This document shows, one piece after another, positions 1-36,393 of a DNA stretch of 36,393 bases. Under the pieces are notes generated by a model, which saw only the letters and a program-made list of their open reading frames with translations, ran no database searches and was not told where the DNA came from. The position numbers and the translations under genes were made by a program. Source of the stretch: Actinomycetota bacterium (GTDB lineage: Bacteria; Actinomycetota; Actinomycetes; S36-B12); NCBI GenBank assembly GCA_017857875.1, contig JAFMCH010000015.1:1-36393 (forward strand), read 5' to 3'. Position 1 is the first letter of the stretch, and each line of letters starts with the position of its first letter.

Positions 1-2386
1 AGTGCCTCCTCAGCCTCTTCGACGGTGATATCGCCACGGCCGATCAAAGCTTCGGTGTAATGCTTGCGCACGCTGCGCTTGGTTTCAATGAGCTTGTACA
101 TCAGGGGCTGGGTCAGCGACGGATCATCTGCCTCATTGTGCCCGCGACGTCGGTAACACACCATGTCGATGACGACGTCCTTATTGAACGCCTGCCTAAA
201 TTCCAGCGCCAACTGCGCGACGCGAGTAACAGCCTCAGGGTCGTCGCCGTTCACGTGAAAGATGGGCGACTGAATCATCCGGGCGGCATCGGTCGCATAC
301 ACCGATGAGCGGCTGTATTTGGGAGACGTGGTGAACCCGACCTGGTTGTTCACCACAATGTGCACGGTGCCACCGGTGCGGTAACCCTGAAGTTGGGACA
401 GGTGAAGGGTTTCGACCACCACACCCTGCCCGGCGAAGGCAGCATCACCGTGCAACAGCATCGGCAAAATGTTGTACGCCTCATCGCGGGGCAGCTGATC
501 CTGCTTGGCACGCACGATGCCCTCGAGGACCGGATTCACCGCTTCGAGGTGAGACGGGTTAGCCGCGAGATAGACCTTGGTCTCTTTGCCATTGGGATTG
601 GTGTAGGTACCGGACGTGCCCAAGTGGTATTTGACGTCGCCCGAGCCCTGCACGGATTCTTCACCGTAGTTACCTTCAAACTCAGCGAAGATTTGGCCGT
701 AAGACTTGCCGGCGATATTGGCCAAAACGTTCAGTCGCCCGCGGTGAGGCATGCCGATGGCCACCTCGATGATGCCATCATCGGCTGCCTCGGCTAATAC
801 GGTGTCGATCAACGGAATCAGGGCCTCAGAACCCTCAAGGGAAAATCGTTTTTGACCGACGTACTTGGTTTGCAGAAATGTCTCGAATGCTTCGCCCTCA
901 TTGAGTTTGTGCAAGATGTTGAGTTGCTCTTCACGCGTGGGCTTCACGTGCGGCACCTCAACGCGATCTTGAATCCACCGCCGCTGCTCGGGGTCTTGAA
1001 TGTGCATGTATTCGATGCCGATAGTGCGCGTGTAGGAGTCTCGCAGCACCCCGAGGATTTCGCGCAATTTCATCAAGTCGCGGCCGGCGAAACCACCGGT
1101 GGCGAACTCCCGATCGAGGTCCCACAGGGTGAGTCCGTGGGTGAGTACGTCCAGATCGGGGTGCGCCCTCTGTTCGTACTCCAGCGGGTTGATATCGGCC
1201 ATGAGGTGGCCGCGCACCCGGTAGGCATGAATCACCTCTTGCACGCGCACGGTTTTGTCGAGATCTGTTTCGTGCGAGGCCGAAATATCCGCAGCCCACT
1301 GAATCGGCTCATAGGGAATGCGCAGTGAGCGGAAGACGTGTTCGTAGAAGTCGTCGTTGCCCAAGAGCAGTTCGTGAACGCGCTTGAGGAACTCACCTGA
1401 TTGGGCGCCCTGGATGATGCGATGGTCGTAAGTGGAGGTCAAGGTCATGATCTTGCTGACCGCGTTGCGCACGCGAGATTCCTCCGATGCGCCCTGCCAC
1501 TCGGCGGGGAACTCCATGGCACCGACGCCCACGATCGTGCCCTGGCCTGGCATCAAGCGCGGCACCGAATGTGAGGTGCCGATGGTGCCCTGATCGTGGT
1601 GCCCGCAAAGTCGGCGACCTCGAGAGAGCCGTTGCGAGCCCGACGCACGACGTCTTCATAGGCACCCCAGAAAGCGGCGAAATCCATGTCTTGGGCACCC
1701 TTGATATTCGGTACGAGCAGGGTGCGGCTGCCATCGGGCTTCGTGACGTCGATGGCCAGCCCCAAATTGACATCAGCCTCCTGAGCCACGGCGGGCTTGC
1801 CGTCGAGTTCGGTGAAGGAGAAATTCATGGCCGGCACCTGCTTGGCCGCGAGCACGATCGCGAAACCGATCATGTGGGTGAAAGACACCTTGCCACCGCG
1901 GCCGCGAGCCAGGTGGTTATTGATCACAGTCCGGTTGTCGATGAGAAGTTTGGCGGGCACATCGCGCACGCTGGTGGCGGTGGGAACGGTGAGGCTTGCC
2001 TCCATGTTGTCGACCACACGAGCGGCCGGGCCGCGCAAACGTTCGACGTGGGTGTCCGCAGCGGGCGCAGCAGCGGGCGCCGGTGCCGGCTTGGGTGCTG
2101 CCTTAGCCGCCGGGACAGGCGCTGATGCTGGTGCCGTGGCGGGAGTGGGTGCGGCGGGCGCAGCGGCGGAAGCGGGCGGCGTGGCCGGCACGGCAGCGGG
2201 GGTTCGAATAGCTGAGCCCTCCGCCGGGGTGTAATCGGCGAAAAACTCCCACCAGGCCTCATCAACGCTCGACCGGTCGGCCAGGTATGCCTGGTAGAGC
2301 TCGTCCACGAGCCACTCATTGCCCCCGAAACCTGAGGGACCAGCGGGGGGAGTGGTGGATGACGACGGTGTGGTGGAGGAAGTCAC
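1..2386 (-). CDS. kgd: Multifunctional 2-oxoglutarate dehydrogenase/decarboxylase Kgd (E2-E1 fusion), partial and frameshifted
   Basis: Kgd carries the E1 (thiamine-diphosphate 2-oxoglutarate decarboxylase) and E2 succinyltransferase-like parts of the actinobacterial 2-oxoglutarate dehydrogenase complex in one chain. It starts at GTG 2386, whose bases overlap the TGA of the upstream MogA/MoaB gene (GTGA). The first 277 codons show the Kgd N-terminus ([13 protein letters not shown]), an Ala/Pro linker at residues 58-110 and the start of the acyltransferase domain. The frame then breaks near 1590 and continues in another frame to the window edge with clear Kgd sequence: [62 protein letters not shown] and [14 protein letters not shown]. 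About 795 of the usual roughly 1,230 residues lie here; the C-terminus is off the left edge. The break removes the conserved SLTNP of the acyltransferase domain. It could be a real mutation or an assembly error. Confidence 0.9.
1553..1592 (-). other. Frameshift/13-nt deletion site in kgd with TGATG stop-start overlap
   Basis: Reading the minus strand, the Kgd frame runs to GTTI (ending at 1592). Then only two bases (1591-1590) separate it from the [13 protein letters not shown] frame that starts at 1589. The family has about five residues here (SLTNP), so roughly 13 nt are missing and the frame shifts. The first frame ends at TGA 1555-1553. An ATG in the restored frame occupies 1553-1551, giving TGATG, an arrangement compatible with termination-reinitiation. 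No obvious Shine-Dalgarno precedes that ATG. Confidence 0.75.
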
Positions 2387-2907
2387 GGCTCCAGAGTAGT
2401 CGCCGGCGGTGTGACCTCGCGGGCGTGGTCTCCGCCATGAATCTGCTCAAGTGCATGGGGGATCACGGCCGTGAGCACAGACAGGGCGTCGCGTACGCCG
2501 CCGGGTGAGCCGGGCAGGTTGATGATCAACGTGTCGCGGGCAATGCCCGCAAGCCCGCGCGAGAGCATCGCCGTGGGGACGCCCTTGGCGAGGCCGGCAG
2601 CTCGCAGGGCCTCAGGAATACCGGGGATCTGTCGAGATAGCAGGGCTGCGGTGACCTCGGGAGTGCGATCGGTGGGAGTCAACCCGGTGCCACCGGTCGT
2701 CACGATGAGGTCATAGCCCGATTCAACACCCGCCCGTAGTGCGGCAGCGACCGGCTCGCCGTCGGCCACCACCACCGGACCGTCGACTCGGCTGACAAGG
2801 CTGGCCAAGCCATCAACGAGGACCGGTCCGGATCGATCCGGCCAGATACCCGCGCTGGCTCGCGTCGATGCGGTGATCACCAAAGCTCGCTTGTCGCCGG
2901 CAGTCAT
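2383..2907 (-). CDS. Molybdenum cofactor biosynthesis protein, MogA/MoaB family
   Basis: This family binds molybdopterin and catalyses or supports its adenylylation before molybdenum insertion. The 174-residue product shows the family signature VTTGGTGLTPTDRTPE in the middle, followed by AMLSRGLAGI and the LPGSPGG loop, all typical of the MogA/MoaB/CinA molybdopterin-binding fold. I chose ATG 2907 (MTAGDKRALVITAS) because the family begins just before the first beta strand; a longer in-frame extension would run into coxE. It starts 7 nt after the coxE stop, and its TGA overlaps the GTG of kgd, so it sits inside a co-transcribed coxD-coxE-mog-kgd string. Choosing between MogA and MoaB needs a phylogeny, so no symbol is given. 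Confidence 0.9.
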   Translation of the reverse strand: MTAGDKRALVITASTRASAGIWPDRSGPVLVDGLASLVSRVDGPVVVADGEPVAAALRAGVESGYDLIVTTGGTGLTPTDRTPEVTAALLSRQIPGIPEALRAAGLAKGVPTAMLSRGLAGIARDTLIINLPGSPGGVRDALSVLTAVIPHALEQIHGGDHAREVTPPATTLEP

Positions 2908-2914
2908 GAAGTCA

Positions 2915-4111
2915 TCATGCCTGCCGGCGACTGTTGGAGCCAATGGCTTGCACGACCTCCTCGACCGCCACGAGTGAATGCCCGCTGACGAAAGTGTCGA
3001 CGTGGGGAAGCGCGGCGGCCATGCCACCGGCTAAGGGGGCGAATCCTGCGGCCGCACTCCGCGGGTTTACCCAGATGATGCTGTGGGCCAGAAGATGCAG
3101 TTGTGTCATCGCACGGGCAAGAGGTTGCGGGTCGACGGTTTCCCAGCCATCAGACACGATCACGATGACCGAGCCGCGAGCCATACCGCGGCGACCATAG
3201 GTATCGACAAACTCTTGAATGGTGGCACCGATGCGCGTCCCGCCCGACCAGTCGGGCGTTGCCTGTGACACCTCACGGTAAGCCTGGTCCGGTGATCCGT
3301 CGGCTAGTGATCGAGTCAGTCGGGTCAGGCGAGTGGCGAAGACGAATGCTTCGGCACCGGCCAGTGCCGCGACCGCGCCGCGCATCAGGTGCAAATACAC
3401 CCTGGCATACGGCTCCATAGAGCCCGAAACGTCGGCGATGAGAACGACTCGTCGTGGCTTTTGCGTTCGTCGTTTACGCGCCCGATGCATGGGTTCGCCG
3501 CCGGTGCGTCGGGCTCGTCGCAGTGTGTCGCGCAGATCAATGTCGTGACCACGCCGATGTCGACGCTTGCGTCGGGCCGGTCGTGTTGGCGGTACAAGCG
3601 GCAATTGTTCAACCAGACGTGTCAGGAGGCTCAGTTCTTCGGGCGAGCATTCAGCAAAATCACGTTGGGTCAGGCGCTCAACGCTGCTGGCGGCGGCCAG
3701 TAGCGAGTGGCTTTCGTCGTCATCGCTGTCACCGTCGGTTGATGGGCCGGGCGTGGCTGTGGTGAGGGGTGGGGCCTGGGCTTTTGCGTTGAGTGCGGTC
3801 GACGGTGGATCACTGTGATCACCGGCGCTGCGGGCTGCACCGCTCGGTGCGGCATCTGCTGGCGTGTCAGTGTTGGTGAGGTGCACGATGCCGGAAAAGA
3901 ATCTATGAAAAGTGCTGTCGTAGAGCCGAATGTGATCGCGTTGGCTGATCAGATTGACGCGCCCCAGCCAATACAGTTCATCGAGCGAACTTGGAGTGGC
4001 GAGAAAGATCGAATCGAGAAAACGCGACGTGCGCGCAGGGGTGACCGGAAGCCCCGCCACACGTAATTGCTGGCCGAAGGCTGCCCCGAGTGCCGCGAAA
4101 TCAACGCTCAC
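2915..4111 (-). CDS. coxE: VWA-domain protein, CoxE family (CO-dehydrogenase-type maturation factor)
   Basis: A 398-residue protein of the CoxE type, which works with a CoxD AAA+ ATPase in maturing the active site of molybdenum hydroxylases such as aerobic CO dehydrogenase. The N-terminal 80 residues are helical, followed by a low-complexity Pro/Asp stretch, a basic segment (RPARRKRRHRRGHD, about 177-190) and a C-terminal von Willebrand A domain. The MIDAS motif DVSGSM is at 227-232, with the later SGGTRIG and VSDGWE motifs. The start is GTG 4111, and its first 11 nt overlap the end of coxD, which supports translational coupling. It is cytosolic, with no signal peptide. The substrate hydroxylase is not in this window, so which enzyme it matures is inferred only from family knowledge. 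Confidence 0.9.
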   Translation of the reverse strand: MSVDFAALGAAFGQQLRVAGLPVTPARTSRFLDSIFLATPSSLDELYWLGRVNLISQRDHIRLYDSTFHRFFSGIVHLTNTDTPADAAPSGAARSAGDHSDPPSTALNAKAQAPPLTTATPGPSTDGDSDDDESHSLLAAASSVERLTQRDFAECSPEELSLLTRLVEQLPLVPPTRPARRKRRHRRGHDIDLRDTLRRARRTGGEPMHRARKRRTQKPRRVVLIADVSGSMEPYARVYLHLMRGAVAALAGAEAFVFATRLTRLTRSLADGSPDQAYREVSQATPDWSGGTRIGATIQEFVDTYGRRGMARGSVIVIVSDGWETVDPQPLARAMTQLHLLAHSIIWVNPRSAAAGFAPLAGGMAAALPHVDTFVSGHSLVAVEEVVQAIGSNSRRQA

Positions 4112-5006
4112 TGCCCCACGGTAATTCTGCCGCGCGCACCATGTCTTGATCCTCTCGATACTTCAGCACCGAGGTGAGGGTCTGGGTTGCTGCCTGGGAG
4201 TCCAGGTGCGTCAGCCCGAGCAGCGTTGCTGCCTGAACCCAATCGATGGCCTCAGCGATGCCCGGTGGTTTTTGCAGCGGTAGTTCACGCAACTGGTCGA
4301 TGGCTTGGGCGATATCTGTCACCAACAATGACGCGGCCTGCGGCACGCGGGCTCGAATAATCGCAGCAGCTCGATCTAGGTCCGGGTATTCGATCCAGTG
4401 ATAGAGGCACCGACGTTTGAGTGCGTCGTGCAAATCACGGGTGCGGTTGGAAGTGAGGATGATGATCGGCGGATGAGTCGCGGCCAACGTGCCGAGCTCG
4501 GGGATTGTCACGGTGGCCTCGGCGAGGAGTTCGAATAAGAACGCCTCGAACTCTTCATCGGCTCGATCGACCTCGTCGATCAGCAACACCGCCGGGCGCG
4601 GACCGGGGTGCTCCAGGGCTTGGAGCAGTGGTCGTTCGAGTAGGTAGTCACGCTGGAAAAGAGACTGTTCGGTCAATGCTGTGTCGTTACTTTCCGCAAT
4701 GCGGATTGCCAGCAGTTGACGCGCGTAGTTCCACTCGTACAGGGCTTCTGCGGCATCAATGCCCTCAAAACATTGGAGGCGAATGAGGGGAGTGTCGAGC
4801 ACGCGGGCCAACGACTTAGCCGCCTGTGTCTTGCCGACACCCGCTTCGCCCTCGAGTAGCAGAGGTTGCGGTAGGCGTGCGGCACAGAACATGGCCGTGG
4901 CCAATCCAGCATCGGTGAGGTAGTCCGCATGCCCCAACGCAACGGCCAAGGTGGTCACATCAGGAATCAGGTCGGCAACGGCATCGTTGCGGGGACTGTG
5001 CGTCAT
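4101..5006 (-). CDS. coxD: MoxR-type AAA+ ATPase, CoxD-like
   Basis: A 301-residue AAA+ ATPase of the MoxR family. Walker A GEAGVGKT is at residues 53-60, Walker B LLIDEVDRAD at 141-150, a sensor-1-like ILTSNRTRDLHDALKRRC follows, and arginine-rich sensor 2 regions come after. In CO-dehydrogenase clusters, CoxD acts as a chaperone-like ATPase with CoxE to build the Mo/Cu active site. The adjacent VWA gene, overlapping by 11 nt, supports a CoxD/CoxE pair rather than one of the many other MoxR/VWA pairs, as does coxG 18 nt upstream. The start is ATG 5006 (MTHSPRND). No Mo-hydroxylase subunits lie nearby. Confidence 0.9.
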   Translation of the reverse strand: MTHSPRNDAVADLIPDVTTLAVALGHADYLTDAGLATAMFCAARLPQPLLLEGEAGVGKTQAAKSLARVLDTPLIRLQCFEGIDAAEALYEWNYARQLLAIRIAESNDTALTEQSLFQRDYLLERPLLQALEHPGPRPAVLLIDEVDRADEEFEAFLFELLAEATVTIPELGTLAATHPPIIILTSNRTRDLHDALKRRCLYHWIEYPDLDRAAAIIRARVPQAASLLVTDIAQAIDQLRELPLQKPPGIAEAIDWVQAATLLGLTHLDSQAATQTLTSVLKYREDQDMVRAAELPWGSER

Positions 5007-5024
5007 CGATGGCAGGTGAGGTAG

Positions 5025-5669
5025 TTAGCGTCGCCGTCGAGCGATCAACCACACGATGCCGATGATGGTCACGACAGCGATAATGACCGGCACGGCTCGC
5101 TTGAGCACTGGCGCGCCCGCGGTGCCGAGCAGATCGATGCTGTCTGCCGCTTGCGGGAGCACGACCGGAGTCGTCGGCGTCGCCGGTTCTGAGCCGTCAC
5201 CAGTCGGGGCGGGGGCGACAGACTGTGCGGCCATGACGGCCTCCAGATTGCCCGCGAATTGGTCAATGATGCGCCCGGCGACGTCCTGCATGACTCCGCG
5301 GCCAAACTGCGCGGGCTTTCCCGTGACGGTCAGATCGGTGGTGACGTCCACTCGGGTTCGATCCGGAGCCTCTGCAACGAGCTGGGTCGTCACCAGCGCT
5401 TTGGCAGTGCCTGATCCGCGTGTTTCCTTGCCCGTGCCCTCAATCACGGCGCGATGCGTCGCGGCATCCTTTTCGATGAACGATGCGGCACCCGAATAGG
5501 TCATGTTGACCGGCCCGAGCTTGACCTTGACCTTGCCGGTGAAGTTGTCACCCTCATGAGTGTCCAAGGTGGCACCAGGCATGCAGGGCGCGATCGCTTC
5601 GACGTCAAGGAGTGTCTTCCACACGTCGTCGATGCTGGCGGGAACAATGAACGAGTTAGTGAGATCCAT
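5025..5669 (-). CDS. coxG: CoxG family SRPBCC protein with C-terminal membrane anchor
   Basis: A 214-residue protein. Residues 1-150 form the carbon-monoxide-dehydrogenase subunit G fold (SRPBCC superfamily), beginning MDLTNSFIVPASIDDVW and containing CMPGATL and GKPAQFGRGVM. A Pro/Thr linker follows, then one hydrophobic segment at about 192-210 and a basic end (ARRRR). CoxG is thought to help recruit CO dehydrogenase to the cytoplasmic membrane, which fits this tail anchor. ATG 5669 was chosen because AGGAGA lies 7 nt upstream; the longer in-frame extension has composition unlike a real N-terminus. It is the first gene of the minus-strand coxG-coxD-coxE-mog-kgd run and is divergent from moaD. 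Confidence 0.9.
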   Translation of the reverse strand: MDLTNSFIVPASIDDVWKTLLDVEAIAPCMPGATLDTHEGDNFTGKVKVKLGPVNMTYSGAASFIEKDAATHRAVIEGTGKETRGSGTAKALVTTQLVAEAPDRTRVDVTTDLTVTGKPAQFGRGVMQDVAGRIIDQFAGNLEAVMAAQSVAPAPTGDGSEPATPTTPVVLPQAADSIDLLGTAGAPVLKRAVPVIIAVVTIIGIVWLIARRRR

Positions 5670-5715
5670 GCACGTCTCCTGGTATTCCGATCGAGTGATG
5701 AACGACACTAGTGCT

Positions 5716-6009
5716 ATGAACGCGCCCATGTCTTCGAATCGGCCGTCTGATGAGCCGGTCGAGCCGCTACCGGTCATTGAGGTGCACCTATTCGCAGCGG
5801 CCCGATCCGCGGCCGAAGCGGACGTACTGGTGATTGAGGCGCGCAGTGTGCACGATGTGCTGGCGGCACTCGCTGCCCGCGGAGCGGCCCTGGCCGAGGT
5901 GCTCAAAAGATGCTCGCTGCTGGTGAACGGTTCGGCCCTGCACGGTGATGATTACGCGCTGGCCCAAGGCGACCGCATCGACGTGCTGCCGCCTTTTGCG
6001 GGTGGCTAG
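5716..6009 (+). CDS. moaD: Molybdopterin synthase small subunit MoaD (sulfur carrier)
   Basis: A 97-residue ubiquitin-like sulfur carrier that is thiocarboxylated at its C-terminus and donates sulfur to molybdopterin synthase. The fold is recognisable from IEVHLFAAARSAA, the VHDVLAALAARG helix, CSLLVNG, and the end DRIDVLPPFAGG with the essential Gly-Gly. The start is uncertain: ATG 5698, 5716 and 5728 are all in frame, and none has a good Shine-Dalgarno. The conserved fold begins after 5728 in any case. It is divergent from coxG and convergent with moaA, and its TAG directly abuts the moaA stop. The large subunit MoaE is not in this window. Confidence 0.88.
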   Translation: MNAPMSSNRPSDEPVEPLPVIEVHLFAAARSAAEADVLVIEARSVHDVLAALAARGAALAEVLKRCSLLVNGSALHGDDYALAQGDRIDVLPPFAGG

Positions 6010-7026
6010 TTAGCCGCCGATAGCACTCATGGGCCGCTGCGGCTGAATGAAACTCGGGTCATTGATGCCGTGACCGGGTTGTTTAGCCGCGAGGCTCGCA
6101 TGCAAGCGCCGGCGGATCTCGGCGGCCACCTCGGCGTCACTGAGCGTCTCGTCGCGCAGCACTGAGCGAAGATCGGATTCTTCACGCGCGAATAGGCAAT
6201 TGCGTAGTTGACCATCAGCGGTCAGTCGCACCCGATCGCAGTTACCACAAAATGGCCGCGTCACACTCGCGATGATGCCAACGGTTTCGGGGCCGCCGTT
6301 GACAAAGAACTCCTCTGCGGGAGCCGAACCACGCACCGGTACCGGCGATAAATCAAATGCGGCAGATAGTTTTTCGAGAATCTGCTCGGCGGTGACCATC
6401 TTGTCGCGGTGCCAGATACCGCCGGCATCGAGGGGCATCTGCTCGATGAAACGAAGCCGCCAACCCTCATCGAGGGCGCGTTGCAGCATGCTGGCTGCTT
6501 CATCGTCGTTGATGCCCGGCATCAACACGGCGTTGATCTTGATGGGTGCAAGGCCGGCCACGCGCGCGGCAGCGAGCCCAGCGAGAACATCGTCGAACCG
6601 ATCTCGATGCGTCATCTGCTTGAAGCGATCGCGGTCGAGGGTGTCCAGGCTGACGTTGACCCGCTCAAGGCCCGCATCACGCAAGGGCCCGGCTAGCCCC
6701 GCCAAGCGCAGCGCATTTGTTGTAATCGAGGTGCGGGGTGGACGCGGGAGTTGATGAATACGTTCGACCACATCAACCACGTCGGGGCGCAGCAGCGGTT
6801 CGCCACCGGTCAGGCGCACTTCATCGATGCCCTCATCGATAGCCGTCGCAAGGACCGTCATGAGTTCATCGGTCGTCAGTAACTCCGCGCTAGGCAGCCA
6901 GTCGGCGAAATCAGCGGGCATGCAATAGGTGCAGCGCAAAGAGCATCGGTCGGTGAGTGAGACGCGCAGGTCTCGATGGACCCGCCCGTAGGTGTCCACC
7001 AGGGTGCTCGTCGGCGCCTGCGTCAT
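6010..7026 (-). CDS. moaA: GTP 3',8-cyclase MoaA (radical SAM, molybdenum cofactor step 1)
   Basis: MoaA converts GTP to 3',8-cyclo-GTP, the first step of molybdenum-cofactor synthesis. The 338-residue product has the radical-SAM cluster motif CSLRCTYC at about residues 28-35, the LTGGEPLLR motif, INAVLMPGIND, and the C-terminal cluster region CGNCDRVRLTADGQLRNCLF. It ends in Gly-Gly, as functional MoaA does. ATG 7026 is preferred because AGGAAGG lies about 9 nt upstream and the family starts there; an upstream in-frame start exists at 7065. It lies 44 nt downstream of the acyl-CoA dehydrogenase stop on the same strand. With MoaD and MogA/MoaB it makes up much of a Moco set. Confidence 0.95.
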   Translation of the reverse strand: MTQAPTSTLVDTYGRVHRDLRVSLTDRCSLRCTYCMPADFADWLPSAELLTTDELMTVLATAIDEGIDEVRLTGGEPLLRPDVVDVVERIHQLPRPPRTSITTNALRLAGLAGPLRDAGLERVNVSLDTLDRDRFKQMTHRDRFDDVLAGLAAARVAGLAPIKINAVLMPGINDDEAASMLQRALDEGWRLRFIEQMPLDAGGIWHRDKMVTAEQILEKLSAAFDLSPVPVRGSAPAEEFFVNGGPETVGIIASVTRPFCGNCDRVRLTADGQLRNCLFAREESDLRSVLRDETLSDAEVAAEIRRRLHASLAAKQPGHGINDPSFIQPQRPMSAIGG

Positions 7027-7070
7027 TGGATCAACGTCCTTCCTCACGCGGCTAGCCCGCAACAATCACT

Positions 7071-8246
7071 TTAGAGCCCTAAAGTCCGGGCGATGACCAA
7101 TAACTGAACCTCGCTGGCGCCTTCGACGACCCGAAGCATGCGCAGATGTCGAAGGACTCGCTCGATGGGTCCCTCGCGCATGAGGCCCATGCCGCCATAA
7201 GCCTGAAGTGCCCGATCGGCGACCTCATAGGCCCATTCGGTGGTGGCGTACTTCGTGATCGAGGCATCACCCATGATGGCCAGCGCATCGCCCTCCTCAT
7301 CGACACGCCAGGCAAGGTGATAGACCAGCCAGCGCATGGCTTCGATGTCGACCTTGCTACGCGCCAACGGAAATGACACGCCCTGGAACTTGGCCAGTGG
7401 CTTACCGAAGGCTGTTCGCGAGCGGGTGTGCTCGGTGGCTGAGTTGAGGCAGAACTCGGCGAGGCCTAGTGCCTGCGCGCCGATGTATGCCCGACCGGCA
7501 TTGAGAAAAGACATAGCCTCCAAGAAACCCATGCCGACTTCTCCGACGACGTGATCGGCGGGTATGCGGGCATTGTCAAAGAACAGTTCGGCCGGATGCG
7601 AATCCGACAGGTTGTATTGGGTTTGACCCACTCGATACTGATCGCGGGGCACGACGAACGCGGTAATGCCGCCAGCGGCTCGCTTTTCTGCGTCGGTGAC
7701 AGCAAAGACGATCGCAAAGTCGGCATCCGCACCGTTGGTGATGTAGTGCTTGGCACCATTAATGACCCACTCGTCATTGTCGAGCACAGCTCGGGTGCTG
7801 ATGGCCTGCGCGTCGCTGCCGGCCTCGGGCTCTGATAGCGCGAAGCACATTGTTTTATGAGCGGCAGCGACAGGCAGCAGGTATTCCGGCCACAGATGAG
7901 TGGGCAGTTTGAGGAGCAAGGTCGACGGACCAGCCGGGTTGGGTGGGGCGATGGCGGCCATCGCTAGTCGTAGCCCACTCGCTGCTGCATCTTCGACGAG
8001 CAGCGTCGTACCCAGCACGCTGAGGTCTTGGCCACCTACTGCTTCAGGCAGGTAGGCGGCATAGAAGCCCGCCTCTGCGCTGCGTTTGCGCACCTCATCG
8101 ACCACCGGTTGAGCGTTCGAGGCATCGGTATTGGCCCCCCAAAAGATTCGCGCGTACTCCTCTTCGCGTGGCCTGACCTCGCGGTCAATGAAGTCAGCGA
8201 ATGCTTCCCGGAGCGCGGTGATCTCGGCGGGGATGGAGAAATCCAT
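7071..8246 (-). CDS. Acyl-CoA dehydrogenase (FadE-type)
   Basis: A 391-residue flavoprotein that oxidises an acyl-CoA to the trans-2-enoyl-CoA and passes electrons to ETF. The core motifs are CFALSEPEAGSDAQ (FAD/substrate loop), WVINGAKHYITNG, the helical TRSRTAFGKPLAKFQ segment, QAYGGMGLMREGPIERVLRHLRMLRVVEGASEVQ, and a C-terminal IARTLGL. The canonical catalytic glutamate is present in VVEGASE at about residue 375. It starts at ATG 8246, with AGGA about 11 nt upstream. It is flanked by a rhodanese gene 39 nt upstream and moaA downstream. Chain-length preference cannot be read from the sequence, and the placement beside Moco genes gives no clear pathway. Confidence 0.9.
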   Translation of the reverse strand: MDFSIPAEITALREAFADFIDREVRPREEEYARIFWGANTDASNAQPVVDEVRKRSAEAGFYAAYLPEAVGGQDLSVLGTTLLVEDAAASGLRLAMAAIAPPNPAGPSTLLLKLPTHLWPEYLLPVAAAHKTMCFALSEPEAGSDAQAISTRAVLDNDEWVINGAKHYITNGADADFAIVFAVTDAEKRAAGGITAFVVPRDQYRVGQTQYNLSDSHPAELFFDNARIPADHVVGEVGMGFLEAMSFLNAGRAYIGAQALGLAEFCLNSATEHTRSRTAFGKPLAKFQGVSFPLARSKVDIEAMRWLVYHLAWRVDEEGDALAIMGDASITKYATTEWAYEVADRALQAYGGMGLMREGPIERVLRHLRMLRVVEGASEVQLLVIARTLGL

Positions 8247-8285
8247 GGGTTCATCCTGCCCTAATCAGCCCGATGTGGTGTCCGA

Positions 8286-8606
8286 TTAGTGAGTGGAGGA
8301 GCCGACCTCGATGAGCCAGCCGCTGGCCTGCCACGCCTCGGTGCCACCGTCGACGTTGATTGCTTCGATCCCTTGGCGTTCCAGGAAGGTACAGACCTGC
8401 CAGGAGCGCCCGCCGCTTTGGCAGATCACGTAGGCGGGGGAATGGGTGGGAAACTCCGAGGCTCGCACGGGCACGGTCGCCATCGGAATATGCACCGCGC
8501 CCGGTACGTGGCCATCATCGAATTCATAGGCTTCACGAACATCAATCACGACCGCACCGCCAGCGTCAAGGGCTGTCTTCAGGTCATGGATGCTGGCGTT
8601 GTGCAT
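8286..8606 (-). CDS. Single-domain rhodanese (thiosulfate/persulfide sulfurtransferase)
   Basis: A 106-residue single rhodanese domain containing IDVREAYEFDDGHVPGAVHIPM and the active-site loop CQSGGRS, whose cysteine at residue 62 would carry the persulfide. The C-terminal GGTEAWQASGWLIE is typical. There is no signal peptide, so it is cytosolic. The start ATG 8606 has GGGAG about 8 nt upstream. A TACCCC-N2-GGGGTA palindrome sits about 45 bp upstream, resembling operators of CsoR/CstR-family repressors, so control by copper or reactive sulfur is possible. It could supply sulfur for MoaD or handle sulfide stress. The neighbouring moaD/moaA genes make the first idea attractive but unproven. 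Confidence 0.9.
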   Translation of the reverse strand: MHNASIHDLKTALDAGGAVVIDVREAYEFDDGHVPGAVHIPMATVPVRASEFPTHSPAYVICQSGGRSWQVCTFLERQGIEAINVDGGTEAWQASGWLIEVGSSTH

Positions 8607-8651
8607 GGGTAACTCCCGGGTCCGTTGAGGAACAATGCCGAGACCACGCTA

Positions 8652-8665
8652 TACCCCCAGGGGTA
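8652..8665. promoter_or_regulatory. Palindrome resembling a CsoR/CstR-family operator
   Basis: TACCCC at 8652-8657 and GGGGTA at 8660-8665 form perfect 6-bp arms around CA. The site lies 46 bp upstream of the rhodanese start and just after the MFS transporter stop. No T-run follows on the minus strand, which argues against an intrinsic terminator. CsoR/CstR repressors (copper or persulfide sensors) bind related GC-centred TACCC/GGGTA palindromes, and CstR regulons include rhodaneses. The repressor gene is not in the window. Confidence 0.5.
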
Positions 8666-10102
8666 CTACTTCAGCATCGAGTCGACGGTGTTGCGCTTGC
8701 CGAGCGCTTCCAAACTCATGCCCTTCGTTTCGCGAATGAACTTGGCGACGAAGGGGATGGAAAGAATGGCAAAGATGGTGAAGATTCCGTAGGCCAAGCC
8801 CAGGCTGATCGACGATAGCGGGGGGAACGCGGTAGAGACCAAGAAGTTCGCGACCCACTGCGCGGCCGCGGCCAAAGCCAGCGCGGCAGCTCGGATTCGG
8901 TTGGGGAACATTTCGCCGAGCAGCACCCACACGACTGGCCCCCAGGTTGCGGCAAAGAATGCGACGTAGAGATTGAACGCGATAACCGCGACGATGTCGA
9001 CGCCATCGCCGAGAACGGGCTGTCCGTCTGCGTTGACGGTGGCCGTGCCGAACACGAACGTCAAGATGGCCAACATGACCACCATGCCGCTCGAACCCAC
9101 CAGGAGCAGCGGTTTGCGGCCCACTCGATCGATCAATGCGATGGCTACGAGAGTGAACGTGACGTTGACGATGGTGGTGATGAGGGATGTTTCAAAAGCT
9201 TGGCTTTCGCTGAAGCCCACTGCCTGCCAGATGGTGTTGGAGTAGTAGAACACCGCGTTGATGCCGACAAACTGCTGGAACACACTCAGCAAGATGCCGA
9301 TCCACACGATGGGCATGAGGCCAAAGGTGCGGCCACGAAGATCAGATAGTCGCGGTGCATGATCACCGGCCAGAGATTCGCGAATCTGGTCGATGATCGC
9401 CCCGACGCTGCCCTTATAGATCGACTCAAGAACTGCCGTCGCTTCTTTCTCGCGCCCGATCGACATCAGGTACCGAGGTGACTCTGGTAGTCGAGAGGCG
9501 AGCCCGGCATAAATCAAGGCCGGCACAATCATCGTGAGGAACATCCACTGCCAGGCCGCCAGGCCGAACAGCCAGTCGTTGGTCGAGGCGCCGCCGGCGG
9601 CCCGCAGAATCAAGAAGTTGATCAGGCCGGTGGCAAAGATGCCGACCACGATGGCTAACTGCTGCATCGAACCCATGCGCCCGCGCATGGGGGCCGGGGC
9701 GATTTCGGCGATGTACATCGGGGCCATCACGCTGGCCACGCCGATCCCCGCACCGCCGATGAATCTCCAGATGGTCAAGTCGGCGGCACCGAAGGGAAAG
9801 GCCTGCCCGATGGCGGCTACGGCAAACAGCCCCGCTGCCATCAGCATGACGGGTCGACGGCCGTACTTTTCCGCCAGCGAGCCGGCAAACCAGGCCCCGA
9901 TCGCCGATCCGATCAGGGCTACGGAGACAACGAAACCCAACTCAAGGGCGTTGAGATTAAACGTCGTCTTGATCGCATCAGCGGCTCCGTTGATGACCGC
10001 CGAGTCGTAGCCGAACAAGAAGCCGCCGAGGGCTGCGGTGCCGGCAAGGACGAAAACCCGGCCGGCGCGATAGTCAGGCCCCAAGGTGGTGACGGCGGTC
10101 AT
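8666..10102 (-). CDS. Sugar:proton symporter, MFS sugar-porter family
   Basis: A 478-residue integral membrane transporter with the expected 12 hydrophobic segments. Sugar-porter family signatures are clear: GYDSAVINGA in TM1, the loop motif EKYGRRPVML, GVASVMAPMYIAEIAP, the mid-loop PESPRYLMS, QQFVGINAVFYYSNTIW in TM7, DRVGRKPLLL, and the terminal ETKGMSLEAL. These resemble bacterial XylE/GlcP/IolT-type symporters, so the likely substrate is a hexose, pentose or inositol taken up with protons. The sequence alone does not decide which. The start is ATG 10102, with AGGAG about 7 nt upstream. It is divergent from the thioesterase gene across 89 bp and appears monocistronic or continuous with the rhodanese gene. 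Confidence 0.92.
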   Translation of the reverse strand: MTAVTTLGPDYRAGRVFVLAGTAALGGFLFGYDSAVINGAADAIKTTFNLNALELGFVVSVALIGSAIGAWFAGSLAEKYGRRPVMLMAAGLFAVAAIGQAFPFGAADLTIWRFIGGAGIGVASVMAPMYIAEIAPAPMRGRMGSMQQLAIVVGIFATGLINFLILRAAGGASTNDWLFGLAAWQWMFLTMIVPALIYAGLASRLPESPRYLMSIGREKEATAVLESIYKGSVGAIIDQIRESLAGDHAPRLSDLRGRTFGLMPIVWIGILLSVFQQFVGINAVFYYSNTIWQAVGFSESQAFETSLITTIVNVTFTLVAIALIDRVGRKPLLLVGSSGMVVMLAILTFVFGTATVNADGQPVLGDGVDIVAVIAFNLYVAFFAATWGPVVWVLLGEMFPNRIRAAALALAAAAQWVANFLVSTAFPPLSSISLGLAYGIFTIFAILSIPFVAKFIRETKGMSLEALGKRNTVDSMLK

Positions 10103-10178
10103 GTGTCTCCTCGTGATGGCATGGTGCGTGCAGTGACGAAAGTGTGCCCGGTCTTGGCCGGTATTGCACCTAAACGTC

Positions 10179-10184
10179 TAATCT
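10179..10184 (+). promoter_or_regulatory. Putative -10 element (TAATCT) of a leaderless thioesterase transcript
   Basis: TAATCT lies 7 nt before ATG 10192, and a loose TTGGCC is at 10154-10159. There is no Shine-Dalgarno before the ATG. This fits a leaderless mRNA starting at or next to the start codon, as is common in actinobacteria. Confidence 0.5.
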
Positions 10185-10191
10185 CGACGTC

Positions 10192-11016
10192 ATGTTGGCC
10201 TTGGAGTCCTTGATTCAATTTCGTCCCGTCCATCGCGACAGCCCCGAGCAGATGACCATGGTGTGGGAGGTGCCGCCTGGTTGGCGGCAGGGTCGAGGAG
10301 CGTGGGGCGGTCTGGTGGCGACGGCGGTCGTGCGGGCAGCGGTCGCTGCAGAGGGCACCTCTCGGCCCGTACGAGCCGTGAATCTGGCCTTCCTCGCGCC
10401 GGTATTGAGCGGCGATGTGATCGTAACGGTCACCGAGTTGCGACGGGGTTCTGCGACCTCCACCTGGCGGGTAGAGGTCACTGATGTGCAAAGCCCGGGC
10501 ATCGTCGTGCACGGATTGGTGATCTTGGGTGACGCTCGCACCACCGGAATTGATGAAATCCTCCGCCGGGATGAATCCGATGCGCAGATGCCATCGGTGG
10601 CGCCGTGGCGAGATCAAGCGTCCATTGACATCGCGCCACCGCTAGGCCCGGAGTTTTCGTCTCAACTGATCTATCGCCCGATTCAAGGTTTTCCCTACAG
10701 TGGCTCGACCGATGATGTGTCCTGCTGGATTTCCTATGGTGATGTCGAGTGGGATGCTGCCGCCCTGATTGGCCTGGTGGATGCCATGTGGCCGATTGCT
10801 ATCGTGCGGATCACCGAACCGCGACCCGTGGCGACCATTAACTTCACCGCCTCGCTGCTGGTCGACCCTGCGACGGTTGCTGCCGATGAGCCGTTGTTGC
10901 ATGTGAGTAAATCCATCGGTGTGTATGACGGCTACAGCACCGAGCACCGCCAATTGTGGACCGCAGACGGTCGGCTGGTCGTCGATAATCCGCAGGTTAT
11001 TGCGGTGATTCGATAA
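10192..11016 (+). CDS. Acyl-CoA thioesterase-like double-hotdog protein
   Basis: A 274-residue protein that reads as two tandem hotdog domains of the TesB/4HBT_3 type. The N-terminal half contains GRGAWGGLVATAVVRAA and RPVRAVNLAFLAPV, and the second half contains IGLVDAMWPIAI, TINFTASLLVDP, GYSTEHRQLWTADGRLV and the end DNPQVIAVIR. Such proteins hydrolyse acyl-CoA thioesters to free acid and CoA. The start is ATG 10192, with a -10-like element 7 nt upstream and no Shine-Dalgarno. It lies 28 nt before the membrane hydrolase and is probably first in a thioesterase-hydrolase-racemase operon. The substrate is unknown; methyl-branched or long-chain acyl-CoA would fit the neighbours. Confidence 0.85.
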   Translation: MLALESLIQFRPVHRDSPEQMTMVWEVPPGWRQGRGAWGGLVATAVVRAAVAAEGTSRPVRAVNLAFLAPVLSGDVIVTVTELRRGSATSTWRVEVTDVQSPGIVVHGLVILGDARTTGIDEILRRDESDAQMPSVAPWRDQASIDIAPPLGPEFSSQLIYRPIQGFPYSGSTDDVSCWISYGDVEWDAAALIGLVDAMWPIAIVRITEPRPVATINFTASLLVDPATVAADEPLLHVSKSIGVYDGYSTEHRQLWTADGRLVVDNPQVIAVIR

Positions 11017-11044
11017 TGCGGTACCTGCAGAGGGAGTCATCGTC

Positions 11045-13027
11045 ATGAAGCACGCATGGGCCACAGTTGCCAAGGTCGCAGATTGGCTGGGTCCGGATCG
11101 CAGTTTGACCGAACGGATCGCGTTGTTCTCCGCGATGGCTGTGGTCGGTCCGAGTTTCGAACCGGGCCTGCAGCCACGGCGGACCGTGCATCAAGCGGTT
11201 GCTACCGGTGTCATTTCCGGAGCGACCTTGGTGACCGTGACCGTAGCTCAGAGTTCTATCGAGGCGTTTGGGCGAGTCGTGAGTCGTGGTCGCAGCGATC
11301 ACATGAGCCTGATGCGTCGAGCGTTAGGTACGGCGGCAGTGAACGCGGGTGTGGCCGCGCTGGGATACGGCGTCGCCCGGTTGCTGCCATCACGCCACGA
11401 CGAGTCCTTGCGTCGGGGTCTGGTTCGCGTTGCGGCACAACGGATTGGTCACGCCGCTGTAATCACCACGGCCGCGGGAGCTGCGTTAGCCGGACTTGAT
11501 GCCATCGAGCGTCGATCGCCTCGGGCCTCGTGGGTCAATCACGTGCCCATTGCTATTCCGGCGGGGATCGCTGTCGCCAGCATTCATATCGTGAGGGTTC
11601 GCCGCGAGATGGATCGGCAAGGTGATCCGCCTGCCAGCGCCGTGTCGGCGTTCCCCTCGGTAGCACTCGGCGCCATCGTGGGCACGGGCGTGTGGGTCAT
11701 CCACATTGGTGAGCGCACGTTGGCCCGTGTGGTCGGGGTCGCAGTGCGTCGGTTCGTCCCGCAGATGACGCCCCTGTCCTGGCCGGTAGGGCATCTGGTG
11801 TCTGCTTCGGTCATCGGTGGCGGTGTCTACGTGGCCTACCTGTTCGTTTTACGTCAAGCTGAACAAGGTGGTGTTGCCATGGAGGCAGCACACCAAACTG
11901 CCGTCGAGTCAGCGAGTGTTTCTGGTGGCCCGGGAAGCATCATCGCCTTCGCCGATCTGTCCCGCGAGGGGCGACGATTCGTCAACATGGCATTGTCGTC
12001 CGAAGACATTGAATCCGTGATGGGAGCGCCGGCTCTGCGCGAACCCATCAGAGTATTCATACCGTTGGCGTCAGCGGTCACACCGCAGGAACGAATCGGA
12101 TTGGCTCTCGATGAGTTGGTCAGAACGGGTGCATTTGATCGTGAGGTCTTGTGCCTAGCCTCGCCAACCGGGTCTGGCTACATCAACTACGTCATGAGTG
12201 AAACCTTGGAGTTTCTGACACGTGGCAATTGCGCGACCGTCGCCTTGCAGTACTCACTGCGCCCGTCTCCCTTGTCTTTGGATCGCTCGGCCACCGGCGT
12301 CGACCAGAATCGAGCGCTTCTGTTCGCCATTTCCGGTTATCTGCGTGCACTGCCTGATGATCGTCGGCCGCGCCTGGTGTTATTCGGTGAAAGCCTTGGG
12401 GCGTTGACGTTATTGGATGCTTACTATCTGCGCACCACTCAGGCGATGGAACACGACCACATCTTCGGGGGCCTGTTTCTGGGCGCACCTGAGGCGACGC
12501 GGTTTCTTCGGTCGTGGCGGTCACTGACTGACACCGTCGACCCTGATGGGCGACTTGTCGAGGTCGACAATTTCTACGAGTATGAGCAGTTGCGCCTGGC
12601 TGAACGACGCCCGTTCGTCGTTGTCAATCATCACGATGATCCGATCCCGAAATTTGGCGCGGGGTTGATCGTGCGCGTGCCGACCTGGCTAGGCGATCCA
12701 CAAGATCGTCCGGCTGGAATTCCTCGGTCAACTCGATGGCGCCCCCTGACGACCTTTGTTTTGACCGGAGTTGACTTGGTCAACGCCATGGATGTGATTC
12801 CCGGGCGATTTACCCGACGAGGTCATGATTATCGAACTGATATTCCTGACTTTGTGCGTGAGGTATATGGCCTGACGGCAACACCTGAGCAGTGTGAAGC
12901 AGTCGAGAAAGCATTGCGGGAACGTGAGATGCGCTGGGCCCGCCAACGTGTGGTGGCCGAGCAATTTGCTCGCGCGAAGGAAGCAATAGCGCGTGAACTC
13001 ACCACATGGGGAGTATTGGATGGATGA
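11045..13027 (+). CDS. Multi-spanning membrane alpha/beta-hydrolase (Abhydrolase_9 type)
   Basis: A 660-residue protein. The N-terminal third (to about residue 280) contains several hydrophobic stretches and matches the membrane part of actinobacterial Abhydrolase_9 proteins. The C-terminal part is an alpha/beta-hydrolase. It has VFIPLASAVTPQERIGLALDEL, the GSGYINYVMSETLEFLTRGN and VALQYSLRPSPLS segments, the nucleophile elbow LFGESLGAL with Ser450, and HHDDPIPKFG, which may carry the acid residue. Family members are membrane esterase/lipase-like enzymes of unknown substrate. ATG 11045 has AGAGGGAG about 10 nt upstream. Its TGA overlaps the first codons of the racemase gene, so the two are translationally linked, pointing to lipid-derived substrates. 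Confidence 0.85.
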   Translation: MKHAWATVAKVADWLGPDRSLTERIALFSAMAVVGPSFEPGLQPRRTVHQAVATGVISGATLVTVTVAQSSIEAFGRVVSRGRSDHMSLMRRALGTAAVNAGVAALGYGVARLLPSRHDESLRRGLVRVAAQRIGHAAVITTAAGAALAGLDAIERRSPRASWVNHVPIAIPAGIAVASIHIVRVRREMDRQGDPPASAVSAFPSVALGAIVGTGVWVIHIGERTLARVVGVAVRRFVPQMTPLSWPVGHLVSASVIGGGVYVAYLFVLRQAEQGGVAMEAAHQTAVESASVSGGPGSIIAFADLSREGRRFVNMALSSEDIESVMGAPALREPIRVFIPLASAVTPQERIGLALDELVRTGAFDREVLCLASPTGSGYINYVMSETLEFLTRGNCATVALQYSLRPSPLSLDRSATGVDQNRALLFAISGYLRALPDDRRPRLVLFGESLGALTLLDAYYLRTTQAMEHDHIFGGLFLGAPEATRFLRSWRSLTDTVDPDGRLVEVDNFYEYEQLRLAERRPFVVVNHHDDPIPKFGAGLIVRVPTWLGDPQDRPAGIPRSTRWRPLTTFVLTGVDLVNAMDVIPGRFTRRGHDYRTDIPDFVREVYGLTATPEQCEAVEKALREREMRWARQRVVAEQFARAKEAIARELTTWGVLDG

Positions 13028-14183
13028 GCCGATGTCAGCAGAGGATTCGAAGTCAGGTCCTTTGGCGGGACTGCGTTTCATCGAGATGGCCGGCATCGGA
13101 CCGGCGCCATTTGCCTGCATGGTCTTAGCCGACCTGGGGGCGACGGGTATTCGCATTGAGTCCCCACGGCCAGGATTGTCTTTGGGTGCACCGCAACGCG
13201 ACATCACGCGGCGCGGCCGACCCGGCGTTGTCGTTGACCTGGCCCAGCCGGCCGGGGTGAAACTGCTGTTGCAGTTAGTAAGCCAGGCCGATGTGTTGGT
13301 CGAAGGGTTTCGCCCCGGGGTGATGGAGCGACTGGGTGCGGGGCCGACCGAATGCCTGGCCAGGCAACCGAGACTGGTGTACGGGCGAATGACCGGATGG
13401 GGTCAAGAAGGTCCGTTTGCGCGGGTGGCCGGACATGACCTGACCTACCTGGCCGCCGCTGGCGTCTTGGCACACGTCGGGCGGCGCGGGCAACCACCGA
13501 CCCCACCGCTGAACCTCGTTGCCGACTATGGCGGTGGGGCGATGCTCTTGCTTGTTGGTCTACTCGCCGCGCTATGGGAGTCACGGGCGTCGGGTCAGGG
13601 TCAGGTCGTTGACGCCGCGATGATTGACGGTGCTGCACTACTGATGAGCATGTACCACTCTCTGAGTGATCAGGATCTATGGTCGACCGAGCGCGGGGTT
13701 AACCTCTTAGACTCAGGCGCGCCGTTTTATGACGTGTATCGAACCGCTGATGATGGCTGGCTTGCGGTGGCGTGCTTGGAACCGGCGTTCTACCAGAGTT
13801 GGCTGGAGGTCGCTGGTCTAGCTGAGCGCGGGCTTCCCGAGCAGTTTGATGTCGCGCAATGGCCGGTGTTGCGCAGCGCATTCGAGCAGGCGGTTGCGAG
13901 CAAGAGCCGCGCGGATTGGGCCGAGTTGCTCGCCGGTGCCGATGCCTGCGCTGAGGTCGTGTTGTCGATGACAGAGGCCGCTTCGCACCCTCAACTTGCG
14001 GCTCGCGCAACCATGGTGACCCACGATGGACTCGTGCAGGCCGCGGCGGCACCTAGGTTTTCGCGCACTCCCGCAGCAACGTCGCGACACATGTCATCGA
14101 CCGATGGCAGTGTTTTCGAAGCGTGGGGATTGGCGCCCGATGCGATTGTTGATCTGCGTGCTGCTGGGGTGATCTCGGGCTAG
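13020..14183 (+). CDS. Alpha-methylacyl-CoA racemase (CaiB/BaiF family III)
   Basis: A 387-residue family III CoA-transferase-fold protein. It keeps the racemase residues: His139 in GHDLTY and Asp169 in NLVADYGGGAM. Their spacing of 30 residues is the same as His126/Asp156 of the Mycobacterium racemase MCR. Other family blocks are GIGPAPFACMVLADLGA, VLVEGFRPGVMERLG, RLVYGRMTGWGQEGPF and SGQGQVVDAAM. The enzyme interconverts 2R- and 2S-methylacyl-CoA so that branched chains can enter beta-oxidation. ATG 13020 overlaps the end of the upstream hydrolase by 8 nt, with GGGGAG upstream. It is convergent with the phosphatase gene, one base between stops. A plain CoA-transferase role is possible but less likely given both residues. 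Confidence 0.88.
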   Translation: MDEPMSAEDSKSGPLAGLRFIEMAGIGPAPFACMVLADLGATGIRIESPRPGLSLGAPQRDITRRGRPGVVVDLAQPAGVKLLLQLVSQADVLVEGFRPGVMERLGAGPTECLARQPRLVYGRMTGWGQEGPFARVAGHDLTYLAAAGVLAHVGRRGQPPTPPLNLVADYGGGAMLLLVGLLAALWESRASGQGQVVDAAMIDGAALLMSMYHSLSDQDLWSTERGVNLLDSGAPFYDVYRTADDGWLAVACLEPAFYQSWLEVAGLAERGLPEQFDVAQWPVLRSAFEQAVASKSRADWAELLAGADACAEVVLSMTEAASHPQLAARATMVTHDGLVQAAAAPRFSRTPAATSRHMSSTDGSVFEAWGLAPDAIVDLRAAGVISG

Positions 14184-14184
14184 C

Positions 14185-14766
14185 TCAGGCTCGGTCTTGA
14201 CCCAACTGCGATGAGTGAAGATGTTGCAGGATAGGCAATATTGGCAAGAGAGACTTCTCAATAGCCTGTGCACAGGCGACGAATGTGTCGATATCACCGC
14301 CTGCCGGATCGTCGATTTCGTCCCACGTCGCGAGTGGCTCATCGCCGAGTGACTCAGGCAGCGCCCACGGCGTCTGGGCTGGTTGAGCCTGGGCGTAGAA
14401 GACCAGTCGGGGCAACGTGATGGTGCGAGCCGCAGCGGCGGGGAACATTCGCCGGATGAACTGCACGTGATCGCGCTCGAAGGCCACCACCACATCAGCT
14501 TGATCACAAAGTTCGCTATTGAGCGTGGTGCTGCGATGCCCGGGGGCACTGGTATTCACGGCATCAAGGGCCGCCAGGGTGCGGACACTCGAGGGCAAAC
14601 CAGGGATGGCAAAGGTGCCAGCCGACGTCACTGTCCACTCCGGGCGTTCGCGGCGAGTGAGCGAGGCAGCAATGACCGAGCGCGTGGCATTGCCTGTGCA
14701 GACGTAAAGAATTCGCGGGGGTCGCGGTTGTGTGCGGGATATCGGGGTCATGGTGGCGTCCATCAT
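14185..14766 (-). CDS. Low-molecular-weight protein tyrosine phosphatase family protein
   Basis: The P-loop CTGNATRS (CX5R) near the N-terminus, in ILYVCTGNATRSVIA, is the hallmark of low-molecular-weight phosphatases and related arsenate reductases. ELCDQADVVVAFERDHV follows, and the general-acid region falls around DEIDDPAGGD near the C-terminus (DP motif). The product is about 193 residues, somewhat longer than the usual 150-165 because of an insertion around FPAAAARTITLPRLVFYAQAQ. The start is uncertain among ATGs at 14766, 14763 and 14751; the first conserved residue lies about 14 codons after 14751. It could dephosphorylate tyrosine kinases or sugar-polymer regulators; no partner kinase is nearby. 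It is divergent from the SDR. Confidence 0.85.
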   Translation of the reverse strand: MMDATMTPISRTQPRPPRILYVCTGNATRSVIAASLTRRERPEWTVTSAGTFAIPGLPSSVRTLAALDAVNTSAPGHRSTTLNSELCDQADVVVAFERDHVQFIRRMFPAAAARTITLPRLVFYAQAQPAQTPWALPESLGDEPLATWDEIDDPAGGDIDTFVACAQAIEKSLLPILPILQHLHSSQLGQDRA

Positions 14767-14839
14767 GTCGCTGGCTAATCTGCAGGGGAGCTTGCGGGTG
14801 GTCAGCCCGCCGACATCATTACCGACTTGGGAGGTACAC

Positions 14840-15781
14840 GTGGCGGAACTGTGCGCGAATCGAGTGGTTGTCATCACCGGAGCAGGGCGCGGCATTGGTC
14901 GTGAGCATGCCCTTGCGTTCGCGCGGGAAGGCGCCAAGGTGGTCGTCAATGATCTCGGTGGAGCGACCGATGGCAGCGGTAGCGACGAGACACCGGCTCA
15001 GCAGGTGGTCGAGGAGATTCGTGCACTTGGTGCACAAGCGATCGCGTCCACTCACGATGTATCGGATTGGGACGGCGCGAAAGCACTGATCGATCTAGCC
15101 CTTGATACGTTCGGGGGCCTTGACGTGGTTGTCAATAATGCGGGTATTTTACGCGACCGCATGTTTGTGAACATGACGCCACAGGAGTGGGATTCGGTCA
15201 TGGCAGTGCATTTGCGTGGCACCTTTGCGGTAAGTCGACACGCTGTTGATTACTGGCGCGCCCGAGCGAAGGCGGGGGAGAGCAATGAGGCCCGCATCAT
15301 CAATACGTCGTCTCCGTCCGGGATCTTCGGAAACATCGGGCAGGCGAACTATGGTGCCGCGAAGGCGGGCATTGCGACGTTTACGGTGATTTTGGCTGAT
15401 GAGTTGGGTCGTTTGGGAGTGACGGCCAACGCGATTGCGCCGATCGCTCGCACGCGCATGACCGAGAACCTCGTGGGGTTGATGGAAGACACCGCCGGTA
15501 GTAGTTCGGCGGATGATGGTGCCGACTTCGATGCCTTTGATCCGGCCAATATCTCGCCCCTGGTCGTGTGGTTGGGCAGTCCTGCTTCGGCGGGTGTGAC
15601 CGGTCGGGTGTTCACCGTCGGTGGGGCTGAGATCGGTGTCGCTGAGCCGTGGGTGAAGGGGCCCACGGTGACGCACACGCAGCGGTGGACACCCGAGGAA
15701 CTCAGCGAGGTGCTACCCGCTCTGGTGGATCAAGCACGTGGCAACTCCGACATGGCTGGGATGCCGCGACCGAAGGCCTAG
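14840..15781 (+). CDS. SDR family (3R)-hydroxyacyl-CoA dehydrogenase-like, MFE-2/HSD17B4 type
   Basis: A 313-residue short-chain dehydrogenase. Cofactor motif TGAGRGIG is at about 13-20, then REHALAFAREGAKVVVNDLGG, NNAGILRDRMF, SSPSGIFGNIGQANYGAAKAG with catalytic Tyr171 and Lys175, and an extended C-terminus. The REHALAFA..GAKVVVNDLGG and SGIFGNIGQANY blocks resemble the dehydrogenase domain of peroxisomal multifunctional enzyme type 2, which oxidises (3R)-hydroxyacyl-CoA. GTG 14840 is chosen because GGGAGG lies 5 nt upstream; earlier in-frame codons look non-coding. Its TAG overlaps the convergent lytic transglycosylase stop in a shared CTAG. The racemase just upstream supports a role in branched acyl-CoA beta-oxidation. 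Confidence 0.88.
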   Translation: MAELCANRVVVITGAGRGIGREHALAFAREGAKVVVNDLGGATDGSGSDETPAQQVVEEIRALGAQAIASTHDVSDWDGAKALIDLALDTFGGLDVVVNNAGILRDRMFVNMTPQEWDSVMAVHLRGTFAVSRHAVDYWRARAKAGESNEARIINTSSPSGIFGNIGQANYGAAKAGIATFTVILADELGRLGVTANAIAPIARTRMTENLVGLMEDTAGSSSADDGADFDAFDPANISPLVVWLGSPASAGVTGRVFTVGGAEIGVAEPWVKGPTVTHTQRWTPEELSEVLPALVDQARGNSDMAGMPRPKA

Positions 15782-16389
15782 GCCGCTTGATCGATGGACC
15801 CAAGATCAATCGCTTGGGCCCGACGCAGGATTCGGTCGATGTAGTTTTCGGTCTCCGGAAATGGTGGAACGCCGTCGTAGCGCAGGACATTATTGAACCC
15901 GGCGTTATAGGCCGCCAGCAGGTTCACCAGGGGGTCGCCTGGCACACCCTCGACGAGTCGGAGATTGACGCAATTGAGTGCGGCTGCTGAGTGGATCGCA
16001 TCGATGGGGTTCCACACGCTGGCCACACCATCCCCGTCGGCGTCGATTCCGTATTGAGCCCATGTCTCGGGCATGAACTGGGCGATGCCCTGGGCTCCCA
16101 CCGGGCTCACAGCCTCAGGGTTCCAGGCGCTTTCGGAGGCAAGTTGGGCGGCGAGCACCTCAGGCGGTACGGCGCGACACCGTGCTGCTGCCGAGACAAT
16201 GACCGCGCGGTATTCCTGGGGCACCTCGATAATCTGCGCATCCTTCACTCGATCAAGGCCGCCGAGGGCCAAGAAGGCGCCACCGGCGACAGTCGCGGCC
16301 ACCATGGCAATGGCGGTTACCGCGGCGATGATGCGCGTGGTGGTGGTCACCACACCACGGTAACCCGCCATGGACGTTATTTGCGCCAT
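15778..16389 (-). CDS. Membrane-anchored lytic transglycosylase (SLT domain)
   Basis: A 203-residue protein with an N-terminal hydrophobic segment (about 20-43) acting as signal anchor, followed by an extracytoplasmic SLT lysozyme-like domain. The catalytic glutamate is Glu86 in QLASESAWNPEAVSPVGAQGIAQFMPETW, and AAYNAGFNNVLRYDGVPPFPETENYIDRI is the second conserved block. It cleaves peptidoglycan glycan strands between MurNAc and GlcNAc. The insert YGIDADGDGVASVWNPIDAIHSAA resembles other actinobacterial SLT proteins and looks calcium-loop-like (DADGDG). The start is ATG 16389, or alternatively 16371. It is divergent from the GTPase gene by 42 bp and its stop overlaps that of the SDR. Confidence 0.9.
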   Translation of the reverse strand: MAQITSMAGYRGVVTTTTRIIAAVTAIAMVAATVAGGAFLALGGLDRVKDAQIIEVPQEYRAVIVSAAARCRAVPPEVLAAQLASESAWNPEAVSPVGAQGIAQFMPETWAQYGIDADGDGVASVWNPIDAIHSAAALNCVNLRLVEGVPGDPLVNLLAAYNAGFNNVLRYDGVPPFPETENYIDRILRRAQAIDLGSIDQAA

Positions 16390-16419
16390 GAGATCGCGGC
16401 TATCGCCTCGGGCGAGCCG

Positions 16420-16425
16420 TACGGT
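16420..16425 (+). promoter_or_regulatory. Putative -10 element (TACGGT) of a leaderless GTPase transcript
   Basis: TACGGT lies 6 nt upstream of ATG 16432 and no ribosome-binding site precedes the ATG. The spacing matches the other leaderless starts in this window. No good -35 is visible. Confidence 0.45.
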
Positions 16426-16431
16426 TAAGGC

Positions 16432-17595
16432 ATGAACTCCGTGCCCCGTGATCTAGATGGCCTAGGGATCTCTGACATGTTTGCCACGCGACTGAAAGAG
16501 GCCGTAGCCGGACTGGGGCGGTTCAATCTGGCCGTGTTCGGCAAGACCGGGGCGGGCAAGTCCACTCTGATCAATGCCGTATTTGGCAGCGAGGTGGCAC
16601 CCACCGGAATGGGGGAATCGGTCACCCGCGGCCTGAACTACTACCCCCACGCCGGAGGCACCTTCGGTTTGTACGACTCCGAGGGGTTTGAAACAGGGGT
16701 TTCTGGAGACGCCATTCTTGCTGGTCTGCAACAGTTTGTGTCCGGTAGCAGGGCAGACACAGCAGATCGACACATTCATGCGGTGTGGTACGTCGTTCGC
16801 TGGTCAGATCGTCGTTTTGAAGTTCCCCAGCAGTCCTTTGTGCGCGGATTAGCCGCGATGGGGCTTCCGGTGATCATGGTGGTCACTCAGGTGCCGACCC
16901 GCGTGGGGCACGGCAATGAGGGCACCAGCATTCATCCAGATGCGCAGGCTTTTGCCGCGTATCTGCGCGATCTCAATCTGCCCCTGTCACCGAACAACCG
17001 GGTCATCTTGACCAATGCTCAAGCAGATCCCTTCACCGACGCCGCGGTCTTTGGAGTCACGGAGTTGCTCGAGGCGACCTACGAGGTCGTGCCGCAGGTG
17101 GCCACGGCCGCGTTGACGGCCGTGCAGATCTTGGACTGGGAGCGTAAAAGACAGGCGGTCCGACGAATAATTCGCCAATCGGTCGTTGTAGCGGGGGGTG
17201 TGGGAGCCACGCCGATTCCGTTCTCGGACGCGGCGGTGTTGGTGCCCACTCAGGTCACCATGATTGCGCGCATCACCGCCGCCTACGGTTTACCGGCCGA
17301 TCGATCCCGCACCCTGGCGGCGGCCGCCGCAGTCGTCCTGACCGGCGGTGCCACCATGGCCGGGCGGTATTTGGCGGGCACCTTGTTGAAGTTCGTGCCC
17401 GGTGGCGCGGTTGCCGGATCGGCGATTTCCGGCGCGGTGGCCGGTTCGCTGACCCAGGCCGTCGGCACCGCTTGGGCGAGAGTGTGTGAGCACGCCTTGT
17501 CGTTGCCGCCCGAGGAGCGGGAGGCTTTCTTGTCCGGCCCCGGGCCCCGTGATCTGTTTGTTGCTGCCATGAAGCGCAAGCCAGGTCGCAAGTAA
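16432..17595 (+). CDS. Membrane-associated Era/dynamin-like GTPase with C-terminal DUF697-like region
   Basis: A 387-residue P-loop GTPase. The P-loop GKTGAGKS is at 37-44, and G3 DSEGFE starts at about residue 82. TQVPT near 152 stands where NKxD is usual, an atypical base-recognition motif seen in several stress-type GTPases. The C-terminal 180 residues are rich in Gly/Ala and hydrophobic (VVVAGGVGATPIPFSDAAVLVPTQVTMIARI, VLTGGATMAGRYLAGTLLKFVPGGAVAGSAISGAVAG). This resembles the DUF697/YcjF-like domain attached to GTPases, which is probably membrane-inserting. The function of the family is poorly defined. It is followed 55 nt later by the H1-tail protein. The start is ATG 16432. Confidence 0.85.
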   Translation: MNSVPRDLDGLGISDMFATRLKEAVAGLGRFNLAVFGKTGAGKSTLINAVFGSEVAPTGMGESVTRGLNYYPHAGGTFGLYDSEGFETGVSGDAILAGLQQFVSGSRADTADRHIHAVWYVVRWSDRRFEVPQQSFVRGLAAMGLPVIMVVTQVPTRVGHGNEGTSIHPDAQAFAAYLRDLNLPLSPNNRVILTNAQADPFTDAAVFGVTELLEATYEVVPQVATAALTAVQILDWERKRQAVRRIIRQSVVVAGGVGATPIPFSDAAVLVPTQVTMIARITAAYGLPADRSRTLAAAAAVVLTGGATMAGRYLAGTLLKFVPGGAVAGSAISGAVAGSLTQAVGTAWARVCEHALSLPPEEREAFLSGPGPRDLFVAAMKRKPGRK

Positions 17596-17650
17596 GTTGC
17601 TACGGTCTAACTGGCGTCAGGGGACGCCTGAGACGGACGAGGAGTGCCCA

Positions 17651-18319
17651 ATGAAGAAGTGGCTGGTAACGGCGGTGGCCTTAGCAGGAGCGACGGCAGG
17701 TGTGATCGCCTGGCGTAGCCGACAGGCCAATGACGTGGTGGGGACGACGGCGGATGCATGGGCAGACCAGTTCGGCCAGGTGGCCGATCGCGCTGCCGCC
17801 GGGGTGGGCTCGCTTAGCCAGCAGGCGGCTGATTTGGCCGATCGCACGGCGCGCACAGTCTCCGATGCTGCCCATGGGGCCGCCGACACAATCCACGGCA
17901 CTCAGCCTGCGGCTGACGCGGTCACCCAGACCGCTGCTACGGCGGCTGCCACCGTGGCGCAGGCCGCCGATGCGACCCAAGAGGCCGCCACCTCGGCCGC
18001 AGACCGCGCCGGTGAGGCCGCTGAACAGGCCGCCGATGTGGCTGGACGGGCCGCGGAATCAGCAGCCCGAGCCGCTGCAACACCGGCCGCGCCAACACCG
18101 GCCGCGCCAACACCGGCCGCGCCAATACCGACCCCAGCTGACCTACGGCCGAAAACTCCAGCGGCTAAACCCGCGGCTAAACCCGCGGCCAAGAAGCCCA
18201 CGGCAAAAAAGCCTGCGGCCAAGAAGGCACCTGCTGCTGACGCCGACGAGCAGAAACGACCCCGGCAGCGCACCCATGGTGGTCAAGCAGTGGCGGAGGA
18301 CACTGAGGACAAGGCCTGA
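17651..18319 (+). CDS. Ala-rich membrane-anchored protein (YtxH-like N-terminus) with histone-H1-like Lys/Pro/Ala tail
   Basis: A 222-residue low-complexity protein. MKK is followed by one hydrophobic segment (LVTAVALAGATAGVIAW), then an Ala-rich helical stretch at about 30-145 with repeated AADxA patterns, then Pro-Ala repeats and a basic Lys-Pro-Ala tail (AAKKPTAKKPAAKK). The end is mixed-charge. The N-terminal layout is like YtxH-type small membrane proteins, and the tail is like bacterial H1-like proteins. ATG 17651 has GAGGAG 7 nt upstream; 18 in-frame codons before it lack coding character. No enzymatic motif is visible. DNA repeats of 15 and 12 bp underlie the tail. The function is unknown; position suggests operonic linkage with the GTPase. 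Confidence 0.8.
   Translation: MKKWLVTAVALAGATAGVIAWRSRQANDVVGTTADAWADQFGQVADRAAAGVGSLSQQAADLADRTARTVSDAAHGAADTIHGTQPAADAVTQTAATAAATVAQAADATQEAATSAADRAGEAAEQAADVAGRAAESAARAAATPAAPTPAAPTPAAPIPTPADLRPKTPAAKPAAKPAAKKPTAKKPAAKKAPAADADEQKRPRQRTHGGQAVAEDTEDKA
18079..18123 (+). repeat. Three perfect 15-bp tandem repeats in the Pro/Ala segment
   Basis: The unit AACACCGGCCGCGCC occurs three times in direct succession (18079, 18094, 18109), followed by a degenerate fourth copy. It encodes Pro/Ala-rich pentapeptides and keeps the frame, so copy number could vary between strains without breaking the gene. Confidence 0.9.
18161..18184 (+). repeat. Two perfect 12-bp tandem repeats in the Lys/Pro/Ala tail
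   Basis: GCGGCTAAACCC is repeated twice and decays into related Ala-Lys-Lys-Pro coding units just downstream. Copy-number change would alter the length of the basic tail in four-residue steps. Confidence 0.85.
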
Positions 18320-18391
18320 GCTGTCAATACCTGCTCGGGAACAAATCGGCCTCTCGCGGCGTTGTGGTGAGTACTAACGAAAGGAAATGCC

Positions 18392-19336
18392 ATGCGTGAT
18401 CCGGCCGAACTCATCACTTGGCACGACCAGCCAACGCCTCGTGGAGTTGACACGAGCCCTCGGGTGCTCGTCCACGCCATGACCGGGTTTGTTGACGCCG
18501 GTCAGGTGCAAACCTCTACCGCGACCCAGTTGCTCGCCGGCGATTCGCGCCTGCTGGCCACCATTGACACCGATGAGGTGTTTGACTACCGCGCCCGTCG
18601 GCCGCGTATGACCTTTGTGGTCGACCACTTCGCATCTATCGAGTTACCCGAAATTGCACTGTATGAAACCCACGATGAGGCCGGTCGCCTGATGTGGGTG
18701 CTCACCGGGCCCGAGCCTGATGTTCAGTGGCAAAGATTCGTGGCGGCGGTGGTGTTGATGATTGAACGGCTCGACATCGATCTCACCGTCAGCCTCGCCG
18801 GTATTCCGTGGCCCACTCCCCATACCCGCCCCCCGGGTGTCACCTGGCACGGCACCGATCGCAGCATGCTCGATCAGCAACCGGCCATGCTCGGCACTAT
18901 CGAGGTGCCCGGTCATATCGGTGGGTTACTTGAACTGACGCTCGCTAACGCCGGCCGCTCAGCATTGGGTATCGCGGCGCATGTGCCCCATTACGTGGCC
19001 CAGGTTGACTATCCGCGTGCGGCGATTGCCCTGTTGGAGTCATTGCAGGAGGCAACCGGCCTTACGGTCTCGACCGAGGTTCTACGACCCGGAGCTGAAA
19101 AGGCCGAGGCGGATATTTCTGATCAAGTGGCCCAGTCAGAAGAGTTTGTGTCTGTGCTGGCGGCCCTCGAGCAGCAGTACGACCAAATGTCAGCGATGCG
19201 CGCTGCTGCGGCTGCTTCAGCACAGGAGTTCGCCCCTGACGGACATATTCCCTCGGGTGATGAAATTGCTGCGCAGGTGGAGCAATTCTTGGCCGACATG
19301 GACGAACCCCAAGACGAGGCTGGCCAGGCTTCCTAA
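18392..19336 (+). CDS. PAC2 family protein (proteasome-assembly-chaperone-2-like)
   Basis: A 314-residue cytosolic protein of the PAC2 fold, widespread in actinobacteria. Recognisable segments are LVHAMTGFVDAGQVQTSTATQLL, VDTDEVFDYRARRP-like (here IDTDEVFDYRARRP), LTGPEPDVQWQRF, GIPWPTPHTRP, and AAHVPHYVAQVDYPRAAIALLESLQEATGL. The C-terminus is a predicted coiled region ending in a charged tail (QVEQFLADMDEPQDEAG). Bacterial PAC2 proteins are not firmly assigned a function; some are ATP-grasp-associated or proteasome-linked. ATG 18392 has AAGGA about 8 nt upstream. It lies 72 nt after the H1-tail gene in the same direction and ends 40 nt from the convergent decarboxylase. Confidence 0.88.
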   Translation: MRDPAELITWHDQPTPRGVDTSPRVLVHAMTGFVDAGQVQTSTATQLLAGDSRLLATIDTDEVFDYRARRPRMTFVVDHFASIELPEIALYETHDEAGRLMWVLTGPEPDVQWQRFVAAVVLMIERLDIDLTVSLAGIPWPTPHTRPPGVTWHGTDRSMLDQQPAMLGTIEVPGHIGGLLELTLANAGRSALGIAAHVPHYVAQVDYPRAAIALLESLQEATGLTVSTEVLRPGAEKAEADISDQVAQSEEFVSVLAALEQQYDQMSAMRAAAAASAQEFAPDGHIPSGDEIAAQVEQFLADMDEPQDEAGQAS

Positions 19337-19376
19337 GGCAGGAGCCTCGCGTCGATGAGTTGCGGGCTAGGCACAG

Positions 19377-20972
19377 TCAGCCCATGTGACACAACACGCG
19401 CAGGGTGTCTACCTGCGGGTCGTGGGCACCGCGAACGTATCCGTGCGGAGCCTGCGCCGAAGCTTGCAGGAAGTCGACGACCTGTTGGGTGATGAGTTCG
19501 CCGGGCAGCACATTGGGCACGCCAGGTGGGTAGGCCGCCAACGAATCAGCGCTGATGCGCCCGACGGCGGCAATCGCGGGCACGATCTCACTTGCGGCGA
19601 AGGTGGCCGCTCGCAGCGACATCACTCGTGCGCCGGCTTCAGGTAGTTGATGCACGGTGGTGTGGCGCTGCCCCGCGTGCGGCATGTGTTGGAGGGCGTT
19701 GATAAACCGTTCTGTGTCTAGCTGACTGCCCGCGGCCACAAGTGCCACGATCACCGCATCGGTCGACATCTCCACCTGGATGCCGTGATCGTGGAAGAGT
19801 CGAGCGCGAACCTCGTGCCCGGTGATGCCGCAGCCGCGAGTGTCGATCACGATGCGCAGTGGATCAATAGCGAAGACTGCCTGATGTGACGCCATCTCGT
19901 CGGTGACGATCTGGAAACGTGAATCACGTCGAAGCCCTGCGCGAACCCGATCGGCGGTCTCGATGCTCGCACCGATGGCGTCGGTGTCGCACACCAACTG
20001 ACGCCGAGCCAGGTCGAGCGATGCGAGCAGGAGCGCTGATTCGCTCGTGGAGGTCACCATGCGACGGGCTCGCTCGATGTGATCACCGAGCAGATCCGCC
20101 CAGGGACCGTGGCCTAGATGCAACATGGCCGATTGGCCCAGGCTGCCACCGAGTTTGTGGGTACTCGAAATCGCCACATCTGCGCCTAGTCGCAGGCCAT
20201 TGACCGGCAACCTGGGGTGAAAGCCCAGGTGCGCCCCCCAGGCCTCATCGACGATCAGCGGCACGCCGTGGCGATGGGCGACCTCGGCGAGGCCGCGAAT
20301 ATCGCTCACAGCACCGAAATACGACGGACTCACCACATAGGCCCCTAATGCTGCGGGGTGCTCGGATAGCGCTGCGTCCAGGTCAGCCGGGGTGAGGCCG
20401 TGTGCGATCCCGCGTGCTTCATCAAGTCCAGGTGCGACCGTCACCGGGTCGATGCCGGCCAAGGTCAGGCCGTCCATGACCGAGGAGTGCACGGACCGTT
20501 GCACGATTATCTGCTGCGTGAGTCGACCTCCGACCGAGGGGTGCTGTGAGGGGCGAAGTTGGGTGGCTGCGCTGGCGAGTGCGACGCAGGTAATGAGATT
20601 GCCTTGACTTGCACCGGCGGTGAGAAACCAGGTGGTGTGCGCCCCCCATGCTTGGGCTGCGAGTTCGCGGGCCTGGTCGAGGGGGGTGACATTGCCCGCC
20701 GGGTCGGCATCGATCCCATCAGTGAGTGGCGCGATATCAAGACACATCAGGTCAGCGCCGAAGTAGGCGCCCACGCCACTCGTGCTGGTGGCCGCGTGAC
20801 CGGGAACACTCGCCCGCATGAGTGCACTCGGGCCGCGTGTGAAGGCCAGCTCGCGGAGTGCCTCGGCATAGGGCGCCGTGCTGTTCGGGGGAGCCGCACT
20901 ACCGGGAGCGTCATCGGAAACCGCCCCGTGGGACTGCAGTCCGGGCAGGTCGGCGTGGGCATGTGGACGCAT
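19377..20972 (-). CDS. PLP-dependent Orn/Lys/Arg decarboxylase family protein
   Basis: A 531-residue fold-type-I PLP enzyme. The cofactor lysine is Lys273 in ISSTHKLGGSLGQSAML, preceded by LIVDEAWGAHLGFHP (PLP-binding Asp), SPSYFGAVSDI and the N-terminal RASVPGHAATSTSG. The C-terminal small domain has AYPPGVPNVLPGELITQQVVDFL, typical of arginine/lysine/ornithine decarboxylases. The substrate amino acid is not clear; polyamine or amine production is likely. ATG 20972 was chosen because the upstream in-frame extension (to 21344) overlaps the lysR gene. It is divergent from lysR across a 93-bp region with an inverted repeat, so control by that regulator is likely. Confidence 0.88.
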   Translation of the reverse strand: MRPHAHADLPGLQSHGAVSDDAPGSAAPPNSTAPYAEALRELAFTRGPSALMRASVPGHAATSTSGVGAYFGADLMCLDIAPLTDGIDADPAGNVTPLDQARELAAQAWGAHTTWFLTAGASQGNLITCVALASAATQLRPSQHPSVGGRLTQQIIVQRSVHSSVMDGLTLAGIDPVTVAPGLDEARGIAHGLTPADLDAALSEHPAALGAYVVSPSYFGAVSDIRGLAEVAHRHGVPLIVDEAWGAHLGFHPRLPVNGLRLGADVAISSTHKLGGSLGQSAMLHLGHGPWADLLGDHIERARRMVTSTSESALLLASLDLARRQLVCDTDAIGASIETADRVRAGLRRDSRFQIVTDEMASHQAVFAIDPLRIVIDTRGCGITGHEVRARLFHDHGIQVEMSTDAVIVALVAAGSQLDTERFINALQHMPHAGQRHTTVHQLPEAGARVMSLRAATFAASEIVPAIAAVGRISADSLAAYPPGVPNVLPGELITQQVVDFLQASAQAPHGYVRGAHDPQVDTLRVLCHMG

Positions 20973-21028
20973 GCCTTCAGCATGAGGTCCCGCAGCATTA
21001 AAGGGAATAGCGATGTTTATGGGTTCAG

Positions 21029-21047
21029 CACCATAATCTATATGGTG
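21029..21047. promoter_or_regulatory. Perfect 7-bp inverted repeat between decarboxylase and lysR genes (putative LysR operator)
   Basis: CACCATA at 21029-21035 and TATGGTG at 21041-21047 flank ATCTA. It lies 57 bp from the decarboxylase start and 19 bp before the lysR start, at the expected -35 position of the lysR promoter. This is a natural place for an autoregulating LysR-type protein that also controls the divergent gene. Confidence 0.6.
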
Positions 21048-21053
21048 ATCGGC

Positions 21054-21059
21054 TAGGCT
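21054..21059 (+). promoter_or_regulatory. Putative -10 element (TAGGCT) of a leaderless lysR transcript
   Basis: TAGGCT lies 6 nt upstream of GTG 21066, with no Shine-Dalgarno between. The inverted repeat at 21029-21047 covers where the -35 would fall. Confidence 0.5.
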
Positions 21060-21065
21060 GCACGC

Positions 21066-22025
21066 GTGCAGACAGCCAAGACCACCGTGGGTTCGTCGGT
21101 CGAGGGGCCCGACCTGCGCTCCCTTGATTTGCGTCAACTCGAGGTGCTCCGCGCGATTGCGGCCACCGGGTCGATGGCCGCGGCGGCGCGGTCGCTGCAC
21201 GTGTCGCAACCCACCGTGGCCCATCACCTGGCCACCCTGGAGCGCGCATTGGGCTCGCGGGTGGTCGACCGTGGCCCGCGCGGAGCCACGCTCACCCCGA
21301 TCGGGCAGGTTTTTGCCGAGCGGGCCGAATTGGTGCTGGAGCAACTGGCCTCGGCTGCTCGTGAGGCTCGCACCATGGCGCAGTGGGGGATTCCGACCCT
21401 GCGCATCGGTACGTTCTCCAGTGCCGGTGGTGCTTTATTGCCCGCCGCCGCCGCCGAGGTGCAACGACGCACCGGTGTGCGAGTGGAGTTACAAGAAGCC
21501 GAAACCATCGAACTACTCGACGAACTTGACCGGGGCGCGCTGAACATTGCCCTGGTCTACAACGATGGGTCAGAACCGTGGCCCATTCCGCCGGGATGGC
21601 GTGCAGAGGTGCTCATGTGGGATCCCTTCTTGTTGGCCGTTCCCCAATCCCATGCGCTTGCACATAGGTCGAAGGTGCACCTTCGTGACTTTGCCGATGA
21701 CGGTTGGATCTTGTCGCAGCAGTCTGATGTATTGACCGATCGAAGCCTGCTGGTTGCGGCCGCGGCTGAAGGCTTCACGCCGCGGCCGGTCTTGCGCAGC
21801 GATGACTTTCACGTGGCGCTGGGATTTGTGTCCACCGGTCTAGCCATCGCGTTGGTGCCTCGGCTGGCGGCGGAGCCTCGCGAGGGTGTCCGGTATTGCG
21901 AGGTTTCTGACACCTCTCTTGGGCGAACGATCGGGGTGGTCTACCCCGAGAAGCCATCAAAGGTTGTTCAACTTTTGGTGCAACGACTGCGTCGAGAAGC
22001 AACCTCGGCGAGATGGTCGACATAG
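21066..22025 (+). CDS. LysR family transcriptional regulator
   Basis: A 319-residue LysR-type regulator. The N-terminal winged helix is LRQLEVLRAIAATGSMAAAARSLHVSQPTVAHHLATLERALGSRVVDRG at about 22-70, with the usual LTPIGQVF after it. The effector-binding domain starts at about residue 110 (LRIGTFSSAGGALLPAAAAEVQRR) and includes GLAIALVPRLAAE. The GTG start at 21066 fits a leaderless transcript. It is divergent from the decarboxylase, its most likely target. It ends 3 nt before ung, so ung may be read from the same transcript. The inducer is unknown. Confidence 0.92.
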   Translation: MQTAKTTVGSSVEGPDLRSLDLRQLEVLRAIAATGSMAAAARSLHVSQPTVAHHLATLERALGSRVVDRGPRGATLTPIGQVFAERAELVLEQLASAAREARTMAQWGIPTLRIGTFSSAGGALLPAAAAEVQRRTGVRVELQEAETIELLDELDRGALNIALVYNDGSEPWPIPPGWRAEVLMWDPFLLAVPQSHALAHRSKVHLRDFADDGWILSQQSDVLTDRSLLVAAAAEGFTPRPVLRSDDFHVALGFVSTGLAIALVPRLAAEPREGVRYCEVSDTSLGRTIGVVYPEKPSKVVQLLVQRLRREATSARWST

Positions 22026-22028
22026 ACG

Positions 22029-22748
22029 ATGGCATCTGACATCTGGTCGGCCGGCTCGCCCATTCTTGAGACCATTCATCCCAGTTGGCATGGCGTGTTC
22101 GATTCAGTTCACCCGCAGATGCAGGGGGTCGAAAAGTATCTTCGACACGAGGAGTCTGCTGGCCGGCCGTGGCTTCCTGCGCCCGGTGACATATTTCGGG
22201 CCTGTGAGTTACCGATGGCCGACGTGAAGGTACTGGTGTTGGGTCAGGACCCATACCCCACCCCGGGGCTGGCGATGGGGTTGGCTTTTTCCGTTGCATC
22301 ACACAATATGTCGCTGCCAGCGAGCCTGCGAAATGTCTACCGTGAACTGGAAAGTGACCTGGGGTGCCCGGCCCCAGCCTCGGGTGACCTAAGCCCCTGG
22401 GCGAACCAAGGGGTGTTGCTGCTTAATCGGGTGCTCACCGTTCGTGCTAGGACTCCGAAGAGTCATCGAGACCAGGGGTGGGAAGCCATTACGGATGCTG
22501 TGATTTCCGGGCTAATGGCACGCAGTGATCCGCCAGCGGTGGCGATCTTGTGGGGACGTGAAGCCCAAACTGTGGTGCCACTGCTATCCGGTGCAACCAT
22601 TATTGCCAGTGCCCACCCGAGTCCGTTGTCTGCTCATCGGGGATTCTTTGGCTCGCGTCCATTTAGCCGAGCCAATCTGGCGCTTGAGTCGGTCGGCCAT
22701 ACTCCGATCGACTGGTGTCTAGGCGTTAACGGCGAGATCGGGAGTTGA
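22029..22748 (+). CDS. ung: Uracil-DNA glycosylase, family 1
   Basis: A 239-residue base-excision repair enzyme that removes uracil from DNA. The water-activating motif GQDPYPTPG has Asp74. The usual GQDPYH is PYP here, as in other actinobacterial Ung proteins as I recall them. LLNRVLTV is the uracil-binding block, and HPSPLSAHRGFFGSRPF is the DNA-intercalation loop with His196. Length fits the family. ATG 22029 is only 3 nt after the lysR stop. The 3' end overlaps the convergent aminotransferase by 30 bp, so the last ten codons of each are antisense to the other. Confidence 0.95.
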   Translation: MASDIWSAGSPILETIHPSWHGVFDSVHPQMQGVEKYLRHEESAGRPWLPAPGDIFRACELPMADVKVLVLGQDPYPTPGLAMGLAFSVASHNMSLPASLRNVYRELESDLGCPAPASGDLSPWANQGVLLLNRVLTVRARTPKSHRDQGWEAITDAVISGLMARSDPPAVAILWGREAQTVVPLLSGATIIASAHPSPLSAHRGFFGSRPFSRANLALESVGHTPIDWCLGVNGEIGS

Positions 22749-24050
22749 CTGCAAGACCTCAGCGACGGCGAGCACAAAGCTATCAACGTGCTGATCGGTG
22801 ACAGCGATGCTCAACGCGATGAATCCACGCGGAGCTATGTACCAACCACGTTCGAGTAGACGCAAGAACATCAATTCGCGTCGACGGCCATCAGCCTGAT
22901 CAAGATCATCAGGGGACAACACCGGCCCCGCGACCGGATGTAGGCCGATCATGGAGCCGACTCCTGTTGCGCACCAACCATATTTAGCAATAACCTCGTT
23001 CAGCGCATCTCGCAGGCGATCACCTCGACAGTTGAGGTCAATGAGCGTTGCTGCATCGAGAACCTCGCAGAGTCCGGCTAGGCCCGCCGACATAGATAGT
23101 GCATTGTTGTTGAACGTGCCGGCATGGGGGAGTGCACCGACAGAGGCAGGGTCGAACCTGGCCATGAGATCAGCGCGGCCACCGAAGGCGCCGAAACTTG
23201 CACCGCCGCCAAGGTATTTACCCAGTGTTATGAGATCGGGAGTAATGCCCATCATCGCGCAGGCACCGGAGGGCGACAGGCGGGATGTCATGACCTCATC
23301 GGCGATGAATAGCGCACCGGCTTCGTGAGCGGCCGCATAGACATCGTGTAGATAGGAGGCGATTGGTGCGATGCATCCGGCTGACCCCATGACCGGCTCA
23401 ATGATGACCGCGGCAAGATCGGCGGCATGGTCAGTAATTTGTCGAACCGAGCCCGCAATATCGTTGTAGGGCAACAACACGGTTTCGTACGGCGCATTAA
23501 TGACCGAGCCGCCTCCCCCGTAGTACAACAGGCCACCGTGATACCCACCGGTGACCACAGCGATGGCGTGACGACCGGTGGCCACGCGCGCGAGCGACAC
23601 CGCCATCAAGTTTGCCTCGGTGCCCGAGTTGGTAAACCGAACGAGCTCAATCGCCGGAAAACGCTGCACAATCTGCTCGGCCAGACTGATTTCGGTGACC
23701 GTGTGCGCGCCAAGGCTCAAGCCTGTTTCGATGGCGCCGTGCAAGGCGTCGATGATGGCCCGATTGCTATGGCCGTAGAGCCCGGCGGTGTATTCGCCCA
23801 GTAGATCGACATAGGTGTGACCGTCGGCGTCAACGATCTCGGCGCCCGCAGCGGAGGTCACCCGGAGCGGAAAAGGAGGGTGATACAACACGGTGCGGGT
23901 GTTGCCCCCGGGCATGACCTTCGCGGCCCGCTCGTGGAGGTGCGCGCTGATCGGACGTTGCGCGGTGTAACTGGCCTGGGCTTCAGTCAGGGCCTGGCTC
24001 AGGGTCTCAGTCGAGGCCTCGGCGAGTGTTGGGGACGTGATCACATCCAC
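22719..24050 (-). CDS. Class III PLP aminotransferase, glutamate-1-semialdehyde-aminomutase-like
   Basis: A 443-residue fold-type-I PLP enzyme. The motifs are KVMPGGNTRTVLYHPPFPL, VDLLGEYTAGLYGHSN, RFTNSGTEANLMAVSLAR, TGGYHGGLLYYGGGG, FIADEVMTSRLSP, and the cofactor lysine at about residue 278 in TLGKYLGGG. It resembles the aspartate-aminotransferase/HemL branch but lacks the GGVNSPVR signature of true HemL, so it is probably a transaminase of unknown amine or amino-acid substrate. GTG codons at 24050 and 24044 are both in frame. A TACTAT -10 element ends at 24051, so 24044 fits a leaderless start (6-nt gap). Divergent from mshC. Confidence 0.88.
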   Translation of the reverse strand: MDVITSPTLAEASTETLSQALTEAQASYTAQRPISAHLHERAAKVMPGGNTRTVLYHPPFPLRVTSAAGAEIVDADGHTYVDLLGEYTAGLYGHSNRAIIDALHGAIETGLSLGAHTVTEISLAEQIVQRFPAIELVRFTNSGTEANLMAVSLARVATGRHAIAVVTGGYHGGLLYYGGGGSVINAPYETVLLPYNDIAGSVRQITDHAADLAAVIIEPVMGSAGCIAPIASYLHDVYAAAHEAGALFIADEVMTSRLSPSGACAMMGITPDLITLGKYLGGGASFGAFGGRADLMARFDPASVGALPHAGTFNNNALSMSAGLAGLCEVLDAATLIDLNCRGDRLRDALNEVIAKYGWCATGVGSMIGLHPVAGPVLSPDDLDQADGRRRELMFLRLLERGWYIAPRGFIALSIAVTDQHVDSFVLAVAEVLQSTPDLAVNA

Positions 24051-24056
24051 ATAGTA
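24051..24056 (-). promoter_or_regulatory. Putative -10 element (TACTAT, minus strand) of the aminotransferase
   Basis: Read on the minus strand, TACTAT ends just before GTG 24050 and lies 6 nt before the in-frame GTG 24044. The latter spacing matches the leaderless pattern of this genome and favours 24044 as the start. Confidence 0.5.
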
Positions 24057-24064
24057 GACGCGCG

Positions 24065-24070
24065 TACGCT
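24065..24070 (+). promoter_or_regulatory. Putative -10 element (TACGCT) of mshC
   Basis: TACGCT lies 9 nt before ATG 24080 and directly before GTG 24071. It is back-to-back with the aminotransferase promoter: the two -10 hexamers are only 8 bp apart on opposite strands. It is a weaker match than the other elements listed. Confidence 0.35.
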
Positions 24071-24079
24071 GTGAACGCT

Positions 24080-25198
24080 ATGAGTCATAACATGCTGCCG
24101 CCGGCCCCTGTCGTGCTCAATGGCGCACCTGTTGCGTTGGTCGGTCCGGTGCGTATCTATGTCTGTGGAGTGACACCGTATGGAGTGACCCACCTCGGGC
24201 ACGCGGCGACCTTTGTGTGGGTCGATGCCCTGGCTCGAATCCTGCGACATGCCCACCTTGAGGTGGAGGTCACCCGCAACGTCACCGATGTCGACGACGT
24301 GTTGACCAAAGCCGCGCAAACCGCGAACACGCCCTACGACGAGTACGCCGCTATGCAGCAGTACCGCTTCGATCACGATATGGCCGCCCTCGGCGTGCGG
24401 CGTCCCGATCACGAACCGCGCGCCCACCGCCATATCGGCGAGGTCGTTCGACTGGCGCAGGGACTTATCGATTCCGGTCACGCATACGAGGCGAACGGAT
24501 CGGTGTACTTCATCGGCCGCGGTTGCCTGGAGCACAGTGGAGTAACGCAGGAGCAGGGCCTGCAACTATGCGAGGAGTTCGGTGAGGATCTGGATGATCC
24601 CCATAAGCGTGACCGACTAGATACACCTGTGTGGCGGGCTTCCTCGGGTGCTGATCCTGCGTGGCCGAGCCCGTGGGGCATGGGTCGCCCAGGGTGGCAC
24701 GCGGAATGCGCAGCGATGGTGCTGCACAGTTTCGGCTCGAGTGTGGATATTCATGCCGGTGGCAAGGATTTGGCGTTTCCGCACCATGCATTCGAATCAG
24801 CCCAAGCCGAGGCCTTTACCGGGGTCACCCCGTTTGCCCGATCGTGGATGCACGTGGGAACCGTCGGGATAGACGGCGCGAAGATGGCGAAATCCACGGG
24901 CAACCTGGTGCTCACCGACGACCTACTGACCGAGCACCGGCCGGCTGCGATTCGGTTGTATCTGCTTGATCGCCGTTGGTCGCAAGACTGGGAGTACGAG
25001 CCCCGGGCCCTGGTCGCGGCCGAAGGCCGACTGGATGCGCTGTACGCGGCTGCAGGACGACGTGGCAACGACGCTGCACAGGTGCATGTGATGCAGAGCC
25101 TGCTTAACGACCTTGATGTTCCTCGAGCACTGGATATCGCTTTGGAAGAAGGAGGGCGCGCCGCGCGAGACCTGACACACGTGTTGGGACTTGGCTGA
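24080..25198 (+). CDS. mshC: Probable L-cysteine:1D-myo-inositol 2-amino-2-deoxy-glucopyranoside ligase (mycothiol synthesis)
   Basis: MshC joins cysteine to GlcN-inositol with ATP in mycothiol synthesis. The 372-residue product is a class I cysteinyl-tRNA-synthetase fold with zinc-site Cys29 in YVCGVTPYGVTHLGHAAT. MshC has THLGHA where CysRS usually has HIGHA. It continues with GRPGWHAECAAM, DIHAGGKDLAFPHH and KMAKSTGN (KMSKS-like) at 268-275. It is shorter than CysRS because the C-terminal tRNA-binding region is missing, which favours MshC. MshC proteins are usually about 410 residues, so this one is slightly short. Starts GTG 24071 and ATG 24080 are possible. Its TGA overlaps the tetR ATG by one base. 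Confidence 0.82.
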   Translation: MSHNMLPPAPVVLNGAPVALVGPVRIYVCGVTPYGVTHLGHAATFVWVDALARILRHAHLEVEVTRNVTDVDDVLTKAAQTANTPYDEYAAMQQYRFDHDMAALGVRRPDHEPRAHRHIGEVVRLAQGLIDSGHAYEANGSVYFIGRGCLEHSGVTQEQGLQLCEEFGEDLDDPHKRDRLDTPVWRASSGADPAWPSPWGMGRPGWHAECAAMVLHSFGSSVDIHAGGKDLAFPHHAFESAQAEAFTGVTPFARSWMHVGTVGIDGAKMAKSTGNLVLTDDLLTEHRPAAIRLYLLDRRWSQDWEYEPRALVAAEGRLDALYAAAGRRGNDAAQVHVMQSLLNDLDVPRALDIALEEGGRAARDLTHVLGLG

Positions 25199-25779
25199 TG
25201 GGACGCCGAATGGGCGATGATCGACGAGAGGAAATCATCGGTGAGGCTGCGCACTTGTTCGCGCGCAACGGTTTTCATGGCACATCAATGGATGATCTAG
25301 GCACCGCGGTGGGCATGAGTGGCCCGGGTTTGTACCGCCACTTTTCCGGCAAGGAAGCAATCTTGTCGGCGATGTTGATCGACATCAGTGAGCGCCTACT
25401 CTCCGGGGGTCGGCAGCGGGTAAGCGCTCATGATGACCCCCAGGAACGATTGGCGGCCCTGGTGGCCTTCCACGTGGAGTTCGCCCTCGACAACCCCGAA
25501 CTCATCGATGTGCAGGCGCGCGACCTTGATGCGATGACCCCTGACGATCAGCGCACGGTACGGCGGCTGCAGTCGCAGTACGTGGCGCTTTGGGTGGCGA
25601 CGATCGAGCAGATTTGGCCTGAGGTATCAGCCGAAATGGGGCGAGCCGCCGCCCATGCAGCATTCGGCCTGATCAATTCAACCCCCTACAGCGCTCGGTT
25701 GACACGACCAGACATGGCGCGGTTGCTGCAGCGAATGGCCACCGCCAGCGTGACCGCGGTCGCCGAGGCAAGTAGTTAA
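25198..25779 (+). CDS. TetR family transcriptional regulator of the downstream leucine-catabolic operon
   Basis: A 193-residue TetR-type repressor. The N-terminal HTH is REEIIGEAAHLFARNGFHGTSMDDLGTAVGMSGPGLYRHFSGKEAIL (about 9-55), and the variable helical ligand-binding domain follows. The start ATG shares a base with the mshC stop (TGATG), so it is probably expressed from the mshC transcript. An 18-bp near-perfect palindrome overlaps its own stop codon and the putative promoter of the carboxylase operon 65 bp downstream. Control of that operon is therefore likely, with an acyl-CoA intermediate a plausible ligand. That is inferred from position, not shown. Confidence 0.9.
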   Translation: MGRRMGDDRREEIIGEAAHLFARNGFHGTSMDDLGTAVGMSGPGLYRHFSGKEAILSAMLIDISERLLSGGRQRVSAHDDPQERLAALVAFHVEFALDNPELIDVQARDLDAMTPDDQRTVRRLQSQYVALWVATIEQIWPEVSAEMGRAAAHAAFGLINSTPYSARLTRPDMARLLQRMATASVTAVAEASS

Positions 25780-25791
25780 CGATCGTTTACT
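25774..25791. promoter_or_regulatory. 18-bp palindrome, likely TetR operator
   Basis: AGTTAACGA (25774-25782) and TCGTTTACT (25783-25791) are inverted copies with one mismatched pair; the core AACGATCGTT is perfect. The site covers the tetR stop and the putative -35 of the leucine operon. Its length and symmetry are typical of TetR-family sites. Confidence 0.65.
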
Positions 25792-25799
25792 GATTCTGC

Positions 25800-25805
25800 T
25801 AGACT
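25800..25805 (+). promoter_or_regulatory. Putative -10 element (TAGACT) of the leucine-catabolic operon
   Basis: TAGACT is 18 bp downstream of TTAACG (25776-25781), which lies within the palindrome. Transcription would begin near 25812, leaving a leader of about 32 nt that contains GGGAG (25832-25836), 7 nt before ATG 25844. Confidence 0.5.
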
Positions 25806-25843
25806 CTGCGACTGTCCCTACCAGGTGCATCGGGAGATAAAGA

Positions 25844-27451
25844 ATGCCGATCCTGCAATCTTCGATGTCGAGTGACGAGCAAGTCGCCTCAGCGCGCAGG
25901 TCATCGCACGAGGAACTCATCGCTGATCTGAATGATCGAATGAGCGCTGCGGCTCTGGGCGGTTCGCCCGCTTCGCGGCAGCGTCACATCGAGCGCGGAA
26001 AACTGCTGCCTCGCGATCGCGTCAACACCCTGGTTGACCCCGGCACTGCCTTCTTGGAATTCTCGCCGTTGGCAGCTGATGGCGTCTATGAAGACCAGGT
26101 GCCGGGCGCCGGAATCATCACCGGTATTGCTCAGATCAACGAACGCCTGTGCGTGATCATCGCGAACGACGCCACCGTGAAGGGGGGCACCTACTTTCCC
26201 TTGACGGTAAAGAAACATCTCCGTGCCCAAGAGATCGCTCGGGAAAACTCTTTGCCGTGCGTTTACCTGGTTGATTCTGGTGGAGCGTTTCTCCCGCGCC
26301 AGGATGAGGTTTTCCCTGATCGCGAACACTTCGGGCGCATTTTCTTCAACCAGGCCACTATGTCCGCTGAGGGAATCCCGCAAATCGCCGCGGTGATGGG
26401 CTCGTGCACGGCCGGTGGCGCGTACGTGCCGGCGATGAGCGATGAGGCGGTGATCGTGCGAGATCAGGGCACGATCTTCCTGGGCGGTCCACCTCTGGTC
26501 AAGGCAGCCACCGGAGAGATCGTCACCCCCGAAGAGTTAGGTGGCGGTGACGTGCACAGTCGAGTCAGTGGAGTGACCGATCACCTAGCCGATGACGACG
26601 CGCATGCACTTCGGATCGTGCGCGACATCATCGCCACCCTGCCCGCGCCCGCATCCGCGCCCTGGCAGGTGCTCACTCCTCGGCCACCGCTCCACGATGT
26701 CCAAGAATTGCTCGAGGTGGTTCCCGCCGACACGCGCACGCCGTATGACGTTCGAGACGTCATCGCACGCATTGTTGACGGTAGTGAGTTTCACGAATTC
26801 AAGGAGAACTACGGCGCCACCCTCGTGACCGGCTTTGCACATATCGATGGTCACCCGGTGGGCATCATCGCTAATAACGGAATCTTGTTCAGTGAGTCGG
26901 CACTCAAGGGAGCACACTTCATTCAGTTATGCGATCAGCGCAAAATTCCCCTCGTGTTCCTGCAAAACATCTCCGGCTTCATGGTCGGTCGCGATTACGA
27001 GGCGGGCGGCATCGCCAAGAACGGCGCCAAAATGGTCACCGCCGTGGCCTGTGCCCGCGTGCCCAAACTGACCGTGGTCATCGGCGGATCATTCGGCGCC
27101 GGTAATTATTCGATGTGCGGGCGCGCGTATTCTCCGCGTTTTCTGTGGATGTGGCCCAATGCGCGCATTTCGGTGATGGGCGGTGACCAAGCAGCTGCGG
27201 TGTTGTCGACCGTGCGGCGTGATCAGCGGGAAGCGGCTGGTGATAAGTGGAGTGCGGCGGAAGAAGAAGCGTTCAAGGCGCCAATTCGTGCACAGTATGA
27301 GGAGCACGGAAACCCCTACTACGCAACGGCTCGACTATGGGACGACGGAATTATCGACCCTCGAGACACGCGCCGCGTGCTCGGATTAGGTCTTGCTGCT
27401 GCTGCCCAGGCACCACTATCGCCGGTTTCCTACGGCATCTTCCGGATGTGA
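25844..27451 (+). CDS. accD1: Acyl-CoA carboxylase carboxyltransferase (beta) subunit, methylcrotonyl-CoA carboxylase type
   Basis: The beta subunit moves CO2 from carboxybiotin to 3-methylcrotonyl-CoA, giving 3-methylglutaconyl-CoA in leucine breakdown. The 535-residue product has both crotonase-like halves. The first has [45 protein letters not shown] and [16 protein letters not shown], with [18 protein letters not shown] at the acyl-CoA site. The second has [43 protein letters not shown], and [33 protein letters not shown] at the biotin site. The [21 protein letters not shown] and [10 protein letters not shown] blocks favour methylcrotonyl- over propionyl-CoA carboxylase. ATG 25844 has GGGAG upstream. 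Its stop overlaps the next start (TGATG). Confidence 0.92.
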
Positions 27452-29409
27452 TGACGATGACTCAACTGCGCAACATCCGGTCAGTGCTGGTGGCGAATCG
27501 CGGGGAGATCGCCGTTCGCGTCATGCGCACCTTGGCCCGCCTGGACGTACGCAGCGTTGCCGTCTACAGCGATGCTGATGCCGAGGCCCTGCACGTGGCC
27601 ATCGCCGATAGCGCGGTCTATCTGGGCCCGACCGCCGCGCAAGACAGCTATCTCAACGTTGACCGCGTCATATCCGCTGCATTAGCAAGTGGGGCCGATG
27701 CTATTCATCCCGGTTACGGTTTCCTGTCGGAAAATACTCGGCTTGCGCAAGCGTGTGTCGATAACGGCATCGTCTTTATTGGGCCACCCGCGGCTGTCAT
27801 TGAGCAGATGGGCGACAAGATCCAAGCAAAGGTGACGGCCATTGAGGCGGGAGTGCCGGTCGTCCCGGGTAGACATGACCCGGCGATGTCGGACGCTCAG
27901 GTGACCGAGGCGGTGCTGGCGATCGGTTTTCCATCGCTGCTCAAGCCCTCTGCCGGCGGGGGTGGCAAAGGCATGCGGATTATTCGCACATCTGATGAGA
28001 TCGCCGGTGCGATCGAGTCTGCTCGCCGAGAGTCCCTCGGGGCTTTTGGTGATGACACACTCTTGGTTGAGCGGTTCGTCGACCAACCCCGACATATCGA
28101 GGTGCAGGTGTTGGCCGATACGCACGGCAATGTGGTGCACCTGGGAGAGCGTGAGTGCAGTCTGCAGCGACGGCACCAGAAGGTCATCGAGGAATCCCCG
28201 TCGCCGCTGCTGGATGATCATGCGCGACAAGCGATCTGCGCTGCCGCGGTGCGACTAGCACAATCGGTGAATTACGTGGGTGCGGGCACGGTCGAGTTCG
28301 TGGTGCCGGCATCTGCCCCCATGGATTTCGCCTTTTTGGAGATGAACACGCGTCTGCAGGTGGAGCACCCGGTCACCGAGGCAGTCACCGGCATTGATCT
28401 GGTGGCTGAGCAGATTCGTATTGCCGATGGTCAACCACTTGGCTACGACCAAGGTGACATCCACTTCTGCGGGGTGGCCATCGAGGCACGTATCTACGCC
28501 GAGGACCCGCTGCGTGAATCATTGCCCACCGGTGGGCTCATTGAGGTGTGGGAGGAACCCGAGGGTATTCGGGTGGACTCCGGGGTGCGCGCAGGTGACA
28601 TCGTGACCTCGCATTACGACCCGATGCTGGCCAAGGTGATCTCCGCGGGGGCCGATCGGACGATTGCCATGCGCACTCTCGCGTCAGCACTGTCGTCGAT
28701 GGTGATCTTTGGTGTCGTGACGAACGTTGATTATCTCCGGCAGATTCTGGCCGATGAACGAGTGCAGGCTGGTGATCTGGACACCAATTTGTTGTCCTTG
28801 ATCACGGCTGAAAGTTTATGGGAAGCAACGGGTCCGCCACCGATGGCCGCCGCCGCCATCGTTAATGTCGTGCGCTCAAGTCTGCCGATGGATTCCGATG
28901 TGTGGTCTCGTCGAGATGGTTGGCGAATCGGCGCCGAAGAACCACTGCGGATTGACTGGACTGAGTCAGGCAGCACGTGGCCGCTAGCCGCCCTTGCCGA
29001 CGATCCGGGTGAAGCGATTGATGATGATGCAACGATCTGGCTCGATGGTGACGCGATGTGGTTTCACTCCCCGGGTCAGGGCATCCACCGAGGACACGTC
29101 AGTTGGCCGATTGATCGCCGGCTGCGCCAACCCGCACATACTGCTGGTCAGACTGGGATCTGGACAGCGCGCAGCCCGATGCCGGGCATGATCGTGAACA
29201 TGGGTGTGTCGGTAGGTGATCGAGTCGAGGCCGGGCACACGTTGGTCTCGGTGGAGGCGATGAAGATGGAACACGCGGTGCGGGCGCCCGGTTCGGGTGT
29301 CGTGCAGGCCATTGATGTTGCGGTTGGCCAACAGGTCACCTTGGATCAGCAGTTGGTTGAGATCGCGTTAGGTGACGATGACGAGGGCGGCAGCCACGAT
29401 GACCAGTGA
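27451..29409 (+). CDS. accA1: Acyl-CoA carboxylase biotin carboxylase/biotin carrier (alpha) subunit, methylcrotonyl-CoA carboxylase type
   Basis: A 652-residue biotin enzyme. The N-terminal biotin carboxylase domain begins IRSVLVANRGEIAVRVMRTL, has the ATP-grasp loop KPSAGGGGKGMRII, ERECSLQRRHQKVIEE, and EMNTRLQVEHPVTEAVTGIDLV. A central linker follows, and the C-terminal biotinyl domain has MPGMIV and EAMKMEH, with the biotinylated Lys at about 605. ATG 27451 (MTMTQ) shares a base with the beta-subunit stop; ATG 27457 is also possible. The upstream in-frame stretch from 27337 lies inside the beta gene and is not real N-terminus. It works with the preceding subunit. Its last 11 nt overlap the lyase gene. 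Confidence 0.93.
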   Translation: MTMTQLRNIRSVLVANRGEIAVRVMRTLARLDVRSVAVYSDADAEALHVAIADSAVYLGPTAAQDSYLNVDRVISAALASGADAIHPGYGFLSENTRLAQACVDNGIVFIGPPAAVIEQMGDKIQAKVTAIEAGVPVVPGRHDPAMSDAQVTEAVLAIGFPSLLKPSAGGGGKGMRIIRTSDEIAGAIESARRESLGAFGDDTLLVERFVDQPRHIEVQVLADTHGNVVHLGERECSLQRRHQKVIEESPSPLLDDHARQAICAAAVRLAQSVNYVGAGTVEFVVPASAPMDFAFLEMNTRLQVEHPVTEAVTGIDLVAEQIRIADGQPLGYDQGDIHFCGVAIEARIYAEDPLRESLPTGGLIEVWEEPEGIRVDSGVRAGDIVTSHYDPMLAKVISAGADRTIAMRTLASALSSMVIFGVVTNVDYLRQILADERVQAGDLDTNLLSLITAESLWEATGPPPMAAAAIVNVVRSSLPMDSDVWSRRDGWRIGAEEPLRIDWTESGSTWPLAALADDPGEAIDDDATIWLDGDAMWFHSPGQGIHRGHVSWPIDRRLRQPAHTAGQTGIWTARSPMPGMIVNMGVSVGDRVEAGHTLVSVEAMKMEHAVRAPGSGVVQAIDVAVGQQVTLDQQLVEIALGDDDEGGSHDDQ

Positions 29410-30358
29410 CGACAATACGACTGGTAGCAACGTGCCAGAGATGTTTCGTTCGCTGCCCAATCGCATCCGAATCTGGGAGGTCGGACCTCGCGATGGGCTG
29501 CAAAACGAAGCGACTGCAGTGTCGACAGAGATCAAGTTGGAGTTCATAGACCGACTCGCCGACGCTGGCCTGAGCGTGATTGAGGCGACCAGTTTTGTGC
29601 ATCCGACATGGGTACCTCAGTTGGCAGACGCTGATGCACTATTCGCCGCGCTGAATCAGCGTGCTGGAGTGGTCTACCCGGTACTGGTTCCCAATGAGCG
29701 CGGTCTGCAGAGGGCACTTGTGGTGGGTGCCTCTGACGTTGCGGTATTTGCCAGCGCGACGGAGACCTTCGCCCGTAAGAACCTCAATCGCACCTACGAC
29801 GAGCAGTGGGCGATGTTTGAACCCGTGGTGGCACAGGCGCGCGCCGAGGGTTTGACGGTGCGGGGTTACCTGTCTATGTGTTTCGGTGATCCGTGGGAAG
29901 GATCGGTTGCGCCAGCACGCGTTGTCGATGCCGTGCAACATCTACGTGATCTTGGCTGCGGCGAGATCAGCCTGGGCGACACGATTGGTGTCGGTACTCC
30001 CGTTCAAGTGGCCGCCGTCATCACTGAGATTGCTGAGGCAGGAGTTCCGATTGAGTCTCTGGCCATTCATTGCCATGACACCTACGGTCAAGCACTCGCA
30101 AATACCGTGGCAGCTATTTGCGCTGGAGTGACGACGGTGGACGCATCAGCCGGCGGTCTTGGCGGTTGCCCCTATGCGCACTCAGCTACCGGGAATCTGG
30201 CAACGGAGGATCTGGTCTACGCGTTGCGGGGCATGGGAATCGACACCGGGGTTGATCTGGATCAGTTGGTGGCCACAAGCACGTGGATGGCGACCCACCT
30301 CGGGCGCCCGAGTCCATCGCGTGTCGTGCGAGCATTAGCCACAAGTGAGACGCCGTAG
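29399..30358 (+). CDS. Hydroxymethylglutaryl-CoA lyase
   Basis: Cleaves HMG-CoA to acetoacetate and acetyl-CoA, the last step of leucine breakdown. The 319-residue product has VGPRDGLQNE (metal-binding Asp32), ATSFVHPTWVPQLAD, ASATETFARKNLNRT, the HCHDTYG metal histidines, and the catalytic-cysteine loop GLGGCPYAHSATGN with Cys257, the HMG-CoA lyase signature. ATG 29399 overlaps the alpha-subunit gene by 11 nt; a shorter start at 29441 is possible. TIM-barrel length is normal. Position in the operon matches the pathway step. Confidence 0.93.
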   Translation: MTSDDNTTGSNVPEMFRSLPNRIRIWEVGPRDGLQNEATAVSTEIKLEFIDRLADAGLSVIEATSFVHPTWVPQLADADALFAALNQRAGVVYPVLVPNERGLQRALVVGASDVAVFASATETFARKNLNRTYDEQWAMFEPVVAQARAEGLTVRGYLSMCFGDPWEGSVAPARVVDAVQHLRDLGCGEISLGDTIGVGTPVQVAAVITEIAEAGVPIESLAIHCHDTYGQALANTVAAICAGVTTVDASAGGLGGCPYAHSATGNLATEDLVYALRGMGIDTGVDLDQLVATSTWMATHLGRPSPSRVVRALATSETP

Positions 30359-30375
30359 CTAGCCAGGGAGTGCAC

Positions 30376-31530
30376 ATGAGCCATCAGCTTTCGTCCGAAC
30401 TCTCGCAACTTAAGGCGACGGTCGCGGAATTTTCCCGCGACGTCATCAGTCCTGTGATCGGTGATCTCTACATCAAGCATGAGTTCCCCTACGACATTGT
30501 TCGGCAGATGGGGGAGCTCGGGCTTTTTGGTCTTCCGTTTTCAGAAGACGTCGGCGGAATGGGTGGTGACTACTTCGCGCTATGCATTGCGCTGGAGGAG
30601 ATTGCCCGCGTTGACTCCTCGGTCGCGATCACACTCGAAGCGGCTGTCTCGCTCGGTGCCATGCCGATTTATCGTTTCGGGACATCCGAGCAAAAACAGC
30701 GCTGGCTGCCTTCATTGGCCAGCGGACAGATGCTGGGTGCGTTCGGGCTTACTGAGCCTGGTGCGGGATCTGACGCTGGAGGTATGCAGACCACGGCTCG
30801 ATTAGACGGGGATGAATGGGTCATCAATGGGGCGAAGGCGTTCATCACCAACTCCGGCACCAGCATCACCGGATTGGTCACCGTAGCGGCCATCACCGGC
30901 ACCAAGCCCGATGGACGTCCGGAGATCTCCACGATTATCGTGCCCGCAGATACGCCAGGATTCTCAGTCGATCCCGCGTATTCCAAGGTCGGCTGGAACA
31001 GCTCGGATACTCACGGATTGTCGTTCACTGATTGCCGCGTGCCTCGTGCGAATCTCCTCGGTGAGCGCGGGCGGGGTTATGCGCAGTTCTTGCAGATCCT
31101 TGACGAGGGCCGCATCGCGATCGCCGCGCTGGCAACCGGGTTAGCCCAAGGATGTCTGGATGAGTCCATCCGCTACGCCCATGAGCGCCAAGCCTTTGGT
31201 CACCCGATCGGTCACTATCAGGCCGTGTCGTTCCTGATCGCTGATATGGACGTGCGAGCGCACACCGCAAGACTCGCCTACTACGACGCGGGTTCACGGA
31301 TGCTCTCGGGCGAGCCATTCAAACGTGAAGCCGCTATCGCAAAGATTCATTCCTCCGATGCGGCCATGGAAAACTCTCGCTGGGCTACACAGGTCTTCGG
31401 CGGCTACGGGTACATGAATGAATACCCGGTGGGCCGTTTCTATCGAGATGCCAAGGTGCTGGAAATTGGTGAAGGTACAAACGAGGTGCAGCGAATGCTG
31501 ATCGCCCGCGAACTTGGCCTCCCGCACTAA
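30376..31530 (+). CDS. Acyl-CoA dehydrogenase, isovaleryl/branched-chain acyl-CoA type by context
   Basis: A 384-residue acyl-CoA dehydrogenase. It has GAFGLTEPGAGSDAGGMQTTA, WVINGAKAFITNSG, KVGWNSSDTHGLSFTDCRVP, ERQAFGHPIGHYQAVSFLIADM, QVFGGYGYMNEYPVGRFYRDAKVLEIGEGTNEVQRMLIARELGL. ATG 30376 has CAGGGAG 5 nt upstream. Its place between the lyase and ligase genes suggests isovaleryl-CoA to 3-methylcrotonyl-CoA, the step before the carboxylase. However, the canonical catalytic Glu (about 366, in GEGTNE) is present, whereas animal and Liu-type isovaleryl-CoA dehydrogenases have GAGTSE and use a Glu elsewhere. The enzyme may be a broader short/branched-chain dehydrogenase like mycobacterial FadE19. 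Confidence 0.88.
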   Translation: MSHQLSSELSQLKATVAEFSRDVISPVIGDLYIKHEFPYDIVRQMGELGLFGLPFSEDVGGMGGDYFALCIALEEIARVDSSVAITLEAAVSLGAMPIYRFGTSEQKQRWLPSLASGQMLGAFGLTEPGAGSDAGGMQTTARLDGDEWVINGAKAFITNSGTSITGLVTVAAITGTKPDGRPEISTIIVPADTPGFSVDPAYSKVGWNSSDTHGLSFTDCRVPRANLLGERGRGYAQFLQILDEGRIAIAALATGLAQGCLDESIRYAHERQAFGHPIGHYQAVSFLIADMDVRAHTARLAYYDAGSRMLSGEPFKREAAIAKIHSSDAAMENSRWATQVFGGYGYMNEYPVGRFYRDAKVLEIGEGTNEVQRMLIARELGLPH

Positions 31531-31537
31531 CACGTTG

Positions 31538-32851
31538 ATGGGCCTGCTCAACGGCGCCGAGAGGGCGAATGCGCACACGTTGCTAGAGCATCAGCGCTCC
31601 GCGTGGCGTCGACAGGTTGATTACGTGGCGCGGTCATCAAAGTTCTACAGCAGCCTATGGTCGGGTGTGACACCGCCGGAAGACCTTGACCACATCGGGC
31701 GCCTGCCCTTGGTCGATAAGGAAGACCTGCGTGCTGCACAGCGAGAAGTCCCACCATTTGGGTCTTATCTTGCGGCATCGTCATCAATGGTGACGCGCGT
31801 TCATCGCACCGGCGGAACCACGGGCGAGGCAATGAACCTTGCGCTATCGGCATCTGACGCCCGCACGACCGCAACGGTGGGGGCCAGATCGCAATCTGGA
31901 TCAGGATTAGGGCCTGATGACGTTGTCATTCACTGTCTCAACTACCAGTTATGGATGGGCGGCTTCACTGATCACACCACGTTAGAGGCAACCGGAGCGA
32001 CGGTCGTGCCTTTCGGTGTGGGCAATCCGAGGCTGCTCATCCGCACCATCCAGGAACTGGGTGTGACCGCTATTTCGTGTACACCCAGTTATCCGGCAGT
32101 TTTGGCACAAGTGCTCGCTGAGGATGGCATTGATCCGCGCTCGTTGGGGTTGCGATTAGGACTTTTTGGCGGTGAGGCGGCGCTGGATGTTCCGGGATTT
32201 CGGGAGCGACTGGAAGAAACCTGGGGAATTGCTGCTCGAAACTCTAACTACGGCGTTACCGATGTTATGTGCAACTTTGCCGGTCAATGCACCGAGCAGA
32301 ACGACCTGCATTTCATGGGCCTTGATGTGCTGTACCCGGAGATCATCGAACCCGAGAGCGGTCAATCCCTGATGTGGGAACCCGGCACGCGTGGCGAATT
32401 GGTCTTGACGCACTTGGAGCGTGACTGCCAGCCACTCGTGCGGTTTCAAACTGGTGACATCGTGGAATTGACGGCAATAGACACCTGTGTCTGTGGTCGC
32501 ACGGCACCACGCTTTCGCGTGATCGGTCGCGCAGATGACATGGTGGTTGTGCGAGGCGTCAATGTCTTTCCCACATCGGTGGCCGCACTGATCAACGGTG
32601 ATGCGGAGCTCACCGGTGAATATCGGATCACCCTGGCCGGACCAGGGCCCTATGACCGTTTATCGATCGAAGTTGAGGCCGTGCACACGCCATCGAATCC
32701 CGAGCAGGCACGCGCACACTACGATCAGTTGGCTGAGCGCATCGCAGTGACTGCCCGACGGGATCTTCGCGTGACCGCACAGGTGACCGTTGTGGCCAAT
32801 GCTTCCCTGCCTCGCACGGAGGGAAAAACCAGAAGGGTGGTGCGGTCGTAG
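31538..32851 (+). CDS. PaaK-like acyl-CoA ligase (AMP-forming)
   Basis: A 437-residue adenylate-forming enzyme resembling phenylacetate-CoA ligase PaaK. The phosphate loop is RTGGTTGEAMNL, followed by VIHCLNYQLWMGGFTDHTTLEATGATVVPFG, CTPSYPAVLAQVLAEDG, LFGGEAALDVPGFRE and NYGVTDVM. CVCGRTAPRFRVIGRADDMVVVRGVNVFP comes next, and the catalytic-lysine tail EGKTRRVV ends the protein. It would make an acyl-CoA from a free acid, ATP and CoA. Substrate is uncertain: free isovalerate or an aromatic/short branched acid fits the operon. ATG 31538 was chosen 7 nt after the dehydrogenase stop; TTG 31514 and 31535 are alternatives. Its TAG shares one base with the next GTG. Confidence 0.85.
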   Translation: MGLLNGAERANAHTLLEHQRSAWRRQVDYVARSSKFYSSLWSGVTPPEDLDHIGRLPLVDKEDLRAAQREVPPFGSYLAASSSMVTRVHRTGGTTGEAMNLALSASDARTTATVGARSQSGSGLGPDDVVIHCLNYQLWMGGFTDHTTLEATGATVVPFGVGNPRLLIRTIQELGVTAISCTPSYPAVLAQVLAEDGIDPRSLGLRLGLFGGEAALDVPGFRERLEETWGIAARNSNYGVTDVMCNFAGQCTEQNDLHFMGLDVLYPEIIEPESGQSLMWEPGTRGELVLTHLERDCQPLVRFQTGDIVELTAIDTCVCGRTAPRFRVIGRADDMVVVRGVNVFPTSVAALINGDAELTGEYRITLAGPGPYDRLSIEVEAVHTPSNPEQARAHYDQLAERIAVTARRDLRVTAQVTVVANASLPRTEGKTRRVVRS

Positions 32852-33606
32852 TGGACCCGTTAGTAATTACCGAGCAACACGATCACGTCGTCGTTGTAAG
32901 ACTCAACCGACCCAAGAAATTAAACGCCATCACGCCGGCGCTCGTCGAGCAGTTGTGTCAGGCGCTTGAGCGCGCTCACGCAGATGACTCGTTGGGTGCG
33001 ATAGTGCTCGCCGGTGCGGGGAGTTCCTTCTGCGCCGGCGATGATCTGCATGACTCGACCGCGCACACCGCAGCGCCATCAGCACAGCAAGACTTCGTTG
33101 AACGACTTCAGGATGTGACCAGGCTGCTGATGTTCGGGCGATTACCGGTGGTGGCTGCCGTTCGCGGATGGGCCGTCGGCGGCGGGCTCGAATGGGTCTT
33201 CAACGCTGACTTCGTGGTGGCTGGCGAAACCGCACGTGGATTTTTTCCCGAGATGTCTCTAGGTCTATTCCCCACCGGGGCCATTACCTCGATTCTGCCG
33301 CGTACAGTAGGTGCTGCCAGGGCGCGCCAACTTCTGATGCTGGGCGAACGCATAGATGCAACGCAACTTCTTGACTGGGGAGTCGCGTGCAGCGTTGTAG
33401 CAGACGACGAGGTGGAACAGCATGCGATGGTTCTCGCCACAACGCTGGCAGGGTTACCGACGCGAAGCATTCGAGCGCTTCGGTCCGCACTGCAAGACTT
33501 GACTCGCGACGACATCGATCAAGCGCTGATGCGGGAGACTTCCGCCACGATCGAGGCCTTCGTCGACCCGGAGACTCCGGCAAGGCTGGCCCGCTTGGCT
33601 CCCTGA
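32851..33606 (+). CDS. Enoyl-CoA hydratase/crotonase family, probable 3-methylglutaconyl-CoA hydratase role
   Basis: A 251-residue crotonase-fold protein. The oxyanion loop FCAGDDL is at 60-66. Glu114 in GGGLEW and Glu134 in FFPEMSLGLFP are 20 residues apart, as are the two catalytic glutamates of enoyl-CoA hydratase, so hydration activity is likely. The GTG start overlaps the ligase stop (TAGTG). In leucine catabolism a hydratase is needed between the carboxylase and HMG-CoA lyase, and this is the only crotonase-type hydratase in the operon, so it is the best candidate. That assignment is by context only. It ends 51 nt before the Ntn hydrolase. Confidence 0.88.
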   Translation: MDPLVITEQHDHVVVVRLNRPKKLNAITPALVEQLCQALERAHADDSLGAIVLAGAGSSFCAGDDLHDSTAHTAAPSAQQDFVERLQDVTRLLMFGRLPVVAAVRGWAVGGGLEWVFNADFVVAGETARGFFPEMSLGLFPTGAITSILPRTVGAARARQLLMLGERIDATQLLDWGVACSVVADDEVEQHAMVLATTLAGLPTRSIRALRSALQDLTRDDIDQALMRETSATIEAFVDPETPARLARLAP

Positions 33607-33644
33607 TAGAACCGTGATGAAGGATGCAGTTGCGCGTTTGGTGA

Positions 33645-33650
33645 TAACGT
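33645..33650 (+). promoter_or_regulatory. Putative -10 element (TAACGT) of the Ntn hydrolase gene
   Basis: TAACGT lies 7 nt before GTG 33658 with no Shine-Dalgarno between, so a leaderless transcript is likely. It suggests that this gene is not simply read through from the leucine operon. Confidence 0.45.
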
Positions 33651-33657
33651 CCGAGCG

Positions 33658-34665
33658 GTGTGCACAAATTTTAAAATGAAGCCCGCCACCGATGGTTCGG
33701 TGGTTGTTGGCCGCAGCATGGAGTTCCCCATGGGAATACCGACCGCGCTCGGCGTTCTGCCCATGGGCTACGCGGGCAAGGGTGCCACTCCGGCGGGCAA
33801 GACTTCCGCCCTCGACTGGGTGGCAACCCAAGGCATCGTGGGCATGGCTGCGTTCGGGAACCCGCAGTGGCTCACCGATGGCATGAACACGGCAGGTGTC
33901 TCGATGCATGCGTTGTACATGCCGAACGGATTCTGTGCTTACGCCACATACAAGGGCGATGGCACGGACCTATGCGAAATCGACGTGATCGCCTTCCTAC
34001 TCGGTACGTGTGCGTCGGTCGACGAGGTCCGGGTGGCTGCCGCTTCCATGAATGTGTGGGGAATGGATCCAGGTCTTGGATTCGCGCCCCCGCTTCACTT
34101 CTTAGTCCACGATGCCACGGCCTCGATAGCGATCGAATTCCATGACGAGGGCATCAGGATCGTCGAAAATCCCACCGGAGTGGGCGCGAACTCTCCTTAC
34201 CTCGACTGGCATCTGACGAACCTCAATAACTATGTGGGAGTTCAGTCCACTGCCCGAAAGCCCATCGAGGTACTCGGTGAGAAACTGGCGCCTTTCGGCC
34301 AGGGCAATGGCCTGCTCGGCCTCCCCGGCGACTACACCAGCCCGTCGAGGTTTGTCCGCGCTGCCGCCATGGTTGCCCTGTCCACTGTTCCTGTGGACAG
34401 TTTAGCTTCGGAAATACAGACGTTGCATGTGCTGAACGCCTTTGACATTCCCAACGGAATCATCCAAGAGGAGTCTGGTGGAAAACTCGTTGACGAGGTA
34501 ACGGTCTGGGCGACAATCTCGAATCTGAGCAAGTTGCGATACTCCTACCGCACCAACGGTGACCCCGGTGTGTATTCCATTGAGCTGGCCGATGTTGACT
34601 TCGCAAAGCCCGCTCGCACAGTGCCGATGTCGTGGAATGGTGCATTCACGCCCGTAAAGATCTGA
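33658..34665 (+). CDS. Linear amide C-N hydrolase, choloylglycine hydrolase/penicillin V acylase family
   Basis: A 335-residue Ntn hydrolase whose Cys2 (MCTNF) becomes the N-terminal nucleophile once Met is removed. Conserved blocks are VVVGRSMEFPMG (Arg19), GMNTAGVSMHALYMP, GANSPYLDWHLTNLNNYVG, and the SPSRFVRAAA arginine. It hydrolyses amide bonds of N-acyl compounds. Two known BSH positions differ: the Asp of R-x-x-D is Glu22 here, and the GLNYP-type segment is ALYMP. It is therefore unlikely to be a bile-salt hydrolase and may act on N-acyl homoserine lactones, N-acyl amines or penicillin V-like amides. No signal peptide is seen, so it is cytosolic. The start is GTG 33658. Confidence 0.85.
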   Translation: MCTNFKMKPATDGSVVVGRSMEFPMGIPTALGVLPMGYAGKGATPAGKTSALDWVATQGIVGMAAFGNPQWLTDGMNTAGVSMHALYMPNGFCAYATYKGDGTDLCEIDVIAFLLGTCASVDEVRVAAASMNVWGMDPGLGFAPPLHFLVHDATASIAIEFHDEGIRIVENPTGVGANSPYLDWHLTNLNNYVGVQSTARKPIEVLGEKLAPFGQGNGLLGLPGDYTSPSRFVRAAAMVALSTVPVDSLASEIQTLHVLNAFDIPNGIIQEESGGKLVDEVTVWATISNLSKLRYSYRTNGDPGVYSIELADVDFAKPARTVPMSWNGAFTPVKI

Positions 34666-34721
34666 TGTTAGTAGCCTTGATCGGTCCGGCAGTCAGGCGT
34701 TAGCTACACGAAGGGACGAAA

Positions 34722-35318
34722 CTAGTCGTCTAGCCCGCGAGCGATGAGGGCATCGCCAAGTTCATGGGCATGGCCCACCGTCTTGATGACGACCGGCGTA
34801 ACAAGTGCGCGCATGCTGCGTTCAGCTCCGCGCGCGCGACGGGCATCGCGCACCTGGTTGACAATGTCGGCAATAACGGGAACAACTCGAATAGTCAGCG
34901 CCAAGACCAGAGCGATGCGTTCGGCTGGCAGTCCCCATCGCTGCCCGGGCCGCATCATGCGTTCGAGCGTGGCCATCATGGCGGAGACGGGCGTGGTCAG
35001 GGTAATCAGCGCTGCGGCAGCGACGGCCAAGAGCAACGTTGATGTAATGAGCGTGGCGCTTTCAATACCGAGGAGCCACCACTGAAAGGCGAAGAGAATC
35101 GGAAGTATCCAACGCAGCGGTTTCAGCTGCGTCATGGCCAGTCGCAGTGGAATGCGAGCGAGCACGTAGGCAACAAGCAGCACTACGGCAGCAATGCCCA
35201 TGGTGGTGATTGATCGGAAAATGAGCAGTGCCGACGTGAATGTCAGCAGCAGTAATAGTTTTGCGCCGGTTGGAGTCCGATGAAGTATCGAATGTCCTGG
35301 ACTGTAGATCCCGATCAT
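34722..35318 (-). CDS. ECF transporter transmembrane component (EcfT/BioN-like)
   Basis: A 198-residue membrane protein with about five hydrophobic segments. It shows the two Ala-Arg-Gly coupling motifs of EcfT: DARRARGAE and DALIARGLDD at the C-terminus, which bind the ATPases. The early YSPGHSILHRTPTGAKLLLLL is also typical of the family. ATG 35318 overlaps the ATPase stop (ATGA). Short length and pairing with a single ATPase resemble BioN of BioMNY biotin transporters, a natural partner for the biotin-dependent carboxylase nearby. No substrate-binding S component is present here, so the substrate is unproven. Confidence 0.85.
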   Translation of the reverse strand: MIGIYSPGHSILHRTPTGAKLLLLLTFTSALLIFRSITTMGIAAVVLLVAYVLARIPLRLAMTQLKPLRWILPILFAFQWWLLGIESATLITSTLLLAVAAAALITLTTPVSAMMATLERMMRPGQRWGLPAERIALVLALTIRVVPVIADIVNQVRDARRARGAERSMRALVTPVVIKTVGHAHELGDALIARGLDD

Positions 35319-35992
35319 CGATCGACCGTTGCCTTATATGTTGCGACGGCTTCATGCCCGGAAGAATCGGCGATTATCTCGCCGTGCTCCATCACCAAAA
35401 CTCGAGGCCACTGTGACACCAGATCGAGATCATGGGTCGCCATGATGATCTGTTGCGGCAACGCATCAATGATGTCGATCAACACGCGAGTGTTGCGTCG
35501 ATCCAGCAGCGTCGTGGGCTCGTCGCACAACAAGATGTCAGGTTCAGTGACCATGATCGCGGCCATGGCCAGTAGCTGTTTTTGCCCGCTGGACAGCAGA
35601 TGAGCCGGATGTTCTTGATAGTCCGACAAGCCGACTAAAGCCAGTGCTTGCGAGATCCGCTCATGTCGTTCAAGGGCGGATATCTTGTTGCGTCGCAACG
35701 AAAACTCGATATCTTCGCCGACCGTGGGCATCACGATCTGTGCGTCTGGATTTGAAAATAGGAATGACACTCGTGACCGCACATCGCGTCCGTGGTCCGT
35801 CGGGTCTAAACCACCCACCGTTACGGTACCGGTGGTGGGCGTCGTGAGTCCGTTGATCAGGCGTAGGAGAGAGGATTTACCCGAGCCGTTTGCGCCGATG
35901 ATGCCGACGCGTGGCTCGTTGAGTTCGCAGGTGATTTCGGTGAGCACGTTTCGGTCTTCATAGGTCAGCCCGACGTTGTTGAAGCAGATCAC
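35315..35992 (-). CDS. ECF transporter ATPase (EcfA/BioM-like)
   Basis: A 226-residue ABC ATPase. Walker A GANGSGKS is at 33-40, the Q-loop is near LFSNPDAQIVMPTVGEDIEF, the signature is LSSGQKQLLAMAA (Ser where LSGGQ is usual), Walker B is ILLCDEPTTLLD, and the H-loop is ATHDLDLV. The NPDAQ, VGEDIEFSL and DEPTTLLD wording is typical of ECF ATPases. Start GTG 35992 is inferred because its bases overlap the thiolase stop (GTGA); the upstream extension is thiolase sequence in another frame. It drives import together with EcfT and an S component encoded elsewhere. Confidence 0.88.
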   Translation of the reverse strand: MICFNNVGLTYEDRNVLTEITCELNEPRVGIIGANGSGKSSLLRLINGLTTPTTGTVTVGGLDPTDHGRDVRSRVSFLFSNPDAQIVMPTVGEDIEFSLRRNKISALERHERISQALALVGLSDYQEHPAHLLSSGQKQLLAMAAIMVTEPDILLCDEPTTLLDRRNTRVLIDIIDALPQQIIMATHDLDLVSQWPRVLVMEHGEIIADSSGHEAVATYKATVDR

Positions 35993-36393
35993 GGTTGCAC
36001 TCTTTCCACCAGCACGGCGATGCCTTGACCACCCGCGATCGCGCACGCTGCCAAGCCCAACCTGCCTTGATCATGTGTCACGAGCGCACTGAACAGACGA
36101 ACCATGAGCACTGCCCCCGAAGCACCCCATGGATGCCCGAGAGCTAGTGCGCCGCCATCGGCGCACACGCGGGGATCACTATCGGAGAGAGCCAGATCGT
36201 CGAATATCGCACACATTTGTCCGGCGAACGCCTCCGTGATCTCGATTCGGTCGATGGAGTCGAGGGTGAGGGATGACTCGGTGAGCAAGCGGGTGATGGC
36301 CGAAACGGGACCAAGTGCTGGCTCAGCCGGGTTGATGCCGACGCGGGCAATGCCTCGGATCAACAGGCCAGATAGTTGATGTTGTTGGGCGAT
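35989..36393 (-). CDS. Thiolase (acetyl-CoA C-acyltransferase), C-terminal part
   Basis: The 3' end of a thiolase gene runs off the right edge; about 134 residues are visible. It has GPVSAITRLLTESSLTLDSI, ITEAFAGQMCA (thiolase NEAFA-like), the GGALALGHPWGASGAV active-site histidine block, and the C-terminal cysteine loop AACAIAGGQGIAVLVER. Its family cleaves 3-ketoacyl-CoA or condenses acetyl-CoA, as in the end of beta-oxidation. The TGA overlaps the ATPase GTG, so the thiolase, ATPase and EcfT genes are one translationally coupled string. The N-terminal half is outside the window. Confidence 0.9.
   Translation of the reverse strand: MAQQHQLSGLLIRGIARVGINPAEPALGPVSAITRLLTESSLTLDSIDRIEITEAFAGQMCAIFDDLALSDSDPRVCADGGALALGHPWGASGAVLMVRLFSALVTHDQGRLGLAACAIAGGQGIAVLVERVQP

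Follow-up and report, generated by a model that had tools for sequence, protein, structure and literature searches.

The window analysed here is a 36,393-nt stretch of actinobacterial DNA (contig JAFMCH010000015.1 of assembly GCA_017857875.1). Its lineage is apparently Candidatus Nanopelagicales, as judged from locus L058, which appears to be identical with contig G001:C191, from the window's genus; L061 and G052:C32 likewise appear to be one contig, so neither pair is counted as independent. At the centre of this report is a short palindrome at the junction between a TetR-family regulator gene and a co-directional set of genes for acyl-CoA metabolism, laid out as follows.

25198-25779, plus strand: TetR-family repressor of SACE_7040/BkaR/AccR type, 193 aa (ORF list and profile matches)
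25774-25791, no strand: predicted operator palindrome, with the conserved 16-bp core GTTAACGATCGTTTAC at 25775-25790
25800-25805, plus strand: putative -10 element TAGACT (read in relatives by eye; a consensus scan did not recover it)
25844-27451, plus strand: carboxyltransferase subunit, probable methylcrotonyl-CoA carboxylase beta, accD1/liuB type (domain matches and orthologs)
27451-29409, plus strand: biotin carboxylase/carrier subunit, accA1/liuD type (domain matches)
29372-30358, plus strand: hydroxymethylglutaryl-CoA lyase (above the NF004283 cut-off)
30370-31530, plus strand: acyl-CoA dehydrogenase (profile matches), probable isovaleryl-CoA dehydrogenase by context alone
31514-32851, plus strand: AMP-forming CoA ligase of PaaK type (under the PaaK cut-offs)
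32851-33606, plus strand: enoyl-CoA hydratase/isomerase family (profile matches), possible methylglutaconyl-CoA hydratase by context alone

The gene content points to a leucine/isovalerate operon, with the substrate of each enzyme suggested by context. The biotin carboxylase subunit, for which the ATG at 27451 was chosen over a longer start at 27337 in the ORF list, also shows a weak match to the BT domain of methylcrotonyl-CoA carboxylase alpha. A choloylglycine hydrolase-family (CBAH) gene follows the operon on the same strand (33658-34665). Directly before tetR lies an ORF of 375 aa (24071-25198) that is CysS/MshC-like, under the curated cut-offs of both models, and the last base of its stop codon is overlapped by the tetR start.

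The palindrome itself, AGTTAACGATCGTTTACT, occupies 18 bp (25774-25791) and has dyad symmetry in 8 of 9 pairs, its reverse complement differing at two positions; no match to it with up to three mismatches was seen in 100 shuffled versions of the window (mean 0.00). A preliminary description had reported a near-perfect palindrome overlapping the tetR stop, with TAGACT 8 bp downstream, and all three elements are borne out: the stop codon TAA (25777-25779) sits inside the palindrome and the hexamer begins 8 bp past its end. Its 18-bp operator size stands for the palindrome as such, but the unit kept across relatives is only the inner 16 bp (25775-25790). The carboxyltransferase ATG (25844) lies 52 bp past the palindrome, a position that makes the adjoining accD1-type carboxylase operon the candidate target.

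The best NCBIfam model of the regulator is NF050111 (SACE_7040 family), at 245.6 bits, or 4.4 under its cut-off of 250, and the second-best reaches 54 bits. The closest solved chains, 6yl2 and 4g12 (E about 3e-38), are annotated only as probable TetR family; we take them to be Rv2506. The window TetR is probably a member of the BkaR/AccR/SACE_7040 family, to which AccR apparently belongs. Among the sampled genomes of the class, 111 of 296 have a TetR match above the NF050111 cut-off.

BkaR (Rv2506/MSMEG_4718) is a mycobacterial TetR repressor with the 16-bp core GTTA(N)T(N4)A(N)TAAC, which represses accD1-accA1-fadE19, an operon of branched-chain keto-acid and leucine breakdown, and binds a further site before the distant gene fadA4 (PMC3920632). 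By its operator BkaR belongs to the same TetR family as the window regulator, and it has the same kind of target operon; in M. smegmatis, however, its layout is divergent, with two operators and self-repression, whereas the window tetR is co-directional with a single operator behind it, and the window core has C6/G11 where BkaR has T6/A11. AccR of Streptomyces avermitilis recognizes the 16-nt palindrome GTTAA-N6-TTAAC and represses accD1A1-hmgL-fadE4, with echA8, echA9, and fadE2 as further targets (review PMC10933834), and its ligands are methylcrotonyl-, propionyl-, and acetyl-CoA (PMC8546615). AccR thus resembles the window system in operator type and in having an acyl-CoA carboxylase operon as target; ccr, which is preceded by a site in the window's own genome, is absent from the targets given in that review (PMC10933834). 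PccD of Mycolicibacterium and Saccharopolyspora is described as a homolog of BkaR that acts on genes for acyl-CoA carboxylases, in its case propionyl-CoA carboxylase (PMC11596240), and the site sequence of PccD from S. erythraea differs according to the review (PMC10933834). SACE_7040 of Saccharopolyspora erythraea, the namesake of the model matched by the window TetR, has been described as a repressor of morphogenesis, in text that gives no operator in the sections concerned (PMC3825060). Regulator type, operator type, and target, as predicted for the window, are all already known.

The window has a GTTA-N8-TAAC operator adjoining the regulator gene that departs from the motif reported for BkaR and AccR at a single base, its right arm reading TTAC in place of TAAC. 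Within the family the motif is widespread: in all 30 best-scoring loci of the class a perfect copy occurs in the 250 bp before the HTH coding start of tetR, and 27 of these loci carry two. Locus L041 has GTTAATCGTGACTAAC, identical to an M. smegmatis BkaR site shifted in EMSA, and loci L029, L031, and L037 have GTTAATGACGACTAAC, the second BkaR site reported for that species (PMC3920632). Among the best 80 named loci of 568 relatives, a perfect site lies within 450 bp of tetR in 64 and is absent within that distance in 16; named Streptomyces loci with a divergent carboxylase gene carry paired sites next to it, for example GTTAATGAGCGTTAAC with GTTAACGACCGCTAAC. In a set of 168 family sites, symmetrised, with close relatives included and whole loci scanned for L028-L057, the commonest central bases are ACGATCGT, identical to the window core at all 8 positions; these central 8 positions are the only informative ones, since perfect arms were required. 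The only departure of the window site from the family consensus is at position 14, T for A; its three sister genomes within the genus read C there, their arms being TCAC, or GTGA at the other end. Given this off-consensus position, the window site alone defines the regulon motif less well than the earlier proposal assumed; the motif emerged from many genomes.

Conservation was followed across 59 genomes, the window's own and 58 relatives, in nine of which the TetR was found (E <= 1e-20). The pattern GTKAACGATCGTTMAC at up to one mismatch gave 17 sites in 11 genomes, against 6 sites in 6 genomes for the reversed pattern. The genes behind the 17 sites are the carboxylase in eight cases, ccr in six, and an acyl-CoA dehydrogenase in one, while the other two sites, in TetR-less genomes G006 and G023, are near none of 12 tested genes. 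At this stringency a site is present in 8 of 9 genomes with the TetR versus 3 of 50 others (Fisher 6e-7, shared descent ignored), and one of those three, G020, has a TetR C-terminus at a contig end just before its site. A comparison limited to carboxylase orthologs of at least 70% identity (18 of the 26 genomes with a match) placed the operator before 9/9 genes from genomes with the TetR, G020 included, and before 0/9 from genomes without (p 4e-5 by Fisher's test, shared descent ignored). The copy in G009 has two mismatches, and the best upstream matches of the TetR-less orthologs are 4 to 7 mismatches off; the upstream DNA examined came to 304 bases for G058 and 187 bases for G020. Pair identity in nine operator-anchored genomes was 0.89 for the operator, 0.40 to its left (mainly the tetR coding end), and 0.29 to its right, figures in which anchoring somewhat favours the operator; most of the compared sites had, moreover, been located by searching for this very pattern. 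Apart from the own genome, a DNA search with a 161-base region matched three short stretches, and the operator lay in none of them. Together, the family motif and the co-occurrence of operator and TetR support the core idea of the preliminary description, namely that a TetR-type operator of the adjoining regulator would precede the leucine operon. In genome G056 (L013), a family member 54% identical to the window TetR and above the NF050111 cut-off has neither such a site nor a carboxylase gene seen adjoining it; the best carboxylase match in that genome is 54% identical.

Only two sites at 0-1 mismatch of the 16-mer exist in the window's own genome: the window operator and a second at G000:C109:2421-2436, 55 bp ahead of the ATG that starts ccr (crotonyl-CoA carboxylase/reductase; TIGR01751, 598 bits against a cut-off of 379). 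Its neighbourhood holds methylmalonyl-CoA epimerase, an acetyl-CoA acyltransferase-type thiolase, and meaB. On the ccr side, a half-site GTTAACGA (L018:1485-1492, on the same contig) begins 16 bp from the operator start at 1501, and is perhaps a remnant of the family's usual tandem pair. The genome scan proposed earlier with AACGATCGTT does recover both operators among five places, but a 10-bp query proved too short, two of the three non-operator places lying within long ORFs. Weaker own-genome sites are not taken as real, their counts showing no clear excess over controls (22 versus 19 for the reversed pattern at up to three mismatches; 6 versus 14 for GTTAACGNNCGTTAAC at up to two).

The gene ccr is present in 47 of the 59 genomes, and a site with at most one mismatch precedes it in 6 of 9 genomes having both ccr and the TetR (G020 counted) and in none of 38 having ccr without the TetR. 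Upstream regions were inspected for 30 of the 48 ccr matches in these 47 genomes, the rest being covered by the whole-genome site scan. Of the other three genomes having both ccr and the TetR, G021 (L190) carries a 2-mismatch operator copy 82 bases before the ccr match start, and G052 and G056 have no operator there (best 4 mismatches); the one-mismatch site of G052 precedes an acyl-CoA dehydrogenase gene instead. In TetR-less G010 (L189), of the same genus as G021, a 3-mismatch match stands 62 bases before the ccr match start, which may reflect decay of an operator after loss of the TetR. Beyond these genomes, 29 ccr-family loci from 22 genomes, mostly outside the lineage and including six paralogs of 52-57% identity and G052, had no perfect GTTA-N8-TAAC in the 450 bp upstream, and one had a site with one arm mismatch; 21 of the 22 genomes have a TetR above the family cut-off, the 22nd being G052. 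As far as seen, the link to ccr at up to one mismatch would be confined to two genera of the window's family. The literature sections examined, which for AccR come from the review and PMC8546615, do not name ccr as a target of BkaR or AccR.

Because the own ccr site lies in an epimerase/thiolase neighbourhood, synteny with the M. smegmatis fadA4 site was also tested. A general link was rejected: across 28 thiolase loci from 28 genomes, the 700 bp upstream contained no perfect GTTA-N8-TAAC. One-mismatch arm matches were seen at nine of these loci, six of them being one similar sequence in one genus.

The preliminary description further placed the palindrome over a putative -35 element. A sigma-70-type consensus scan of 24900-26100 found no promoter (shuffles mean 0.2), so that no -35 is recognisable as consensus there and this detail is not upheld. 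Read from the sequence, a hexamer 17-18 bp upstream of TAGACT would land inside the palindrome. By eye, a TAGnnT lies 9-10 bp past the 16-bp core in the four genomes of the genus; its distance to a downstream ATG is 7 bp in G001 and G002, an arrangement like that of leaderless transcripts. Were these hexamers -10 elements, the -35 region of the carboxylase gene would be covered by the operator. At the ccr site a TAnACT- or TAGCAT-like element lies instead 2-9 bp upstream of the operator, and a block there would therefore act at the start site.

Computation directly gives the site and its conservation, the protein family, the second site, and the joint occurrence of operator and TetR. We consider it highly probable that the palindrome is the operator of the adjoining BkaR/AccR/SACE_7040-family regulator, a dimer of which would block the carboxylase-operon promoter until released by an acyl-CoA. 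In the proposed mechanism, the TetR dimer would bind the 16-bp core at the junction of tetR with the operon for methylcrotonyl-CoA carboxylase, HMG-CoA lyase, and acyl-CoA dehydrogenase and, from the promoter position suggested above, repress transcription; a short acyl-CoA of the pathway (methylcrotonyl-CoA, propionyl-CoA, or acetyl-CoA, as for AccR) would probably release it. The same TetR would very likely also repress ccr via the like site in its own genome.

Among the alternatives, the one that survives best is an operator read by a different and distant regulator, some other TetR or palindrome-reading factor that also controls ccr. Such a factor would fit the like site before ccr on another contig, as well as the 2 of 17 sites that occur in genomes without this TetR and beside none of the tested genes. 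Yet the motif is the reported operator of the window TetR's own family, the site is missing from every TetR-less carboxylase ortholog compared, and TetR-less G010 has before ccr only its 3-mismatch match, perhaps a remnant; we regard this reading as improbable. A still smaller chance attaches to an RNA hairpin, terminator, or attenuator behind tetR: the tetR stop codon is a usual place for a terminator, but no terminator-like site was found in 24900-26100, RNA folding (-6.9 kcal/mol, z -0.27) is no better than for shuffles, and no T run lies 3' of the palindrome. The palindrome lacks both marks of an intrinsic terminator, a stable GC-rich hairpin and a T run behind it, and was rejected as one. 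Mere chance is the least credible reading, for although short palindromes do occur and the 10-base core is found 5 times in the genome versus 2 for a reversed control, the shuffled windows yielded nothing comparable and the palindrome is kept between tetR and the carboxylase gene although its flanks diverge.

Taken as the operator of the adjoining TetR, the window site appears to be an ordinary and well-supported example of the BkaR/AccR kind. The altered gene layout and the ccr target set it apart from the textbook cases, and the copy before ccr is the less expected finding. Relative to tetR, the carboxylase gene in the 80 best named loci is divergent in 74, co-directional in 3, and off the locus in 3; an MCC-beta-like gene is found on 77 of the 80, and at some divergent loci the distance leaves room for a gene between the two. 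The window tetR and the operon run in the same direction, divergence being a matter of layout and not a defining property of the family. The tetR start overlaps the stop codon before it, and no third site at 0-1 mismatch exists in the genome; transcription of the window tetR therefore probably comes from the upstream gene, without autoregulation.

We lean, with some reserve, towards a scenario in which an acyl-CoA-sensing repressor has been rewired in this Nanopelagicales lineage, coupling leucine/isovalerate breakdown to the ethylmalonyl-CoA pathway, while the divergent, two-operator, self-repressing layout was lost and the regulator became a passenger of its upstream gene. If true, a route of acetyl-CoA assimilation would open when leucine yields acetyl-CoA, and a working ccr site would show a catabolic repressor extended to an anaplerotic gene. 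The comparison would also extend an experimentally grounded regulator-operator pair to uncultivated Nanopelagicales actinobacteria, and predicts a two-site regulon consisting of the methylcrotonyl-CoA carboxylase operon and ccr. One further locus, L116 from an Actinomycetota MAG, carries one perfect site ahead of tetR and a further one 19 bp past the end of the tetR match, a possible intermediate between the divergent and window layouts.
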